Shown piece after piece: positions 1 through 64,000 of a DNA stretch of 64,000 bases. The translations under genes were made by a program, and so were the position numbers. Positions within the stretch are counted from its first letter, which is position 1. Each line of letters begins with the position of its first letter. Source of the stretch: Paenibacillus sp. BIC5C1 (GTDB taxonomy: Bacteria > Bacillota > Bacilli > Paenibacillales > Paenibacillaceae). The notes under the pieces were generated by a model that was not told the DNA's origin, ran no database searches, and saw only the letters and a program-made list of their open reading frames with translations. The stretch is from assembly GCF_032399705.1 (NCBI RefSeq), contig NZ_CP135922.1:1302001-1366000 (forward strand). Direction: 5' to 3'.

Positions 1-805
1 CTCTGGCCAGGCGTTCCTGTTCGCCCATACGCAAGCCGTACAACATTTGAAATTCAAATGCATCCGGGGAGATTCCACGATCTTTCGCATATTGCTTGGT
101 CCAGGCAATAATATGGTCATCATGTGAGGCAACCGCAGTATATACACCCTGATCGAGATGATTGCGAATCATCGTTTTGAATTGATCAATCACTTCTGAA
201 GTGTTCTGATAAGCTACGGATGCAGGTTCCTTGTAAGCACCTTTGACCAGACGCAGCCGGATTCCTTCCCGAATCATATCACGTGTATCTTCCACGGTAC
301 GATGCAAGTAAGCCTGCAATACCGTACCTGTATTATCCAGTCCTTCCGAGTGTAGACGGCGCACAATATCCAAAGTCGCTTGGGTAAACGGGCTGTCCTC
401 CATATCGATCCTTACAAACAGATGATGCAGCTTCGCTTGGGTGGCAACGGCACGTATATTTCGATAACCTTCCTCAGGGTCCAGCGCGAGTCCCATTTGG
501 GTTGGTTTTAGCGAGACATTGGAGTCCGCACCCTGACGGGCAATGCCTTCCACCAGACGTATATACTCATCACGATACAGCCCAGCTTCTCTTAAATGGG
601 TAATGCCCTCGCCCAGATGATCCAGTGTAGCCATAATGCCTTTGTTGTTGAGTACCCGAATCTCTTCGAGAGCTTCTTCCAGTGTGTTGCCTGCGATAAA
701 CTTGCCAGCCAGCTTTTTGCCGTATTTGATGGAGAGATTCTCCACAGCTTTATTGCCTGCGACGGTCAGCAGCGTTTTACGGTACATTTCCGTTCCGATA
801 CTCAT
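1..805 (-). CDS. putB: Proline dehydrogenase (3' end cut by window edge)
   Basis: FAD-dependent proline dehydrogenase, the first step of proline catabolism (proline to pyrroline-5-carboxylate). The reverse strand from 805 translates without a stop to the window edge (about 268 residues, the family having roughly 300), so only the C-terminus is missing. The start ATG at 803-805 follows an AAGGAGG-type site. Recognisable family features are an SLKPTQMG-like strand, the RLVKGAYKEP segment around residue 190 and the FEFQMLYGLR motif near the truncated end, both typical of the TIM-barrel active site. It is divergent from pruA, which supplies the next enzyme of the pathway, and has its own sigma-54 type promoter at 852-868. 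The exact symbol (putB, fadM or putM) is a naming choice. Confidence 0.93.
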   Translation of the reverse strand, partial: MSIGTEMYRKTLLTVAGNKAVENLSIKYGKKLAGKFIAGNTLEEALEEIRVLNNKGIMATLDHLGEGITHLREAGLYRDEYIRLVEGIARQGADSNVSLKPTQMGLALDPEEGYRNIRAVATQAKLHHLFVRIDMEDSPFTQATLDIVRRLHSEGLDNTGTVLQAYLHRTVEDTRDMIREGIRLRLVKGAYKEPASVAYQNTSEVIDQFKTMIRNHLDQGVYTAVASHDDHIIAWTKQYAKDRGISPDAFEFQMLYGLRMGEQERLAR

Positions 806-851
806 CGGGGTTCCTCCTTATGGATCATGTTTCTTTATAACAAAGTTATCA

Positions 852-868
852 AGCAATAATCATGCCAA
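852..868 (-). promoter_or_regulatory. Sigma-54 (-24/-12) promoter of proline dehydrogenase
   Basis: On the minus strand the sequence reads TTGGCATGATTATTGCT. It has the invariant GG and GC dinucleotides separated by exactly ten bases, as required for RpoN. Transcription would start near 841, about 36 bases before the proline dehydrogenase ATG. A bEBP activator must exist but is not encoded in this window. Confidence 0.8.
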
Positions 869-906
869 GGTTATTCTGCATAAAAAATATTCCTCTTCAA
901 CCGGAG

Positions 907-923
907 TTGGCATGGATCTTGCT
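907..923 (+). promoter_or_regulatory. Sigma-54 (-24/-12) promoter of pruA
   Basis: The sequence TTGGCATGGATCTTGCT has GG-N10-GC spacing and matches the RpoN consensus closely. The predicted start is near 934, giving an untranslated leader of about 73 bases before the pruA ATG. It lies back to back with the minus-strand sigma-54 promoter at 852-868, with 38 bases between the two elements. Confidence 0.82.
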
Positions 924-1006
924 ACATATATTTGGTGATGAGTAAAATGCATGGCAGCTCAGGCAAACAGTCAGCGAACCCCCACATCTGAAGGAGGAAA
1001 TCATTC

Positions 1007-2554
1007 ATGAATATCCCTTTTGTTAACGAACCATTCACATCCTTTGCAGTCCCGGCCAACCGGGAAGCTTTTGAGAACGCACTTCGTAAGGTGGAGGCTG
1101 AACTTGGGCAAGAATACTCCATTATTATTGGTGGACAAAAAATAACAAGCGCCCGCACGTTATCCTCCGTGAATCCTGCGTACAAAAATCAGATTGTCGG
1201 AAAGATCTATCAGGCTGATCAAGAGCTTGCCGAGCAGGCCATCCAAACGGCTGCGGAAACATTCCGCACCTGGAAACATACGGACCCGAATGAACGTGCC
1301 CGTTATTTGTACAAAGCAGCGGCGCTCATGCGGCGTCGTAAGCATGAATTCTCCGCTTGGATGGTGTACGAAGCAGGCAAAACATGGCCAGAAGCGGATG
1401 CGGATACAGCGGAAGCTATTGATTTTATGGAGTTTTACGCCCGTGAGATGCAGCGTATGAGTGAACCGCAGCCGCTCACAAGAATTGCAGGCGAAGATAA
1501 TGAATTGAGTTATATTCCGCTTGGTGTGGGGATTGTAATTCCGCCATGGAACTTCCCGCTCGCGATTATGGCGGGCATGACTTCTGCTGCTTTGGTATCG
1601 GGCAACACGGTTGTATTGAAGCCAGCCAGTACAACACCGGTAATTGCCGCCAAATTCATGGAGCTACTTGCCGAAGTGGGTGTGCCGGACGGCGTAGTGA
1701 ACTATTTGCCAGGACCTGGAAGCGAAGTTGGCGATTATCTGGTGGACCATGCACTCACCCGCTTCATCAGCTTCACAGGCTCCCGGGATGTCGGTCTGCG
1801 GATCAATGAACGTGCAGCACGCACCGCGCCGGGACAAAAATGGATTAAACGGGTGATTGCTGAAATGGGCGGCAAGGACTCAATTGTTGTAGATAGCGAC
1901 AGTGATCTGGAATTGGCCGCAGAATCCATCACAGCTTCCGCGTTTGGCTTCTCGGGACAGAAGTGCTCTGCGTGTTCCCGTGCCATTATTCATAAAGATG
2001 TATATGACGAGGTATTACAAAAAGTGATTGAACGAACCAAGCAGCTGAGCATGGGTAGTCCGCTTGAAGTCGGAAATCAGGTAGGTCCGGTTATCGATGA
2101 CAAGGCGTATGCCAAGATCACAGAATATATTGAAATAGGCAAGGGTGAAGGACGCCTTGTACTCGGGGGTAGTACTGGGAACGAGGCAGGTTATTTCATT
2201 GAACCGACCATTATTGCTGATGTGGACCCGCAAGCACGGATTTCACAGGAGGAGATTTTCGGACCGGTGTTGGCCTTTATCAAGGCAGAATCTTTCGGGG
2301 ATGCACTGGATATTGCCAATAATACCGATTATGGACTGACAGGTGCAGTGATCTCTCGCAATCGCGAACATCTGGAACAAGCCAGACGGGAATTTTTTGC
2401 GGGTAATCTATATTTCAACCGTAAATGCACAGGTGCACTGGTGGGGACACATCCATTTGGAGGGTTTAATATGTCAGGAACGGATTCCAAGGCAGGGGGA
2501 AGGGACTACTTGCTGCTGTTCACCCAAGCGAAGTTGGTATCGGAGAAATATTAA
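1007..2554 (+). CDS. pruA: L-glutamate gamma-semialdehyde dehydrogenase
   Basis: NAD-dependent 1-pyrroline-5-carboxylate (glutamate semialdehyde) dehydrogenase, the second step of proline and arginine breakdown to glutamate. It has 515 residues, the usual length of the Bacillus RocA/PutC group. The ALDH active site is visible: the general base Glu at about residue 286 in IAEMGGKDS and the nucleophile Cys at about 320 in [11 protein letters not shown]. The ATG is preceded by AAGGAGG with a nine-base spacer. It is divergent from proline dehydrogenase, and both are led by sigma-54 promoters, so they are likely co-induced by one activator. rpoN follows 122 bases downstream with no obvious terminator between, so read-through into rpoN is possible. 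Confidence 0.96.
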
Positions 2555-2676
2555 GTTGAGAAATTGGGTTTGGGCCCGCTGACAATCACTTGGTTTTTAT
2601 GCTATCATTTCCTGAAAATAGTCTTTGTTCGTCAGTATACTGTAGTAGCTTGAGCAGCGCTTAAGGGGGGAGACGG

Positions 2677-3981
2677 ATGTTAGGATTTCAGTTGGTGCAG
2701 GAGGGGCGTATTCGATTATCCATTACGCCGGAGATGAAGCAATCCATTCATCTGCTGACCTTATCGGGTCAGGAATTGGCTAGATATTTGCAGGAAGCTG
2801 CGGATGAAAATCCGGTGCTTGAGCTAGAAGAGCCCTCTACCCTGCGCACCCGTCTTCCCCGACGATTGAGTCAGGAGAGGTTCTCCTCTTATGATCCACT
2901 GTTACAGATGAAAGAGGCTGAACCTACACTTGAACAACTGTTGATATCTCAGCTTCGGTTGCAGAATGTTCCACGAGCAATGGAGACAACAGCTATGTAT
3001 TTAGCTGGTTGTGTCAACGATGATGGCTATCTGACGATGGAATTGACGGATGTTGTATCGGCAAGAGGTGTATCGATGCCGGAAGCTGAAGCTGCTCTGC
3101 ATATTCTACAATCGCTGGACCCCGCAGGTGTGGGCGCACGAAATTTGCGTGAATGCTTGTTGCTTCAGATTAGGCGTGATCCAGTAGCTAACCAGCATGC
3201 GGAGCACATGGTGGAGAAAGGGCTGGAAGAGTTGGTTCGTTTCCATCCAGGAAGAGCGGGAACAAGACTGGGGATTACGTCGCAGCAGGCTCAGGCAGCC
3301 TATGACTATATTGCTTGTCTTGACCCGAAACCTTGTCGATCCGTCGGGTGTACGGAACGTGCACATTATATTATTCCGGATGCCGTTGTGCAGATAAAGG
3401 GTGATGAGCTTTCTCTACGTTTAAATTCTGCGGGTGTGCCGCGGGTATCCCTGAATGAAGCTTGTTGCCGCTGGATAAGGAAGAATGATGCAGACGAGGT
3501 CTGGTTAGGTCGGGCAGCAGAGGCAAGAGCGATCATTCGCAGCGTGGGCATGCGTCGCCGAACCCTGATGCGTGTCCTGGCGGCGATCATGAGTGAACAG
3601 GAACCTTTTTTGCGTGAAGGACCTGCCGGATTGAAGCCGCTCAATCTGGCGATCATTGCCGAGGCCATCGGTATGCATGAGTCGACGGTGAGCCGTGCAG
3701 TCAATGGCAAATACGTTCAGACACCGCATGGTGTGTTTGAGCTCAAGGCTTTTTTTGCAACAGGACTTGAAACAACGAACGGAGAAATGACCTCTGCACC
3801 GGCGGTGAAGCTCAGACTAAAAGAACTGATTCGTTCTGAACGGGCGGAACGCCCCTACTCCGATAGCCAACTGGCATCATTACTCGCGAATGAAGGCATC
3901 GTTATCTCCCGCAGAACGGTTGCGAAATACAGGGAAGAGCTTCAGATATTGCCTTCACTTGAACGTAAGCGATGGGCATGA
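2677..3981 (+). CDS. rpoN: RNA polymerase sigma-54 factor
   Basis: Sigma-54 (SigL of Bacillus), which directs RNA polymerase to -24/-12 promoters and needs an ATP-driven enhancer-binding activator. It has 434 residues, nearly the length of B. subtilis SigL. The N-terminal region I is typical (LGFQLVQEGRIRLSITPEMK followed by an IHLLTLS stretch). The core-binding and helix-turn-helix regions follow (IAEAIGMHESTVSRAVNGKY around 325-345). The RpoN box, RRTVAKYREE, lies at about residues 412-421 and contacts the -24 element. An AAGGGGGGAG site precedes the ATG. Its neighbours proline dehydrogenase, pruA and aspA all carry sigma-54 promoters, an unusual clustering of regulator and likely targets. 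Confidence 0.96.
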   Translation: MLGFQLVQEGRIRLSITPEMKQSIHLLTLSGQELARYLQEAADENPVLELEEPSTLRTRLPRRLSQERFSSYDPLLQMKEAEPTLEQLLISQLRLQNVPRAMETTAMYLAGCVNDDGYLTMELTDVVSARGVSMPEAEAALHILQSLDPAGVGARNLRECLLLQIRRDPVANQHAEHMVEKGLEELVRFHPGRAGTRLGITSQQAQAAYDYIACLDPKPCRSVGCTERAHYIIPDAVVQIKGDELSLRLNSAGVPRVSLNEACCRWIRKNDADEVWLGRAAEARAIIRSVGMRRRTLMRVLAAIMSEQEPFLREGPAGLKPLNLAIIAEAIGMHESTVSRAVNGKYVQTPHGVFELKAFFATGLETTNGEMTSAPAVKLRLKELIRSERAERPYSDSQLASLLANEGIVISRRTVAKYREELQILPSLERKRWA

Positions 3982-4016
3982 ATGGTGTTTACTCTTATTA
4001 TATATCCTAAACAAGT

Positions 4017-4052
4017 AACCCCCGCGAGCCGTGGTAACGGTCTGCGGGGGTT
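4017..4052. terminator. Bidirectional terminator between rpoN and aspA
   Basis: Inverted repeat AACCCCCGC (4017-4025) and GCGGGGGTT (4044-4052) with an inner CCGT/ACGG stem. It lies between the convergent rpoN and aspA genes. The T-tract after it is weak. Confidence 0.7.
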
Positions 4053-4084
4053 GTTCGTCTCGGTTTAACAGAGATCAAAAGGCC

Positions 4085-4127
4085 GCTCTGTCATCGGAGT
4101 GTCAGTGTAAATATTCATTAGTTGAAC
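4085..4127 (-). repeat. Dispersed 43-nt intergenic element, copy A
   Basis: Read on the minus strand this begins GTTCAACTAATGA and contains TTTACAC and CACTCCGATGACAGA. It matches copy B (10267-10309) at 38 of 43 positions by direct comparison. It lies 22 bases after the aspA stop, in the same orientation as aspA, so it would be in the aspA 3' untranslated region. Confidence 0.75.
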
Positions 4128-4149
4128 TTAAAAGCTTTTAAACAGCTTA

Positions 4150-5580
4150 CTAGCGTTCCATATTATGCAGGAAGTGCTCACCTGCAATACCAGGAGTAGT
4201 CATTTGCTCCGGATGCAAAATTTCTTCCAGTTCTTCCGGCGTCAGCAGACCCCGTTCCAGAATAATCTCCTGCAAAGTGTTTCCAGTCTTCAATGCTTCC
4301 TTCACAATGGAGGCTGCCACATCATAACCCAGATGTGGATTGAGCGCTGTAATTACACTAAAGCTCTGTTTCATGATCAATGCACAACGCTCACGGTTCG
4401 CTTCCATTTCTTCAACGGCATAACGAGTGAAGACGTCGATGCCGTTATTCATGATTTTCAGTGATTGCAGCAAGTTGAACGCAATAACAGGGCCCATGAC
4501 GTTCAATTCGAATTGACCGGCTTCACAGGCCATGCAGATCGTATGGTCGTTCCCCATTACCTGGAAGGATACCTGATTGATCACTTCCGCCATAACCGGA
4601 TTCACTTTGCCTGGCATAATGGACGAACCTGGCTGACGCGGTGGCAGACGAAGCTCATTGAATCCTGCACGTGGACCCGAAGCCATCATGCGAATATCGT
4701 TACAGATTTTGGACAGACTGACAGCACATACTTTCAGTGCAGCCGACAATTCCAGATAGGCATCCGTATTCTGTGTGGCATCCACAAGATCTTCAGCCGT
4801 TTGCAAATTCAATCCTGTCACATCGGACAGATGCTCCGTTACCTTAATGATGTATTCCGGTTTGGCGTTGAGACCTGTACCTACAGCGGTCGCACCCAAG
4901 TTAATGGTGAGCAGGCGACGATTTGCGAATTCAAGGCGCTCGATATCACGTCCGATCACGCGCGCATAGGCACCGAACTCTTGTCCAAGACGAATAGGCA
5001 CGGCATCCTGAAGATGTGTCCGACCTACCTTGACTACATCGTTAAATTCCTGTTCTTTTTTGCGGAACGCATCCTGCAGACTTTTCATCGTATCCAGCAG
5101 CGTTTCAGACAACCGATACGCAGCAATACGCAGTGCAGTTGGGATCACGTCATTGGTGGATTGGGACATGTTCACATGGTTATTCGGGTTACAGTGGAAA
5201 TAGTCACCCTTGTTCTGCAATAGCAGTTCCAGTCCACGATTGGCCAGAATTTCATTCATATTCATATTCATGGAGGTGCCTGCACCGCCCTGAATGGAGT
5301 CAACAATAAAATGATCTAAATGATGGCCTTTCATCATTTCTTCAGCAGCCATGACGATAACATCGCCAATTTTGCGTGGCAGCATCTTCAGCTCCATATT
5401 CGTGATTGCCGCAGCTTTTTTCACCGCAGCCAGAGCTGTAACCAGCTCTCGGTGTACAGGAACGCCGGTAATCGGGAAGTTCTCTACAGCCCGAATCGTC
5501 TGTATTCCGTAATAAGCATAAGCAGGAATTTCTTTTTCTCCAATAAAATCTTTTTCCGTCCTTGTGGACAATGTAGACAT
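4150..5580 (-). CDS. aspA: Aspartate ammonia-lyase
   Basis: Deaminates L-aspartate to fumarate and ammonia; fumarase/aspartase superfamily. The start chosen is the ATG at 5578-5580 (476 residues), because GGAGGC lies seven bases before it and the family begins about there; an upstream in-frame ATG at 5625 has no such site. The superfamily signature GSSIMPGKVNP is at about residues 317-327, and the substrate-binding GTGLNAKPEY and TNDVIPTALRIA segments are present. The gene faces away from the chemoreceptor at 5904 and converges on rpoN. A sigma-54 promoter lies at 5654-5670, so aspartate use is probably RpoN-controlled here. Confidence 0.95.
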   Translation of the reverse strand: MSTLSTRTEKDFIGEKEIPAYAYYGIQTIRAVENFPITGVPVHRELVTALAAVKKAAAITNMELKMLPRKIGDVIVMAAEEMMKGHHLDHFIVDSIQGGAGTSMNMNMNEILANRGLELLLQNKGDYFHCNPNNHVNMSQSTNDVIPTALRIAAYRLSETLLDTMKSLQDAFRKKEQEFNDVVKVGRTHLQDAVPIRLGQEFGAYARVIGRDIERLEFANRRLLTINLGATAVGTGLNAKPEYIIKVTEHLSDVTGLNLQTAEDLVDATQNTDAYLELSAALKVCAVSLSKICNDIRMMASGPRAGFNELRLPPRQPGSSIMPGKVNPVMAEVINQVSFQVMGNDHTICMACEAGQFELNVMGPVIAFNLLQSLKIMNNGIDVFTRYAVEEMEANRERCALIMKQSFSVITALNPHLGYDVAASIVKEALKTGNTLQEIILERGLLTPEELEEILHPEQMTTPGIAGEHFLHNMER

Positions 5581-5653
5581 TTCGTTCGCCTCCAGTGGCA
5601 TCCAAAAATAGGTCTGCTCCGGCAATGCCGAAGCGCACTCAGTATATCATTTA

Positions 5654-5670
5654 AGCAAAATGGATGCCAA
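5654..5670 (-). promoter_or_regulatory. Sigma-54 (-24/-12) promoter of aspA
   Basis: On the minus strand the sequence is TTGGCATCCATTTTGCT, with GG-N10-GC spacing. Transcription would start near 5643, leaving a leader of about 63 bases before the aspA ATG. It is the third such element in the first 6 kb. Confidence 0.78.
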
Positions 5671-5833
5671 GCTAAATCATTTCACCCAACTTGCCGATAA
5701 ATAATTTAAATTAAGGATATCACCTTGGCAGACTGCAAAGGTTCAGTCAGTCAAAACTCGTCTTATCAATTATGCTCCACTTAGAGGAGAAGTCATGCAT
5801 GATGAATTAGATGGGGGAGAATTTGTCGTTTTC

Positions 5834-5849
5834 AGTGATCTAAATCACA
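5834..5849 (+). promoter_or_regulatory. Probable Fnr (Crp/Fnr family) operator
   Basis: AGTGATCTAAATCACA fits the Bacillus Fnr consensus TGTGA-NN-TA-NN-TCACA at all specified bases but the first. Taking TAAAAT at 5871-5876 as the -10 element and a start at about 5883, the box centre (5841.5) is at -41.5, the class II activator position. This predicts oxygen- or redox-dependent activation of the downstream chemoreceptor. Confidence 0.6.
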
Positions 5850-5903
5850 TGTTATTTGGTTATCTACTGGTAAAATAGGAAAAAAGGACTATGAGGTGTG
5901 AAT

Positions 5904-7181
5904 ATGAAATGGACTTTAGGCGCAAAAACCGTCGCAGGTTTGGTACTGATTTCACTGATTACGTACGGAACTAGCGGCTTTTTTATATTTTTCCTTCAGG
6001 ACTGGCTCTCGTTCTCCATGCCAAGCTGGTTATATATATCTATCGTACTCATCATGGGTGTATGCTGGAATGCGATTCTGGGCTGGTTTGCCTCTCGTTG
6101 GTTGACTCGTCCAATTGTACATTTGTCCCGTGCGGCACAACAAGTCTCATCGGGGGATTTGACAGCTGAGATCCCAGAGCGGCGTACACAGGATGAAATT
6201 ACTGTATTATATGATGCTTTTCGCGTAATGGTTTTTAATTTGAGAAGTATTGTAAACGATATTACAGATAGTACACGTACTACCTCACAGAATGCACAGT
6301 CACTTAGCGAAGCAATCGCCCAGGCAGCGGAGCAGATCGAAATGATGTCTGATGCGGTTGATCATATTGCTGTGGGTGTGGAAGAGCAGAAGACGACATC
6401 ACATCAGTCATTGATTACAGCGGATGAGATGTTGAACGATTTTCAGCGTATGCACAGTCAGTCCATCGGGATGACAGAGATGTCAGGCCAAATGGAACGT
6501 TCGGTAGATCATACGAAACAGACCTTCTCTTCTTTGATGAAAGGAATGGACGAGCTGACGGAATCTCACAATCGTTCCCGAGACATCATGGTGCTGCTCG
6601 AGAAGGAAGCCTCGGACATTGAAGCCATTACTCAGTCCGTCAAAAACATTGCAGAGGAAACAGGGCTGCTCGCTCTGAATGCTTCCATTGAGGCTGCGCG
6701 TGCGGGAGAAGAAGGTGCAGGATTTGCTGTCGTGGCTCAACAGATTCGTAAGCTGGCAGATGAGAGCAAACAATCGGTGCATCGGATTAATGAGCTGATC
6801 AGCCGCGTACAACAGCGGATTAAAGATACAGCTCAACTGATTCATGAACAGCATGGCCTGGTTGTGAATGAATCTGAGCGCACGATCTCTGTTGATCAGA
6901 CTTTGCAGGAGCTTACAGGTACGGTAGAGGTATTTATGAAGGGTGCTCATGAAATCGGCTCCAAAATTGGGGAACAGACCAGCCGCGTGGAACAAACGCA
7001 CGGTCATGTGAAAAAGATTCAAGGGAAAGCTGGATCATTCTCGGATGAGGCGAGACGGATCATGGATGCGGCACATGAAGAGACGGCAATCATGCAGGAG
7101 ATTTCATCCTCGGCTGAAGAGTTAAGACAGTTAACAGATCGATTAATGGACAAAACGAAAGCATTTCGGATGCAGCCTTGA
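5904..7181 (+). CDS. Methyl-accepting chemotaxis protein with a very short outside loop
   Basis: Membrane chemoreceptor of 425 residues that would signal to CheA/CheW. Two membrane segments (about 9-33 and 40-63) are joined by only about nine residues, so there is no ligand-binding outer domain. A HAMP domain follows (about 62-115), then a long coiled-coil signalling domain with the hairpin-tip motif [23 protein letters not shown] 5904 is preferred over an in-frame GTG at 5898 because GAGGT sits six bases before it. With the Fnr box upstream, sensing of redox, membrane energy or a cytoplasmic signal is a plausible inference. Confidence 0.9.
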
Positions 7182-7204
7182 GCTGTTTCCGGGGTGTTTT
7201 TTTG
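7167..7204 (+). terminator. Terminator of the chemoreceptor gene
   Basis: Stem CGGA/TCCG with an inner CAGC/GCTG pairing overlaps the stop codon and is followed by GGGTG and a run of T. Confidence 0.5.
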
Positions 7205-7350
7205 CTTATTATGGTTAAAGCCGAACGTTCTTTCGTAGAAACTGAAATATGTAAAGATTTTTTTATGAAACATTAACAAATTCGCAACGCTTGGGCGATA
7301 AATGAAGATATAATGGTAGTATTCCACTACAGATTAAGGAGCCCAGCATA

Positions 7351-8196
7351 TTGAAAACTTGGACAGGTATCCTGCTGATGATTATTTTGGCGGTAGCGAC
7401 GATTAGTACAACTTCGTCTGCCAGAACCATGAATGAATCGCAAAAACAGCTTAACATAGATGATCAATCCAGCCAGACCTCAGCGGTCGTGGCCTCCAAT
7501 ATAGAAACAATGAATGAAGCAGCATTTACAACGAAGGAATCGATTCCTGTTAAGGGAGAGTACGTTTCGGTTGCTCCGGAAAATGAGAATGTAAGACTGT
7601 ACCCCATGAAAGTTGAAGGTTCAGGATATATATACAACGGAATGGTGTTAGAAGTGAACGGCAAGAAACGTGAATTCAGTAAATGGCAAGGAGAAGGCGG
7701 CTCCTACAAACCCGAAGTGCACGAACTGGATCTGAATGGAGATGGCAAGAAGGAGATTGTTGTGTTGTTTACAGCCGGTCACGGAACAGGCATCTATCTG
7801 GGAGAAGCGCATATTATCAATCCAGATACGCTGGAAGAGATGAAGATGCAATCACTGGATGAAATTGTAAAGCAGCATGTAAATTCGAACGTCAGTGTTG
7901 CACCAGGTCAGGTGACGATCAACGTTACCGTTGATGGTGTACATGCAGAACCTTCTCTGATGGAGGAAGACACGAGCGAGGGAGTTTATAACGAGGAACT
8001 CAAGTTCGGCGGTGTTGTTTACTACAGTGTGGAGAATGGCAAGTTGGTTGTGTCGGCATCCGGTGCATATGGTATGGGTTTATATGACGGTGATCTAAAC
8101 TTTGCCTATTACTATAAAGATGGCGAGTGGCAGGCTGTGGACTTGGAATACAGCACGGAAGAGTATGAGGATGAGTACTATGAATCTTTTGATTGA
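7351..8196 (+). CDS. Secreted protein with a VCBS/FG-GAP-like segment
   Basis: Protein of 281 residues of unknown function. The start is a TTG preceded by AAGGAG. Residues 1-24 look like a signal peptide (MKTWTGILLMIILAVATIST), and the rest is hydrophilic and acidic. A segment near residue 130, ELDLNGDGKKEIVVLF, resembles the calcium-binding DxNxDGxxE loop of VCBS/FG-GAP repeat proteins. The C-terminus is very acidic. No catalytic motif was seen. It lies between the chemoreceptor and a stalk-domain protein and appears to be monocistronic. Confidence 0.75.
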   Translation: MKTWTGILLMIILAVATISTTSSARTMNESQKQLNIDDQSSQTSAVVASNIETMNEAAFTTKESIPVKGEYVSVAPENENVRLYPMKVEGSGYIYNGMVLEVNGKKREFSKWQGEGGSYKPEVHELDLNGDGKKEIVVLFTAGHGTGIYLGEAHIINPDTLEEMKMQSLDEIVKQHVNSNVSVAPGQVTINVTVDGVHAEPSLMEEDTSEGVYNEELKFGGVVYYSVENGKLVVSASGAYGMGLYDGDLNFAYYYKDGEWQAVDLEYSTEEYEDEYYESFD

Positions 8197-8284
8197 ACGG
8201 AAGTAAGCAGAAAAGAGCGGCATTGATGAGAACAATGATAAAAAAATATGTCCCCACGGTCTGAAATGACAGAGGGAAACGGGT

Positions 8285-8316
8285 GAGGCTGAAAAAAATG
8301 ATGAACCTTTAGCCTC
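8285..8316 (+). terminator. Weak hairpin after the secreted protein
   Basis: GAGGCT (8285-8290) pairs with AGCCTC (8311-8316), followed by GCTTTG. It has no proper T-run, so it is a tentative terminator. Confidence 0.3.
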
Positions 8317-8368
8317 GCTTTGTGCTATCCAAAATCGAATTTTATTTCAGAAATTTTCCATGAAATGG

Positions 8369-8397
8369 TTGACACAAACACTTTAGTCGTTTAAATG
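8369..8397 (+). promoter_or_regulatory. Sigma-A-like promoter of the stalk-domain protein
   Basis: A perfect TTGACA (8369-8374), a 17-base spacer and TAAATG (8392-8397) lie about 55 bases before the start codon. Confidence 0.5.
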
Positions 8398-8451
8398 TAT
8401 AAAGGATGGAACTCATCTATTTCATACTTTCACTTTCAGGAGGGATCATTA

Positions 8452-9165
8452 ATGAAGAAGAAGGTCGTATTGGGTTTAATGGTGGGTACACTAACACTCG
8501 GCATCGGCACTGGAGCACTTGCAGCAACGGGTCTGGAACCGATCAAAGCGTATTTGAACAGCAAGATATCTCTGAAATTAAATGGGACAACGGTAACAGC
8601 CAAAGATGCTAATGGCAAAACGGTATTGCCGATTACTTACAACGGAACGACCTATTTGCCAGTGCGTGCAGTCGGCACGCTGCTCGGTACGGAAATTACG
8701 TATGACAGCGCAACATCATCCGTTAACATTGGCAGCAGTAATGAATCTGCACCACCATCCGAAACTGGCAAGCTGACATTAAGCTCGCTTGGAACTGCAG
8801 CCTTGGGCACCTCCGACTGGCATACCAAGGATCCGGCCGAAACGGCGTACAAAGGCAAAGATTACAAAGATGTATACCTGCATACCGACACAGCCAAGCA
8901 AGGCAAGAGCTTCCAAGTCATGACCCAGAAAAAGTATGCCAAGCTGCATCTCGATCTGGCTGTTCTTGGCGGTTCACAGAAGCTTGAGATTATGGACGAG
9001 AACAATACAACGCTCAAGACAGTATCGCTTGCCCCTGAAGACGGTTTGATTGGGGTAGACGTGGATGTTGCAGACACAGATTTCATCTTTGTTGAAATCG
9101 TTGATGAGGCCCCGGGCTCCTCTCTGTTTGTTCCATTGACGACCTCATATTTAACCAAAAAATAA
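8452..9165 (+). CDS. Stalk domain (copper amine oxidase N-terminal-like) secreted protein
   Basis: Exported protein of 237 residues. The start is ATG 8452 with AGGAGG nine bases before it; the reading frame extends upstream but without a ribosome site. A signal peptide (MKKKVVLGLMVGTLTLGIGT) is followed by the copper-amine-oxidase N-terminal-like stalk domain at about residues 30-95 (the TYLPVRAVGTLLG and SSVNIG elements), common in Paenibacillus surface proteins. The remaining 130 residues form a beta-rich domain I do not recognise. No enzyme activity is implied; a cell-envelope role is inferred. Confidence 0.82.
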   Translation: MKKKVVLGLMVGTLTLGIGTGALAATGLEPIKAYLNSKISLKLNGTTVTAKDANGKTVLPITYNGTTYLPVRAVGTLLGTEITYDSATSSVNIGSSNESAPPSETGKLTLSSLGTAALGTSDWHTKDPAETAYKGKDYKDVYLHTDTAKQGKSFQVMTQKKYAKLHLDLAVLGGSQKLEIMDENNTTLKTVSLAPEDGLIGVDVDVADTDFIFVEIVDEAPGSSLFVPLTTSYLTKK

Positions 9166-9175
9166 ACGAGATAAT

Positions 9176-9242
9176 AAAAACGATTATCGCTTATGCATTG
9201 CCGGACGGTTATTCCGGACTGGCATAGCGATAATCGTTTTTT
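9176..9242. terminator. Large bidirectional terminator
   Basis: Long hairpin with arms AAAAACGATTATCGCT and AGCGATAATCGTTTTTT and a second inner CCGGA/TCCGG pairing. It is A-rich before and T-rich after, and so serves both converging genes. Confidence 0.85.
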
Positions 9243-9267
9243 CGTTCTTTTGGGACGTATGATCTGG

Positions 9268-10242
9268 TTAGCGAATTACGGTATCGAGCGGTTTGAGATT
9301 TGCTTCGATCTCTGCACGGCGACCTTCAAGGAATGGAGGCAATGCCAGGGACTCTCCAAGATAAGCCAGTTCTTCATCCGTGTCGAACCCGGGACCATCG
9401 GTTGCCAGCTCGAACAGAATGCCATTAGCTTCACGGAAGTACAGGGAGCGGAAGTAGAAACGGTCTACGAAACCGGAATTCGGGAATCGGAAATTATGAA
9501 CCCGTTCCACCCATTGTTTCAGTTCTTCTTCATTATCGACCCGGAAGGCAACATGGTGCACACTGCCTCGACCAGGGCGTTCTTGGGTAAGGTCATTTCG
9601 TTCTTCGACATGCACCTCGGAGCCGCTACCACCTTCACCGGATTCGAAGACGAGTACATCGGGTTGGCCTGCGACAAAAGCAGGATAGGTTCCTTTTTGA
9701 CGGAAGCCGAGCAGTTCGGTAAGAACTGGAGTGGTAAGAGAGGCATCTTTAACGGTAAGATGCACTGGGCCTAAGCCGACAATGCCATACTCGACAGGCA
9801 CAGGGCTTTGATCCCAAGGTTTGCCCCCGGCAACACCTGTATTGTGTTCATCAGAAACAAGGATCAGACGTTGTCCCTCAAAGTCTGTAAACGAGAGAGT
9901 GGCCCGCCCCCCACGTTCGGTGATTTCTCCATGAGGAACATCGAATTCTTCAAAACGCTGTTGCCAGTACGCAAGGGCTGCATCGCTAGGAACACGAAGT
10001 GACGTTGCTGAGATGCTGTTCACGCCTTCACGTGTCTGTCCGGCCATTGGAATTTCAAAGAAGGTAAGTTCAGTACCGGGATTCCCTTTTTCATCTCCAT
10101 AGAAGAGGTGGTAGACTGAAACATCATCCTGGTTGACTGTTTTTTTGATCAATCGCAATCCCATGACGTTGGTGTAGAACCGATAATTCTCAGTGGCGTG
10201 AGCAGTCAGTGCAGATACATGGTGAAGTCCTTTGATTTGCAT
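9268..10242 (-). CDS. VOC-family ring-cleaving dioxygenase (MhqO/LinE-like)
   Basis: Predicted Fe(II) extradiol-type dioxygenase acting on hydroquinones or catechols, cytoplasmic, 324 residues. It has two VOC (glyoxalase/bleomycin) modules: the first opens with IKGLHHVSALT, and the second carries a likely metal triad of His161 (GPVHLTV), His229/230 (SVHHVAF) and Glu278 (ILFELA). The start is ATG 10240-10242 behind AGGAGG; an upstream ATG at 10272 has no such site. In Bacillus, relatives (mhqO, catE) are induced by quinones through MhqR or YodB repressors. A perfect odd-centre palindrome at 10402-10416 in the leader may be such an operator. Substrate is unproven. Confidence 0.88.
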   Translation of the reverse strand: MQIKGLHHVSALTAHATENYRFYTNVMGLRLIKKTVNQDDVSVYHLFYGDEKGNPGTELTFFEIPMAGQTREGVNSISATSLRVPSDAALAYWQQRFEEFDVPHGEITERGGRATLSFTDFEGQRLILVSDEHNTGVAGGKPWDQSPVPVEYGIVGLGPVHLTVKDASLTTPVLTELLGFRQKGTYPAFVAGQPDVLVFESGEGGSGSEVHVEERNDLTQERPGRGSVHHVAFRVDNEEELKQWVERVHNFRFPNSGFVDRFYFRSLYFREANGILFELATDGPGFDTDEELAYLGESLALPPFLEGRRAEIEANLKPLDTVIR

Positions 10243-10266
10243 TATAAATTCCTCCTGGTTATATAT

Positions 10267-10309
10267 GTTCAACTAATGAGTGTTTACACAGGCACTCCGA
10301 TGACAGAAC
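10267..10309 (+). repeat. Dispersed 43-nt intergenic element, copy B
   Basis: Begins GTTCAACTAATGAG and contains GTTTACACAGGCACTCCGAT then GACAGAAC. It is identical to copy A at 38 of 43 positions. A TCTGTC about 40 bases further on can pair with its GACAGA, so it may be the left half of a larger fold. It lies in the 5' region of the dioxygenase gene, antisense to it. Confidence 0.75.
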
Positions 10310-10401
10310 AATCGGAAAGCTTCTTCAGTTTATTTCTGTCCTCTCCGTTATCGTGTAAATGTATAGAAGAACATAGATATATTTTATAATATTCCGTTAA
10401 G

Positions 10402-10416
10402 AAAGTTACTAACTTT
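10402..10416. promoter_or_regulatory. Candidate operator palindrome
   Basis: AAAGTTA-C-TAACTTT is a perfect 15-base inverted repeat with an odd centre, about 160 bases upstream of the dioxygenase ATG and close to AT-rich promoter sequence. HxlR/YodB and MarR-type regulators bind sites of this shape. The cognate regulator is not known. Confidence 0.45.
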
Positions 10417-10578
10417 TAGTTTGTTTTGTTGTTGAATTTATCTTAACATAAAGATATTTAAAATACAATCCTAATTTAGAATTCCATCTGGACAGTCTGC
10501 TCATTCAATGCCAAAATGAAAAAGTTAACATTAAAGAGATATATTGTGTTCCTGTAATGAGAAGGAGAGAAGAGGCAC

Positions 10579-11340
10579 ATGGCTTATCCTCAGTGGTTAG
10601 ACCCTTATGATGCAGAACCGTTTATGCTGTTTTCCACTTCGCACCTATGGGCGATTAGCCTTATTGCTGCATTAATTATATTGATGTTCCTGTTTCGGAA
10701 TCGGCTGCGCTCATTATCATCCAACATACGCCGTACTATTCGAATTACGATGGCCTGTGTCATGTTCGGCTGTGAGATTGTACTTCAGCTCTGGTATGTA
10801 TATGGGGATGTATGGAGTCTACAGACTTCATTGCCGCTGGAACTATGCAGTCTGTCACTATTGTTATCTGCGCTGCTATTATTGACACGCAGCCGACTGC
10901 TGCATTCTGCATTGCTGTTCGCAGGAATAGCAGGAGCCTTGATGGCGATCGTAACCCCTAATCTCGGTTATGATTATGCACATTTTCGTTTCATTCAATT
11001 TTTTACTGCTCACGCCTGTATTATTCTGGCTTTGCTCTATATGACTTGGGTGGAACAGCTTCGTCCAAGTTGGAGATCAGTGCTGGGATCGATGATATTC
11101 GTGAACGTGGCTGCGTTGGTCGTATACGGTGTGGATGTCCTGCTTGAAGCCAATTATATGTTTCTAAGACACAAACCGAATACGCCTTCAGTACTCGACA
11201 TGTTGGGGCCCTACCCCATGTACATTCTTGGGGAAGAGGTACTGGCGTTAGTCATGTTCTCCCTAATGTACGTCCTGCTCTTTGCGATTCCGGAGCGACT
11301 GAATAATCGGGTGAGGAGAGGAAAGAGTTCAGCGCTCTAG
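10579..11340 (+). CDS. TIGR02206-type integral membrane protein (YwaF-like)
   Basis: Membrane protein of 253 residues with about seven predicted helices, matching the TIGR02206/YwaF family of unknown function. The family-typical segments are the opening STSHLWAIS, the LPLELCSLS loop after helix 3 and HFRFIQFFTAH in the middle. The start ATG follows GAAGGAGAG. There is no signal peptide beyond the first helix. It is flanked by an oppositely oriented dioxygenase and SDR and is apparently monocistronic, ending before a bidirectional terminator. Function unknown. Confidence 0.85.
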   Translation: MAYPQWLDPYDAEPFMLFSTSHLWAISLIAALIILMFLFRNRLRSLSSNIRRTIRITMACVMFGCEIVLQLWYVYGDVWSLQTSLPLELCSLSLLLSALLLLTRSRLLHSALLFAGIAGALMAIVTPNLGYDYAHFRFIQFFTAHACIILALLYMTWVEQLRPSWRSVLGSMIFVNVAALVVYGVDVLLEANYMFLRHKPNTPSVLDMLGPYPMYILGEEVLALVMFSLMYVLLFAIPERLNNRVRRGKSSAL

Positions 11341-11413
11341 TTAAAAATCATTTGTCCTGATGGTAGGCAGCGGGGGCTGTTCTTCGTTCTTCTCTAAAGA
11401 TATATTTCAAACT

Positions 11414-11460
11414 AAACATCCCGCAGTGATCTTGATATCCAGATCGTTTGCGGGATGTTT
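11414..11460. terminator. Bidirectional terminator
   Basis: AAACATCCCGCA pairs with TGCGGGATGTTT, with an inner GATCT/AGATC pairing. It lies between the convergent YwaF-like and SDR genes. Confidence 0.8.
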
Positions 11461-11494
11461 GGTTGTTAACTTCACAGAGATATGTTTCTAATTT

Positions 11495-12289
11495 TTATCC
11501 CCGAAGCAAAGATTCCGCTCCATCCACGTAGATCCGGGTGCCGGTCACATGGGAAGATTCATCAGAGGCGAGGAAGAGCACCAGATTGGCGACTTGCTTC
11601 GACGTTCCAGGTTCACCTTTGAGTGGATGTTCATGACCTTCCGGAAATTCAACAGGGATCTGTACTTCTTTTAGATCGTCCGAAGGATAGGTGTTATCAT
11701 CGATGTTCGTATCTATGGCTCCCGGGCAGACGGCGTTGACACGGATCTTGTAACGGCCCAGTTCCAATGCAGCCATCTTCGTAAAAGCCGTCTGACCAGC
11801 TTTACTGGAAGCGTATGCAGAGAACCCAATGCCAGAGAATACGCGGTTACCGTTAATCGAACTTGTAATAATGATGCTGCCGCCGCGGTCTTTCAAATGG
11901 GGGATGGCGTACTTCACAGTTGCGAACGTGCCGCGCATATTGATGCCCATCGTCTGATCCCAGTCTTCAGGTTCCATCGTTTCGATGGGAGCCATCGTGC
12001 CATTAATTCCCGCATTGGCAAACACAATATCGAGCTGTCCGGCTTGCTCCGCTACCTGATTGATTGCTTTTTGTACGTTGTCCGGTTTGGATATATCACA
12101 TTCAATGACGTGTGCTTCTCCGCCTGCGTTTTCGATCGTCTGTTTGGTTTTCTCTGCATTCTCCGGGGTCCGGTCCAGCATGAACACTTTGGCCCCATGC
12201 TCAGCGAAACGAATGGCTGTTGCCTGACCAATTCCCGAGCCACCTCCGGTTACAATCGCAACTTTTCCTTGCAAACGTTGTTCAGTCAT
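11495..12289 (-). CDS. SDR-family NAD(P)-dependent oxidoreductase
   Basis: Classical short-chain dehydrogenase/reductase, 264 residues, cytoplasmic. The Rossmann glycine motif is TGGGSGIG (residues 14-21), the structural NAG motif is at 92-94, and the catalytic Ser (about 143), Tyr159 and Lys163 appear in the YASSK arrangement. The family helix SSKAGQTAFTKMAALELG and the CPGAIDT loop follow. An acidic residue at the end of beta-2 (MLDRT) suggests NAD preference. The start ATG is preceded by GGAGGG. The substrate cannot be told from sequence, and no neighbouring gene suggests one. Confidence 0.9.
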   Translation of the reverse strand: MTEQRLQGKVAIVTGGGSGIGQATAIRFAEHGAKVFMLDRTPENAEKTKQTIENAGGEAHVIECDISKPDNVQKAINQVAEQAGQLDIVFANAGINGTMAPIETMEPEDWDQTMGINMRGTFATVKYAIPHLKDRGGSIIITSSINGNRVFSGIGFSAYASSKAGQTAFTKMAALELGRYKIRVNAVCPGAIDTNIDDNTYPSDDLKEVQIPVEFPEGHEHPLKGEPGTSKQVANLVLFLASDESSHVTGTRIYVDGAESLLRG

Positions 12290-12446
12290 CCTTATCCCTC
12301 CGTATCGTATGGATTGTCGGTATACTCTCTATCTCTACATACCCGACTCCCGCATGGTGAATCAGTTGAATCCATATAAAAAAGGACCGCATCGCGGCCC
12401 TCAGTTTGCATCCTTTATGATTATAATGATCTGATTGCTTGTAAAA

Positions 12447-12704
12447 TTACTTATGTTTCTTCCAGTCCATCGAACTATTGTTCAACAGGTACTCAAAATC
12501 ATTATCTTTCCGCTTCTGTTCCGCTTTACGAGCTTCTTCGGCCTGCAGGCGTTCCTGCTCTTTGCGGTCTGCCTCGGCAGCCTTGGCTTCATCAGCCTGA
12601 GCCTTCAGTTTCTCTAACACATCACTGCTCAGCAGATCCTTAAGTGTGGTCGGTTTATCCTGTGCTGCTTTGGGAGCAGGGGGGTGTTTTTTGGATTTTG
12701 CCAT
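12447..12704 (-). CDS. YqkE-type small protein (DUF3886)
   Basis: Highly charged protein of 85 residues. It starts at ATG 12702-12704 (MAKSKKH) behind GAGGAG; an upstream in-frame ATG at 12728 lacks a site. The middle is a long Glu/Lys/Arg/Ala-rich helix (residues about 30-70), probably a coiled coil, and the C-terminal FEYLLNNSSMDWKKHK segment is typical of Bacillus YqkE. Role unknown. It lies upstream of the SDR gene on the same strand but 157 bases away. Confidence 0.75.
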   Translation of the reverse strand: MAKSKKHPPAPKAAQDKPTTLKDLLSSDVLEKLKAQADEAKAAEADRKEQERLQAEEARKAEQKRKDNDFEYLLNNSSMDWKKHK

Positions 12705-12904
12705 AGAAAAATCTCCTCTCAAAAACATGAATCAGCTTCCATTATCGTTCAGTAAACATATTATATCAGGTTCACCAAACCCATTCCATGAAACTGAGGG
12801 ACAAAAGCAGGAAATAGGGAGTTGCGTGACGAATGAAAACGGGTATAAATTCATATATTATTACCGATACTGCGACTATTCCCGGGAGAAAGGAGTCGTT
12901 GTTC

Positions 12905-13015
12905 GTGGAAGTAAACCGTAGTTTACTGAAAGGGCTTGCATGGGGTGTTGCTTTCAGCTGTCCGCTATGGATTGCGATCATCGGGTGGTTGCGTTTGATG
13001 GGATGGATGTATTGA
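12905..13015 (+). CDS. Putative 36-residue membrane microprotein
   Basis: Short reading frame from GTG 12905 to a TGA ending at 13015, preceded by AAGGAG with a nine-base spacer. The product has a basic N-terminus (EVNRSLLKG) and one hydrophobic stretch rich in Trp and Ile (WGVAFSCPLWIAIIGWL). No family recognised. Support is the ribosome site and the clean amphipathic-then-membrane pattern only. Confidence 0.4.
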   Translation: MEVNRSLLKGLAWGVAFSCPLWIAIIGWLRLMGWMY

Positions 13016-13085
13016 GACCAGCGGGTTGCAGAGCTGCTGCATATAGAGTTGTGCCAGAATAGGGCATTTTTTATAAAGTTATTTA

Positions 13086-13099
13086 TGTAAACGCTAACA
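13086..13099 (+). promoter_or_regulatory. Perfect catabolite-responsive element (cre)
   Basis: TGTAAACGCTAACA fits the CcpA consensus TGWAARCGYTWNCW at every position. It lies just before a terminator in a region where a microprotein gene and the cyclophilin gene converge, so its target is unclear. Confidence 0.5.
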
Positions 13100-13106
13100 T
13101 TGAATA

Positions 13107-13145
13107 AAGCTCTGCCTTGCGTGAATACGCAGGACAGAGCTTTTG
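13107..13145. terminator. Terminator before the cyclophilin gene
   Basis: AGCTCTG...TGCGT pairs with ACGCA...CAGAGCT around a GAAT loop and is followed by TTTTG. It can serve either strand. Confidence 0.7.
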
Positions 13146-13197
13146 TTTGTCTTACAGGTTATGAATCAAGATGGATAACTAAGATCTGTTCCAAAGG

Positions 13198-13845
13198 TTA
13201 AGGCATTTTTACCGGTTCTGGATATTCCAGACCGTGGGTGTCAACAGTGACTTTTTTCATCACCTGATCGGTAACCGGTTTGTCTTGTGCACCTATTTCC
13301 TGAGCAGCGATTCCATCAACGACTTCCATACCTTCTGTAACTTTACCGAATGTGGCATAGGCATTATCGAGATAATCAGCATCCGCTAACATGATGAAAA
13401 ACTGGGAACCTGCGGAGTCCAAATCATTTGTCCGCGCCATGGAGATAACCCCACGCGTGTGATTCAAGTGGTTTTTGTGACCATTGGATGTAAATTCTCC
13501 TTTGATCGCATAACCAGGACCTCCTGAACCGTCGCCAGCTGGATCACCACCCTGAATCATAAAGCCTGGGATAACGCGGTGAAAGATCAGGCCATCATAG
13601 AAGCCTTTATTGGCGAGTGAGATAAAATTATTCACCGTGTTTGGAGCAATCTCCGGATAGAGCTCAATGACAATTTTCTGCCCATCTGACATTTCAATTG
13701 TGGCTACAGGATTAGGGCCAGTAGGTTCCACTGGAGCAGGTGCTTCCGTTGCGCCGCTTGAAGGGCGTCCACAACCACTAATGACGATAAGCAGCATCGC
13801 TAGAACCAGCGACACAGCTGTTGTTTTTTTCCACCGAAAAGACAT
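13198..13845 (-). CDS. Lipoprotein peptidyl-prolyl isomerase (cyclophilin type)
   Basis: Cyclophilin-type cis-trans prolyl isomerase anchored outside the membrane, 215 residues. A lipoprotein signal peptide ends in VISGC with Cys25 as the lipid site. The cyclophilin domain spans about 48-205 and contains FHRVIPGFMIQGGDPAGDGSG, the core catalytic segment with the active Arg, Phe and Gln, then the GVISMART and SQFFIML elements. The start ATG follows AAGGGGG. It probably assists folding of exported proteins, in keeping with the many secreted enzymes nearby. Confidence 0.93.
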   Translation of the reverse strand: MSFRWKKTTAVSLVLAMLLIVISGCGRPSSGATEAPAPVEPTGPNPVATIEMSDGQKIVIELYPEIAPNTVNNFISLANKGFYDGLIFHRVIPGFMIQGGDPAGDGSGGPGYAIKGEFTSNGHKNHLNHTRGVISMARTNDLDSAGSQFFIMLADADYLDNAYATFGKVTEGMEVVDGIAAQEIGAQDKPVTDQVMKKVTVDTHGLEYPEPVKMP

Positions 13846-14102
13846 GAGAACGTTCCCCCTTGCATCTCTGCATAATATATTTAGTCAGAATTATTTTCGG
13901 ATAATCCCTCAACTATCATACCGTTTTTGCGGACAAGATGGCAATGCAAGGCAGGATATTATGGGCGATAAGGGATGGTGTAAATGCTTACAGAGGTGTA
14001 AAATAAGGAAAATGCTTCCGCAGTCAGGGACGTACGGGTCTGTTCCGTCCGCTCCAATACACGGCAGTCCCGACGTCATTAACGGAAAGGGCGTGCGGGT
14101 AT

Positions 14103-15314
14103 ATGGACTTCTCGTGGAAGCGTAATCTGGTGATTTTGTGGATTGGTGTGTTTTTTTGCAGCACCGCTTATTCAATCTCCATCCCATTTCTGCCTTTGTT
14201 TCTGAGTGGCGATCTGGGCGTTCGTGATCACCTGGAGTTCTGGTCAGGGCTTGCCTTTGGCATCACGTTTCTGGCAAGTGCGCTGGTGTCTCCCTTCTGG
14301 GGATCACTGGCTGACAAATACGGGCGCAAGCCAATGCTGATCCGGTCGGGATACAGCCTTGCGGTTTTGTATTTGATCAATTATTTTGTGCAGGACCCCT
14401 ATTCGCTAATCGTGGTTCGTTTGTTTCAGGGATTGCTTGCGGGGTTTGTTCCGGCGGCGATTGCACTGGTCGGTACCAATACACCGGAAGAGAAGACAGG
14501 GTATGCGCTTGGTATCATGTCAACAGCCGGCGCAACAGGAGGTATAATCGGCCCGTTAATTGGCGGGGTCGTAAGCCACTATTATGGCAACCGGAATGCG
14601 TTTTTATTTTCCAGCATCGTAGTATTGGTCTCGGCGTTGATAGCAACCTTCTGGGTCAAAGAAGAGAACTTCAACCGGAACAAGGCACGTTCTCATGTGA
14701 TGGATGACATCCGTGAAGCCAGGGCCAATCGATTGTTTATTACGGTGCTTGGCATGATGGGCATATGTACCTTCTCCGTGATGATTCTGGAGCCATTATT
14801 GACCGTATACGTGATGGAAATGGGCATTCAGCCCGATCGTGCTTCTCTCAGCTCGGGTATTATTTTCTCTGCAGTTGGTGTAGCTACGGTTATTATGGCG
14901 CCGCGTTGGGGCAAGATCGGTTCACGAATCGGATATGGCAAAGTACTGATCATTGGCCTCGTTGGTGGGGCGATCGGTAACCTGCTGCAGTTTTTCACTA
15001 CAGGCTATATTGGATTCGGCATCTTGCGTTTTGTGTATGGATTATTCTTTGCTGCGGTGTTCCCGGCGATTAATGCAATGATTGTGCAAGTGACTGAACC
15101 TGGCTTCCGGGGAAGAGCATTCAGCCTGAATCAGTCGGCTTCTCAAATCGGTACGATGGCGGGGCCGATAATCGGTGGTGTTCTGGGTGGCTGGTTGCCG
15201 ATTCGTTGGATTTTTATCATCAATGGAGTGGCGCTGCTAATTACCGCCATTGTGGCGAAATGGTCCCGACTGGAGGAGAAGTTGCCGGGATCGGGCAAAC
15301 CCTTGGCGAAGTAA
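14103..15314 (+). CDS. MFS drug-efflux-type transporter
   Basis: Major facilitator transporter, 403 residues, with about twelve membrane helices. The loop 2-3 signature is GSLADKYGRKPML (about residues 75-88), and the antiporter-like helix 5 motif is GATGGIIGPLIGG. These features resemble the DHA1 multidrug group (MdtG-like). The start ATG follows a GGAAAGGGCG stretch. The 5' leader contains a possible GGGAC/GTCCC stem (14027-14071). No regulator is adjacent. Substrate unknown. Confidence 0.87.
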   Translation: MDFSWKRNLVILWIGVFFCSTAYSISIPFLPLFLSGDLGVRDHLEFWSGLAFGITFLASALVSPFWGSLADKYGRKPMLIRSGYSLAVLYLINYFVQDPYSLIVVRLFQGLLAGFVPAAIALVGTNTPEEKTGYALGIMSTAGATGGIIGPLIGGVVSHYYGNRNAFLFSSIVVLVSALIATFWVKEENFNRNKARSHVMDDIREARANRLFITVLGMMGICTFSVMILEPLLTVYVMEMGIQPDRASLSSGIIFSAVGVATVIMAPRWGKIGSRIGYGKVLIIGLVGGAIGNLLQFFTTGYIGFGILRFVYGLFFAAVFPAINAMIVQVTEPGFRGRAFSLNQSASQIGTMAGPIIGGVLGGWLPIRWIFIINGVALLITAIVAKWSRLEEKLPGSGKPLAK

Positions 15315-15360
15315 TCAATAACGTAAAACGTTAAATGGTTTATCGGATATCAGAGCGAGG

Positions 15361-15398
15361 GATGGCACCGTACGGATACGGTAGCCATCTCTTTTTTT
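15361..15398 (+). terminator. Terminator of the MFS gene
   Basis: GATGGC-ACCGT pairs with ACGGT-GCCATC and is followed by a run of seven T. Confidence 0.85.
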
Positions 15399-15434
15399 GG
15401 ATACAGTCTTTGTTGCTAGCGAAATTAAAGCAAA

Positions 15435-15462
15435 AAGAAACCTCTAACCAAAGAGGTTTCTT
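15435..15462 (-). terminator. Terminator of the small-protein pair
   Basis: AAGAAACCTCT (15435-15445) pairs with AGAGGTTTCTT (15452-15462). On the minus strand it runs into TTTTTGC, placing it downstream of the 15491 gene. Confidence 0.75.
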
Positions 15463-15490
15463 ATACCCTTAAAGAATCTGTAATGCGTTC

Positions 15491-15700
15491 TTATTTATCC
15501 GAGGATGAATCTTTTCGGGGAACTTCAACCCCTTCAACGTTCTCTTTCGGAATGGCATGTTCAACAGCATCAAGTTGATCCTCATCCGCCAGTGCTTCCG
15601 GAAAGGAGTCTTCCGTGAATAATCCAAAATTCGGATCAATATCCCGCTCGGTTACCAAATTTTCGGGCTCATGTACTTGTCGCTTGTGATTATCCTTCAT
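15491..15700 (-). CDS. Small acidic hypothetical protein (69 residues)
   Basis: Starts at ATG 15698-15700 (MKDNHKRQ) behind AGGAGGTG. The product is hydrophilic and acidic (NVEGVEVPRKDSSSDK at the end), without membrane segments. It lies 38 bases after the next upstream gene on the same strand and before a terminator, so the two probably form one transcript. No family recognised; low-complexity proteins of this kind are common in Paenibacillus. Confidence 0.65.
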   Translation of the reverse strand: MKDNHKRQVHEPENLVTERDIDPNFGLFTEDSFPEALADEDQLDAVEHAIPKENVEGVEVPRKDSSSDK

Positions 15701-15738
15701 CGTGACTGCACCTCCTAATTCATGCTGTGACAAGAGGA

Positions 15739-16107
15739 TTAGCGCCGTGGTGGAATGTCGTTCTCTGGTTTCCCATCTGCCCCAGCGCCGTTTAGCAGGT
15801 CCGTCCCGTGAAGAGCATTGGGGTCGGGTGCGGCAGGATCAACCGGACTATTCGGTTGAATTAGATCAGCATCAGGTACGGATTCAAGTGCAGGCTCCGC
15901 TGTCCGTGACTCCAATACCGGCTCTTCTGTAGCCGTTACAAATGGGGGATTCACTGTATTTTCAGTATCGATACGTTTTCCCGTAACTTCATCAAAGGTA
16001 TCTATGTCACCTTCAGGAACTTCAGTTTCCAGTGGAATATCACGTGACCTCTGATAACGGTCGTAGTAACGTTCGCTCTCTTCATTACTAATCGGTCTGT
16101 CTGACAT
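15739..16107 (-). CDS. Acidic Pro/Glu/Asp-rich hypothetical protein (122 residues)
   Basis: Starts at ATG 16105-16107 (MSDRPISNEE) behind AAGGAG. The N-terminus is charged (ESERYYDRYQRSRDIP). The rest is low-complexity, rich in Pro, Asp and Glu and probably disordered. There are no membrane segments or cysteines. It is followed by the 15491 gene in the same direction. Function unknown. Confidence 0.65.
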   Translation of the reverse strand: MSDRPISNEESERYYDRYQRSRDIPLETEVPEGDIDTFDEVTGKRIDTENTVNPPFVTATEEPVLESRTAEPALESVPDADLIQPNSPVDPAAPDPNALHGTDLLNGAGADGKPENDIPPRR

Positions 16108-16305
16108 AAGTAGCACTCCTTTTTAGTGGATTATATTTAATGGTTGTTTGTTTGATTGGGCAGTTATCTAGTAAAGGTTCTTATTCGGTAGTTACCCAAA
16201 GGGCTAACGTTGTAATCTTGCCTAGTATGATTCCCTTGTGTTCCCAAAATATGAATATAAGATGAAAGTGAATAATGTACGGATTACAGATTCAACGTAT
16301 ACGCT

Positions 16306-16467
16306 TTAAAATTTAGGGAATACATATTTGACCAGAAAATACAGAAATCCAAAGAAAATAATGATATAAGCCGCATACTTGATAAACGTTGAAGCGACCA
16401 TACTTGAATCCGATTTGTGTTGGACATCCTTATGTTCTACCTCTACCGTTCTGTGTGGCTCATTCAT
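16306..16467 (-). CDS. Single-span membrane microprotein (53 residues)
   Basis: Reading frame from ATG 16465-16467 to TAA at 16306-16308, preceded by GAGGAG with a good spacer. The N-terminal half is charged and His-rich (MNEPHRTVEVEHKDVQHKS), and residues 28-50 form one membrane helix (ASTFIKYAAYIIIFFGFLYF). The short tail is VKYVFPKF. The clean topology and ribosome site make it convincing despite its size. No family recognised. It shares strand with the two acidic proteins but is 199 bases away. Confidence 0.7.
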   Translation of the reverse strand: MNEPHRTVEVEHKDVQHKSDSSMVASTFIKYAAYIIIFFGFLYFLVKYVFPKF

Positions 16468-16612
16468 TTGAATCACTCCTCAATAGTATGTGTTTGCTTT
16501 GAGGAACCATTACACCCGATAGGGATGATTGAATCGCACGGGTCAGTTTTACAGCTTTTCATCTTTGGCCTATGATATGATGAAACATGGATATAAGAGG
16601 GAGGGATTCCAA

Positions 16613-16894
16613 TTGAATTGGTTTACGCTGGGCAATATGATTACTCAAATCCGAGTCGGGCAAAAAGCGTCTACCCCCGGGTTTTCACGTACCGTTATAC
16701 GTCGTCCGGACGGGCTGTTCTGGGTAGGCGGGATATGGTCAGGACAGATTGTCCAGTTGCGGGATTATCTTTTCTCGGATATATGGATGATCTATGAAGA
16801 TGAGGAAACGGAGCAGTGGTTGGAATATCGAACAAAGGTTGAGCAGAAAGAGCGCGAAATGATTGAGAACCAGTACGAAGACCTGCGCGGATAA
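16613..16894 (+). CDS. Hypothetical protein (93 residues)
   Basis: The start chosen is TTG 16613, because GGGAGGG lies seven bases before it; the frame is open further upstream to 16529 but that part has no ribosome site. The product is soluble and Trp/Tyr-rich (GLFWVGGIWSGQIVQLRDYLF), with an acidic C-terminal helix (QWLEYRTKVEQKEREMIENQ). No family recognised. It lies 164 bases upstream of the sensor kinase gene on the same strand. Confidence 0.65.
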   Translation: MNWFTLGNMITQIRVGQKASTPGFSRTVIRRPDGLFWVGGIWSGQIVQLRDYLFSDIWMIYEDEETEQWLEYRTKVEQKEREMIENQYEDLRG

Positions 16895-17058
16895 TGGAGA
16901 AAAAACACGGATTCTATCAATAAAATGGAAATAAAACTATAAATCTACTAAAATGTGAATTTTCATTTCCCTACAAGAAGGTGACACGTCAAACTGTGGC
17001 GAATGATAAATGAGAGAACTTGGGGATAGAGAAAATAAGAAACTTTGAGGTGCTGTGA

Positions 17059-18960
17059 ATGAAAAATGTGCCCAAAGCTATCATCATCTTATGGATAAGT
17101 ATGTTGAATATTCTTTGCTTGCCGCATGATTTCGTCTCAGCGACTGCAGGAGAAGTTGACAAACCTGTATCCATTACGGGATGGGAAGTAAAATGGGGGA
17201 ACGTACACGATCAGGGATTCATCAGTGAGGTTCAAGGTTCGGAGGAGATCTGGGAGAAGCAAGGTGCAGAAAAGCTGGAATATAGCAGCGTAGAAGCCCC
17301 TTCAGGTTCCATGTGGACACGCGTGACCATTCCTAAAATAAACGAAGATAGCTCGGCAATCCGTTTTGAAAATATTAAAGGGAACCACATTGTAATCTAT
17401 CTGGACGATCGTAGGGTTTATGAGAATTATCATTACAATTATGATAACAACGCTGTGTTGTTGCCCCTTTCGAGTGAGAATTCAGGTAGCAAACTGTATG
17501 TATGGTCCGAGAATGAAAAAGGCAGACTTGGCATTTATGGAACAGTTCAGGTTGGGCCTTATGCTACATTACAGGAAAAATACATTCACAATGGTCTGCT
17601 TGATGTAATATTGGGAGCGACCTTTGTGTTCACGGCTCTAACGATGCTGAGTTGCACTTTTTTCCTGGGGAAATTCCATAAAGGGTTGTGGATTTCGCTA
17701 TGTATCGTGATGGGTTCTATTGGAACGATGATTATCACCTATTCACAGTTTTTATATACGTTCTATCAGGTTTACGGTAATCTGTATTCCGTATTGTTTG
17801 ACCTGGCTATGCTGATGGGCATGCCTGCACTCTGTTATTTTTTTGAACAAATTATCGGACCAGGTCGTTATGGCATCTTTACCAAACTAAGAAAATTCCA
17901 ATTCATCTATTCTGTAGTAGCTGTGGCTGCCCTGATGATTGATTTTATTTCAGGCGGTCAATGGGACATGCTCTATACTTTGTTGGTTCAGAATGTAATT
18001 GGATTTGTTCTCGTTATCCTGTTGAGCATCTTGATGATCGGCACCATCGCCAAAGCGCTTCAACGGAGCCGGGAAGCTCTTTTGCTGGCTACGGGATTCG
18101 GCACATTTGCATTAATCAGTGTTGCTGAACTACTGTGGTATTACCAGCGTAATGGAACATATCATCTGATATGGTGGAAATGGTCCATGGTTGCTTTTAT
18201 TATCTCACTTATTGCCATACTGGGAAGCCGATTTGCTGAAAAACATACCAAAGTGCTTGAATACTCAAAAGAGTTGGAATTGTTTAATAATGAGTTGCAG
18301 CGTTCCGAGAAAATGGAGATTATAAGCGAATTGGCTGCCTCGGTTGCTCATGAGGTTCGTAATCCACTGCAGGTGACACGAGGATTCCTTCAGCTCATGA
18401 CAGAGCAGGAAGACAACAAAAACAAAGGGTATGTGCGGATAGCTCTGGAGGAGCTCGATCGGGCATCCGGCATTATTACCGATTTCCTCACGTTTGCCAA
18501 ACCGGAGTTCGATCATATTGTCTCTTTGAATATCGCGGACGAATTTAATCATATTGAGGGTATTCTTGTACCGATGGCTAATCTGGAAGGCGGCAAAATA
18601 ACAACTGACATTCCGCCCAATCTATGGATTAGAGGGAACTCCTCCAAGTTCAAACAGGCTTTTATTAATATTATTAAGAATAGTATAGAAGCTCTGCAAG
18701 GACAGGGTCAGATCGATATTTGGGCTTATGCCCAGGATGGGATCGTTAAGGTACATGTTAGAGATAATGGAGAGGGCATGGATGAGGAAGCGCTGGTCCG
18801 GCTTGGGGAGCCATATTTCTCGAATAAAATTAAGGGGACAGGCCTTGGAATGATGGTGACTTTCCGAATCGTTGAAGCCATGCATGGGCAGATCAGCTTT
18901 ACAAGCACAAAAGGGGTAGGAACAGAAGCCGTCGTATCTTTTGCTGCGTTCGTCGAATGA
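17059..18960 (+). CDS. Orphan 7TM-type sensor histidine kinase
   Basis: Membrane histidine kinase of 633 residues. After a signal-type segment (about 1-30) comes an outer beta-rich domain (about 30-180, with WTRVTIP and RFENIKGNHIVIYLD) like the 7TMR-DISM extracellular type, then seven membrane helices (about 180-395). A HisKA domain with phospho-acceptor His431 (VAHEVRNPL) and an ATPase domain with the N box (Asn541), DNGEGMD and GTGLGM follow. The HisKA type resembles sporulation kinases such as KinB, not the DegS/ComP type. GAGGTG precedes the ATG. No response regulator is adjacent. It converges, 78 bases away, on the peptide precursor and prenyl-synthase-like genes, suggesting but not proving a sensing link. 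Confidence 0.9.
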   Translation: MKNVPKAIIILWISMLNILCLPHDFVSATAGEVDKPVSITGWEVKWGNVHDQGFISEVQGSEEIWEKQGAEKLEYSSVEAPSGSMWTRVTIPKINEDSSAIRFENIKGNHIVIYLDDRRVYENYHYNYDNNAVLLPLSSENSGSKLYVWSENEKGRLGIYGTVQVGPYATLQEKYIHNGLLDVILGATFVFTALTMLSCTFFLGKFHKGLWISLCIVMGSIGTMIITYSQFLYTFYQVYGNLYSVLFDLAMLMGMPALCYFFEQIIGPGRYGIFTKLRKFQFIYSVVAVAALMIDFISGGQWDMLYTLLVQNVIGFVLVILLSILMIGTIAKALQRSREALLLATGFGTFALISVAELLWYYQRNGTYHLIWWKWSMVAFIISLIAILGSRFAEKHTKVLEYSKELELFNNELQRSEKMEIISELAASVAHEVRNPLQVTRGFLQLMTEQEDNKNKGYVRIALEELDRASGIITDFLTFAKPEFDHIVSLNIADEFNHIEGILVPMANLEGGKITTDIPPNLWIRGNSSKFKQAFINIIKNSIEALQGQGQIDIWAYAQDGIVKVHVRDNGEGMDEEALVRLGEPYFSNKIKGTGLGMMVTFRIVEAMHGQISFTSTKGVGTEAVVSFAAFVE

Positions 18961-19038
18961 CGAGCGGCAGAAGTGTACGATGGCTTTTTTTGTTCGCTAC
19001 CCCTGATGTTGTTCAATTACATATTCAATTTAATCCGT

Positions 19039-19281
19039 TTAGCTTCTCCACGGTCCGCAATTGACGTCATAATCCACTTTGGATGGATTGGGAGGAATCA
19101 CGAGAACGTAATCGTTCTGTTGTTCTTCAACAGTACGGACTTGAATATGTTCAGGAATATCAATGCCAAATGCTTCGCGAAGCGCTTGCTTCGGGTTGGA
19201 GTGCAGTTGTTGTCTGAAGTGCTCATCAGTCCAGGCCTTTTCAATAATATCCTCGTGCAACGTTTTCTCTGATACCATCAT
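19039..19281 (-). CDS. NHLP-leader natural-product (RiPP) precursor peptide
   Basis: Small protein of about 80 residues of the nitrile-hydratase-leader (NHLP) precursor family. It has EKAWTDEHFRQQL, NPKQALREAFGIDIPE and a YVLVIPPNP end, the standard leader layout. The tail KVDYDVNCGPWRS is the presumed core, with one Cys (75) and one Trp (78, third from the end). The start taken is ATG 19279-19281, nine bases after GAAGGGA; in-frame ATGs at 19299 and 19278 are alternatives. It lies 54 bases after the isoprenoid-synthase-like gene on the same strand. No cyclodehydratase, radical SAM or peptide exporter gene is nearby, which is unusual for NHLP loci. Confidence 0.82.
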   Translation of the reverse strand: MMVSEKTLHEDIIEKAWTDEHFRQQLHSNPKQALREAFGIDIPEHIQVRTVEEQQNDYVLVIPPNPSKVDYDVNCGPWRS

Positions 19282-19335
19282 CGTCAACATTCCCTTCATA
19301 TTTAAAATTCAACTGTACCAGCTCTTCTTTGGTGA

Positions 19336-20283
19336 TTAGGACAAATGTTGTTTCTCGCTGATCCAGTAATGAAACCCGCCTTGAAAAAGCATTTTTTTGT
19401 GTTGTTCGATGTCGTGAACAGTTTGTCCCAGAATGCCGCATAAGTAGGAATTAAATGCTTCGAGATGCGAAATTCCCGAGTTAGAAGATGTCAGTCTGAT
19501 GTTATATTGTTGAGCAATGTCTACATAGGAGTTCATCAATTGGGTATTGTATACATTCTCATGTACACGTTCGCTTACAGGATGAGCTGGGTAGTTATGT
19601 TCCAGTGCTGCGGATATGTGGGAGAGGAAGCTGTTGTAATTTCCGTGCACAGCATCTTGTTTCGTGTCTGTGAAGTCATCTGTCATCTGGAGAGTCATCA
19701 GTGCAATGTTGACGGCAGAACATACCGGAGTAATCCGATGCTCCTGTTCCAAAAGAAGGAGTGAGCCCGCAGCTCCAAGTTGAAGTGGGGCGGCTTTTTG
19801 GGCGATTAATAGCGGGTTTCTCTTGAAATAGTCTATGGAGTTCTCACCGGTGACGCTCATGGCCCAATCCTCCACATACTGTCTGAAATACGTCCAGAAC
19901 GGGGAAGAAAGGCTGAATAGCTCTGAATAGACACAGATCGCATCCACGTAGTAAAGATTACCCAGTGATAATTTCAGTGTCACATCTTCTGGCTGCTCGT
20001 CCATAACTTCATCCTGATTCAGAAAATATAGCATATGCAGGAGACAAGCAGTACTTAGTTTGTGTGCCTTCTCTGGAGGTAGACCATCCGAGAGCTGCAT
20101 CCACAAAGGAATAATGTAGCCGATGTAGCTGTGACCCGAATCTCGTAACAAAGGATTGACCAAATGAAGTTGTTCTAGTGCATGTTCTGACATTAATTCA
20201 GGATATTTCTGTACCAGCTGCTCTGCTGCAGCGAACACCACCTCCACATCGGATCTAAACGGATCAAACCATTCTCTCCGCAT
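19336..20283 (-). CDS. Class I isoprenoid-synthase-fold protein (ComQ-like candidate)
   Basis: All-helical protein of 315 residues resembling trans-prenyl synthases. A helix ending LLHMLYFLNQDEVMD (first Asp-rich motif at 89-95) and a second, LQMTDDFTD (DDxxD at 202-206), are placed as FARM and SARM are in the fold and would bind magnesium and a prenyl diphosphate. There are no membrane segments. It lies directly upstream of the NHLP precursor gene in one likely operon. The known precedent for this pairing is ComQ, which prenylates a Trp in the ComX peptide; that this protein does the same is inference. Alternatives are a terpenoid synthase with an unrelated neighbour. Confidence 0.75.
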   Translation of the reverse strand: MRREWFDPFRSDVEVVFAAAEQLVQKYPELMSEHALEQLHLVNPLLRDSGHSYIGYIIPLWMQLSDGLPPEKAHKLSTACLLHMLYFLNQDEVMDEQPEDVTLKLSLGNLYYVDAICVYSELFSLSSPFWTYFRQYVEDWAMSVTGENSIDYFKRNPLLIAQKAAPLQLGAAGSLLLLEQEHRITPVCSAVNIALMTLQMTDDFTDTKQDAVHGNYNSFLSHISAALEHNYPAHPVSERVHENVYNTQLMNSYVDIAQQYNIRLTSSNSGISHLEAFNSYLCGILGQTVHDIEQHKKMLFQGGFHYWISEKQHLS

Positions 20284-20503
20284 CGTTTGGTTACGCCCTT
20301 CCCATAATAAAGTAATTAAGGACTTTTCGACTAGATCATGAAGTTACTCTCAGTATACCGGAAATGAATTGAAAAAAATAGGATGTTTTGTGATGAATTG
20401 TGAAAAAAACTATGACATTTTGTATTTTTATGGCATAAAAAAGCGGAAGTTAGGCTCAAACTAAGAGGGCACAGGATTTTGACATATGAAAGGAAGAAGA
20501 GAA

Positions 20504-21238
20504 ATGAAATACAAATGGAAAAAATGGATGGCAGCCGGATTGGCAGCCGTATTTATAACAGCATCAACCGGCTATACGGCATCCGCTGATCCGAATGGAT
20601 CTGTTGAAGATCATGTGACAACACCATCCTCCTCTACAAACCAGACGAAGCCTTGCATGCAAGCAGGTCATGGCCTGTTTATGATTGGAGAAACCGCAGA
20701 TCTGCTCGGTATTGGGCTCCGTGATTTAAAGGAACAAATGGAGCTTGGCAAGACGTTGACTCAGATTGCCAAGGAACGCAAGGGACTTAGTGAAAATCAA
20801 TTGTTGGAGAAGCTGAAGCCTTCGCTCTCTATGCGATTGGATAAAGCAGCCGAAGAAGGCTGTCTCACAAAAGAGCAGGCAGCAGCAGCCAAAGCAGGTA
20901 TGGATACGAAGCTGAAGAAGGTAATCAACACACCACTTCGGGAGTTAAGACGTGAGTTCGCTCACCACGGCAACAGACATCCAATGATGGACAAGGGCGC
21001 TATTGCACGTTTTCTCGGCATCACCCCAGAGCAGCTCCATCAGCAGCTTCAAAGCGGGAAATCACTGGCTGAGATTGCTCAGGCAAAAGGCATCAGTGAA
21101 ACGCAGTTGGTAGACAAGTTGAAGGAGCAGTTGACGGGTGACCTGAAAAGGTTCGTTAATCAGAAGGGCCATGCACATCAAGCTCCTGGTCCTCACGAAC
21201 CTGTACCTGGTCGATCCGCTTCCACAGAAGTGAAGTGA
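20504..21238 (+). CDS. Secreted protein with two helical repeats
   Basis: Exported protein of 244 residues. It starts at ATG 20504 (MKYKWKKW) eight bases after AAAGGA; a signal peptide runs to about residue 30 (AGLAAVFITASTGYTASA). Two related helical units follow: LLGIGLRDLKEQMELGKTLT (about 65-100) and FLGITPEQLHQQLQSGKSLA (about 170-205), each ending in an IA-x6-QL-x-KLK pattern. The tail is His/Pro-rich. It is similar in style to YckD/DUF2680-type secreted proteins. No catalytic residues were recognised. Confidence 0.75.
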   Translation: MKYKWKKWMAAGLAAVFITASTGYTASADPNGSVEDHVTTPSSSTNQTKPCMQAGHGLFMIGETADLLGIGLRDLKEQMELGKTLTQIAKERKGLSENQLLEKLKPSLSMRLDKAAEEGCLTKEQAAAAKAGMDTKLKKVINTPLRELRREFAHHGNRHPMMDKGAIARFLGITPEQLHQQLQSGKSLAEIAQAKGISETQLVDKLKEQLTGDLKRFVNQKGHAHQAPGPHEPVPGRSASTEVK

Positions 21239-21273
21239 AAAAGAGCGTCTTCCACGAAGGGAGACGCTCTTTC
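21239..21273. terminator. Bidirectional terminator
   Basis: AAAGAGCGTCT pairs with AGACGCTCTTT, between the convergent repeat-protein and acyltransferase genes. Confidence 0.85.
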
Positions 21274-21288
21274 TATATTCAATCAGGA

Positions 21289-22539
21289 TTAGCTGGTTTC
21301 CGGACTGCGATTGGCGCTAGTTGACGGACTACGCTCGGGCGAACTTGTTCTGCCCGCCGAAACAGTATCACGTAAACGGGGACTTAGGTGTTTCTTTCGT
21401 TGTAAACCTATGGTGAAGCGAGAACCAGGAAGTTGGGAAAGTCCCCAGCTGATTGCAAGAGACGTTGCCACGGTGACCAGAAACGAAAGCAATGTAACCG
21501 GAAGATGCCAATCAGTTAATGTAAGAGGCCGGGTAATATACGCGATGCAGTAGATAACCAGTGCATGAACCAGATAGCCACCAAAGGAATATCGGCCAAT
21601 CCACGTCAGGAGACGCTGAAATGGTGTATCTTTGCCTCGCAGCAGTACAAGGAACCCATAGAACATGAACATCTGGGCCATGATGATGATGAATGTTGTT
21701 GGCTTCAGATAGGTTGATATATTCAGGTTAACGACATCGCCGGACCCTCGCAGCACATCATACCCAAGCCAGATGTACATGCCGATAAACAGACAGACCA
21801 TCCAGGGCAATACTTTTGCGGTCCAACTTCTCCAACTATCCACTGACCAGGCACAGACTGCGCCCAGCAAAAAGTAAAACCAGTACATAACCCATGAATA
21901 AGAGCGATATTGCAGCAAACCCGACCAGGGTTGAGGTAAGGAGGCTGTCCACCCGCCCATATCGTAGTAGGACCATTTCATAAGTAAAGTGTATAATGCC
22001 ATCCCAATGAGAATCAGCGTGACGACGGATTGCATCGGGGTGAAGCGTGTAACTTTTTCAATACGTTTCCGAATGAACTTGGCTCCCGCAAGAAACAGGG
22101 GAAACAGAATATAGAACTGAAACACCATAATCACAAACCACAGATGGTATCCCGTCTGGGGGAGGAACAGTTCACGAACAAGACTGCGGAAGTCTGGCAT
22201 ACCCGAAAGCCAGAACTCGGGTGTGAATACCCGGACAAACAACCAATAGATAAACGTCCATACCACAAAAGGCACATAGATATCTCCAAACCGCTTACGG
22301 ATAAACTTGGGGTAATCCGGCTTGGTATGACTATGATGATAGAACAGCATTACACCGGACAGAAAGACGAATGTCGGCGTACCAAAACGAGTCAGATGAT
22401 AAATCATGGTCAGCATGATGGAATCAGGTTGTTCAATGTCAGCGCGATATATATATTCTGCGATGTTATGCTGCATCACAATGGCGAGAAATGCAAGGCC
22501 GCGCAGTTGAGTCCATTCCACGATTCGCGGTTTATTCAC
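21289..22539 (-). CDS. Membrane acyltransferase (acyltransferase family 3)
   Basis: Integral membrane O-acyltransferase of 416 residues with about ten helices, acting on cell-surface sugars or lipids. The family-typical N-terminus is VEWTQLRGLAFLAIVMQHN, with the R-x10-H pair (Arg14 and His24) thought to be catalytic. The start is GTG 22537-22539 behind GAAGGAGG. The last 40 residues are a Ser/Arg/Pro-rich disordered tail (SPERSPSTSANRSPETS). The acceptor substrate is unknown; the neighbouring LCP ligase gene hints at wall polymer modification. Confidence 0.88.
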   Translation of the reverse strand: MNKPRIVEWTQLRGLAFLAIVMQHNIAEYIYRADIEQPDSIMLTMIYHLTRFGTPTFVFLSGVMLFYHHSHTKPDYPKFIRKRFGDIYVPFVVWTFIYWLFVRVFTPEFWLSGMPDFRSLVRELFLPQTGYHLWFVIMVFQFYILFPLFLAGAKFIRKRIEKVTRFTPMQSVVTLILIGMALYTLLMKWSYYDMGGWTASLPQPWSGLLQYRSYSWVMYWFYFLLGAVCAWSVDSWRSWTAKVLPWMVCLFIGMYIWLGYDVLRGSGDVVNLNISTYLKPTTFIIIMAQMFMFYGFLVLLRGKDTPFQRLLTWIGRYSFGGYLVHALVIYCIAYITRPLTLTDWHLPVTLLSFLVTVATSLAISWGLSQLPGSRFTIGLQRKKHLSPRLRDTVSAGRTSSPERSPSTSANRSPETS

Positions 22540-22631
22540 GTGTATTCCTCCTTCGTGTAACCGGAATTCATCATTTAAGGGTACCTGTTGAACATTAAGA
22601 CTGCATTAAATGGAGGAAATAGGTACAAAAA

Positions 22632-22653
22632 AAGATGGCAGCAGCCATCTTTT
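22632..22653 (-). terminator. Terminator of the LCP gene
   Basis: AGATGGC-AGCA-GCCATCT hairpin, flanked by A-runs and T-runs, so it is functional for the minus-strand gene ending at 22701. Confidence 0.8.
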
Positions 22654-22700
22654 TGTCGAAGTATCTTTGCGATACCTGCCTCATTTTGTTTCCATTCCTT

Positions 22701-23690
22701 TTAGTTTAAGTCTTGTACTTTTGTTGATTCATCCTCTGAAGATTTTGCATCTTCCTCAAATAAATTCTGAATGTATGCTTGGAGTTTCGGTTTATTTACA
22801 CCGAGTACCTGGGCAGAACCTGCAAGCTCATTGGTAAGCAACTTGTTAGGAGGGATCTGCTGTTTATCGATTTCATTCACATTAATATCGAATCCGAGGG
22901 AAGCTAATTTTAACATCTGTGTTGGACTGAGGTCTGTCTCGATATATGGAGCGACAGCTTCCAATATTTCAGGAATCTTGAAGAGTGAAGTCGTGCTTTG
23001 CATCTTCTTGGCTAGCTCAGTCATGAAAATCCGCTGCCGTTCGGTACGCGTAAAGTCTGATGTGGCATCATGCCGGAACCGGACATATTGCAGGGCGGTC
23101 TTACCGTCCATATGCTGAAGTCCTTTTTTGAGATCGATATCGTACATATGTTTATCTGCTTTGCTGGTATAATACATGTCTTTCTCCACATCAATATCGA
23201 TTCCGTCTACAGCATCAACCAGCGCCATGAATCCAATAAAATCGGTATACACGTAGTGCTGAATAGGGATGCCAAGCAAGTCACCAACCGTTTGTTTGGT
23301 TAATTCCGCTCCTCCGTAAGAGAAGGCTGCGTTGAGCCTGCTTTTGCCATGTCCCGGAATGTCTACATATGTATCACGCAGAACAGAGAATAGATGGGCT
23401 TTCTTGGATACCGGATCAATGGAAGCGACCATGACCGAATCTGAACGGCCGGCATCATCCCCTCTGGTGTCACCGCCAAGCAGCAAAATGTTAACTCGTT
23501 CCTTCCCTTCCCATTTAGGAACAGGAGTGGTTGGAGTGTCCGTATTTTGGTTTGTGTCAGAAGTGGAAGTCTCTGAAGCGGTTGAGATGCTATTGGCAAA
23601 ATGAACGATCGAGTATCCGTAATATACAATGACACCGGCTATGGCAAGTGCCAGGGTTAGGGATGTTCCCCATAACCATTTCTTAAGCAT
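22701..23690 (-). CDS. LCP-family (LytR-CpsA-Psr) wall-polymer ligase
   Basis: LCP proteins transfer lipid-linked wall polymers such as teichoic acids to peptidoglycan outside the membrane. It has 329 residues with one N-terminal membrane anchor (about 5-27). The LCP core shows LLLGGDTRGDDAGRSDSVMV, VLRDTYVDIPGHGKSRLNAA and YVRFRHDATSDFTRTERQR, carrying the conserved Asp and Arg residues that bind the prenyl pyrophosphate. The start is ATG 23688-23690 with AAAGGTG seven bases before it; an in-frame GTG at 23699 would leave no spacer. A terminator follows. Confidence 0.93.
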   Translation of the reverse strand: MLKKWLWGTSLTLALAIAGVIVYYGYSIVHFANSISTASETSTSDTNQNTDTPTTPVPKWEGKERVNILLLGGDTRGDDAGRSDSVMVASIDPVSKKAHLFSVLRDTYVDIPGHGKSRLNAAFSYGGAELTKQTVGDLLGIPIQHYVYTDFIGFMALVDAVDGIDIDVEKDMYYTSKADKHMYDIDLKKGLQHMDGKTALQYVRFRHDATSDFTRTERQRIFMTELAKKMQSTTSLFKIPEILEAVAPYIETDLSPTQMLKLASLGFDINVNEIDKQQIPPNKLLTNELAGSAQVLGVNKPKLQAYIQNLFEEDAKSSEDESTKVQDLN

Positions 23691-23798
23691 AATCTTCACC
23701 TTTCTATGAATGAACTATTATGTAACCCAAACTAGTTTAACAAAAAGTAAGAGAAATGTCCTCTTTGATTTCGAAAGTTCGGTTACTAGGCGACATGT

Positions 23799-23827
23799 TT
23801 GACAAATAGTTAGTGTATATTTATTAT
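23799..23827 (+). promoter_or_regulatory. Sigma-A promoter of the PAP2 gene
   Basis: TTGACA (23799-23804), a 17-base spacer and TATTAT (23822-23827), about 47 bases before the start codon. It is a strong match. Confidence 0.7.
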
Positions 23828-23874
23828 GTAAAAAATAATCGTGTTTTGTGTAATGGAGGTATTAAACGACTGTT

Positions 23875-24426
23875 ATGAATCAATCTGTATTTAATTGGAT
23901 CAACCAGTTTGCTGATCGTATTCCGTTTCTGGACTGGTTTATGATTACATCAGCTGAATATGCCGTTTGGGTTATGATAGGGCTTCTTGTGATTGTGTGG
24001 TTTCTTGGCAATCCGTCGAAGCAACGAATTGTGTTTTATGCATGTGTAGCTTCGATCGTAGCACTTGTTCTGGCAAAATGGGGAATTTCACCTGTGGTAG
24101 GCCATCCAAGGCCGTTCATGGAAGGCACGGTGAATCAACTGGTTCCGCATGTGCCAGATCCATCTTTCCCAAGTAAACATGCCTCCTTCGTATTTGCGCT
24201 GGCTGCAGCTTCATTTTTTATCGGACGTCGCTTCGGAATGTGGATGCTGTTGCTTGCTGTGCTGACAGGAGTCTCGCGTGTCTATGTTGGTGTACATTAC
24301 CCTGGGGATATTCTGGGCGGATTCATTCTGGGTAGTCTGGTTAGTGTAATCTTGATTGCTACGCGTAATTATACCAAGTCGATTCCCGATTTTTTCATTA
24401 ACATTCATCGTCGAATTTTTCGTTAG
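23875..24426 (+). CDS. PAP2-family phosphatase (undecaprenyl-diphosphatase type)
   Basis: Membrane phosphatase of 183 residues, probably recycling undecaprenyl pyrophosphate or acting on a related lipid phosphate. All three PAP2 motifs are visible: KWGISPVVGHPRPF, PSFPSKHASF and SRVYVGVHYPGD with the catalytic His. There are five or six membrane helices. The GGAGG site lies 13 bases before the ATG, slightly far. BcrC-type proteins of Bacilli look like this and give bacitracin tolerance; that role is inferred. It is divergent from the LCP gene. Confidence 0.9.
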   Translation: MNQSVFNWINQFADRIPFLDWFMITSAEYAVWVMIGLLVIVWFLGNPSKQRIVFYACVASIVALVLAKWGISPVVGHPRPFMEGTVNQLVPHVPDPSFPSKHASFVFALAAASFFIGRRFGMWMLLLAVLTGVSRVYVGVHYPGDILGGFILGSLVSVILIATRNYTKSIPDFFINIHRRIFR

Positions 24427-24472
24427 AAACGGTTGAATATAGTAGGGATTGGAAGAGAAGTTTCGTATATGG

Positions 24473-24515
24473 AAGCCTTAAGTCATTGGTGAGCCAAAGA
24501 CTTAAGGCTTTTTTT
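24473..24515 (+). terminator. Terminator of the PAP2 gene
   Basis: AAGCCTTAAGTC pairs with GACTTAAGGCTT and is followed by seven T. Confidence 0.88.
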
Positions 24516-24627
24516 GTGTTTATTTCGAAGTTAACTGAAATTTACAAAAATCGAATTCTGATATCTACAATTCATGGCGATACGTGTCGATATATTATAA
24601 ATATGTACTAGTTGAGGAGTGGGGAAC

Positions 24628-26364
24628 ATGAAAGACGCGCAGGGAAGCATGATGGGGAAATTAAGATTGACAATTCGAATGAAATTACTGACCGGATTTC
24701 TGATTGTGGTGGCACTTCTGGCTTTTGTCAGCATTTACGCGTTGACCCAAATTCATGGCATGTCCAGCAAAGCGGATGATGTTGACAAAACGTGGATGCC
24801 AAGTGTGTCTCTGTTGGGTCAAATGAATGGTGATGTTTCCGATGTAGAGCGCCTCGCTCTTGCCGTCATTGTTGAGCAGGATGAAAATGAAACTGCCAAA
24901 ATGAATGAAGCGCTGGATCAGCTCCTTGCCAAAATTGAGGATGAACGAAAACAATTGCTCTCATTTATAGATAGCAATGAAGAAGCAATGAAGCTTTACA
25001 AAGAATTTAGCACGAACTATGACGCTTATTTGGCCAAAATGCCTGAATTCATTGAGCTGGGATTGAAAAATGATTATGACGAGGCCAGCAGACTGCACAC
25101 GGCAGCTTATTCTTTGTGGTATACCGCCAACGATAAGATTGCCCAATTGATTGTGATGGGAAATCAGGGTTCTGATTCGGCAACGAATGCATCGGTTGAA
25201 CTGGCCGAAAAAGCATTTAATATTATTTTGGGGGTAACCATTGTTGCTTTCCTGGTCTCCATGTTTATTGCCTTCTTCATTGCAAGTATCATCTCACGTC
25301 CAATTCAGAAGATGAATGCAGCAGCGGTGTTGATTGCAGATGGGGATCTGACCAGTGAGAAGATTGTTCTCAAGAACAAGGATGAGCTGGGAACGCTGGC
25401 AGATTCCTTCAATGTGATGACTGGCAACCTGCGGGAGATGATTCAATCCGTATCGATGACATCCGAACAGGTAGCCGCTTCCTCGGAAGAACTTCTTGCG
25501 AGTGCTGAGCAGAATACAAGGGCGTCGGAACAGATCTCCGAGACGGTTGAGGAATTGGCTGTAGGTACATCGGATCAAGTAGATATGGTGAAACGTTCTT
25601 CACAGGCGATGAGTGAGATGGCTCTTGGTTCGGAACAAATTGCTGAGCTTGCTCAAAGTGTATCCGTATCTGCTGTGGATGCAGCGAATCAGTCAGCCGA
25701 AGGAAATATGATTATTCAGCAGGCTGTTGAACAGATGGGATCTGTTCGCAACTCCATTGCATCACTGACAGAACTGGTTACAGGGTTGGGAGAACGTTCC
25801 GCAGAGATTGGTACCATTACCGAGGTTATCAACAATATTGCCCGTCAGACCAATCTGCTTGCATTGAATGCAGCAATTGAAGCGGCACGTGCAGGTGAGC
25901 ACGGACGTGGTTTCGCAGTCGTAGCCGGAGAAGTACGGAAGCTCGCAGAGGAGTCTTCTACATCCGCGCAACGGATTACGGATCTAGTCCAATTGATTCA
26001 GAAGGATACAGATCATGCCGTGCAGGCTGTGAAAGTGAACAGCAATGAAACGGAAGCCGGCATTGAGATTGTAACAGCGGCTGGACAAGCCTTTGAGCAG
26101 ATTTCGGATGCAGTGAACAAGGTCGCTGGTGAAATCCAGGAAGTATCTGCAGGTTCAGAGGAAATGTCAGCAAGTACAAATGAAGTTGTAGGGTATGTGG
26201 ATCAGATCTCTAACATCGCTGGAGAAGCAGCAGGTGGGGTGCATAATGTATCTGCCGCAACCCAGCAGCAGCTGGCTTCAATGGAAGAGATTGCTTCATC
26301 CGCAGGTTCTTTGTCCAAAATGGCTGAAGAGTTGCAGGAGCAAATCAACAAATTCAGAGTGTAA
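24628..26364 (+). CDS. Methyl-accepting chemotaxis protein (4HB type)
   Basis: Chemoreceptor of 578 residues. Membrane segment 1 (about 15-37) is followed by a four-helix-bundle outer domain of about 150 residues, segment 2 (about 192-215), HAMP (about 215-270) and the signalling domain, with the tip [20 protein letters not shown]. The start is ATG 24628 behind GAGGAG; the in-frame GTG at 24619 overlaps the ribosome site. The ligand is unknown. Unlike the receptor at 5904 it has a normal outer sensor domain. Confidence 0.93.
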
Positions 26365-26688
26365 ACGATCCAAAAGACAGGTGTTCGGACTGGATAGTAC
26401 CCTGGATCATAATGCAACCTGTAGTACGACTTATTCAAAATACCAGGACTGTTTCTCATATTGCGTTCATGCGCAATAAGGGGCAGTCTTTTTTGTCATA
26501 TCACTACCCAAACATGTCACAACAATGTTATTTCAGAAGTCACCAGCGCTGATATTGCAACTGAAGTAAAAGGCTATAATGGTAATTAATGGTGGAAAAT
26601 ACATGGAGTCACACCATAGGAAGGAGCGGGTCATTACATCAGTGTAATTGAAAAATGTGAGACGATTATTGCAGAAGGAGATGAATGG
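26365..26688. other. Intergenic region before the cellulase pair
   Basis: No gene seen. After the chemoreceptor terminator the stretch holds AT-rich promoter-like sequence around 26570-26610 and GAAGGAG just before the GH9 start. No cre box was found here. Confidence 0.55.
26447..26495 (+). terminator. Terminator of the 4HB chemoreceptor
   Basis: GACTG/CAGTC with an inner ATTGCG/GCGCAAT stem, followed by TTTTTT. Confidence 0.7.
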
Positions 26689-29688
26689 TTGAAGATGAAG
26701 GGAAGCTGGTGGAGACGAATCGCTATTCTCGCGTTATCGGCAGGGCTACTGGCAGGAAGTACATCCATACAGGCATGGAATGGCAAGGCAGATGCGGCTG
26801 CCGGGAATCATAACTATGCGGAGGCATTACAGAAGGCAGTTTATTTCTATGAAACACAGCGTTCTGGGAAATTGCCGGAAGACAACCGGGTGGAATGGCG
26901 TGGTGATTCCGGATTAAATGACGGAGCGGATGTTGGGGTTGACTTGACCGGAGGGTGGTACGATGCTGGAGATCATGTGAAATTTGGTCTGCCTATGGCT
27001 TATTCGGCTACGATGTTAGCTTGGTCTGTTGTGGAATACCGTGAGGGATACGAGCAGGCAGGGCAACTGGAGCAGATTAAGGATAACTTGAGATGGGCCA
27101 CAGACTATTTTGTGAAAGCGCATACGAAACCAAATGAATTATGGGGACAGGTTGGAGCAGGCAATACAGACCATGCCTGGTGGGGACCGGCTGAAGTGAT
27201 GCAGATGAACCGTCCTGCTTATAAGATCGACGCATCCTGTCCGGGAAGCGAACTTGCGGGTGAAACCGCAGCGGCACTCGCTTCTTCATCCATTGTGTTC
27301 CGGGACGGTGACCCGACTTATGCCAACAAACTGCTCCAACATGCCAAGGAACTGTACAGCTTCGCGGATACGTATCGAGGCAAATATTCGGATTGCATTA
27401 CAGATGCCCAATCGTTCTACAATTCATGGACAGGTTACTATGATGAGCTCGCCTGGGCAGCAACATGGTTATATATGGCGACAAATGATAGCGCTTACTT
27501 GTCCAAGGCGATTGCTACAGCGAATCTGTGGCAGGCGGATGGGCAGAACGGGAACTGGGCCTATACTTGGACCCAAGGCTGGGATGACAAACACTACGGA
27601 GCCCAGATTCTGCTGGCCCGCATTACGTCGAGTCTGAACATGCCAGAAGCGACGCGGTTCATTCAATCCACGGAGCGCAATCTGGATTATTGGTCTGTAG
27701 GCACGAATGGACAAAGGATCAAGTATACACCGGGCGGGCTTGCCTGGCTTGATACTTGGGGATCACTCCGGTATGCAGCGAATGCATCGTTTATTGCTTT
27801 TGTATATTCCGACTGGGTCAGTGATCCGGTGAAGAAAACAAGGTATCAGGACTTTGCCGTCTCTCAAATGAACTACATTCTGGGGGATAATCCTCGCCAA
27901 AGCAGTTATGTGGTCGGTTATGGTCAGAATCCGCCTAAGCACCCTCATCACCGGGCCTCCCACAGTTCATGGACGAACAATGAAAATGTACCTTCAGAGC
28001 ACCGTCACACGTTGTACGGCGCGATGGTTGGTGGACCGGATGCATCGGATGCCTATACCGATTCCATTGGGGACTATGTCAGCAATGAGGTGGCAACCGA
28101 TTACAATGCGGGCTTTACAGGCGCGTTAGCCAAAATGAATCTGTTATTCGGCCAGAACGATCAGCCCATCGCGAATTTTCCGTCTCCGGAAGTAAAGACG
28201 GATGAGTTCTTTGTCGAAGCTGCTGTTAAGGCATCCGGTTCCAATTACACGGAAATCAAGGCTCAACTGAACAATCGTTCCGGCTGGCCTGCGCGGATGG
28301 GGGATAAGTTGTCATTTCGCTATTTCGTGGATTTGAGTGAAGTTTACGCTGCAGGTTACACCGTTTCTGATGTCCATGTTACAACCGCATACGCCGAGGG
28401 GGCTATCGTATCCCAACCAGTTGTGGTTGATGCAGCGAAACGAATCTACGCTGTTACAGCGGACTTTACCGGAACCAAGATATATCCAGGCGGGGAAGGA
28501 CATTATCGCAAAGAAGTCCAGTTCCGCATTACCGGCCCGCAAGGCGCCTGGAATGCGAATAATGATCATTCATTCCAGGGCTTGGGCACAGGCAATGTGG
28601 CGAAGAGCGTATATCTCCCAGTCTACGATGCGGGAATACGAATATACGGTCAGGAACCTGGTGTTACACCGGTCGTCACTCCTGTTACACCTTCGGGGGT
28701 GCAGGCTGTATCAGGAAATGCTCAGGTCATCCTGAACTGGGTAACATCTCCTGGGGCGGAATCGTACACCGTAAAGCGTGCCGAGGTGAATGGAGGGCCA
28801 TATACATCAATAGCGACAGGTGTCCATGGGGTGACGTACACGAACACGGGGCTCACGAACGGGAAGACCTATTATTATGTAGTGACGGCTGTTAATTCAG
28901 CTGGGGAATCGCCCGGTTCTGCACAAGTCTCTGCCACGCCACAGGCTGAAACATCGCTGCCTGGTGCACTGACATTAAGCGGTACGGCAGGCAATGCCCA
29001 GTCGATTCTGACCTGGACGGCAGCATCGGGAGCTTTGACTTATAAGGTACAGCGCTCAATTGTAGGCGGTGCATATACCGATGTGGCAACTGGATTGGCA
29101 GCTTTGAATTATATTGATGCAACAGCGGCAAACGGAACGGTGTACAGTTATCGAATCGCCGCCGTGAATGTGAGCGGACAGACGTTGTCCAACATCGTGA
29201 CGGTGACACCGAGTGCGCCTCCGGCCACGACGGGCACGCTTGAGGTGCAATATCGTAACGGAGGGTCAGGTGCTTCCGGCAATGCGGTGACTCCGCAGTT
29301 TAATCTGAAAAACACAGGCACTCAGGCAATTGATCTGAGTACCGTGAAGCTCCGATATTATTTTACCAAGGATGGTGCAGGGGATCTCACCTTCTGGTGT
29401 GATTATGCCCAGATTGGCACGGCCAATATTGAAGGCAAATTTGTCACGCTGGCTCCGGCAAAAGGTACAGCGGATACGTATCTGGAGATCAGCTTCAAAT
29501 CCGGGGCTGGCAGCCTGGCTGCCGGAGTGGAGACGGGCGTGATCCAGGGGCGCTTTTCCAAGAACAATTGGAGCAATTTCGATCAGAGCAACGACTATTC
29601 CTATGATGCAACCAAGACAGCTTTTACCGCATGGAATCAGGTAACTGGGTTTCAGGGAGATACGAAAGTCTGGGGCATGGAGCCGTAA
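26689..29688 (+). CDS. Secreted GH9 endoglucanase with CBM3c, two FN3 and CBM3
   Basis: Extracellular cellulase of 999 residues. In order: signal peptide (about 1-37), GH9 catalytic domain (about 40-490) with the base pair D92AGD95 in YDAGDHVKF, the HHRASHSSW segment and the acid Glu467 in NEVATDYNAGF; a fused CBM3c (about 500-650), typical of processive theme-B GH9 enzymes; two fibronectin III domains (about 668-845); and a C-terminal cellulose-binding CBM3 (about 848-999). The TTG start at 26689 is eight bases after GAAGGAG; ATG 26695 is the alternative. The GH48 gene follows 78 bases later, so the two are probably co-transcribed and act in synergy on crystalline cellulose. Confidence 0.95.
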   Translation: MKMKGSWWRRIAILALSAGLLAGSTSIQAWNGKADAAAGNHNYAEALQKAVYFYETQRSGKLPEDNRVEWRGDSGLNDGADVGVDLTGGWYDAGDHVKFGLPMAYSATMLAWSVVEYREGYEQAGQLEQIKDNLRWATDYFVKAHTKPNELWGQVGAGNTDHAWWGPAEVMQMNRPAYKIDASCPGSELAGETAAALASSSIVFRDGDPTYANKLLQHAKELYSFADTYRGKYSDCITDAQSFYNSWTGYYDELAWAATWLYMATNDSAYLSKAIATANLWQADGQNGNWAYTWTQGWDDKHYGAQILLARITSSLNMPEATRFIQSTERNLDYWSVGTNGQRIKYTPGGLAWLDTWGSLRYAANASFIAFVYSDWVSDPVKKTRYQDFAVSQMNYILGDNPRQSSYVVGYGQNPPKHPHHRASHSSWTNNENVPSEHRHTLYGAMVGGPDASDAYTDSIGDYVSNEVATDYNAGFTGALAKMNLLFGQNDQPIANFPSPEVKTDEFFVEAAVKASGSNYTEIKAQLNNRSGWPARMGDKLSFRYFVDLSEVYAAGYTVSDVHVTTAYAEGAIVSQPVVVDAAKRIYAVTADFTGTKIYPGGEGHYRKEVQFRITGPQGAWNANNDHSFQGLGTGNVAKSVYLPVYDAGIRIYGQEPGVTPVVTPVTPSGVQAVSGNAQVILNWVTSPGAESYTVKRAEVNGGPYTSIATGVHGVTYTNTGLTNGKTYYYVVTAVNSAGESPGSAQVSATPQAETSLPGALTLSGTAGNAQSILTWTAASGALTYKVQRSIVGGAYTDVATGLAALNYIDATAANGTVYSYRIAAVNVSGQTLSNIVTVTPSAPPATTGTLEVQYRNGGSGASGNAVTPQFNLKNTGTQAIDLSTVKLRYYFTKDGAGDLTFWCDYAQIGTANIEGKFVTLAPAKGTADTYLEISFKSGAGSLAAGVETGVIQGRFSKNNWSNFDQSNDYSYDATKTAFTAWNQVTGFQGDTKVWGMEP

Positions 29689-29766
29689 CCTAAAAGGGAG
29701 TTCAACAACATGGGCAGACCCACAGTAACTCTAATTTGAATTTCACCATTCCAGGGAGGTATGTAC

Positions 29767-32700
29767 ATGTTGAAATCAGCTGCGAAAAAAAGTTTGTCTG
29801 CCATGCTAGCAGGCACCGTTATGTTAACCGGGTACACTGGCTTGTGGGCGGGTCCCCAAACGGTTTATGCCGAAGAGCAGACCATTGATGCTCAGGCGGA
29901 CGGAATAAACGAAGCTCGATTTTTGCAATTGTATGATCAACTGAAGGACCCGGCGAACGGTTATTTTTCTCCAGAGGGCATTCCGTATCACTCCATTGAA
30001 ACGCTGATGAGCGAGGCGCCGGATTATGGGCACATGACGACATCCGAGGCATACAGTTACTGGCTCTGGCTGGAAACGATGTACGGTCACTATACGGGTG
30101 ATTGGTCCAAACTGGAAGCCGCTTGGGACAGCATGGAGAAATACATCATCCCTGTCAATGAAGGTGACGGCAAGGAAGAGCAGCCTACGATGAGTTATTA
30201 CAATCCAAACAGCCCGGCCACCTATGCAGCAGAAAAACCTTTTCCGGATCAATATCCATCTGCCATTAACGGTCAATATGCTGCAGGAAAAGACCCGCTT
30301 GATGCTGAGCTGAAAGCTTCCTACGGCAACAATCAGACGTACCTGATGCATTGGCTGCTGGATGTGGATAATTGGTACGGCTATGGTAATCTGCTGAATC
30401 CGAATCATACAGCGGCTTACGTGAATACGTTCCAACGTGGAGAGCAGGAGTCTGTGTGGGAGGCCATCCCACATCCATCCCAGGACAATAAAACGTTTGG
30501 CAAAACGGGCGAAGGTTTCATGAGCCTGTTCACCAAGGAGACCCAGGCTCCGGCAGCCCAGTGGCGTTATACCAACGCAACGGATGCTGATGCGCGTGCG
30601 GTGCAGGTACTGTATTGGGCGAAGGAGATGGGCTACACCAATACAGCGTATCTGGACAAAGCGAAGAAGATGGGTGACTATCTGCGCTATGGGATGCATG
30701 ACAAGTACTTCCAGAAGATCGGAAGTGCCAAGAACGGTACACCAACTGCTGGTACAGGCAAAGACTCTAATATGTATCTGATGGCATGGTATACCTCATG
30801 GGGCGGCGGCCTTGGCGAGGGTGGGAACTGGGCATGGCGGATTGGAGCCAGTCATACGCATCAGGCTTACCAGAATCCGGTGGCAGCGTATGCATTGTCT
30901 GATCCGGCAGGCGGCCTGATTCCAAAATCGACAACAGCCAAAGCAGATTGGAATGCATCGCTGAAGCGCCAATTGGAGTTCTACACCTGGTTGCAGTCTC
31001 ACGAAGGGGCAATTGGCGGTGGGGCGACGAACAGTTTTGATGGCTCTTACAAAGCTTATCCTGCCGGAACAAGTACGTTCTACGACATGGCTTATCAGGA
31101 AGCTCCGGTATACCGGGACCCGGACTCCAACACGTGGTTTGGTTTCCAGGCTTGGTCGCTGGAGCGTGTAGCCGAGATGTATTACATTCTTGCCGAGAGC
31201 GGGGACCTCAGCTCCGAGAACTTCCAAATGGCCAAAAAAGTCATAACCAAGTGGGTCGACTGGGCCAAGGATTATGTATTCGTCGATGAGCGTCCAGTGA
31301 CGGATGCTGAAGGATATTATCTGAATGCGGCAGGTCAGCGTATTCTTGGTGGTACCAATGCACAGGTTGCCACAACACCTGCACCTGGCGAATTCTGGAT
31401 TCCAGGCAGCCAGGAATGGCAGGGGCAACCGGATAAATGGAACGGGTTCAGTTCCTTTACGAACAATCCTAATTTCCATGTGGTAACCAAAGATCCTGCT
31501 CAGGATACGGGTGTACTGGGGAGTTATATTAAAGCCCTGACGTTCTTTGCTGCAGGGACTCAAGCGGAAGGCGGCGTACTCAGTGCCAAAGGACAGGAAG
31601 CCAAAGACATGGCCGAGAAACTGCTGAATACAGCCTGGGATTACAATGATGGTGTGGGGATTGTCACCGAAGAAGTCCGTAAAGACTACTTCCGCTTCTT
31701 CGCCAAAGAGATCTACATTCCGGCGAACTGGACGGGAACCTTCGGACAGGGGAACACGTTACCGGGTACAGCCGGCGTACCTTCTGACCCGGCCAAAGGT
31801 GGTAATGGCGTATACATTGGTTACTCTGACCTGCGTCCAGCCATCAAGCAAGATCCGGCATGGGCGTATCTGGATAATCTGTACAAAACGTCTTATGATC
31901 CAACAACGAAAAAATGGGAAAATGGCGCACCAACCTTTACGTACCACCGTTTCTGGTCACAGGTGGATATGGCTACCGCGTATGGTGAATTTGATCGTCT
32001 CCTGGGTGATGCCGGAAGCCCAGGAGTTCAGGTGCCGGGAGCTCCAGCTGGTCTGACAGCTGCAGCAGGCAGTGAACAGGTTATTCTGAACTGGACTGCA
32101 TCCACTGGTGCCGCTTCTTACACAGTAAAACGCGCGGAGGTAAACGGCGGCCCGTATACTTCAGTAGCAACGGGGGTTACCGGGTCGACCTTCACAGATA
32201 CAGGACTGACCAATGGCAAAACGTACTATTATGTGGTGACCGCAGTGAATACGGCAGGTGAATCTGCACCTTCTGCTCAGGCCTCTGCAACACCGCAAGC
32301 TGGAATATCTATACCGGGAGTGTTAACCCTTACAGGAACGGCAGGCAATAATCAGGCTGTACTGACATGGACCGCATCGACCGGAGCTGCAAGTTACAAG
32401 GTACAACGCTCGGTTGCAGGTGGAACCTATACGGATCTGGCTACAGGTCTGACGGCACTGACATACACGGATGCCACGGCAGTGAATGGTACCGCATACA
32501 ATTACCGAGTGGTGGCAGTGAATACAAGCGGCCAGACCTTGTCCAATGTAGTGGCGGTGACACCAACAGCGCCTCCTGTAACAACAGGTGCACTTGAAGT
32601 GCAATACCGCAATGGCGGTTCAGGAACGTCAGGCAATGCGGTGACCCCGCAGTTCAATATCAAGAACACAGGCACGACAGCAGTGGATCTGAGCCAGGTG

Positions 32701-33042
32701 AAGCTGCGGTATTACTTTACGAAGGATAGTGCATCCGATCTGAGTTTCTGGTGTGATTACGCTCAGATTGGCAGCGCCAACGTTGAAGCTCACTTTGTGA
32801 CGGTAGATCCGGCTAAAGGGACAGCGGATACGTATCTGGAGATTGGTTTCAAATCCGGGGCAGGCAACCTGGCTGCCGGAGCAGAGACGGGAATTATCCA
32901 GGGTCGCTTCTCGAAGAACAACTGGACGAATTTTGATCAGACTAATGACTATTCTTTCGATGTTTCCAAAACAGCCTTTAGCGCCTGGGACAAAGTGACC
33001 GCTTATATTGGCGGAGTCAACGCTTGGGGTATTGAGCCATAA
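29767..33042 (+). CDS. Secreted GH48 cellobiohydrolase with two FN3 and CBM3
   Basis: Reducing-end processive exocellulase of 1091 residues. A signal peptide (about 1-35) precedes the GH48 domain (about 45-745), with the conserved HMTTSEAYSYWLWLE segment whose Glu94 is the likely acid. Two FN3 domains (about 757-935) and a CBM3 (about 940-1091) follow; these are closely similar to the tail of the GH9 protein. The start is ATG 29767, six bases after GGGAGGT; ATG 29761 touches the ribosome site. GH48 with GH9 is the classical pair of free cellulase systems. A terminator follows. Confidence 0.95.
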   Translation: MLKSAAKKSLSAMLAGTVMLTGYTGLWAGPQTVYAEEQTIDAQADGINEARFLQLYDQLKDPANGYFSPEGIPYHSIETLMSEAPDYGHMTTSEAYSYWLWLETMYGHYTGDWSKLEAAWDSMEKYIIPVNEGDGKEEQPTMSYYNPNSPATYAAEKPFPDQYPSAINGQYAAGKDPLDAELKASYGNNQTYLMHWLLDVDNWYGYGNLLNPNHTAAYVNTFQRGEQESVWEAIPHPSQDNKTFGKTGEGFMSLFTKETQAPAAQWRYTNATDADARAVQVLYWAKEMGYTNTAYLDKAKKMGDYLRYGMHDKYFQKIGSAKNGTPTAGTGKDSNMYLMAWYTSWGGGLGEGGNWAWRIGASHTHQAYQNPVAAYALSDPAGGLIPKSTTAKADWNASLKRQLEFYTWLQSHEGAIGGGATNSFDGSYKAYPAGTSTFYDMAYQEAPVYRDPDSNTWFGFQAWSLERVAEMYYILAESGDLSSENFQMAKKVITKWVDWAKDYVFVDERPVTDAEGYYLNAAGQRILGGTNAQVATTPAPGEFWIPGSQEWQGQPDKWNGFSSFTNNPNFHVVTKDPAQDTGVLGSYIKALTFFAAGTQAEGGVLSAKGQEAKDMAEKLLNTAWDYNDGVGIVTEEVRKDYFRFFAKEIYIPANWTGTFGQGNTLPGTAGVPSDPAKGGNGVYIGYSDLRPAIKQDPAWAYLDNLYKTSYDPTTKKWENGAPTFTYHRFWSQVDMATAYGEFDRLLGDAGSPGVQVPGAPAGLTAAAGSEQVILNWTASTGAASYTVKRAEVNGGPYTSVATGVTGSTFTDTGLTNGKTYYYVVTAVNTAGESAPSAQASATPQAGISIPGVLTLTGTAGNNQAVLTWTASTGAASYKVQRSVAGGTYTDLATGLTALTYTDATAVNGTAYNYRVVAVNTSGQTLSNVVAVTPTAPPVTTGALEVQYRNGGSGTSGNAVTPQFNIKNTGTTAVDLSQVKLRYYFTKDSASDLSFWCDYAQIGSANVEAHFVTVDPAKGTADTYLEIGFKSGAGNLAAGAETGIIQGRFSKNNWTNFDQTNDYSFDVSKTAFSAWDKVTAYIGGVNAWGIEP

Positions 33043-33466
33043 TTAATTCATATGGAGACAGAGTACAGCCGGGGAGAGATCTCCGGCTTTTTGTGATGAT
33101 TTTGGGATTACAGGTACTCATAACTGAGAAATGAACCATAGTAATGTTTACCAAATATAGAATTTAAATATTAAAATATAGGTCATTTGACTCACGTCCT
33201 AAGTGATGCCTGGCTTAAGGCACTTTTCTGCGTAAAACGAAGCGCAGTAAATAGTTACAATAATTTAACCTTTGGAAAAGAAGAGATTTACGGCAGTTTT
33301 AGCCAACTGATGTGAGAGGTTTCCCTGATTCTTAGTGCTCAAGCCTGCCTGATCGAATACAGGACTTTGGACTGATGATCGTTATGGACAGCCCGTTTTA
33401 CAATGGGGCAAGCCCGGCGAATGAGGCCAGGTTAAAATTCTGTAACATCAGGGGGAACACGACATC
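33043..33466. other. Long leader region before the NlpC/P60 gene
   Basis: No gene seen. After the terminator there are two small stems, GCCT/AGGC around 33208-33222 and CTGCG/CGCAG around 33228-33247. A GC-rich block at 33390-33430 (GCCCG, GGGGC, GCCCGG, GAGGCC) sits just before the ATG of the hydrolase. Leaders of NlpC/P60 genes in Firmicutes often carry a c-di-AMP (ydaO) riboswitch, but its conserved cores are not recognisable here. Confidence 0.4.
33067..33094 (+). terminator. Terminator of the cellulase operon
   Basis: AGCCGG pairs with CCGGCT, with further GGAGA/TCTCC-type pairing, followed by TTTTTG. Confidence 0.85.
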
Positions 33467-34246
33467 ATGAACTGGAAAAGCAAGATCATTACTGCAAGTG
33501 TAACAGCAACGATGCTGATGGGAAGTCTGACCACAGGAGCATTAACGACACCTGCATCAGCAGCGGCAGTTGAAAATTCAAAAGTTAAAGTCATCTGGGG
33601 AGTTAATTTGCGTACATCGCCATCTTCTTCCGCAAGCATTGTTCGTTTGGTGCCAAAAGGAGAGACCGTAACGGTACTGCAAAAATCCGGATCAGGCTGG
33701 TATAAAGTTACGGACTCCGGTAACCGGACAGGATACATATCTTCTTCTTCAAAATATACACAAGCTGTGAAAGGCAACACGACAACAGGAAGTTCAGTTA
33801 CAGGCAGTGCTTCAGTGGAGAAAGTGATTGCTGCCGGTATGAAATATTGGGGGACGCCTTATGAGTTTGGAGCAAGTCGTAACAGTACGGCTACGTTCGA
33901 TTGTTCAAGCTTTGTCCGCCAGGCCTTTATTGATGCGCTCGGAATCAAGCTTCCATCCGATTCACGTAAACAAGGTGCTTATGTGAAAGCCAACGGTACC
34001 GTTCAGACCAATTGGAAAAATCTGAAGCGTGGTGACCTGATGTACTTTATGTCCTACAAAGGCAGTTCGGCTTCATCATATTCTAGTGTGAACAAATCTA
34101 CTGCTACGATTACCCACACGGGAATTTATCTGGGTGACGGCAAAATTCTGCACACCTATTCCAATGCCGGCGGCGGTGTAACGATTAGTGATATCTCCGG
34201 CAAACATTGGGAGTACCGTTTCCTGTTTGGCGGAAGTGCACTTTAA
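33467..34246 (+). CDS. SH3 and NlpC/P60 cell-wall hydrolase
   Basis: Exported peptidoglycan endopeptidase of 259 residues. Signal peptide (about 1-37), bacterial SH3 domain (about 42-103, VNLRTSPSSSASIVRLVPKG), a Gly/Ser/Thr linker and an NlpC/P60 domain (about 120-259) with catalytic Cys146 in FDCSSF and His217 in THTGIYLGDG. The ATG follows GGGGGA ten bases upstream. It cleaves stem peptides (gamma-D-Glu to the third residue) in the family; the exact bond here is inferred. It has a long 5' leader. Confidence 0.93.
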   Translation: MNWKSKIITASVTATMLMGSLTTGALTTPASAAAVENSKVKVIWGVNLRTSPSSSASIVRLVPKGETVTVLQKSGSGWYKVTDSGNRTGYISSSSKYTQAVKGNTTTGSSVTGSASVEKVIAAGMKYWGTPYEFGASRNSTATFDCSSFVRQAFIDALGIKLPSDSRKQGAYVKANGTVQTNWKNLKRGDLMYFMSYKGSSASSYSSVNKSTATITHTGIYLGDGKILHTYSNAGGGVTISDISGKHWEYRFLFGGSAL

Positions 34247-34333
34247 GTTCATGCATGCTTATTAAATAATGAACACATATAGAACCTTTCATCTCTGCCT
34301 ATACGGGGGATGGAAGGTTCTTTTTGTTGTTTA

Positions 34334-35242
34334 TTAGTCCTGATAGTACAGACGGAACAGAATATCCTGATCATAGTTGCCGAATCCTTGACCATACAAT
34401 GTAAGCCCGCCCACATGCTGCGCATCTTCCTCCACGGAGAGGCGCAATGTCCACTGATTTCGTTCCACGGGAATATCGGCAAGCGTAACTTCGGACATAA
34501 GCTGTCCATCAATAAAAGTGCCCTCATGGGTAATCCGCAGCACTTTGAGCATGCCGTATTGATTCACACTGTCGCTCCACCATTCCGGGGTGAACATGCC
34601 TCGTCCATTTCCGGAATCTCCAGGACTTGTCCATTCACCTAGTCGAATGCCATTGAGCATGAAGGTAATATCCGAAGGCCAGTTTGGGTTGACCGAAGGG
34701 GCCTCTGAACCTATTTCAAGTGATAATTCAATGGCACTGATCTGTTGGCCTGACAAGATATAGTTTGGAATTTTGTATTCCACGAATCCGCGTCCAAACC
34801 AGAGAATATGGGCATGCATGCGTTCGGGATCCAGAAAATAGCGTGGGTCATCGTATTGTCCAATGACCTGACTGGATGTAGCCAGACCACAAGTTGGATA
34901 CACATCAAAATGAGTGTAATGTCCGACAGGGATCGCCACTTCATGAAGCTTGCGGGAAGCTCCCGTTTCCTGTGGCATGGAGATACCAATCCAGTCGACG
35001 GCCAGGCTGTTCATTTTGTGCGTGCCGCCATCCTTGCGAATCATTTTGGACTGAATAACGCCCACATCCTGAAGCTTGCGAACATGCATGGTTACAATTG
35101 CGCTGCTCAGGCCGAGTGATGCGGCAATGTCCTTCACGTTCATTGGGGTCTCCGCGACAAGCCTGATAATCTGCAGACGGACTTCACTCGCAAGTGCCTC
35201 GTATAGAGGCAGCCATTCTGTATCGGTATTTGCTCTAATCAC
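34334..35242 (-). CDS. ArsR-type regulator with a large C-terminal sensor-like domain
   Basis: Regulator of 302 residues. An N-terminal winged helix (about 10-80) has LYEALASEVRLQIIRLV and the recognition helix SSAIVTMHVRKLQ. The 215-residue C-terminal part is beta-rich, with WTSPGDSGNGRG, NQYGMLKVLRIT and GFGNYDQ, and looks like a carbohydrate-binding jelly roll. There are no metal-binding cysteines typical of ArsR. It is divergent from the GH51 arabinofuranosidase gene, and inverted TTAATATAAA sites lie between, so control of abfA by arabinose or arabino-oligosaccharides is likely. A paralogue is encoded at 63084-63980. Confidence 0.82.
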   Translation of the reverse strand: MIRANTDTEWLPLYEALASEVRLQIIRLVAETPMNVKDIAASLGLSSAIVTMHVRKLQDVGVIQSKMIRKDGGTHKMNSLAVDWIGISMPQETGASRKLHEVAIPVGHYTHFDVYPTCGLATSSQVIGQYDDPRYFLDPERMHAHILWFGRGFVEYKIPNYILSGQQISAIELSLEIGSEAPSVNPNWPSDITFMLNGIRLGEWTSPGDSGNGRGMFTPEWWSDSVNQYGMLKVLRITHEGTFIDGQLMSEVTLADIPVERNQWTLRLSVEEDAQHVGGLTLYGQGFGNYDQDILFRLYYQD

Positions 35243-35345
35243 ATCTGTTCCTCCATTTTTGATTTATAGAATTAAGTTAAACATAAATCCAGTCAAAAGA
35301 ATAACATTTTGCAAAATTCAGGTTGAAATTGGTGCCATAATCGAT

Positions 35346-36927
<1,582 letters not shown>

Positions 36928-36957
36928 TAGGTGAAATGAGTCGAGGGAATCACTCAG

Positions 36958-36986
36958 GTTTACACTGAGCACTCCGATGGCGGAAC
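36958..36986 (+). repeat. Dispersed intergenic element, copy C (weaker)
   Basis: GTTTACACTGAGCACTCCGA followed by TGGCGGAAC matches the core of copies A and B with one indel and a few substitutions; the left end (GTTCAACTAATGA) is not conserved. It lies 30 bases after the abfA stop in the same orientation. Confidence 0.5.
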
Positions 36987-37026
36987 TATCTTCGGCTTGC
37001 TGTGTTCCTCAACTATAAACGCAAAT

Positions 37027-37063
37027 AAAAGCTGGATGTGCATGAATCGCATCCAGCTTTTTT
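37027..37063. terminator. Terminator between abfA and the MBL hydrolase gene
   Basis: AAAAGCTGGATG pairs with CATCCAGCTTTT, followed by TT. The stem is strong and can serve both strands. Confidence 0.85.
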
Positions 37064-37130
37064 CGTGTTCCTTGGAGAGGATCTTGAGAAGACTCCGTTT
37101 GTTAAAAGTCACTCATCGCATCAATGAATT

Positions 37131-37904
37131 TTATTTCAACTCAGTATCCGGTCCAAACACAAAGCTCTCGCCATCGCGTGGAATGAGCACCTGTCCGTCC
37201 AATTGTTCAGATGCCAGATAACTGGCGAGGTCCACACGGGACATCATGCAATGGTTAATGGCATCCATATGCACAGCGATGACATGCGCATCTGGTGCAT
37301 GGCGTTTCACGGTAGCTACATCAGGTCCGTCCATCGTGATCGGATCTCCTTGCAGGAAGCGGGCACCGCCAGCATTCACCACAATCACCTCAGGTTGATA
37401 TTGACGAATGGCTTCGGCTGGCTCTTCACACCAGATGGTGTCCCCGGCGATATAGGCGACAGGTTCTTCGTCCGCTTCCAATACAAAACCAGACACCTTG
37501 CCCATACGTTCGCCGATTTCCCCGGTTCCATGTTGTCCTGAAGTGCGGGCAAAACGAACAGAATGATATTCGTGTTTCTCATCCACGGCGGTAACGTTAG
37601 TAAATCCGGCTCCTGTAAACACGGCCTCATCTCCTGGCTGGCACAGCAGAGGTACATCCTTACGGAGCTGCTTCGCTGCTGCTTCATCCCAGTGATCGGG
37701 GTGTGTATGCGTAACGATCATCAGATCGGGATTCATATAATCCGTTTCCGTCTCGGGTAAGGAGACTCTTGGGTTACGTAATTCATTGGGCGTATTCGGG
37801 AAAGCAGGCATCACTTCTTTATCCATCAACATGGGATCAACCAGTATATTCAGACCCCCATATTCCAACCATAATGTAGCATTACGAATCAATTGAATTT
37901 TCAT
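37131..37904 (-). CDS. MBL-fold metallo-hydrolase
   Basis: Metallo-beta-lactamase-fold hydrolase of 257 residues, cytoplasmic. The metal site is clear: THTHPDHWD (about residues 85-93), a distal Asp in AYIAGDTIWC and His in VIAVHMDAINHC. It resembles the UlaG/RomA-like or YtkL-like group. It probably acts on a phosphodiester or lactone, but the substrate cannot be inferred. It is divergent from an Lrp-type regulator, which may control it. Confidence 0.85.
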   Translation of the reverse strand: MKIQLIRNATLWLEYGGLNILVDPMLMDKEVMPAFPNTPNELRNPRVSLPETETDYMNPDLMIVTHTHPDHWDEAAAKQLRKDVPLLCQPGDEAVFTGAGFTNVTAVDEKHEYHSVRFARTSGQHGTGEIGERMGKVSGFVLEADEEPVAYIAGDTIWCEEPAEAIRQYQPEVIVVNAGGARFLQGDPITMDGPDVATVKRHAPDAHVIAVHMDAINHCMMSRVDLASYLASEQLDGQVLIPRDGESFVFGPDTELK

Positions 37905-38031
37905 TGAACCTGCACTCCTTCGGGAATTAATGTTATTATCCTATATGTTATACAACCCGTTTATGGGCGTAAATAACACACTGAAAGAAAACAGACCACT
38001 TTAATTTCAAGTTGAAAGGATTGCAAAATAG

Positions 38032-38463
38032 ATGAATGAGACGATTGATGATACAGATATACGCATACTGAAAAGCCTGATCCGGGACGCCAAACGCTCT
38101 CACAAAGAGATCGGCGAAGAGGTGCATCTGACCGGACAGGCTGTAGGTGCGAGAGTACGCAAGCTGCATGATCTGGGTGTGATTGAAGGGTATACGGTAA
38201 AATGGAACCCGGAACGCCTCGGCTTGGGCCTGCAGGCATTTGTAACGATTTTTCTGAATTCTGGCGACCGACATGCCGCCTTCCGTGAATTTATGGCTGC
38301 GCGTGAAGATATCGTGGAAGTTCACCGTGTCAGCGGAGAGGGCTGTTATCTGATGATCGTACGCACTGGAACAATGGAGCAGCTTGGAAGTTTGCTGGAA
38401 GCCATTTTGCCGTATGGAAATTATAGAATGAACCTGTCTGTTGGTATCGAAAAGTCGGAATGA
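38032..38463 (+). CDS. Lrp/AsnC-family transcriptional regulator
   Basis: Regulator of 143 residues with an N-terminal helix-turn-helix (about 5-55, ILKSLIRDAKRSHKEIGEEV then GQAVGARVRKLHDLGVIEGY) and a C-terminal RAM ligand-binding domain (about 65-140, VEVHRVSGEGCYLM). It probably forms octamers and senses an amino acid. It is divergent from the MBL hydrolase gene, its likely target with itself. AAAGGA lies about twelve bases before the ATG. Confidence 0.9.
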   Translation: MNETIDDTDIRILKSLIRDAKRSHKEIGEEVHLTGQAVGARVRKLHDLGVIEGYTVKWNPERLGLGLQAFVTIFLNSGDRHAAFREFMAAREDIVEVHRVSGEGCYLMIVRTGTMEQLGSLLEAILPYGNYRMNLSVGIEKSE

Positions 38464-38476
38464 TGTGAGCTGAATT

Positions 38477-38992
38477 TCAGATGTCCTGGTGCTGTTTCTC
38501 TTGGAGCGTCTTCTGCAGAAGGACAACTGCTTGACTGAGCTCTTTTTTGGTTAGCAAATGATCGGTCTGGATATGACGCCGGGTGCCGTCTTTCAAATAC
38601 AGGGCAATCATGGGGGAAGCAGACAATATCCATTTGCTGAAGGCGGGCGAGCCAAGCTCAATTTTACGAATCTCATTCCAGGGAATGGTCCGTTTAAGGG
38701 GATGAAGCCCTTCATCATTCCAGGATAACAACACAGAAGAACTCGCGATTGCGCGGGACAGAAACATAAAAAATAAAGGCCCGATAAACCACATGCCAAG
38801 AATGGCTGCGATGGAATAATACAACGTCTCCAGTTGTCCAGCATGATCGTCATAGATGATCCATAACAGGGTAACGCATAACAGCAAGAACAGAAGACAA
38901 AGTGCTCCTTTCCATATAGCCGTGAAACGGCGGTAGGCAATCTGCCGATGCTCAAGCTTCGACTCTGATGATTTATATAATTCAGGTTTCAT
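38477..38992 (-). CDS. Two-span membrane protein with a PH-like domain (STM3941-like)
   Basis: Protein of 171 residues. Two membrane helices (about 25-47 and 58-80) are followed by a soluble C-terminal domain with SWNDEGLHPLKRTIPWNEIRKIEL, typical of the bacterial PH-like STM3941 family. The start ATG is behind AAGGAGG. It ends 13 bases from the convergent Lrp gene with no terminator between. Function unknown. Confidence 0.7.
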   Translation of the reverse strand: MKPELYKSSESKLEHRQIAYRRFTAIWKGALCLLFLLLCVTLLWIIYDDHAGQLETLYYSIAAILGMWFIGPLFFMFLSRAIASSSVLLSWNDEGLHPLKRTIPWNEIRKIELGSPAFSKWILSASPMIALYLKDGTRRHIQTDHLLTKKELSQAVVLLQKTLQEKQHQDI

Positions 38993-39036
38993 AAATACGC
39001 CTCCTTAACATCATTTCCCAGAAAATATACCAAACA

Positions 39037-39060
39037 TGCCGCCTGCATCGCAGAGCGGCA
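39037..39060 (-). terminator. Hairpin after the ABC exporter operon
   Basis: TGCCGC-CTGC pairs with GCAG-GCGGCA (one bulge). T-richness on the minus-strand side is modest. Confidence 0.45.
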
Positions 39061-39095
39061 CATTCAACTTTATTTAACCCATTTGGTTCGATAAG

Positions 39096-40955
39096 CTAGC
39101 CGGAAATAGCTGAATCATTACCGGCTTCACGCGCATGGGTGTAAAGATCAGCATATACCCCTTCAGCATCAATCAACTTCTGATGTGAGCCTTCCTCGAC
39201 AATCTCGCCATTCTCCATTACGAGAATCCGATCTGCATGCATGACTGTAGATAAACGATGTGCAATGACAATCGTTGTTCTTCCCTGTGAGACGGATTCC
39301 AGCGCCTGTTGTACCAATTGTTCGGTATGCGAATCCAGATTCGCGGTTGCTTCATCCAGGATAAGAACTCGGGGTTGAAAGACCACGATTCGGGCAAACG
39401 ATATCAGTTGACGCTCTCCGGCGGACAGACCGCTTCCGCGTTCGGAAAGACGTGTATCATACCCTTGCGGCAAACGTGAAATCATCGCATGTGCTCCGAC
39501 GAATCGACAGGCCTGAATAGCCTGCTCTCTCGTAATATCCTCGCGGAACATTCGTACATTGTCAATGATGGAGCCCGAGAATAGGAATGGTTCCTGCTGG
39601 ATCAGACCAACGATCCGATGAAGATTGGCTTGCGGGAAATGGCGAATGTCTACACCATCGATCTCAATGCTGCCCTGATTCACATCGTAAAAGCGATTGA
39701 GCAGGGAGATCAACGTACTTTTGCCAGCTCCTGTAGTGCCTACGATACCCACCATTTCACCTGGATACAGATGCAGATTCATATGCTGAATCAGGGGGCG
39801 ATCTGCCCGATAGCCGAACGAAACATCATTAAAATCAATCTGTCCCATCACGTTCCGTGGTTCAAGTGTGGAGGCAGTCCCGGGTATGGGATCAGCGACT
39901 TCCGGACGGGTACTCAGAATGTTCCAGATTCGATCCATGGATACGGTGGTTGACTGGAATGTGTTCCACTGCATGGTGATCTGGTTAATCGGCTGGAAGA
40001 ACTGACGGATGTAACTGATAAATGCATAGAGCACACCTACCTGCAATGATTCACCCAGCACGGCACGTCCTCCAAGCCAAACCATCATAACGAGCGCCGC
40101 ATTGCCAAGGATATCAAACGTCCGGTTGAATATGACATTGGAACGGGCTTGTGTGATATTGGCCTTCAGGTGAAGTTGGTTCTGTTCCGTGAATCTTTTC
40201 TTCTGCTCTTCTTCCTGATGGAACGCCTGGATCAGAAACATGCCGGACAGGTTCTCTGCCGTAAATGCAATCAAACGGGAGAGACGAGTTCGGGCATTCT
40301 GATAAGCCCTGCGCAGTTGGCTCCGAAATAACACAGCAACGATGGCGATCACAGGCAATACGATGAGAGAGTACCCTGCGAGTACCGGATCGAGCTGGAA
40401 CATAAAGACGATAATGAGCACCAGCATCATGCCATCCCGGATGAGACTAAGCAGTACCTGAGTGAAGAAACTGCTGATCGTTTCTGTATCACTGGATACA
40501 TTCGTCACCAGACTGCCAATATGGAAGCGATCGAAGAAAGACATCGACATTTTGGAGATATGCTTGAACAGGTCTTTACGAATGCGAGAGACGATGTTCT
40601 GACCGACATGTTGCAGCAGATTGTTTTGTACATAGGTAAAAATAAAGCTGATTACAGCCAGCCCCAAAAAGATCGCTGCCAACTGGACAAGGAAACCTAC
40701 ACTGGTTTGGCCGATGGCCAGATGATCATCGATCGCAATCTTCACCAGGTAAGGCTGAAGCAGATCGGCGGAGATGCCGAGCAGCGAACAGAGAAAAATA
40801 CCTGCAAAGGCCCATTTATGGGGTTTGGCGTAGGACATCATCGCTTTGAAGGAAGTACGCTTACTCTGGTCTGCGCCTGCATCGGAACCGGGCCCATTCC
40901 CTGACGATGCTTGTGCTCCCGCACCTGAACGAACTTCAGCGTTACGGTCAGTCAT
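39096..40955 (-). CDS. bmrD: ABC exporter half-transporter, BmrD/YheH-like
   Basis: Membrane-fused ABC exporter subunit of 619 residues: six helices (about 50-340) and a nucleotide-binding domain with Walker A GTTGAGKST, signature LSAGE and Walker B LILDEATANLD with the catalytic Glu, then an H-loop AHRLS. The non-canonical LSAGE signature with a full Walker B is the YheH/BmrD pattern. The start is ATG 40953-40955 behind AGGAGGAGGG, overlapping the end of the partner gene by eight bases, so the two are translationally coupled. Likely one half of a heterodimeric multidrug exporter. Confidence 0.9.
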   Translation of the reverse strand: MTDRNAEVRSGAGAQASSGNGPGSDAGADQSKRTSFKAMMSYAKPHKWAFAGIFLCSLLGISADLLQPYLVKIAIDDHLAIGQTSVGFLVQLAAIFLGLAVISFIFTYVQNNLLQHVGQNIVSRIRKDLFKHISKMSMSFFDRFHIGSLVTNVSSDTETISSFFTQVLLSLIRDGMMLVLIIVFMFQLDPVLAGYSLIVLPVIAIVAVLFRSQLRRAYQNARTRLSRLIAFTAENLSGMFLIQAFHQEEEQKKRFTEQNQLHLKANITQARSNVIFNRTFDILGNAALVMMVWLGGRAVLGESLQVGVLYAFISYIRQFFQPINQITMQWNTFQSTTVSMDRIWNILSTRPEVADPIPGTASTLEPRNVMGQIDFNDVSFGYRADRPLIQHMNLHLYPGEMVGIVGTTGAGKSTLISLLNRFYDVNQGSIEIDGVDIRHFPQANLHRIVGLIQQEPFLFSGSIIDNVRMFREDITREQAIQACRFVGAHAMISRLPQGYDTRLSERGSGLSAGERQLISFARIVVFQPRVLILDEATANLDSHTEQLVQQALESVSQGRTTIVIAHRLSTVMHADRILVMENGEIVEEGSHQKLIDAEGVYADLYTHAREAGNDSAISG

Positions 40956-42690
40956 GATGTAATCCCTCCTCCTGCAAACGATAGGTTGCAGCATATAACC
41001 CTTTTGCGGCCATCAGCCCTGCATGTGTACCTTGTTCAGCAATTCGACCTTCATCCAGAACGATAATTTCGTCGGCATGACGGACCGCACTGATCCGGTG
41101 GGAGATGATTAACGTTGTTTTGCCTTTGCCAATCTCACGCAGGCTGCGCAGAATGCCACTTTCAGTGACGGCATCGACAGCACTCATGCTGTCATCCAGA
41201 ATGAGTACCTGCGCTTTTTTGATCAACCCCCGTGCCAGACTGGTGCGCTGACGCTGACCGCCAGACAATGTGAGTCCGCGTTCACCCAGCAAGGTATCGA
41301 ACCGATCAGGGAACCGGATAATGTTCTCGTATATCATCGCTTGTCGTGCACTGTGCTCTACGGTGTCCAGCGGAACCTCACGGTCGCTAAAAGCGATGTT
41401 GTCCCGAATGGTTGTACTGAACAGGAATCCATCCTGCGGTACATAGGCAATACGGGATCGCAGACTTTCCAGCGACAGCTTCCGGATGTCGGTTCCGTTA
41501 ATACGGATGGTGCCTTCAGGCGGCTCATATGTACGCAGCAATAGCTTCACAAAGGTACTTTTACCAGAACCTGTTTTGCCCACAATGCCCACAGTTCGGC
41601 CTGCCTGGATATTCAGACTGATGTTTTTGAGCGCAGGGGATAAACTGCCGGGATAGGAAAAGGACAGATTCTCTATCGTAATGTCGTTCACGGCTTTGAG
41701 ACTTGTCGCATTGGGAAGCTCACGCACGTCAGGCACTTCCGTCAACAGATCATTTACCCGCTCCAGTGATGCTCCAGAACGCTGCATGGTATTGATCACA
41801 TTACCGATTTGTTGAAGCGGTCCCATGATGATCCGCAAATATAACGTCAATGCAACAAAACTTCCGAGTGTAATGGAGTTCTGCATCGTCAAAATTCCGC
41901 CAACAAGCAGGGAAACAACCAGTGAAATGGCACCTAGCAGCGGTAGCAAGGCCTGAAATAGAGAGGACAGACGAACAAGCCGCAGCTGTTTGCTTTTGAT
42001 TGCATCTACTGTGAATCCAAAACGTTCACGGGCGCTGTCTTCAATGGCAAATGTTTTGGTTACACGAATACCACCCAGCTGTTCCTCTGCGGATTCCGTC
42101 ATCGTTGCAAGAGCATCCTGTACATCACGAGAGCGCTTGCGAATTCGCGGACCGAAAAAAACGACCAGAAAGGGAATGGCCAGCAACGGCACAATACTGA
42201 TCAGAATAAGTCTCATCGGGATTCCGCTGAGCAGCATCATCACGATGCAAGATAATAATAGAAATGTTGCATTGGTCATCATGGTGACGCCGTTGGAGAT
42301 GGCTTCACGTACAGAGGTGACATCATTCATGACGTAACTGAGCAGTTTCCCATTTCCCTGTTTGGAGAAATAGTGCTCACTCAGCTCCGAAAACTTGCCG
42401 AAAATGCGCTCACGTGTCATGAATTCGAAGCGGCGTCCAAGCTTCATGATCATGAATTGCCCAGTACCGAATAACAGATTATAAGCGATGGCTATAGCCA
42501 AAAGCGAAAGGCTATACCGGATGACCGTATTCATCTGAAGTGTGTTCTGCATGAGTTGATCCGTGAAGCTGCCCAGAATTCGGGGCAAGGACGCCTGACC
42601 CACATTGGAGGCAATAATCAGTAGTACAGCGAACAGATATACGGGCCAGTTAGCAATGACATAGCCTCGTAGTAATCCTTTCTTGGACAT
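40948..42690 (-). CDS. bmrC: ABC exporter half-transporter, BmrC/YheI-like
   Basis: Membrane-fused ABC subunit of 580 residues: six helices (about 15-310), Walker A GKTGSGKST, a canonical LSGGQ signature and a Walker B ending LILDDSMSAVD, where the catalytic Glu is Asp. Such a degenerate site paired with a complete one is the hallmark of heterodimeric exporters such as BmrCD and TM287/288. The start ATG is behind AAAGGAG. In B. subtilis bmrCD is preceded by the attenuator peptide BmrB; no clear equivalent is seen upstream here. Confidence 0.9.
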   Translation of the reverse strand: MSKKGLLRGYVIANWPVYLFAVLLIIASNVGQASLPRILGSFTDQLMQNTLQMNTVIRYSLSLLAIAIAYNLLFGTGQFMIMKLGRRFEFMTRERIFGKFSELSEHYFSKQGNGKLLSYVMNDVTSVREAISNGVTMMTNATFLLLSCIVMMLLSGIPMRLILISIVPLLAIPFLVVFFGPRIRKRSRDVQDALATMTESAEEQLGGIRVTKTFAIEDSARERFGFTVDAIKSKQLRLVRLSSLFQALLPLLGAISLVVSLLVGGILTMQNSITLGSFVALTLYLRIIMGPLQQIGNVINTMQRSGASLERVNDLLTEVPDVRELPNATSLKAVNDITIENLSFSYPGSLSPALKNISLNIQAGRTVGIVGKTGSGKSTFVKLLLRTYEPPEGTIRINGTDIRKLSLESLRSRIAYVPQDGFLFSTTIRDNIAFSDREVPLDTVEHSARQAMIYENIIRFPDRFDTLLGERGLTLSGGQRQRTSLARGLIKKAQVLILDDSMSAVDAVTESGILRSLREIGKGKTTLIISHRISAVRHADEIIVLDEGRIAEQGTHAGLMAAKGLYAATYRLQEEGLHHD

Positions 42691-43049
42691 AAGATTTGTT
42701 CTCCTTTGTTCAGGGTGAAAGTTGGTTTGGAATCGGAGTCAAGAAAAGGGCCGACACCTGATAATAGCGCGTCGTGCCCTCTTACTTTATGCGATCCGGT
42801 TTGCTGTTTATCCGTCATTCGATAGAAATCTCTATTCTTATTTTTGCGCTAATCGGTAAGGATGTCAACGAAGCAAGCAAGCATAATGGAAAGAAAGCAG
42901 ATCAGCGCCCGCAGAGTAAGGGATATATGCAGTATTTCCGTCATTTATTCACCAGATGTCGATTTTACTGAAACATTTCAGGAGAGTCTCCCGTCTGTAG
43001 GATTGAAGAGGTCAAAAATTGGGTTTACTAAATATGGAGGTGCCAAGAA
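42691..43049. other. Divergent region between bmrC and the SLH gene
   Basis: No convincing gene. It holds an ECF-sigma-type promoter candidate (42969-42995) for the SLH gene and the bmrC leader. Short open frames here overlap the starts of the real genes and lack their own ribosome sites. Confidence 0.5.
42969..42995 (+). promoter_or_regulatory. Candidate ECF-sigma promoter
   Basis: TGAAAC (42969-42974), a 17-base spacer and CGTC (42992-42995) match the cell-envelope-stress ECF pattern of Bacilli (SigM/SigX/SigW). It is placed about 55 bases before the SLH-PrcB start codon. Confidence 0.5.
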
Positions 43050-43973
43050 ATGAAACATAAAAAAGGATTGGCTGCAACGCTTGCGCTCTGCGTGTCTTTG
43101 ACGGCAGGAGGTGCATCGGTACTTGCATTTTCGGATGTAAAAGATGAAGGACAAAAAACGATTGTGGACTCGTTACATGCCAAGGGTGTTGTTAATGGAG
43201 TAACGGTGGATCTATTTCGTCCAGATCTCGCATTGTCCGAGCCACAGGGTGTTCAACTGATTGTGAACGCTTTTGGTCTGAAAAATGAATACGCTGCCGC
43301 CTCGGCACAAAATAAAATTAGTCCCACGACCTGGTACGCCGATGCCGTTCAGGCTGCAACACAGAATGGTCTGTCCATTCCGGTGGAGTTGAATCCACAA
43401 GCCAAAATGACGCGTGAACAGTTTGCCATTTTGCTCCTTGAAGGCATTAATACAACCGGAGAATATCCGGTGATCATGCTGTATAATGATATTAAGGACG
43501 AAAATAAAATCGGTAAGGACGCCAAATCTGCGGTCCAGAATCTGTTGAACATGGACATCATTGAACTGGATAAGGACGGTAACTTCCGTCCAGATCAGTC
43601 GCTTACCCGTATGGAGGCTGCAAGCATGATCTTCAATGCACTTGAATTTGTAGATAAGCACGGCAATGGCGGATCGACGGAACCGACTCCAACGAATCCA
43701 GGCGAAGGCCAACAGGGGATTGTGCCTACCGTGACATCAACCAAAGTGGATGACAAGACGGTAAAGGTTAAACTGACCGCGCAAATGCCTCATCCTGGTT
43801 ATGGATTGAAGATTGAAGATGTGAAGCTGGAGAAGGATGGACGTGCCATTGTGCTGTATACCATTATCCAACCTGACCCGGACATGATGTATCCAATGGT
43901 TATTACCGATGTAACCGCAGAGACAGACATTCCAACAGGATACACTGCAGAAGCACAGCCTTCTGGAAAATAA
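43050..43973 (+). CDS. SLH-domain protein with a PrcB-like C-terminus
   Basis: Exported surface protein of 307 residues. A signal peptide (about 1-27) is followed by three S-layer homology repeats (about 28-200; FSDVKDEGQKTIVDSLHAKG, FRPDLALSE, FRPDQSLTRMEAASMIF) that anchor to pyruvylated wall polymer. After a Pro/Thr/Gly linker, the C-terminal 90 residues (VTSTKVDDKTVKV, PHPGYGLKIEDVKLEKDGRA) resemble the PrcB/protease-inhibitor-like domain. A role in modulating proteases at the surface is possible but inferred. GGAGGTG precedes the ATG. Confidence 0.85.
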   Translation: MKHKKGLAATLALCVSLTAGGASVLAFSDVKDEGQKTIVDSLHAKGVVNGVTVDLFRPDLALSEPQGVQLIVNAFGLKNEYAAASAQNKISPTTWYADAVQAATQNGLSIPVELNPQAKMTREQFAILLLEGINTTGEYPVIMLYNDIKDENKIGKDAKSAVQNLLNMDIIELDKDGNFRPDQSLTRMEAASMIFNALEFVDKHGNGGSTEPTPTNPGEGQQGIVPTVTSTKVDDKTVKVKLTAQMPHPGYGLKIEDVKLEKDGRAIVLYTIIQPDPDMMYPMVITDVTAETDIPTGYTAEAQPSGK

Positions 43974-43983
43974 TCAAACCTTG

Positions 43984-44020
43984 CCAGCGCGCCTCGATCC
44001 TTGATCGGAGCGCGCTTTTT
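43984..44020 (+). terminator. Terminator of the SLH gene
   Basis: AGCGCGC with inner GATC pairs with GATC and GCGCGCT, followed by seven T. Confidence 0.9.
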
Positions 44021-44072
44021 TTTCTGGAAACGACGATCGATATGAAAAAGCTTGCCTAGGGAGAGCGGCTGT

Positions 44073-44277
44073 TTTTCAGTCTGAATCTTGATTAGTCCGA
44101 CTGAAAAGTATTGATTCCATTTTTGTATGTCACATTTGATGACTTGTAAGTGATTTTAAAAATGGAATTAAGTTAGAATGTGTAATATTTAATGACATTA
44201 AAATGTTGTTTTTAAGATGTAAATCAATATCTATATAGGCGATAAAGCTGCTTCGTGTTAACGGAGCGGCTTTTTTT
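44073..44277 (+). ncRNA. Candidate structured RNA or repeat remnant
   Basis: TTTTCAGTC (44073-44081) pairs with GACTGAAAA (44099-44107). ATTCCATTTTT (44114-44124) pairs with AAAAATGGAAT (44158-44168). The block ends in an AGCTGCT/AGCGGCT hairpin followed by TTTTTTT (44247-44277). Perfect arms in series with a terminator suggest a non-coding transcript, but no family was recognised and no promoter is clear. Confidence 0.3.
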
Positions 44278-44975
44278 CTGGCCTGATCCGGAAATTATCA
44301 TGCACTCCAGCTCCTCATGTCATGTGCAAAATCAACATATATGACTGGATATAACTAGTGTTTATCTGTGCTTATGTGCTTTCAGCCAAGGATAAAAACG
44401 ACATATTTACCGAGTGGGGAAGAAACTCATAGAATAAAGCCAAGCCATAAGCGAGCTTGATGCAGGTGATAAATATATGGTAGATAATATTACATTTGTG
44501 TGATTGAATTAAATCTATCCTTATTACTTTTTCTAAGCATCAAGAGAGAAGGAAGACAAATGCATAAGTAAGGGGGAGAAACACAGTAGCAATGAAGAGT
44601 AACTTCTATTATATTCAATATGGCGATGCGCAGAGCATGCTAAGACCTTGCGACCTGTATGACCGATGTGAATTCAGAATACGACCTGCACACATGGAAT
44701 ATCTCTTTCCTAAACATATGTGGGTTTTGACTTTAAGGTCTGTTTCTCAACTTTCATTCAGATCTGACATCTCTCAAGTTCATGCGAAGCTACTCGAAAC
44801 GACAACTTCAAGAGAGAAATGGGTCAAATTCCACATGTTTTACTTCTCCAAAATGACAATGACAAGCTGTAAATAAAAGCGTAAACCCCTGTTGTAACAG
44901 TACTTTCCGTGTTTTTTAAGAGTGAAGATCGAAATAGCATATTTACGGATTCGGAAATGATTCATAAACTCAGTA

Positions 44976-44989
44976 TGTAAGCGTTACCA
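44976..44989 (+). promoter_or_regulatory. Catabolite-responsive element (cre) of the glycan-import operon
   Basis: TGTAAGCGTTACCA fits the CcpA consensus TGWAARCGYTWNCW at all positions. It lies 132 bases before the first permease start codon, so the operon is probably repressed when preferred sugars are present. Confidence 0.65.
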
Positions 44990-45120
44990 AAACGCGAGAG
45001 AAATAAAGGCCTCGCATGATAGAAATGTGGTCCGGGACTCATTCCTTACATTTGAACAGGAGTGTTTCGCTCTTCTTACAAAACGGACGGATTTTCATTA
45101 AGAAAAGGAGGAAACAACTG

Positions 45121-46092
45121 ATGCAGCCAGAAGGGAAGTCCGCCTTGTCGCAAAACCTATCGGTGCACACGATTCCGAACCGCAAGAAAAATAAATTAGG
45201 GAGAAGGATGATTCGAAACTGGGAGTTGTATCTGTTTATCGCGCCAGCATTTCTATACTTTCTGATTTTCCATTACGGGCCGATGTACGGCATACAGATC
45301 GCATTCAAAAACTTTATCCCGACGCTTGGCGTTACGGGAAGTCCATGGGTTGGTTTCGATCATTTTATCCGCTTTTTCAATTCGTATTATTTCTGGGATT
45401 TGTTATGGAATACTCTCAGCATCAGCCTGTATGAGCTGGCTATAGGTTTTCCGCTGCCCATCATTCTGGCGTTAGCTTTCAATGAAGTAAAGGATTCCTT
45501 CTTCAAACGTACCGTTCAGACGGTCACCTATGCACCGCATTTCATTTCGGTCGTTGTCATGTCGGGTATGATTATTACCTTCTTGTCGCCTTCGTCAGGC
45601 ATGATTGTCAATTTGGTGGAGGCTCTTGGATTTCAGGCCCCTCAATTTCTGACGGACCCTGCGTGGTTTAAGACGGTGTACGTACTCTCGGGTGTCTGGC
45701 AGAGTGCAGGATGGGGTACCATTATATACCTCGCAGCCCTCTCGGGTGTGGACCCTCAACTGCATGAAGCTGCCGTGGTGGATGGTGCGAGCCGGTTTAA
45801 ACGGATTCTGCATATTAACATTCCAGCGATTATCCCTACGATCACCATTTTGTTAATTCTGAATATGGGCAGTATTCTTGGCGTCGGATTCGAGAAAATC
45901 TTGCTGTTGCAAAATCCGTTGAACATGGGCTCATCCGATGTCATCTCGACATTTGTCTATCGGTCCGGTCTGGTCGATGCACAGTACAGTTTCTCCACAG
46001 CTGTAGGGTTGTTTAACTCGGTAGTTAATGCGATTCTGCTGATTACGGTGAATCAAATTGCACGTCGCACCAGTGAAAACAGTTTGTGGTAA
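45121..46092 (+). CDS. Sugar ABC transporter permease, LplB type
   Basis: Inner-membrane permease of 323 residues of the carbohydrate uptake CUT1 family, with six helices. The ATPase-contact loop is LHEAAVVDGASRFKRILHINIP (EAA motif) in the C-terminal third. The start is ATG 45121 behind AAGGAGG; the frame extends upstream without a site. First gene of a seven-gene operon. No ATPase gene is present in the window, as is usual for LplABC systems that share a common MsmX-type ATPase. Confidence 0.93.
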   Translation: MQPEGKSALSQNLSVHTIPNRKKNKLGRRMIRNWELYLFIAPAFLYFLIFHYGPMYGIQIAFKNFIPTLGVTGSPWVGFDHFIRFFNSYYFWDLLWNTLSISLYELAIGFPLPIILALAFNEVKDSFFKRTVQTVTYAPHFISVVVMSGMIITFLSPSSGMIVNLVEALGFQAPQFLTDPAWFKTVYVLSGVWQSAGWGTIIYLAALSGVDPQLHEAAVVDGASRFKRILHINIPAIIPTITILLILNMGSILGVGFEKILLLQNPLNMGSSDVISTFVYRSGLVDAQYSFSTAVGLFNSVVNAILLITVNQIARRTSENSLW

Positions 46093-46108
46093 AAGGAGGG
46101 GGAAACAC

Positions 46109-47017
46109 ATGTCAACCGCGGTTAAGGAAAGCAGAAGCGATAAAGTGTTCTTATGGTGCAACTACATCTATCTGACGATAGCGCTCGTCATTGTGCTTTA
46201 CCCGCTGTTATACATCATTAGCGCCTCAATCAGTGATCCCAAATTTGTAAGCTCCGGTGAGATGTGGCTACTTCCAAAAGGGATTACGTTTGAAGGGTAC
46301 GCCCGCGTATTTGAAAACACCAACATCTGGATCGGGTACAAAAATACGATCATTTATACCGTCTTAGGTACACTCGTCAACCTGATGGTCACTCTTCCGG
46401 CAGCCTATGCGCTTAGCCGTTCTGATTTTGTTGGACGTGGATTCTTCATGGCAATGTTTATGGTAACGATGTTTTTCAGCGGAGGACTTGTCCCAAGCTA
46501 CTTGCTGGTTAAGGATCTTGGGATGGTGAACAGCATTTGGGCGCTTATTCTGCCAGGAGCTGCATCCATCTGGAATATTATCGTATGCCGTACGTTTTTT
46601 CAATCAACCATTCCCAAGGAGCTGCAGGAAGCGGCCCATATTGACGGGTGTACCAACACCCGGTTGTTTATCCGAATTGTGCTTCCGCTCTCCATGCCGA
46701 TCATTGCCGTGATGGCGCTCTTCTACGGCGTCGGACACTGGAACAGCTATTTCAGTGCCATGATTTATTTAAATGATTCCTCGAAGTATCCACTGCAGCT
46801 CTTTCTGCGCCAAATCCTGGTACTTCAGGAGATGGCAGCACAGGGCGGGGGAGCTATCGATACCTCTTCAGCAACGGCGATGAATTCCAAAGCGGAAATT
46901 GCTGCGCTGGTCAAATATGCCGTCATTATTGTTTCAACTTTACCTGTAATTGCGATTTATCCATTTCTTCAGCGTTATTTTGTGCAGGGTGTTATGATCG
47001 GTTCCGTTAAGGGATGA
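46109..47017 (+). CDS. Sugar ABC transporter permease, LplC/YtcP type
   Basis: Second CUT1 permease, 302 residues, six helices, with the EAA loop LQEAAHIDGCTNTRLFIRIVLP. The start is ATG 46109, behind AAAAGGAGGGGG, 16 bases after the first permease stop, so the two are tightly coupled. It pairs with the LplB-type subunit to form the channel. Confidence 0.93.
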   Translation: MSTAVKESRSDKVFLWCNYIYLTIALVIVLYPLLYIISASISDPKFVSSGEMWLLPKGITFEGYARVFENTNIWIGYKNTIIYTVLGTLVNLMVTLPAAYALSRSDFVGRGFFMAMFMVTMFFSGGLVPSYLLVKDLGMVNSIWALILPGAASIWNIIVCRTFFQSTIPKELQEAAHIDGCTNTRLFIRIVLPLSMPIIAVMALFYGVGHWNSYFSAMIYLNDSSKYPLQLFLRQILVLQEMAAQGGGAIDTSSATAMNSKAEIAALVKYAVIIVSTLPVIAIYPFLQRYFVQGVMIGSVKG

Positions 47018-47058
47018 TCTTAAACCATAATCCACACTAAAAAAGGGGAGTTGTCGTC

Positions 47059-48654
47059 ATGAAAAAGCTTCGCAAGGCTTCATCCATTGTACTCTGCCTC
47101 ACCCTATCCGCAGCATTACTTGCAGCTTGTGGTTCCAATGAAGATGGAGGTTCTGCGACTTCAAATGTCGAAGGGGTCAAAAAAGAAGGATTCCCGATTG
47201 TGGACAAACCACTTACGTTAAAGGTCATGTCCCAGGATGCGGGCGTAGCCGACTGGAACACGATGCCAGTCCTGCAAGAGATGGAGAAATTGTCAGGCAT
47301 CAAGCTGGAGTACCAGCTTTCACCGATCGACAGCTTTGAAACAAAGAAGAACCTGGTATTCGCGAGCGGCGATTTACCGGATATGTTCTATGCTGCGGAT
47401 CTCAAGCCAGCTGAGCAGGTTACTTATGGGACTCAAGGCATTCTGATCCCGCTGGAAAAATACATTGATGAGGGCTATGCCCCGAACATTAAGAAGATTC
47501 TCGACGAAAACCCGGATGTTCGCAAATCATTTACAACGCCTGACGGACATATGTATGCACTGCCATTCATCGATACGGCTGCCGTGTGGTACAGAGGCCC
47601 GATGTGGTATAACGGGGAATTCCTAAAAGCGCTTAATGTAGAGGAACCTAAGACTACGGAAGAATTATATACGTACCTGAAGCGTGTTAAGGAAGAAGAC
47701 CCTAACGGCAACGGACAACAAGATGAAATTCCGCTTACTTCTGTAAAACTGGATGATCTTCGGATGTATTTCTTCGGATTCTGGGGAATGTACAACGAAG
47801 GAATCTACGCGGATAAGGACGGAAAAGTTCACTATCCTTATCAAGAAGAAGGCTACAAAGGTTATCTGACGTTCATGAACCGCTTGTGGAAAGAAGATTT
47901 GCTGGATCATGAGACCTTCTCTCAAACAGGCGATCAGAAAAAAGCAAAAGGCGAAAGCAACAAGCTTGCGCTGTTCAATGACTACCATCCATACTTCACA
48001 CTCGGCGGCGAGCCTAGCACGAAGCATCCGCTAATGACACCGGTGAAGAGTGAGATCGCAGACTCACCTGTATACGGTAAACACCCAGGCATATCGGCAC
48101 GTGGTACCTTTGCTATTACTAGCAGCAACCCGTCCCCTGAGGCAACTATGCGTTGGATTGACTATATGTACAGCTATGATGGAGCGACCCTGTTCAATCA
48201 AGGTCCTGAAGGTCTGCTGTGGAAATTCAAAGACAAGGAAAATCTCGTAAAAGAGTGGCTGCCTGTTCCTGGTGGCGGGGATCGTGAGGAATATCGCGGT
48301 AAAATCACACCGAACTATGGCATTTTGACACCCGGCATTAATGATCCGGATATCGCAAAAGGTCTTCGCACCGAATTTGATGAATGGCTTGACCAGCAGA
48401 ATCAAGAGAAGTTGGTGCCTATCGGAAAATCACCGTTCCCTAACGTTTATTTAACAAATGAAGAGCAAAGCGAAGCGACCGCTTTATTATCTGATCTGGA
48501 TACGTACGTCAAGCAGATGGAAGCGAAGTTCGTAACAGGCCAAGAGCCGCTTGAGAATTGGGATAAGTATATTGCACAGATCAAAAAAATGGGCAGCGAC
48601 CGTATCGTTGAACTGTATCAAGGGGCGTACGATCGCTGGAACACAGGCCAATAA
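47059..48654 (+). CDS. Sugar-binding lipoprotein, LplA type
   Basis: Extracellular solute-binding protein of 531 residues, anchored by lipid at Cys24 (AALLAACG). Its length and WNTMPVLQEMEKLSGIKLEY opening are typical of the large LplA-type binding proteins that carry oligosaccharides. It follows the permeases by 41 bases and precedes the fucosidase, suggesting a fucosylated or related glycan ligand (inference). AAGGGGAG precedes the ATG. Confidence 0.93.
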   Translation: MKKLRKASSIVLCLTLSAALLAACGSNEDGGSATSNVEGVKKEGFPIVDKPLTLKVMSQDAGVADWNTMPVLQEMEKLSGIKLEYQLSPIDSFETKKNLVFASGDLPDMFYAADLKPAEQVTYGTQGILIPLEKYIDEGYAPNIKKILDENPDVRKSFTTPDGHMYALPFIDTAAVWYRGPMWYNGEFLKALNVEEPKTTEELYTYLKRVKEEDPNGNGQQDEIPLTSVKLDDLRMYFFGFWGMYNEGIYADKDGKVHYPYQEEGYKGYLTFMNRLWKEDLLDHETFSQTGDQKKAKGESNKLALFNDYHPYFTLGGEPSTKHPLMTPVKSEIADSPVYGKHPGISARGTFAITSSNPSPEATMRWIDYMYSYDGATLFNQGPEGLLWKFKDKENLVKEWLPVPGGGDREEYRGKITPNYGILTPGINDPDIAKGLRTEFDEWLDQQNQEKLVPIGKSPFPNVYLTNEEQSEATALLSDLDTYVKQMEAKFVTGQEPLENWDKYIAQIKKMGSDRIVELYQGAYDRWNTGQ

Positions 48655-48687
48655 GAACAAGGACTCCAGAAAGAGGTGTGAACAAGG

Positions 48688-49974
48688 ATGCAGAAATGGT
48701 TTGAAGAGGCCAAGCTGGGAATATTCATCCACTATGGCATCTATGCTGTGGACGGGGTTTCGGAATCGTGGTCCTTCTATAATGGAAGGATCTCCTACGA
48801 AGAGTACATGAAGCAGCTGGACGGCTTTACGGCATCGAAGTTTAATGCAGAGAAATGGGCGGACTTGATTGAGAAATCCGGAGCCCGATATGCTGTGCTG
48901 ACAACGAAGCATCATGATGGCGTTGCTCTATGGGATACGCAGTATAGTGACCTGAATGTCGTTAAGCAGACACCAGCCAATCGGGATCTCGTGAGGGAAT
49001 ATGCGGAAGCAATTCGGGAGAAGGGCATACATCTGGGGATGTACTTTTCGCTGATTGATTGGTCGCACCCGGATTATCCTAGCGTGTTTGAAGGTGGGAA
49101 AGTACCCGAGGATCTCAGTAGTGTCAATCGGCATTCAAGCCCTGTGGATGGTGTTGAGGATCAGGAGAAGTGGAAGAAATTCCTTGAGTTCAATAACCAC
49201 CAGCTTCGGGAGATCATGACGAATTATGGTAAGGTGGACCTGCTGTGGTTCGATGGGGACTGGGAGCGAAGTGCCGAGCAGTGGAATCTGCCGGAGTTCA
49301 AGCATTACCTGCAATCGTTTAACCCGGATGTCATCATCAACTCCCGCCTTCAAGGTTATGGGGATTATAAAACGCCAGAGCAAGGCATTCCGATTACCAG
49401 ACCGGAGGGACCATGGGAGTTCTGCACCACGATCAACACATCATGGGGCTATGTGCCAACAGACCATAAATACAAATCGTTAAATCAGATCATTCGGATG
49501 TTCTGTGACTGTATTTCGATGGGGGGCAACATGCTGCTGGATATCGGTCCACGCGAAGATGGCACCATTGATAAGAGGCAGGAGGATATTCTGCTTGGGC
49601 TGGGAGCATGGATCCGAACCCATGAAGAGGCCGTTTTTGGAACGGGTGAAGGTATTATGCCTCGCTATTATCTGGGGGGGAGCACCGTATCCGAGGACAG
49701 AAAGGCATTGTATCTGTTTGTTTATGACGATCCAAAAGAGAATGTATGCATCAAGGGACTATGCAATAAGATCAAGAAGATTACTGTGCTGCATTCGGGC
49801 AAAGAACTTAACCATGAGATTCATGGGGGCGTGCCTTGGTTCAATATCCCGGGGACAACGTGGATCCAAATGACCCCTGAGGACACACATGAGCAGGTGA
49901 CGGTTCTTAAGCTCGAATTCGACGAGGAACTGGAAATGTACGGCGGTTCAGGAGCCGTTGTTACTCATAACTAA
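48688..49974 (+). CDS. GH29 alpha-L-fucosidase (cytosolic)
   Basis: Retaining fucosidase of 428 residues without a signal peptide. The family opening is WFEEAKLGIFIHYGIYAV, with the HHDGVALWDT substrate segment near residue 72 and the nucleophile Asp189 in DLLWFDGDW. GGNMLLDIGPREDGTI is the GH29 closing motif. A C-terminal beta-sandwich (about 330-428) follows. It lies 33 bases after the binding-protein gene with AGAGGTG before its ATG. It presumably removes fucose from an imported oligosaccharide. Confidence 0.93.
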   Translation: MQKWFEEAKLGIFIHYGIYAVDGVSESWSFYNGRISYEEYMKQLDGFTASKFNAEKWADLIEKSGARYAVLTTKHHDGVALWDTQYSDLNVVKQTPANRDLVREYAEAIREKGIHLGMYFSLIDWSHPDYPSVFEGGKVPEDLSSVNRHSSPVDGVEDQEKWKKFLEFNNHQLREIMTNYGKVDLLWFDGDWERSAEQWNLPEFKHYLQSFNPDVIINSRLQGYGDYKTPEQGIPITRPEGPWEFCTTINTSWGYVPTDHKYKSLNQIIRMFCDCISMGGNMLLDIGPREDGTIDKRQEDILLGLGAWIRTHEEAVFGTGEGIMPRYYLGGSTVSEDRKALYLFVYDDPKENVCIKGLCNKIKKITVLHSGKELNHEIHGGVPWFNIPGTTWIQMTPEDTHEQVTVLKLEFDEELEMYGGSGAVVTHN

Positions 49975-49980
49975 CATTAC

Positions 49981-50014
49981 GGGAGGGCATGCACCTATAG
50001 ATGCATGCCCTCCC
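49981..50014 (+). other. Intercistronic perfect hairpin
   Basis: GGGAGGGCATGCA (49981-49993) pairs perfectly with TGCATGCCCTCCC (50002-50014) around an eight-base loop, between the fucosidase and CBM9-like genes. No T-run follows, so it is more likely a processing, stability or attenuation stem than a full terminator. Confidence 0.75.
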
Positions 50015-50037
50015 TCATGAAGCGGAGAGAGAGCGAT

Positions 50038-51060
50038 ATGAACCAAAGTGGAGTACCTGAGCCGAAGATTGAGTATGCTCCCAAACATTATATATGCAAG
50101 CGTGCGCAGGAACCGCTGATGCTGGACGGCCGCGTAGATAAGGCATTCTGGGATGCAGCTGATTGGACGGATGATTTCGTTGATATCGAAGGGGATCTTC
50201 GTCCGAAACCCGGAAAACAGACTCGGGTAAAAATGCTGTGGGACGACGACTATTTCTACTTTGCTGCCGAACTGATTGAAGATCAGATATGGGCTACGTT
50301 GACCGAGCGGGATTCTGTTATTTTCTATGACAATGATTTTGAGATTTTTATCGACCCCGACGGGGATACCCACCAATATTATGAGTTCGAGATCAATGCG
50401 CTCAATACGGTATGGGACCTGTTATTGGTGAAGCCATATCGGGATGGTGGGCCTCCGGTCAACGGTTGGGATATCAGCGGTCTTAAGACAGCTGTACATA
50501 TCGATGGGGAGCTGAACACACCTGACGCCGATAACCGAAAATGGAGCGTTGAGGTGGCAATTCCCTGGACCAGCCTGAAGGAATGTGCCGAAGGCAATCG
50601 TCCGCCTGTACCGGGCGAGTTCTGGCGTGTCAACTTCTCGCGGGTGGAATGGCAGACTGAAGTGAAGGATGGGGAGTACCGCAAAGTGCTGAATCCGGAT
50701 ACAGGCAAACCTTATCCGGAGGACAACTGGGTCTGGTCGCCCATGGGTATTATTAACATGCATTATCCGGAGCTATGGGGATATGTCGTATTTTCGGATG
50801 ACGGAACGGATCGGTCCTTTGAGCTGCCGGAAGACGAACGAATCAAATGGGAGCTTCGCAGACTCTATTACCGTGAACGCAAATATTTTGAAGCCCATGG
50901 TGAATTTACACAGGATGTGAAGTTACTCATGGGTGAAGAAACATTAATTTGTCAGCCTGTAATTGAAACGACCCGTAGCCTATTCCAGATTAGTACGCCT
51001 TCCTTTGACGGCACTACCTTAATCTGCATTCGGGAAGACGGAAAGCTGTGGAAGGAGTGA
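50038..51060 (+). CDS. CBM9-like carbohydrate-binding protein (cytosolic)
   Basis: Protein of 340 residues without a signal peptide. Residues about 20-240 match the CBM9-like beta-sandwich: ICKRAQEPLMLDGRVDKAFW, then VKMLWDDDYFYFAAEL, YEFEINALNTVWD and VAIPWTSLK. The remaining 100 residues are uncharacterised. The start is ATG 50038 behind GGAGAGAG. It lies inside the glycan operon; a role in holding or handling intracellular glycan is inferred, as most CBM9 modules are extracellular. Confidence 0.8.
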   Translation: MNQSGVPEPKIEYAPKHYICKRAQEPLMLDGRVDKAFWDAADWTDDFVDIEGDLRPKPGKQTRVKMLWDDDYFYFAAELIEDQIWATLTERDSVIFYDNDFEIFIDPDGDTHQYYEFEINALNTVWDLLLVKPYRDGGPPVNGWDISGLKTAVHIDGELNTPDADNRKWSVEVAIPWTSLKECAEGNRPPVPGEFWRVNFSRVEWQTEVKDGEYRKVLNPDTGKPYPEDNWVWSPMGIINMHYPELWGYVVFSDDGTDRSFELPEDERIKWELRRLYYRERKYFEAHGEFTQDVKLLMGEETLICQPVIETTRSLFQISTPSFDGTTLICIREDGKLWKE

Positions 51061-51067
51061 GCCACCT

Positions 51068-53701
51068 ATGACAAGCCAAACCTTGGTGTTTTCGATGGAT
51101 GCACAGTCCTTGGAGCGGATCGAGCAGAAGTTCCAGGAGAAGTTAAACTTTGCGGATGCCCGTAAAGATGAACTGTTCCATGTGTTTCAGCAGCCTTTAA
51201 CTGAAGAAGAGGCATGGGCCTTGAAATATGTTTATGCCTACATGCCGGTGAACGACCTGGCTGATTATGATGGGGAATTGTTCCTCAGTCATGTGCGTCG
51301 GGCACTGGACATTCGCAAGCGTGTGCCTTGGGGGGGACGTGTACCAGATCATCTGTTTCTGCATTTTGTACTCCCCTATCGAATCAATACAGAGAATATT
51401 GAAGATTTCCGTGGCATTATCTTTGACGAGTTGGCTGACCGGACAGCGAAGTTATCCATGGCGGATGCCATTCTGGAGACCAATTACTGGTGTCATGAGA
51501 AAGCGACTTATATTGGCAGCGATCTGCGCACGATATCGCCGCTGACGATGATTCGAAATGCCCGCGGCCGTTGTGGAGAAGAATCCACGCTGGCGGTAGC
51601 CGCTCTTCGTAGCATCGGCATACCTGCCCGTCAGGTCTACACACCACGCTGGGCTCACTGTGACAGCAATCATGCTTGGGTAGAAGCCTGGGCGGACGGC
51701 CAGTGGTATTACATTGGGGCATGTGAGCCGGAAGCCGGATTGAATCAAGGGTGGTTCAGTCCACCAGCCCGTAGGGCCATGCTGATCAATACGAGAATAT
51801 TCGCCGACTATCCGGGACCGGAGGATATAACACTTTCCGAGAAGGGATATACGGAGATCAATTTACTGGAGAACTACGCGCCAGCGCATACCATCCGCGT
51901 GAAGGTAACAAATGAGCAGGGCGCGCCTGTGCCTGAAGCGAGTGTCCGATTTGAGCTATACAATAGTGCTGAATTTTATCCCATCGCCGAAATCAAGACT
52001 GATGCACAGGGAGATGCTTCCTTTAAGACGGGTCATGGCGACCTATTAATTCGTGCGGTTAGTGGTGGCAAGTGGGGTGAAATTCTATTCAAAGCTCAGG
52101 ATAGCGATCATGTTGAGATCGTGTTGGATTCATCAGAGCAGCCATCAGGGATCGTGGATTTTGATATGGTTCCTCCTCCAGAAGGGGAGGGAGAAGTAGT
52201 GGCTTCGTTACCGGAAGAGAAGATCCAGGCTCACAACCGCCGCCTGGAGGAAGGTACGAAGATTCGGAGTGGATATGAGGATACATTCCTGAGTGAGGAA
52301 GATGCATTTGCATTGGCTCATACAACTGGACTGCCTCCGGAGCGCGTACGGGATATTCTACAGAAGGCACGGGGCAACAGCCGCGAAATCGCTGCTTTCC
52401 TAGAGGAACGTTCCGGTGAATTTGGTGAGTGGCCACTACAGTTGCTGGAGTCGATGAACGAAAAAGACTTGATCGATACTTTTCGGCTGACATTGGACGA
52501 TCATCTTATTGGTGCACTTTCACAGCGTGGACAATGGGCAGAGGAGACATTTGTGAAGTACATTCTGTGCCCACGGGTCTCCTATGAAATGGTGGTGCCT
52601 TATCGATCTGTATTCCAGAATGCTTATTCCGAGGAAGAAGCAGCGGCGTTCAGGGAAGATCCTTCGATGCTTGCGTGCAATCTGGAACAGGACTATTCGT
52701 ATTATGAGGATCTCCCTAACCTGAAAGGTAAGGGGAACCCTGTAGGTACTTATAGTCTGATGAAGGGAGACCCACCTTCGCTGGATATTCTGTTTGTCGC
52801 CGTGTGCCGCAGTTTGGGTATTCCGGCCCGATTGCATCCGAGCGAGCAGAAACCGCAGTATCTGAGTGAACAAGGTTGGGAGGATGCAGTGTTCGGTCGT
52901 ACCTCTTCTCGAAATGAGGACAGCTCAAGCTGGGGAATGCTGCATCTCCTCAAGGACTCAGAAGCTCAGGGGGATGCACCGGCAGCATCCTATGCGGAGA
53001 ATTTCACATTGGCACGTCTGGAAGATGGGGTGTACAAAACGCTGATTTATCAGGATGGTTATTCCGATGTCTATAGCGATCCATTTGAGGTTGAACCGGG
53101 GGCTTATCGTTTAACGACTGGCATCCGTTTGAAAGATGGAACGGTAAGAGTCCGCTTCATTTACTGCACTGTTCGCGCTGGAGACACCGCTGAAGTAGTC
53201 CTGACTTATCGCGAGACGGAGGTAGACATCCCGGTGCTGGGCAAACTAACAACCGGCAGTGTGCTGACTCATCTGGATGGTTCTGAAGTGCAACTGGAGG
53301 AACTTCTGGGATCAGAAGGAGCTATTGCTGCCTGGATTGAACCGGAGCGGGAACCGACCAAACATCTGATTCGTGAGCTGTGTGAACTCGCTGAGCCTCT
53401 TAATAAGCTGGGCGTGCCAATCGTGCTGCTGATCGGAGATACGGAATGGAACGCCTCCTTTGACCCTGTGAATTATCCGAAACTGCCGCTACGCACGATT
53501 TTTGTTCGTGATTCCAGCTATGCGTCCTTATCCAGTTTTATTTCGAAACCTGCCGCTCAGGAAGCGGGCTATCCGCATCTGTTCGTACTGGATAATCAGG
53601 ATCAAATTCGATATTCGGCCTCCGGGTACAAGATTGGTACAGGCAAGGAAGCTCTGCAGATTGCTGCTGCGATATCTCAATCATGGAATGGATCGGAGTG
53701 A
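51068..53701 (+). CDS. Multi-domain transglutaminase-fold protein
   Basis: Cytosolic protein of 877 residues. A transglutaminase/PNGase-type core lies at about 130-235, with Cys169 in NARGRCGEES and His202 in DSNHAWVEAW. Where the third residue (Asp) is expected, WYYIGACEP has Gly217. The CEPE...GWF...PARRAML stretch recalls PNGase-like and Bacteroidetes transglutaminase-core proteins. A carboxypeptidase-like beta-sandwich follows (about 278-355), then a second, degenerate core (about 500-620) and a thioredoxin-like C-terminus (about 725-870) without CxxC. The operon places it between CBM9-like and GH18 genes. Glycopeptide amidase or peptidase activity is a hypothesis only. Confidence 0.75.
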   Translation: MTSQTLVFSMDAQSLERIEQKFQEKLNFADARKDELFHVFQQPLTEEEAWALKYVYAYMPVNDLADYDGELFLSHVRRALDIRKRVPWGGRVPDHLFLHFVLPYRINTENIEDFRGIIFDELADRTAKLSMADAILETNYWCHEKATYIGSDLRTISPLTMIRNARGRCGEESTLAVAALRSIGIPARQVYTPRWAHCDSNHAWVEAWADGQWYYIGACEPEAGLNQGWFSPPARRAMLINTRIFADYPGPEDITLSEKGYTEINLLENYAPAHTIRVKVTNEQGAPVPEASVRFELYNSAEFYPIAEIKTDAQGDASFKTGHGDLLIRAVSGGKWGEILFKAQDSDHVEIVLDSSEQPSGIVDFDMVPPPEGEGEVVASLPEEKIQAHNRRLEEGTKIRSGYEDTFLSEEDAFALAHTTGLPPERVRDILQKARGNSREIAAFLEERSGEFGEWPLQLLESMNEKDLIDTFRLTLDDHLIGALSQRGQWAEETFVKYILCPRVSYEMVVPYRSVFQNAYSEEEAAAFREDPSMLACNLEQDYSYYEDLPNLKGKGNPVGTYSLMKGDPPSLDILFVAVCRSLGIPARLHPSEQKPQYLSEQGWEDAVFGRTSSRNEDSSSWGMLHLLKDSEAQGDAPAASYAENFTLARLEDGVYKTLIYQDGYSDVYSDPFEVEPGAYRLTTGIRLKDGTVRVRFIYCTVRAGDTAEVVLTYRETEVDIPVLGKLTTGSVLTHLDGSEVQLEELLGSEGAIAAWIEPEREPTKHLIRELCELAEPLNKLGVPIVLLIGDTEWNASFDPVNYPKLPLRTIFVRDSSYASLSSFISKPAAQEAGYPHLFVLDNQDQIRYSASGYKIGTGKEALQIAAAISQSWNGSE

Positions 53702-53706
53702 AGAGT

Positions 53707-54753
53707 ATGACGAAATATATTGCTGCTGGTTATGTCGTTGATTCTGTACTTCCCGACATGACGGATGAGGATCTGTTGAAGTTAACACATCTGAATGTAG
53801 CCTTCGGTCATGTCAAGAATGATGAAATCTCAATTGAGCATTTAAAAAACGGAGAGGTTGTCCGGAATATTAAGGAGAAGCATCCAAATCTAACGGTGCT
53901 GCTGTCCGTGGGCGGGTGGAGCGCCGGTGGTTTCTCTGAGGCCGCCTCAACCGATGCGGGGAGGGACAGCATGGCTGCATCAGCGGTTAGGGTGCTGGAG
54001 GATTATCCTTTTGACGGAATTGATCTGGACTGGGAGTATCCTTCTTACGGTGAAGCTGGTATCGCATCCAGTCCTGATGACAAACGGAATTTCACCTTAC
54101 TTCTCAAGACGATCCGGGAGAGGCTGGATGCCAAGGGCTCCGAGGATGGCCGTCATTATCTGCTCACCATTGCGGCAGGGGCTGATCAATACTACGTAGA
54201 CGGTACAGAGATGGCTGAGGTGCAGCAGTACCTGGACTTTGTGCAGTTGATGACCTATGATATGCGCGGCGGTTTTCAGGTTTTGACCGGACATCATACG
54301 AATCTGTATACGCCAACCGGGGATCTGTTCCGAATTAGTACAGATGCTTCCGTGAACCTGTTCATCCGCGCCGGCGTTCCGAAAGAGAAGATCGTTATCG
54401 GCGCTGCGTTCTACTCCCGGATCTGGACTGAGGTCCCTGACCGAAACCATGGCCTTCACCAAATGGCCGGTAGTACAGGCGGCTACGGTCCGGCGTTTGC
54501 CGAGCTGGAAGCGAAGTACATCAATAAGAATGGTTATATCCGTTATTGGGATGAGGAAGCCTGCGCGCCGTTCCTGTTTAACGGTTCCAGCCTAATTTCT
54601 TATGATGATGAAGAATCAATTCAGTGCAAATGCAATTACGTGAAGGATCAGGGCCTGGCCGGCATTATGTTCTGGGAATACGGCTGTGATCCGACCCATC
54701 GTCTGCTGGGTGCAATTCATCAAGGGCTTCAAGATGTTCCGGTAGAGAAATAG
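53707..54753 (+). CDS. GH18 chitinase-like glycosidase (cytosolic)
   Basis: GH18 TIM-barrel enzyme of 348 residues, no signal peptide. The complete catalytic DxxDxDxE motif is in FDGIDLDWEYP, with Glu110 as acid, preceded by LLSVGGWSAGGF. LMTYDMRGGF and GIMFWEYGCD are the usual barrel strands 6 and 8. The start is ATG 53707 behind GGAG. It probably cuts beta-1,4-GlcNAc linkages of an imported chito-oligosaccharide or N-glycan core. It is the last gene of the operon. Confidence 0.92.
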   Translation: MTKYIAAGYVVDSVLPDMTDEDLLKLTHLNVAFGHVKNDEISIEHLKNGEVVRNIKEKHPNLTVLLSVGGWSAGGFSEAASTDAGRDSMAASAVRVLEDYPFDGIDLDWEYPSYGEAGIASSPDDKRNFTLLLKTIRERLDAKGSEDGRHYLLTIAAGADQYYVDGTEMAEVQQYLDFVQLMTYDMRGGFQVLTGHHTNLYTPTGDLFRISTDASVNLFIRAGVPKEKIVIGAAFYSRIWTEVPDRNHGLHQMAGSTGGYGPAFAELEAKYINKNGYIRYWDEEACAPFLFNGSSLISYDDEESIQCKCNYVKDQGLAGIMFWEYGCDPTHRLLGAIHQGLQDVPVEK

Positions 54754-54804
54754 AAGAAGCGAGCCGGGTTCGACAATTCGTATTGTGTATACGGGCCGAA
54801 AATA

Positions 54805-54849
54805 AATAGAAACCTCCTCTAACCAAAAGGTTCAGGGGAGGTTTCTATT
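54805..54849. terminator. Bidirectional terminator after the glycan operon
   Basis: AATAGAAACCTCC (54805-54817) pairs with GGAGGTTTCTATT (54837-54849), with T-runs after it. It separates the convergent GH18 and AraC-type genes. Confidence 0.88.
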
Positions 54850-54862
54850 TTATACGAATCCA

Positions 54863-57163
54863 TTATCCAAGACATTCCTCGTCGTCATCATCCGGGGAAT
54901 CGGAGGAGTCGTTGGGACGGTGCATTTTGCGGTACTGCCCTGGGGTATAACCCGTCTCTTTCTTGAATTTACGGATGAAGTTCGGTGTATCCAGATAACC
55001 GACGCGTGTGATGATATCTTTTAATGGATCGCTAGTATGCAACAGCAGCCGGATGACTTCATCCATCCGTTTCTGCCAGATATATTGGGTAAAGTTCATG
55101 CCGATCTTCTCTTTGAAGGAACGGCTGAAATACGAGGAAGAGATCGTGAATTTCGATGAAATCGTACCCAGGCTGAGATCATAATCTGAGTAATTGGTAT
55201 CAATATAAGCAACGATTTCATCCATCAGGGAGCTTTCTTCCGTCTCGCTCTTCGCCTCGACATGAGCACAGATTTCGGCGGCAAGTCCTTTCAGTTTTTT
55301 CTCCAAATCCTCCAACGAATCGTAGGAAGTGATCCTTGGAAGTTGATTAACCACATGATGAATGCCAAGCTCCGAGGCCGTTTTGAGCATCGTATTCAGA
55401 ATATCAAAGCAGATGCAGCGTAGCAGTGGTACAGACGGCATTTCGGATTTCAAGGTATTCAACGCAGTTGATACCATCTGAACCGCCACATCGTAACTGC
55501 CCTGTTTCAAGCTCTGATCCAGCTTAAGCAGCACATCCTTAGGTACCCAGAAAGAAGAATCCTGTTCACTAGAGCCGGAAAGGGCGTTGAAGAAGGTGCT
55601 GCTGCCCTGTCCGTGGAGCATGGATGCTTCCAGTGCGGTTGATGCCTCAATGTAGGATTGATTCAGCTGCAATGGAGAACTGTAGTTGTTGCCGATCCCG
55701 ATTGCGGGAGCAACTCCAACGTGATCTGCCACCATTGATTGCAGTGATTCAACAATAGACTCCATACGGGCATTCAAGCTGGATTCATACCCTACCTCGG
55801 CATCAAATCCGACGATGAGGGCCACTTGGTCTGGTTGTGGAAGCTCCACGCCGTAAGCATAAGCAGACAACTCCGGCAGTTCCATATCGTTAATCAGCTG
55901 CATAACAGTACGCTGTTCGAGGTGATCTCCGCTGGGAAAATCGTACATTTCCAATCCTAATGTCATGACAAAATAATGGGATCGGTTAAAGCGTATGCCG
56001 AGATTGTCCGTAAACTCAGAAGGGAGTTCTCCGGTATGGCCATGCTTCAGTAGCATGAGCAGAATATGATTACGAGCGTAGGGCTCCTGAAGGTCCACGC
56101 GCTGGCTGTAATCATGCAGCGTTTTCTTGATCCATTCCAGCTCGTTGCTGGTTGTGGAAGGTTCAGGATTATTTTTTAAACGGATAAACTCCATCAAGTC
56201 TGAAATTGGATGGTATTGTCTTCGGGCCAACATAATGGCAAGGAAGGTGCCCATCACGACCACGAAGGAGAAAACAAGAACAACAAAGGTACGAATATGG
56301 ACGATTCGACTAAAAAATTGATTGCTCGGCATAGCGGTTACATAAGTCCAGCCCGCGTCTGATTTGACGGATACAACCGAATGCGGTTCTTGATTTAAGG
56401 AGAGACTGTGGGTTCCCGGCTCAAGTTCAAACAGAGATTTGACTTCCTGTTCGGTAATGGTTTCCCCTTTATAATTGGCGGCCAGCACCTGCCCATAATT
56501 ATCGAAAATATAAGTCATCCCATGGTAGTCGCTGAGAATGGAATCAATCAATCCGGTCAGATTGGACTCGTGAATCAAGTACATGACAGTGCCGTGGGCA
56601 GGCGTATTATTAGGTGCAATCGGTACAAGGTAGGCCAGCATGGAATTGGGTACTTTGGTTCCTTGAACGACTTGCTCGGCTGGTCGTATCGTGGGGAACT
56701 GAACGTTATTCAAATCCCGGATCATGTCCGTTTTGTTCCATGTATTAAATTTGTAGCGGCCCGTGAATACATCCAGGTTCTCAGAGCCCTGAGACGAGTA
56801 GATGTTATCATCTCCGCGGAAGAACAGAAATAGTTCATCGATAATGGAACTGGTCGCCTTGTATTTGACCAAGGCACTAATCGATTCCCGGCTATAGTAG
56901 GGATGGTGAGTCCAATAGCGGGTCAGCTGCTCATCGTAAGCGATACGAAATGCGATGTCCTGCAATTCCTTCATGCGGTCATCAATGACCGTTTTTGCTT
57001 GGGTCAACTGATTGACATTGGTCTGCTCGATCTCTGAACGGAGCGTGTCCACAGCATTGTGATAAATAATAATAGTTAATATAACAAGAGGTATAAGGAA
57101 AATGGAGATATAGGATAGTGTGTACTTAAGCAGAAGCTTGGACTTGAAGTGATTCCATTTCAT
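54863..57163 (-). CDS. Membrane-anchored AraC-type regulator (YesS/YtdP-like)
   Basis: One-component regulator of 766 residues. Membrane helix 1 (about 12-34), an outer Cache-like sensor domain (about 40-280), helix 2 (about 290-312), a cytosolic linker and a C-terminal AraC DNA-binding domain (about 655-755), with LGTISSKFTISSSYFSRSFK and ITRVGYLDTPNFIRKFKKETG. The start is ATG 57161-57163 behind GGGAGG. Such proteins usually control adjacent LplABC operons. It converges on the glycan operon and lies 340 bases from the GH43 gene, so either could be its target. Confidence 0.9.
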   Translation of the reverse strand: MKWNHFKSKLLLKYTLSYISIFLIPLVILTIIIYHNAVDTLRSEIEQTNVNQLTQAKTVIDDRMKELQDIAFRIAYDEQLTRYWTHHPYYSRESISALVKYKATSSIIDELFLFFRGDDNIYSSQGSENLDVFTGRYKFNTWNKTDMIRDLNNVQFPTIRPAEQVVQGTKVPNSMLAYLVPIAPNNTPAHGTVMYLIHESNLTGLIDSILSDYHGMTYIFDNYGQVLAANYKGETITEQEVKSLFELEPGTHSLSLNQEPHSVVSVKSDAGWTYVTAMPSNQFFSRIVHIRTFVVLVFSFVVVMGTFLAIMLARRQYHPISDLMEFIRLKNNPEPSTTSNELEWIKKTLHDYSQRVDLQEPYARNHILLMLLKHGHTGELPSEFTDNLGIRFNRSHYFVMTLGLEMYDFPSGDHLEQRTVMQLINDMELPELSAYAYGVELPQPDQVALIVGFDAEVGYESSLNARMESIVESLQSMVADHVGVAPAIGIGNNYSSPLQLNQSYIEASTALEASMLHGQGSSTFFNALSGSSEQDSSFWVPKDVLLKLDQSLKQGSYDVAVQMVSTALNTLKSEMPSVPLLRCICFDILNTMLKTASELGIHHVVNQLPRITSYDSLEDLEKKLKGLAAEICAHVEAKSETEESSLMDEIVAYIDTNYSDYDLSLGTISSKFTISSSYFSRSFKEKIGMNFTQYIWQKRMDEVIRLLLHTSDPLKDIITRVGYLDTPNFIRKFKKETGYTPGQYRKMHRPNDSSDSPDDDDEECLG

Positions 57164-57502
57164 ACTCTGCAACCTCCCGTTTTTCTTTAGAGCTGCAGCG
57201 ATAGCGCTCTCATAAAGACAGTGAAGTATTACCATGATGCCGAGCTGCTAGGTGTTCCTACTAAAAATATTAGGAGAACTTCTCTAATAAATCAATGAAT
57301 CTTTTCTGAGATTTAAGGGGAGTCATGCAGAACGTTTCTTGAGAGAATCGATGTAGATAACCATAGCAAAATCCCCTTCGAGTTCACTCCTTTCCTTATG
57401 TTACCACACAAGGCTTTTTAAAGAGTATCAACTTGAAGGGGATGATTTTAATAGAGGTTATATTGTAGTTTGTACATTTATATTCGAAGGTCACACGATT
57501 AT
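57164..57502. other. Intergenic region between the GH43 and membrane AraC genes
   Basis: No gene seen. It contains an inverted repeat ATCCCCTTC (57371-57379) and GAAGGGGAT (57435-57443) with a 55-base loop, which could be the terminator stem of the GH43 operon or a regulatory site, and AT-rich promoter-like sequence for the AraC gene. Confidence 0.45.
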
Positions 57503-59020
57503 TTAATCCAGTGGTTCATAATCAAACCAATCGAACAGACTGGGTGCACCTTCTCCTGATGGATTGTGAGCATACATGGCAATGATGACTCCTGTGAAGC
57601 CGCCCGCCACTTCAGTAGAGAGCAGATGGGTTTCGCCCGAGCCGAGGACAGTGCCAGTTGTTGAACCTTGCTGCACGGAGAATGTGAATATATCACGCTG
57701 GGCCTGAATCTGTAATATCGCAGGTCCAGCTCCACAGTCCCGAATTACCTCTGTTCTTAAAGTACCAACCGTTCGTCGGAATATCATTTTTTTGTGACCG
57801 TTGACCCGAGTTATAGCCAGATCATAATGATATTTCTCATTCATATAGACGGTCAATCCCGCTTCGTCGCCATCATGCGTTGGATCAAAGTTCATTTTGG
57901 CAGCCAAGTTACATAAGAAATGGCTCAAGCGACGACCTACAAAGGCGGGATTTCCATTATCATTGAGAGATACGGGGTTTCCTCGCAGAACAAGATGGCC
58001 CGGGTGTTCTGTGAGTGACCAACTATCTGGAGCTGGATTCCGTAGGAAGATCCAGTCCAGACCAAGTGTGGACACATTGAAATCATCCCGGGTTCCCTTG
58101 TGGGGCCATTGGACTTCAGGCAGCTGCGGGCCAATCATGACAGGCTCAATATGTCCGTCATGACCGATGATAGGCCATCCTTCACTCGTCCAGTTCACGG
58201 GTGCGAGGAATGTCTCACGCCCCAAGTGATGCCGCAAGGGGTAGGCTGCTGGGCGTATTCCAAGGCATACCGCCCACCAGCTTCCGTCATGTGCTTGCAC
58301 CAAATCGGCATGCCCAGTGGCGTGAATGCTGCTTTTCATGCTTCGGTTCGAAAGGATCGGATTGTGAGGGCAGGGATGGAAAGGCCCATATGGATCCGTG
58401 CTTCGTGCAATGGTTTCCATATGCCCGTATTCGGTTCCCCCTTCGGCGATCATCAGATAGTAGAGGCCATTTATTTTGTACAAGTGTGGGGCCTCAGGTG
58501 CGGCACCGCCAGTTCCCTTCCAGATGAACTGGCTCTCTGTCAGCTTGTTGCCCGTCAAGATGTCGATCTCGCATTGATAGATTCCCTCACCTTCATTCCC
58601 ATTACAGGCGGATTGAAAGTAAATACGACCATCATCATCAAAGAATAGGGAGGGGTCTATGCCATCCTGGGCGACAAAAATAGGATCGGACCAAGGTCCT
58701 TCAGGTTTCCTGCTTCGTACATAGAAGTTGCCGCCTCCGCTTACATTGGTAGTTGTCATGTAGAACCAGCCATCATCGTGGCGTAGAGTTGGCGCATAAA
58801 TACCTCCGGAACTGCCCGCTTTGGAGAGTGGAAGCTGTTCGGCAGAAGTGAGTACATGGCCAATCTGTCGCCAATTCACAAGATCTTTGCTATGAAAAAG
58901 GGGTACACCCGGGAAATATTCAAACGTGCTGGTTACGAGGTAATAATCTTCGTCTACCCGACAGATGCTGGGATCTGGATAGAAGCCCGGAATCACGGGA
59001 TTGGTGTAGTTCGACATCAT
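57503..59020 (-). CDS. GH43 beta-xylosidase/arabinofuranosidase
   Basis: Cytosolic GH43 enzyme of 505 residues. The five-bladed propeller (about 1-310) has the three catalytic acids: Asp16 (YPDPSIC), Asp122 (GIDPSLF) and Glu176 (APEAPHLY). The C-terminal domain (about 320-505) is a concanavalin-like beta-sandwich as in beta-xylosidases. There is no signal peptide. GGAG lies six bases before the ATG. It is co-transcribed with the upstream binding-protein gene (nine-base gap). Activity on xylo-oligosaccharides is the likeliest, by family. Confidence 0.93.
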   Translation of the reverse strand: MMSNYTNPVIPGFYPDPSICRVDEDYYLVTSTFEYFPGVPLFHSKDLVNWRQIGHVLTSAEQLPLSKAGSSGGIYAPTLRHDDGWFYMTTTNVSGGGNFYVRSRKPEGPWSDPIFVAQDGIDPSLFFDDDGRIYFQSACNGNEGEGIYQCEIDILTGNKLTESQFIWKGTGGAAPEAPHLYKINGLYYLMIAEGGTEYGHMETIARSTDPYGPFHPCPHNPILSNRSMKSSIHATGHADLVQAHDGSWWAVCLGIRPAAYPLRHHLGRETFLAPVNWTSEGWPIIGHDGHIEPVMIGPQLPEVQWPHKGTRDDFNVSTLGLDWIFLRNPAPDSWSLTEHPGHLVLRGNPVSLNDNGNPAFVGRRLSHFLCNLAAKMNFDPTHDGDEAGLTVYMNEKYHYDLAITRVNGHKKMIFRRTVGTLRTEVIRDCGAGPAILQIQAQRDIFTFSVQQGSTTGTVLGSGETHLLSTEVAGGFTGVIIAMYAHNPSGEGAPSLFDWFDYEPLD

Positions 59021-59029
59021 GTAGTGCTC

Positions 59030-60718
59030 CTATTCATTCCAGAGTTTAACGCGATCCTGGACGTATTTGGTGAATCCCTGCTCCATTTTTTCGACATCTG
59101 CATCAACAAGCTTCTGCTGATAGTCATTCCAGATGGCATCGAATTCTTCCGGTTTCGCCATGACGGCCAGCGGAATCTGTTTCCATGTAATATCCTTCAC
59201 TTTATTAGCTATAATGTTGATTTCATCATCACTTGGCACAGAGATATTCCATACCGCTCCCCATGGTTTTACCGGGAAATCCTTTTCGTTCGGAAACAGA
59301 TCCATCCAGGTCGTTGCATCGTAAGCTTGAAGGGTCTCTTTCTCTACATCCGTATAATTCTCAATAATCTGTTCCGGGAAGTTCTTGGTATAATAATTGT
59401 CAGTAGAGTCTTTCGCGCCATCCCCGTAATGACCACCTATATTGGTGTAAAGGCCTACGCCGGATTCTCTGGTGAAGGCGATATTGTCATTAATAATGCG
59501 CTGCTGCACATCCGCGGGTACAACTCGCTTACCGTCCTCCGTCGTATATTGCTTACCTTCTACGCCCCAATAGTTAAGGATTTGGCCTTCCTCGGAAGCG
59601 AGAAAATCCAGAAATTTAATGGCTCGGACCGGATCTTCTGCACTTTCAGTTATGCCTACACCCCAGCCAGCCATGAACCCAGTGGACTGGTATCGGTTAT
59701 CCTTGTATTGATCGGATAGCATGACAGAATAATGTCCATAGGTTTGATCATTTTTTCCTGCAGCCTTCAGCGCCTTTTCCCCATCGGAGTAGCCCCAGTC
59801 TGCATCGATCAGACCGATGACACGACCAGAAGCGACTTTGGCCAGATATTGATCGTTTTTCTGAATAAAAGACTCCTGATCAAGCAACCCAGTGTTATAC
59901 ATATGGTTAAGCCATTGGAAGTACTCTTTCTCACCTTCCGTGCGGAAATGGTAGGTTGCTTCATGCGTTTCCGGATCAATGTAGTACTCTCCATCACCGG
60001 ATTTACCAGTAGTCTCAGCCGCGGGATTTGTCACGGTAATTTGAATGTGCCAGTCATCCGCGTTTAATGTCATGCCGATATTTTTGTTACCATTCTCATC
60101 GGTAGGGTGCTTCTCCAAATAAGATCGAATGACATTTTCATAATCTTGCAGTGTCTTGATCTGAGGGTACCCGGCCTCCTGCACAGCACGATGCTGAAGC
60201 TCAAAACCTGCACCAGCCACGAAGTTGACCCCGTCTATGGCTGAGTAGGTAGGAATGACATAGATGGAAGGATCGTCGTTACTGTAGCGCAGACGTTTGA
60301 TTTGGTCACCGAAGAGTTTTTGGATGTTTGGGGCATGTTGATCGATCAGATCAGTAAGGTCCAGCATTGCTCCTGCATCAACCAATTTGTCCAAATCCCC
60401 CTTGGGACTGATCAGATCGGGGTAATCACCACTTGCTGCGATCAGTGCCAGTCTCTGTGCGGGGTCCGATACTGCGAATTCGGCATCCAGTGTGATGCCT
60501 GTCTGCTTGGTAATTTCCTTGCCGACATCATCCTGCATCTTATTCCAGTTCGCGTTGGAATCTGCTCCAAAGAAAGTCAACGTCATCGGCGAAGTATCAC
60601 TGGCATTTCCTTCTTTGTTTTCTGAGCTTTCATTGCCGCTACTGCACCCTGCCAGCAAGCTTAATGAGAGTGTAAGTGCAACGGAAACTTTTGCAATCTT
60701 TCTCATCGAATGAACCAT
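59030..60718 (-). CDS. Sugar-binding lipoprotein, LplA type, without permeases
   Basis: Extracellular solute-binding protein of 562 residues with lipobox LLAGC (Cys25). The fold features are those of LplA-like proteins (LTFFGADSNANWNKMQDDVG opening, FMAGWGVGITESAEDPVRAI). AGGGGG lies just before the start. It heads a two-gene operon with GH43; no permease genes follow, so it must use permeases encoded elsewhere. It is divergent from the AraC gene at 60903, its likely regulator. Confidence 0.92.
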   Translation of the reverse strand: MVHSMRKIAKVSVALTLSLSLLAGCSSGNESSENKEGNASDTSPMTLTFFGADSNANWNKMQDDVGKEITKQTGITLDAEFAVSDPAQRLALIAASGDYPDLISPKGDLDKLVDAGAMLDLTDLIDQHAPNIQKLFGDQIKRLRYSNDDPSIYVIPTYSAIDGVNFVAGAGFELQHRAVQEAGYPQIKTLQDYENVIRSYLEKHPTDENGNKNIGMTLNADDWHIQITVTNPAAETTGKSGDGEYYIDPETHEATYHFRTEGEKEYFQWLNHMYNTGLLDQESFIQKNDQYLAKVASGRVIGLIDADWGYSDGEKALKAAGKNDQTYGHYSVMLSDQYKDNRYQSTGFMAGWGVGITESAEDPVRAIKFLDFLASEEGQILNYWGVEGKQYTTEDGKRVVPADVQQRIINDNIAFTRESGVGLYTNIGGHYGDGAKDSTDNYYTKNFPEQIIENYTDVEKETLQAYDATTWMDLFPNEKDFPVKPWGAVWNISVPSDDEINIIANKVKDITWKQIPLAVMAKPEEFDAIWNDYQQKLVDADVEKMEQGFTKYVQDRVKLWNE

Positions 60719-60749
60719 AATGACCCCCTAATGTTATTCGTTAATTTCT

Positions 60750-60763
60750 TGAATTCGCTTACA
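60750..60763 (+). promoter_or_regulatory. Near-consensus cre box
   Basis: TGAATTCGCTTACA differs from the cre consensus at one position (the fifth). It lies in the divergent promoter region between the binding-protein and AraC genes. Confidence 0.4.
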
Positions 60764-60902
60764 ATAATCACTTAATCTGTGCTGTATTTGCAGCGCTACA
60801 TGAGGAATTATAGAGAACCAATGATCGGCAAACCTTGATTTTTCGGTCATGGAGTAGCATGATATAGACATTCATTCCAACATGAATCATGGAGGCGAAC
60901 TG

Positions 60903-61766
60903 TTGAGCAACGCCTATTTGAATTGGTTTACAGCTGATTTGGAATTTCCGTTCTACATTCAATATGGAGGACATGACGAAGACACCGAACTTCATAAGCA
61001 TGTGGACTTTTCGGAACTTGTTATTGTCCTGAATGGCAATGCGACGCATGTTGTTAATACGGAGGAGTTTTTTGTTAAGAAAGGCAATGTATTTGTGATT
61101 AATGGTTCCACTCCGCATGCCTACAGAGATCCTCATGATTTTCAGATATGCAACATTATGTTCAGACCCGAAATGCTTGCTTCCGCCGGACCGGATCTGA
61201 GAAAATCAAAGGGGTTTCAGGCTTTGTTTGTATTGGAGCCGTTTTATCGCAATATTCACTCCTATCCGAGTAAAATGTCCTTGCCTATTTCCAATCTGGA
61301 GTATGTGGAATCACTGATCTCTGTCATGATTGAGGAGTATAGAAGCAGACAGCAAGGATATCAGACGATGCTGATCTCCCGTTTTACGGAGATGGTTGTT
61401 TATCTGTCGAGGCATTATGAGACACAGGAGAAGGGGATTGAGGGCACTAATCTGATGCATCTGGCGAATGCCATTTCCTATATCGAGGATCATTATCTTG
61501 AACCCCTGACCTTGGAAGAGATTGCAGGGAAGTCGAATGTTTCTATACGGCATCTGAATCGCATCTTTCGATCCTATTATCAGATGACGCCCATCTCGTA
61601 TTTACAGAAGCTGCGACTGGAGAAGGCATGTTATCTGTTAAAACAGGGGAACCTGTCCATTACTGAAATTTCTTATGAATGCGGGTTTAACGATAGCAAT
61701 TATTTTACCCGGCAGTTCACAAAGATGTATGGCATTTCTCCCAAAACGTACAGGCAATCTCTATAA
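60903..61766 (+). CDS. AraC-family regulator with a cupin-type N-terminus
   Basis: Regulator of 287 residues. The N-terminal cupin/AraC-binding domain (about 1-150) has LHKHVDFSELVIVL and KKGNVFVINGSTPHAY; the C-terminal AraC helix-turn-helix pair is at about 185-285 (LEEIAGKSNVSIRHLNRIF and ISYECGFNDSNYFTRQF). It resembles RhaS/RhaR. The start chosen is TTG 60903, seven bases after GGAGG; ATG 60882 lies upstream of that site. It probably controls the divergent binding-protein/GH43 operon. Confidence 0.88.
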   Translation: MSNAYLNWFTADLEFPFYIQYGGHDEDTELHKHVDFSELVIVLNGNATHVVNTEEFFVKKGNVFVINGSTPHAYRDPHDFQICNIMFRPEMLASAGPDLRKSKGFQALFVLEPFYRNIHSYPSKMSLPISNLEYVESLISVMIEEYRSRQQGYQTMLISRFTEMVVYLSRHYETQEKGIEGTNLMHLANAISYIEDHYLEPLTLEEIAGKSNVSIRHLNRIFRSYYQMTPISYLQKLRLEKACYLLKQGNLSITEISYECGFNDSNYFTRQFTKMYGISPKTYRQSL

Positions 61767-61808
61767 CATGCCGCTGTGGTGTGATGAACGAATGAAGGAG
61801 GGGTGAGT

Positions 61809-62168
61809 GTGAGAGAAACCTGTGTTCCAACTGGAGTGGCACTAAAAGATACCGGCTTTGGATATACGCTGTCCCTGGTAAGCGGTAAATATAAAATGGT
61901 TATTCTATATTGGCTGTCCGAAAACAAAGTGATGAGGCATAATGAGCTGAAGAGAAGCATTGGTACCATTTCTTACAAAACATTGAGCGTCATGCTTAAG
62001 GAGTTAGAGGAACATGATCTGATTCTACGCAAAGAATATCCCCAAATTCCGCCCAAAGTTGAATATTCATTGTCGGAACGAGGAAAATCAATAATGCCAC
62101 TGTTAGATATGATGTGTGATTGGGGAGAAGCCAATATGGCGTCTGCCCCAGGGTTAATACAATGCTAA
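61809..62168 (+). CDS. HxlR-family transcriptional regulator
   Basis: Winged-helix regulator of 119 residues of the HxlR (DUF24) type: TLSLVSGKYKMVILYWL, MRHNELKRSIGTISYKTLSV and VEYSLSERGKSIMPLL. The start is GTG 61809, with AAGGAGGGG just before it. A Cys in the N-terminus (ETCVP) is at the position used for redox sensing by YodB/HypR-like members, although the surrounding sequence differs. It converges on a flavodoxin-fold quinone reductase gene whose promoter carries an HxlR-like palindrome. Confidence 0.88.
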   Translation: MRETCVPTGVALKDTGFGYTLSLVSGKYKMVILYWLSENKVMRHNELKRSIGTISYKTLSVMLKELEEHDLILRKEYPQIPPKVEYSLSERGKSIMPLLDMMCDWGEANMASAPGLIQC

Positions 62169-62196
62169 CGGTCAGGTTGTGAGAGATTAAAAAAGC

Positions 62197-62237
62197 AAAA
62201 AGCAGTATCTCCTGAAAATTGGAGATACTGCTTTTTT
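62197..62237. terminator. Bidirectional terminator
   Basis: AAAAGCAGTATCTCC pairs with GGAGATACTGCTTTT, followed by TT. Confidence 0.88.
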
Positions 62238-62256
62238 GATCTGCTCTGAGTGGGCT

Positions 62257-62784
62257 TTAGAAGTTCTCCATGAAACGTAAATAGTTATGTGCGCTTTGTT
62301 CCAATTCATCTGCTGTAGGTTCATGTTCTGCCCCGTAGAAGGCAAAGAATGGCCGATAATCGGCATCGCAGTAATAGAAAGTCGTCTCAAAAGGCGTTAG
62401 CAGTTGTCCAAGGGTATAACGATATTTGCCCTCTTCCGTGTAATCCGCCTCTTTGATTCCGGCAGATACGGCCAAAGCGACTTTGCGTTGCTGCAATTTG
62501 TCCCCCTTGGAGCCGTAAGCCCAGCCATACGTAAAAACTTCATCCAGCCATTGTTTAAGAAGAGGTGGGCTGCTGAACCAATAGAACGGAAATTGCAACA
62601 CAAGATGGTCATGACTTTCAATGAGCTGCTGTTCTTGCTGCACATCAATATGTCCATCAGGGTAAACTTTATAAAGTTCATGTACCGTATATTTTTCTGG
62701 ATATTGTTGGAGTTCTTCTATCCATCGTTTGTTGATGACCGACGTTTCCGGGTTGGGATGTGCTACGATGACAAGTGTTTTCAA
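62257..62784 (-). CDS. Flavodoxin-fold NAD(P)H quinone reductase
   Basis: FMN-dependent oxidoreductase of 175 residues, MdaB/YwrO/KefF group. The opening strand VIVAHPNPETSVINKRW binds the flavin phosphate, and LVLQFPFYWFSSPPLLKQWLDEVFTYGWAYG is the family signature. The start is TTG 62782-62784 behind GAGAGGAAG. It reduces quinones by two electrons in the family. A near-perfect 24-base palindrome at 62868-62891 lies upstream of a likely promoter, suggesting control by the HxlR regulator encoded next door. Confidence 0.9.
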   Translation of the reverse strand: MKTLVIVAHPNPETSVINKRWIEELQQYPEKYTVHELYKVYPDGHIDVQQEQQLIESHDHLVLQFPFYWFSSPPLLKQWLDEVFTYGWAYGSKGDKLQQRKVALAVSAGIKEADYTEEGKYRYTLGQLLTPFETTFYYCDADYRPFFAFYGAEHEPTADELEQSAHNYLRFMENF

Positions 62785-62867
62785 AATGAATTCTTCCTCT
62801 CTAAGCTATAATGTTTCTTGAGTATAAAGGGAGAATTGCCAGGATGTAAGTATGCACTTTTAGTACA

Positions 62868-62891
62868 GGTACTTACCTTAAGGTAAGCACC
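62868..62891. promoter_or_regulatory. Candidate HxlR operator of the quinone reductase gene
   Basis: Arms GGTACTTACCTT and AAGGTAAGCACC meet at TTAA and match at 11 of 12 paired positions. GTA-N-TTAC arms are typical for HxlR/YodB-type regulators. On the minus strand it lies upstream of a weak -35 and a TATACT -10. Confidence 0.55.
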
Positions 62892-63009
62892 ACCGGTCGT
62901 TTTGTATGTTCCTTTGAGGCACTCCAAACGGTCATGGATATGAGGTGTGGCAGGGGGTTATGGGAACATGCAGAGCGTCTCGGGAAGGTTAAGTCATAGA
63001 AAGGAGTAT

Positions 63010-63035
63010 AGCCGCCAGATTAATGCTTGGCGGCT
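63010..63035 (-). terminator. Terminator of the second ArsR-type gene
   Basis: AGCCGCCA pairs with TGGCGGCT. It lies just downstream of the minus-strand gene ending at 63084, although the T-tract on that strand is weak. Confidence 0.5.
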
Positions 63036-63083
63036 GTTTATTAATTTTTAAGTTATAAACGTGGTGTGTTCGTAATGGAGTCA

Positions 63084-63980
63084 TTATTCCTCTTGCACAT
63101 TATAGAGCACACGGGCAAGCAGATTCTGACCATAATTGCCGAAATTTTTGCCAAAGATCGTCAATCCGCGTTTGTTCACTGGTCCGTCCGTTACAGCAAT
63201 TCGAAAGTGGATATCGCTTTTGTAATCCAGGCCAATCTCGTCCAGAGTTACATCGGAGATGCGGCATCCATCAATATAGCTGCCCTCTTGGGTGATACGG
63301 ATCAGTTTCAGCATCCCGTATTGATTCAGATGCGGCGGCCACCAGTCCGGATTGAACGTACCACGGGTATTACCAAAATCTCCTGGGCTCGTCCAACAAC
63401 CAATCTCGATGCCGTTAACGTAGAAATAAATATCCGAAGGGTAGTTGTCGCAAAAACCTGGTGCCTCCGAACCCAATTCCATGGACAACTGGATTTCGCT
63501 GAACGTTTGGTTGGGCTTAAGGTAGTTGGGAATTCGATATTCGAGATAACCTTCGGCTAGCCAAATCATCTCCGCATCAATACGGAGTGGATCAGCAAAG
63601 TAACGTGGATCATCGAACTCACCGACAATGCTGTCCCGGGTAGCGAGACCACATGTAGGAGCTGCCTGATAATCGCTATAATGCCCTACCTGAATTTCAA
63701 CCTCGTATCGGTTATAAATCTCCTGTGAACGCAGGTCCACCATTAATTTTTCCTCATTGAGATAACATATCTTCTGAATTCCATGTTTACCAACCGCAGT
63801 ATTGATCTCAATCAGACCGCTTTCTTCCAATTTCTTAATATGCATTGTAATGGCGCCATTGCTGAGCCCCAGTTTGGTTGCGAGATCATTGAGGTTAAGA
63901 CTCTGGTTCTTGGCAAGCAGTTCAATGATCTGGATCCGAATTTCCGAACTGAGTGCCTTGAAAATATTAACGCCAGACAT
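63084..63980 (-). CDS. Second ArsR-type regulator with a sensor-like domain
   Basis: Regulator of 298 residues, a paralogue of the protein at 34334. The winged helix (about 5-75) is FKALSSEIRIQIIELLAKN with SNGAITMHIKKLE. The C-terminal domain shares the blocks PTCGLAT, DDPRYFADP, EYRIPNY, GSEAP, WTSPGDFGN and NQYGMLK with the first copy. TTTAATATAAAT lies directly upstream (63987-63998). By analogy with abfA, a glycoside hydrolase gene may start beyond the window edge; that is inference. Confidence 0.82.
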   Translation of the reverse strand: MSGVNIFKALSSEIRIQIIELLAKNQSLNLNDLATKLGLSNGAITMHIKKLEESGLIEINTAVGKHGIQKICYLNEEKLMVDLRSQEIYNRYEVEIQVGHYSDYQAAPTCGLATRDSIVGEFDDPRYFADPLRIDAEMIWLAEGYLEYRIPNYLKPNQTFSEIQLSMELGSEAPGFCDNYPSDIYFYVNGIEIGCWTSPGDFGNTRGTFNPDWWPPHLNQYGMLKLIRITQEGSYIDGCRISDVTLDEIGLDYKSDIHFRIAVTDGPVNKRGLTIFGKNFGNYGQNLLARVLYNVQEE

Positions 63981-63986
63981 CAGATC

Positions 63987-63998
63987 TTTAATATAAAT
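63987..63998. promoter_or_regulatory. TTTAATATAAAT site at the second ArsR-type gene
   Basis: Exact 12-base match to the site at 35346-35357 in the abfA promoter region. It lies 7-18 bases before the start codon, where the ribosome site would be, consistent with autoregulation. Confidence 0.4.
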
Positions 63999-64000
63999 CA

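Follow-up and report, generated by a model that had tools for sequence, protein, structure and literature searches.

A PalQ/PalX-type gene pair with an internal core tryptophan and a near-frozen precursor peptide in Paenibacillus sp. BIC5C1

In the genome of Paenibacillus sp. BIC5C1, a gene for a protein with the two Asp-rich motifs of isoprenoid synthases is followed by a gene for a small peptide with a tryptophan close to its C terminus, which raises the question of whether the two proteins act together and, if so, in what kind of system. The pair lies in the 64,000-nucleotide stretch analysed here (positions 1,302,001 to 1,366,000 of contig NZ_CP135922.1), which we call the window. A preliminary description made from the sequence had seen in it a new class of prenylated peptide, with a ComQ-like modifier and an NHLP leader. 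Reading of the sequence bore out the gene order and motifs on which that view was built, with both genes and both motifs at the positions given in Table 1; the palX-like gene is the downstream one, 36 bp from the palQ-like gene, and the peptide tail NCGPWRS indeed places Trp84 at −3. The precursor was also rightly called NHLP-type: it matches TIGR03793 with 65.9 bits against a curated cut-off of 50.9 (E 2.2e-18) and is the only NHLP peptide that this model finds in the 7.08-Mb genome. Its translation probably starts at the third Met (MMVSEK), giving 80 aa, because the open reading frames (ORFs) of loci L016–L018 begin there. We noticed no cyclodehydratase or radical SAM gene among the ORFs at 13–27 kb of the window or in a Pfam scan of seven neighbouring genes.

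Table 1. Positions of the gene pair, its key residues and neighbouring features in the window.
Feature	Position	Strand	Remark
palX-like gene, NHLP precursor	19039-19299	minus	86 aa ORF, TIGR03793 match
palQ-like gene, trans-IDS-like Trp prenyltransferase (putative)	19336-20283	minus	315 aa, 35% identity to PalQ
First Asp-rich motif NQDEVMD, residues 89-95	19999-20019	minus	D91, D95 = PalQ D89, D93
Q199 and second Asp-rich motif (DDFTD, 202-206)	19666-19689	minus	Q199, D202, D206 = PalQ Q197, D200, D204
Codon of core Trp84, proposed prenylation site	19048-19050	minus	invariant core column
palP-like histidine kinase gene	17059-18960	plus	Pfam HisKA and HATPase_c; convergent to palX
Direct repeat TTGTGA-N4-TTGTGA (plus-strand letters), upstream of palQ	20388-20403		

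The class itself proved to be known. An NHLP leader, a trans-IDS-like Trp prenyltransferase and a histidine kinase were brought together in 2023 by Miyata, Ito and Fujinami (PMC10853753), who described in P. alvei a cluster of the histidine kinase PalP, the NHLP precursor PalX and PalQ, a former 'terpene synthase'. In vitro, PalQ attaches C5, C10 or C15 prenyl groups to PalX; NMR of the C5 core-peptide product showed forward prenylation at C3 of the C-terminal Trp, and an Ala added after this Trp abolished activity (PMC10853753). A 2026 review reports low PalQ activity on a Gly-flanked internal Trp and groups PalQ, ComQ and ChrPC as trans-IDS-like Trp prenyltransferases (PMC13290415). The window has the same three genes as P. 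alvei, namely a homologous enzyme, an NHLP precursor and a neighbouring kinase, but differs in its acceptor Trp, which is third from the C terminus rather than last, and in its NCGPWR stretch, where a Cys, invariant in the 25 members of its clade, sets it apart from P. alvei PalX. Its enzyme is only 35% identical to P. alvei-type PalQ, from which the reaction is read across: because P. alvei PalQ prenylates in vitro, prenylation would be expected at the window locus as well. We therefore consider it highly probable that the window pair is a PalQ/PalX system, of a branch with an internal acceptor, in which the Trp of the small peptide is prenylated. The earlier idea of a ComQ-like modifier acting on an NHLP-led precursor thus stands on PalQ homology, the in vitro chemistry of PalQ and named residues, but its claim to a novel class does not. 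Our own observations concern the presence, homology and linkage of the genes, their shared occurrence and absence across genomes, the catalytic residues and the constraint on the peptide; parts of the spread or of the Trp variation reported below may already stand in Figures S3 and S6 of PMC10853753.

For comparison of the enzymes, we used as PalQ reference the locus L084, taken as P. alvei type by six published residues (K39, D89, D93, Q197, D200 and D204, all at their published positions) and by the start of its core, DNVRRF. At its very end, the reading frame of the L084 precursor no longer follows the published core, and it was left unaltered; the exact back-translated P. alvei core pattern occurs in none of the 19 genomes in the genus of genome G272. 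The window enzyme and L084 PalQ are identical at 108 of 307 positions (35%, E 7e-64), and their alignment retains the PalQ catalytic residues as D91, D95, Q199, D202 and D206. All of these, together with D203, are invariant among 31 relatives of the window enzyme, and Q199 corresponds to the Gln proposed to bind the indole in PalQ (PMC10853753). K39 is not kept, with L41 in its place; it is described as not well conserved (PMC10853753).

General family models do not recognize the window enzyme: it has no Pfam match below 0.01 (best E 0.055, at chance level) and no NCBIfam match, and PF00348, the trans-prenyl diphosphate synthases, matches neither it nor its relatives except for 1 of 31 (E 0.003). 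DUF5685 (PF18937), which may be a distant relative of PalQ, gives weak matches in 7 of the 31 relatives (best E 7.4e-5). An AlphaFold2 model built with 19 related sequences is all-helical and of mediocre quality (pLDDT 65.9, pTM 0.65). The Foldseek comparison proposed in the preliminary description agreed in kind but not in significance: 49 of the best 50 of 249 rows (E up to 10) are isoprenyl diphosphate or isoprenoid synthases or MoeN5, with probabilities of 0.98–1.00 for these 50, but E-values are 0.0036–0.11 and none reached 0.001; the remaining one, 'ACP-HEPS2', could not be placed by name. Because these E-values are weak, the assignment of an isoprenoid-synthase fold leans mainly on PalQ homology. 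A profile of the 31 PalQ relatives found no convincing relative among solved structures (best E 0.055), and hhalign of the PalQ profile against the polyprenyl synthase loci of the same genome, entered as three single sequences, gave a best probability of 6%, the comparison being void for L238. The genome holds three PF00348 matches. At L239 (C1, around 3,006,935, beyond the window), a long ORF, of which 761 aa lie inside the locus before its edge cuts it, has a C-terminal polyprenyl synthetase part (E 1.3e-45) and an N-terminal part with a DDFADMFDD stretch; this is perhaps a two-domain isoprenoid enzyme comparable with ChrPC.

Next, we considered how widely the enzyme occurs and whether the precursor goes with it. 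With a PalQ profile, matches were obtained in 326 of the 394 family genomes and, in an overlapping sample from the order, in 193 of 296 genomes; in a class-wide sample that includes the order, all 37 matches among 398 genomes fall within this same order. The linkage of precursor and synthase genes, on which the preliminary description had staked its reading, is present in 25/25 close relatives of the window enzyme (61–99% identical) and in 107/110 wider loci. In the former, all on genome contigs and hereafter the own clade, the precursor next door has an intact NCGPWR, and a convergent kinase lies beside the pair, in every case. The direct repeat upstream of palQ is present in 23 of these 25 loci (exceptions L013 and L014), has a single match in the 64-kb window and is found in 0/4 loci without palQX; we take it to resemble ResD-type boxes.

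The 110 survey loci outside the own clade were chosen non-randomly (60 from the top family matches, 30 weaker ones for other genera and 20 from the order search). Among them, an NHLP precursor is encoded on the same strand within 1.3 kb in 107, a convergent kinase lies within 1.3 kb in 103, and both are found in 102. The precursor is missed where PalQ stands alone (L059), where the precursor follows 2.9 kb on (L110) and where precursor and kinase are inverted (L160); the kinase is missed at L059 and L160 and also at L131, L136, L137, L148 and L149, five short loci whose flanks, of about 1.5 kb, may hide it. At L137, one palQ is followed by five tandem NHLP precursors, four of which have a single residue after the Trp; the fifth lacks the Trp tail. 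Sixteen survey loci (L073, L074, L079, L080, L089, L091, L094, L097, L101–L103, L107–L109, L114 and L171) have two tandem palP-like kinases downstream of palQX, which are maybe two receptors for one peptide.

To these loci we added a comparison of genomes with and without the enzyme: the 30 PalQ-negative genomes listed by the family and order searches (8 genera), in none of which a second PalQ profile found a match, and 30 PalQ-positive controls (3 genera). The PalX profile matched all 30 positive genomes, which lie outside the profile set, with a best E of 1.1e-29 or lower in each. Its matches in three of the 30 negative genomes were judged on reading the ORFs not to be PalX, being nitrile hydratase-like subunits (G110), another NHLP-like peptide in a different neighbourhood (G246) and a 72-aa peptide without Trp (G268); loci L173–L176 were assessed by reading ORFs alone. 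Because precursor and enzyme are present and absent together, the two genes seem to be gained and lost as one block. The kinase gene behaves differently, as palP occurs in 30/30 PalQ-positive but also in 15/30 PalQ-negative genomes, including 12/12 of the PalQ-negative genomes tested from the window's own genus group. In four genomes (G113, G112, G116 and G142; loci L222–L225), the neighbours seen in the window stand in the same order from the MFS gene to the MCP gene; the interval between palP and the homologue of o20486 contains neither palQ nor palX, and palP is intact and 78–80% identical. These loci appear to have lost palQX rather than never having had it, and they may be receivers that have no sender. 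Within the own genus group, palP also stands beside an o20486 homologue without palQX in eight further genomes (L226–L233). The kinase thus seems to have a life of its own or to listen to others, and its presence in half of the PalQ-negative set indicates that it may answer to something else.

The core of the precursor is where the window branch departs most clearly from P. alvei. As the preliminary description had expected, the Trp is conserved, forming the sole invariant core column in 31 precursors. The Cys that it had also stressed is not a family feature: present in 25/25 own-clade precursors, it lies near the Trp in just 2 of 113 survey precursors. The Trp is at −3 in 22 and at −4 in 3 of the 25 own-clade peptides. 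Among the 113 survey precursors (from 107 loci), it is last in 70, second from the C terminus in 30 (a count that includes four tandem copies of L137), third in 7 and fifth in 4, the two oddities being L084, with its frame change at the end, and the fifth L137 copy; counted by locus, it is not last in 38 of the 107 survey loci with a precursor. Trp position follows enzyme lineage. On a tree of 118 rows (12 of the 25 own-clade loci and 106 of the 110 survey loci, with L059, L110, L160 and L084 dropped, and with multi-precursor loci labelled by the precursor nearest palQ), it requires 14 changes, where shuffling gave a mean of 45.2 and 0/200 shuffles were as low, a clustering that near-copies in the tree help. 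A long branch (1.19) leads to the own clade, whose fork with lineages in which Trp is last has a support of 85 (not starred).

Since P. alvei PalQ was inactive with an Ala after the Trp, either the window branch differs in its acceptor or two C-terminal residues are removed beforehand. By the second account, the enzyme would act, like PalQ, on a Trp that has become C-terminal, and −3 would reflect a difference in processing. The intolerance of PalQ to extension (PMC10853753) speaks for this, as do the 1 to 4 residues, variable in the family, that follow the Trp and the natto ComX precursor, which loses C-terminal residues (PMC5331326). However, trimming would not demand the invariant Arg after the Trp in all 25 own-clade peptides, Trp position clusters by enzyme lineage, and we noticed no peptidase gene adjoining the pair; we regard prior trimming as possible but rather unlikely. 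An internal acceptor would have a precedent in ComX, whose Trp is mostly third or fourth from the end, and in ComQ of RO-E-2, which needs a Trp second to fourth from the end (PMC5331326). With its Trp at the third or fourth position from the end, the window branch therefore unites an enzyme and leader of PalQ type with ComX-like geometry.

This branch is also marked by constraint on the peptide. Among 12 own-clade loci, nonsynonymous difference (pN) is 0.052 for palX, 0.102 for palP and 0.189 for palQ at a similar, near-saturated synonymous divergence (pS 0.66–0.70 across the three genes), which makes the precursor the most constrained of the three proteins, and the NCGPWR stretch is unchanged. 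In the wider family, the core varies, the Trp apart. The near-frozen palX of the window clade is unlike ComX, which is reported to vary widely among Bacillus strains (PMC5331326). Together, these features make the internal-Trp branch with its near-frozen peptide a distinct variant of the known PalQ/PalX class.

To ask what the peptide is for, we turned to the kinase. The convergent kinase of the window corresponds to PalP of P. alvei: by Pfam and hydropathy, its 633-aa product has a signal peptide, an outer domain of about 150 aa, about seven hydrophobic helices, HisKA (H431) and HATPase_c. The nearest solved structure to its kinase domain is that of sporulation kinase B (E 3.7e-54; next 1.7e-26), and its best NCBIfam matches are AtoS (2e-44) and KinD (3.1e-39), none near the cut-off. 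The Pfam scan of seven neighbouring genes found no response regulator; this, together with the KinB-like kinase domain, suggests that PalP may feed Spo0F/Spo0A. The phosphorelay is conserved in Paenibacillus (PMC12826061), and two P. polymyxa kinases, Kin1377 and Kin1038, are reported to have restored sporulation in a B. subtilis kinase mutant, Kin1038 partly (PMC6429003). One study of eight P. polymyxa strains reported that they lack the B. subtilis ComQXPA genes (PMC6052121). Among the matches listed in open-licence literature, we found no test of PalP or of a Paenibacillus Trp-prenyl pheromone.

The sensor part of PalP was examined for traces of a shared history with the peptide. Identity to locus L001 over the transmembrane region is 0.41–0.43 in three rows with palQX versus 0.27–0.32 in four without, in a comparison of few and related rows (kinase identity to L001 0.71–0.75) that gives four of the eight rows lacking palQX. 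Within-group sensor-to-kinase divergence ratios are 6.67 and 4.11 without palQX versus 5.70 and 3.23 with it, by which the sensor is not clearly faster-evolving in groups without the pair. Across 66 non-redundant loci of 98, distances between cores correlate positively with distances between PalP sensors, given kinase or PalQ distance (0.40 and 0.45 for core and transmembrane region), and because all 10 partial tests reached the permutation floor, shared ancestry is inseparable from co-evolution. An AlphaFold model of the sensor (pLDDT 44) was set aside. As neither sensor divergence nor the correlations discriminate, signalling from PalP to the phosphorelay is a reasoned guess, and we put the chances that the window peptide is a signal at about even. 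A fuller scenario, which we advance tentatively and with more doubt than belief, is that PalQ–PalX–PalP is an order-wide system of prenyl-peptide quorum sensing that reports to the sporulation phosphorelay; the window clade, with its ComX-like Trp geometry, would be a derived 'pherotype' in which many species share one frozen pheromone, and some relatives would have dropped the signal genes and kept the receptor to eavesdrop.

Alternatively, the prenylated peptide could have a non-signalling job as a membrane-active or antimicrobial lipopeptide, with PalP sensing the state of the envelope and controlling production or protection. Among antimicrobial peptides to which PalQ had added a prenyl group, activity was highest with C10 (PMC13290415). 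The persistence of palP in 15/30 PalQ-negative genomes and, intact, in the four matching loci that lack palQX would fit such a sensor, as would the convergent arrangement, in which PalP shares no operon with the pair. Weapons usually diversify, whereas the own-clade peptide is under stronger constraint than either of the other two proteins; the precursor and PalP occur together in 102 of the 110 survey loci, and we noticed no immunity or export gene flanking the pair. We judge this explanation unlikely, though a serious one. We give very little credence to a third possibility, in which the peptide would be an unmodified regulator or a chaperone-like protein of nitrile-hydratase-like fold, conserved at full length for that role: in the own clade, strong conservation extends over leader and core alike, but in the wider family the core varies save for the Trp, the pattern of a modified residue. 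Least probable of all is an ordinary prenyl diphosphate or terpene synthase that happens to have an unrelated NHLP peptide as its neighbour, a reading that the fold matches to prenyl diphosphate synthases and the two intact Asp motifs would allow, but that we rejected on the linkage (25/25 and 107/110), the precursor found in 30/30 PalQ-positive versus 0/30 PalQ-negative genomes once the three other matches were read, the lack of a PF00348 match for the window protein, the three PF00348 matches already present in the genome, and PalQ homology that includes the Trp-recognising Gln.

With a prenylated PalX-type peptide as the preferred reading, the locus can be set beside other systems. Like the window, ComQXPA of Bacillus joins an isoprenoid-synthase-like enzyme, a short peptide with Trp third or fourth from the end and a membrane kinase; an NHLP leader, a HisKA kinase nearest KinB and a convergent kinase gene are features of the window. 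The four ComQXPA genes lie on one strand (PMC4008528), whereas the window kinase gene is on the opposite strand, and no adjacent regulator of ComA type was seen among the seven scanned neighbours. ComQ is said to lack the second Asp motif (PMC10853753), which the window enzyme has as DDFTD, a distinction drawn here from description. Lanthipeptide (MppC) and cyanobactin prenyltransferases, the latter of the PagF type, also make prenylated RiPPs, and we liken them to the window by description only. MppC, too, uses a structured leader (PMC12715784); the cyanobactin enzymes have an alpha+beta barrel (PMC10853753).

On these grounds, we propose the following course of events, in which prenyl chain length, processing, export and signalling through PalP are what we infer for the window pair. 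The PalQ-like enzyme would bind the NHLP domain of the precursor, its Asp motifs holding an isoprenyl diphosphate, probably C10–C15, and the prenyl group would move to the indole of Trp84, which would then probably close to a pyrroloindole ring, as with PalQ and ComQ. Cleavage of the leader would set free a short C-terminal peptide, most likely to be sensed by the adjacent 7TM histidine kinase PalP, which may pass the signal to the Spo0F/Spo0A phosphorelay. We noticed neither an exporter gene nor a leader peptidase gene next to the pair.

PalQ was introduced as an enzyme that prenylates a C-terminal Trp and that can serve to lipidate peptides. Because the Trp is not last in more than a third of the survey loci with a precursor, natural PalQs probably include other acceptor geometries, or a trimming step, and enzymes of such geometries would be useful both as tools and for learning how the acceptor position is chosen. 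The wide distribution of the system makes the question of signalling worthwhile: if PalP reads the peptide, it would be a widespread and little-studied cell–cell signal in the Paenibacillaceae, bacteria that matter in soil, on plants and in bees.
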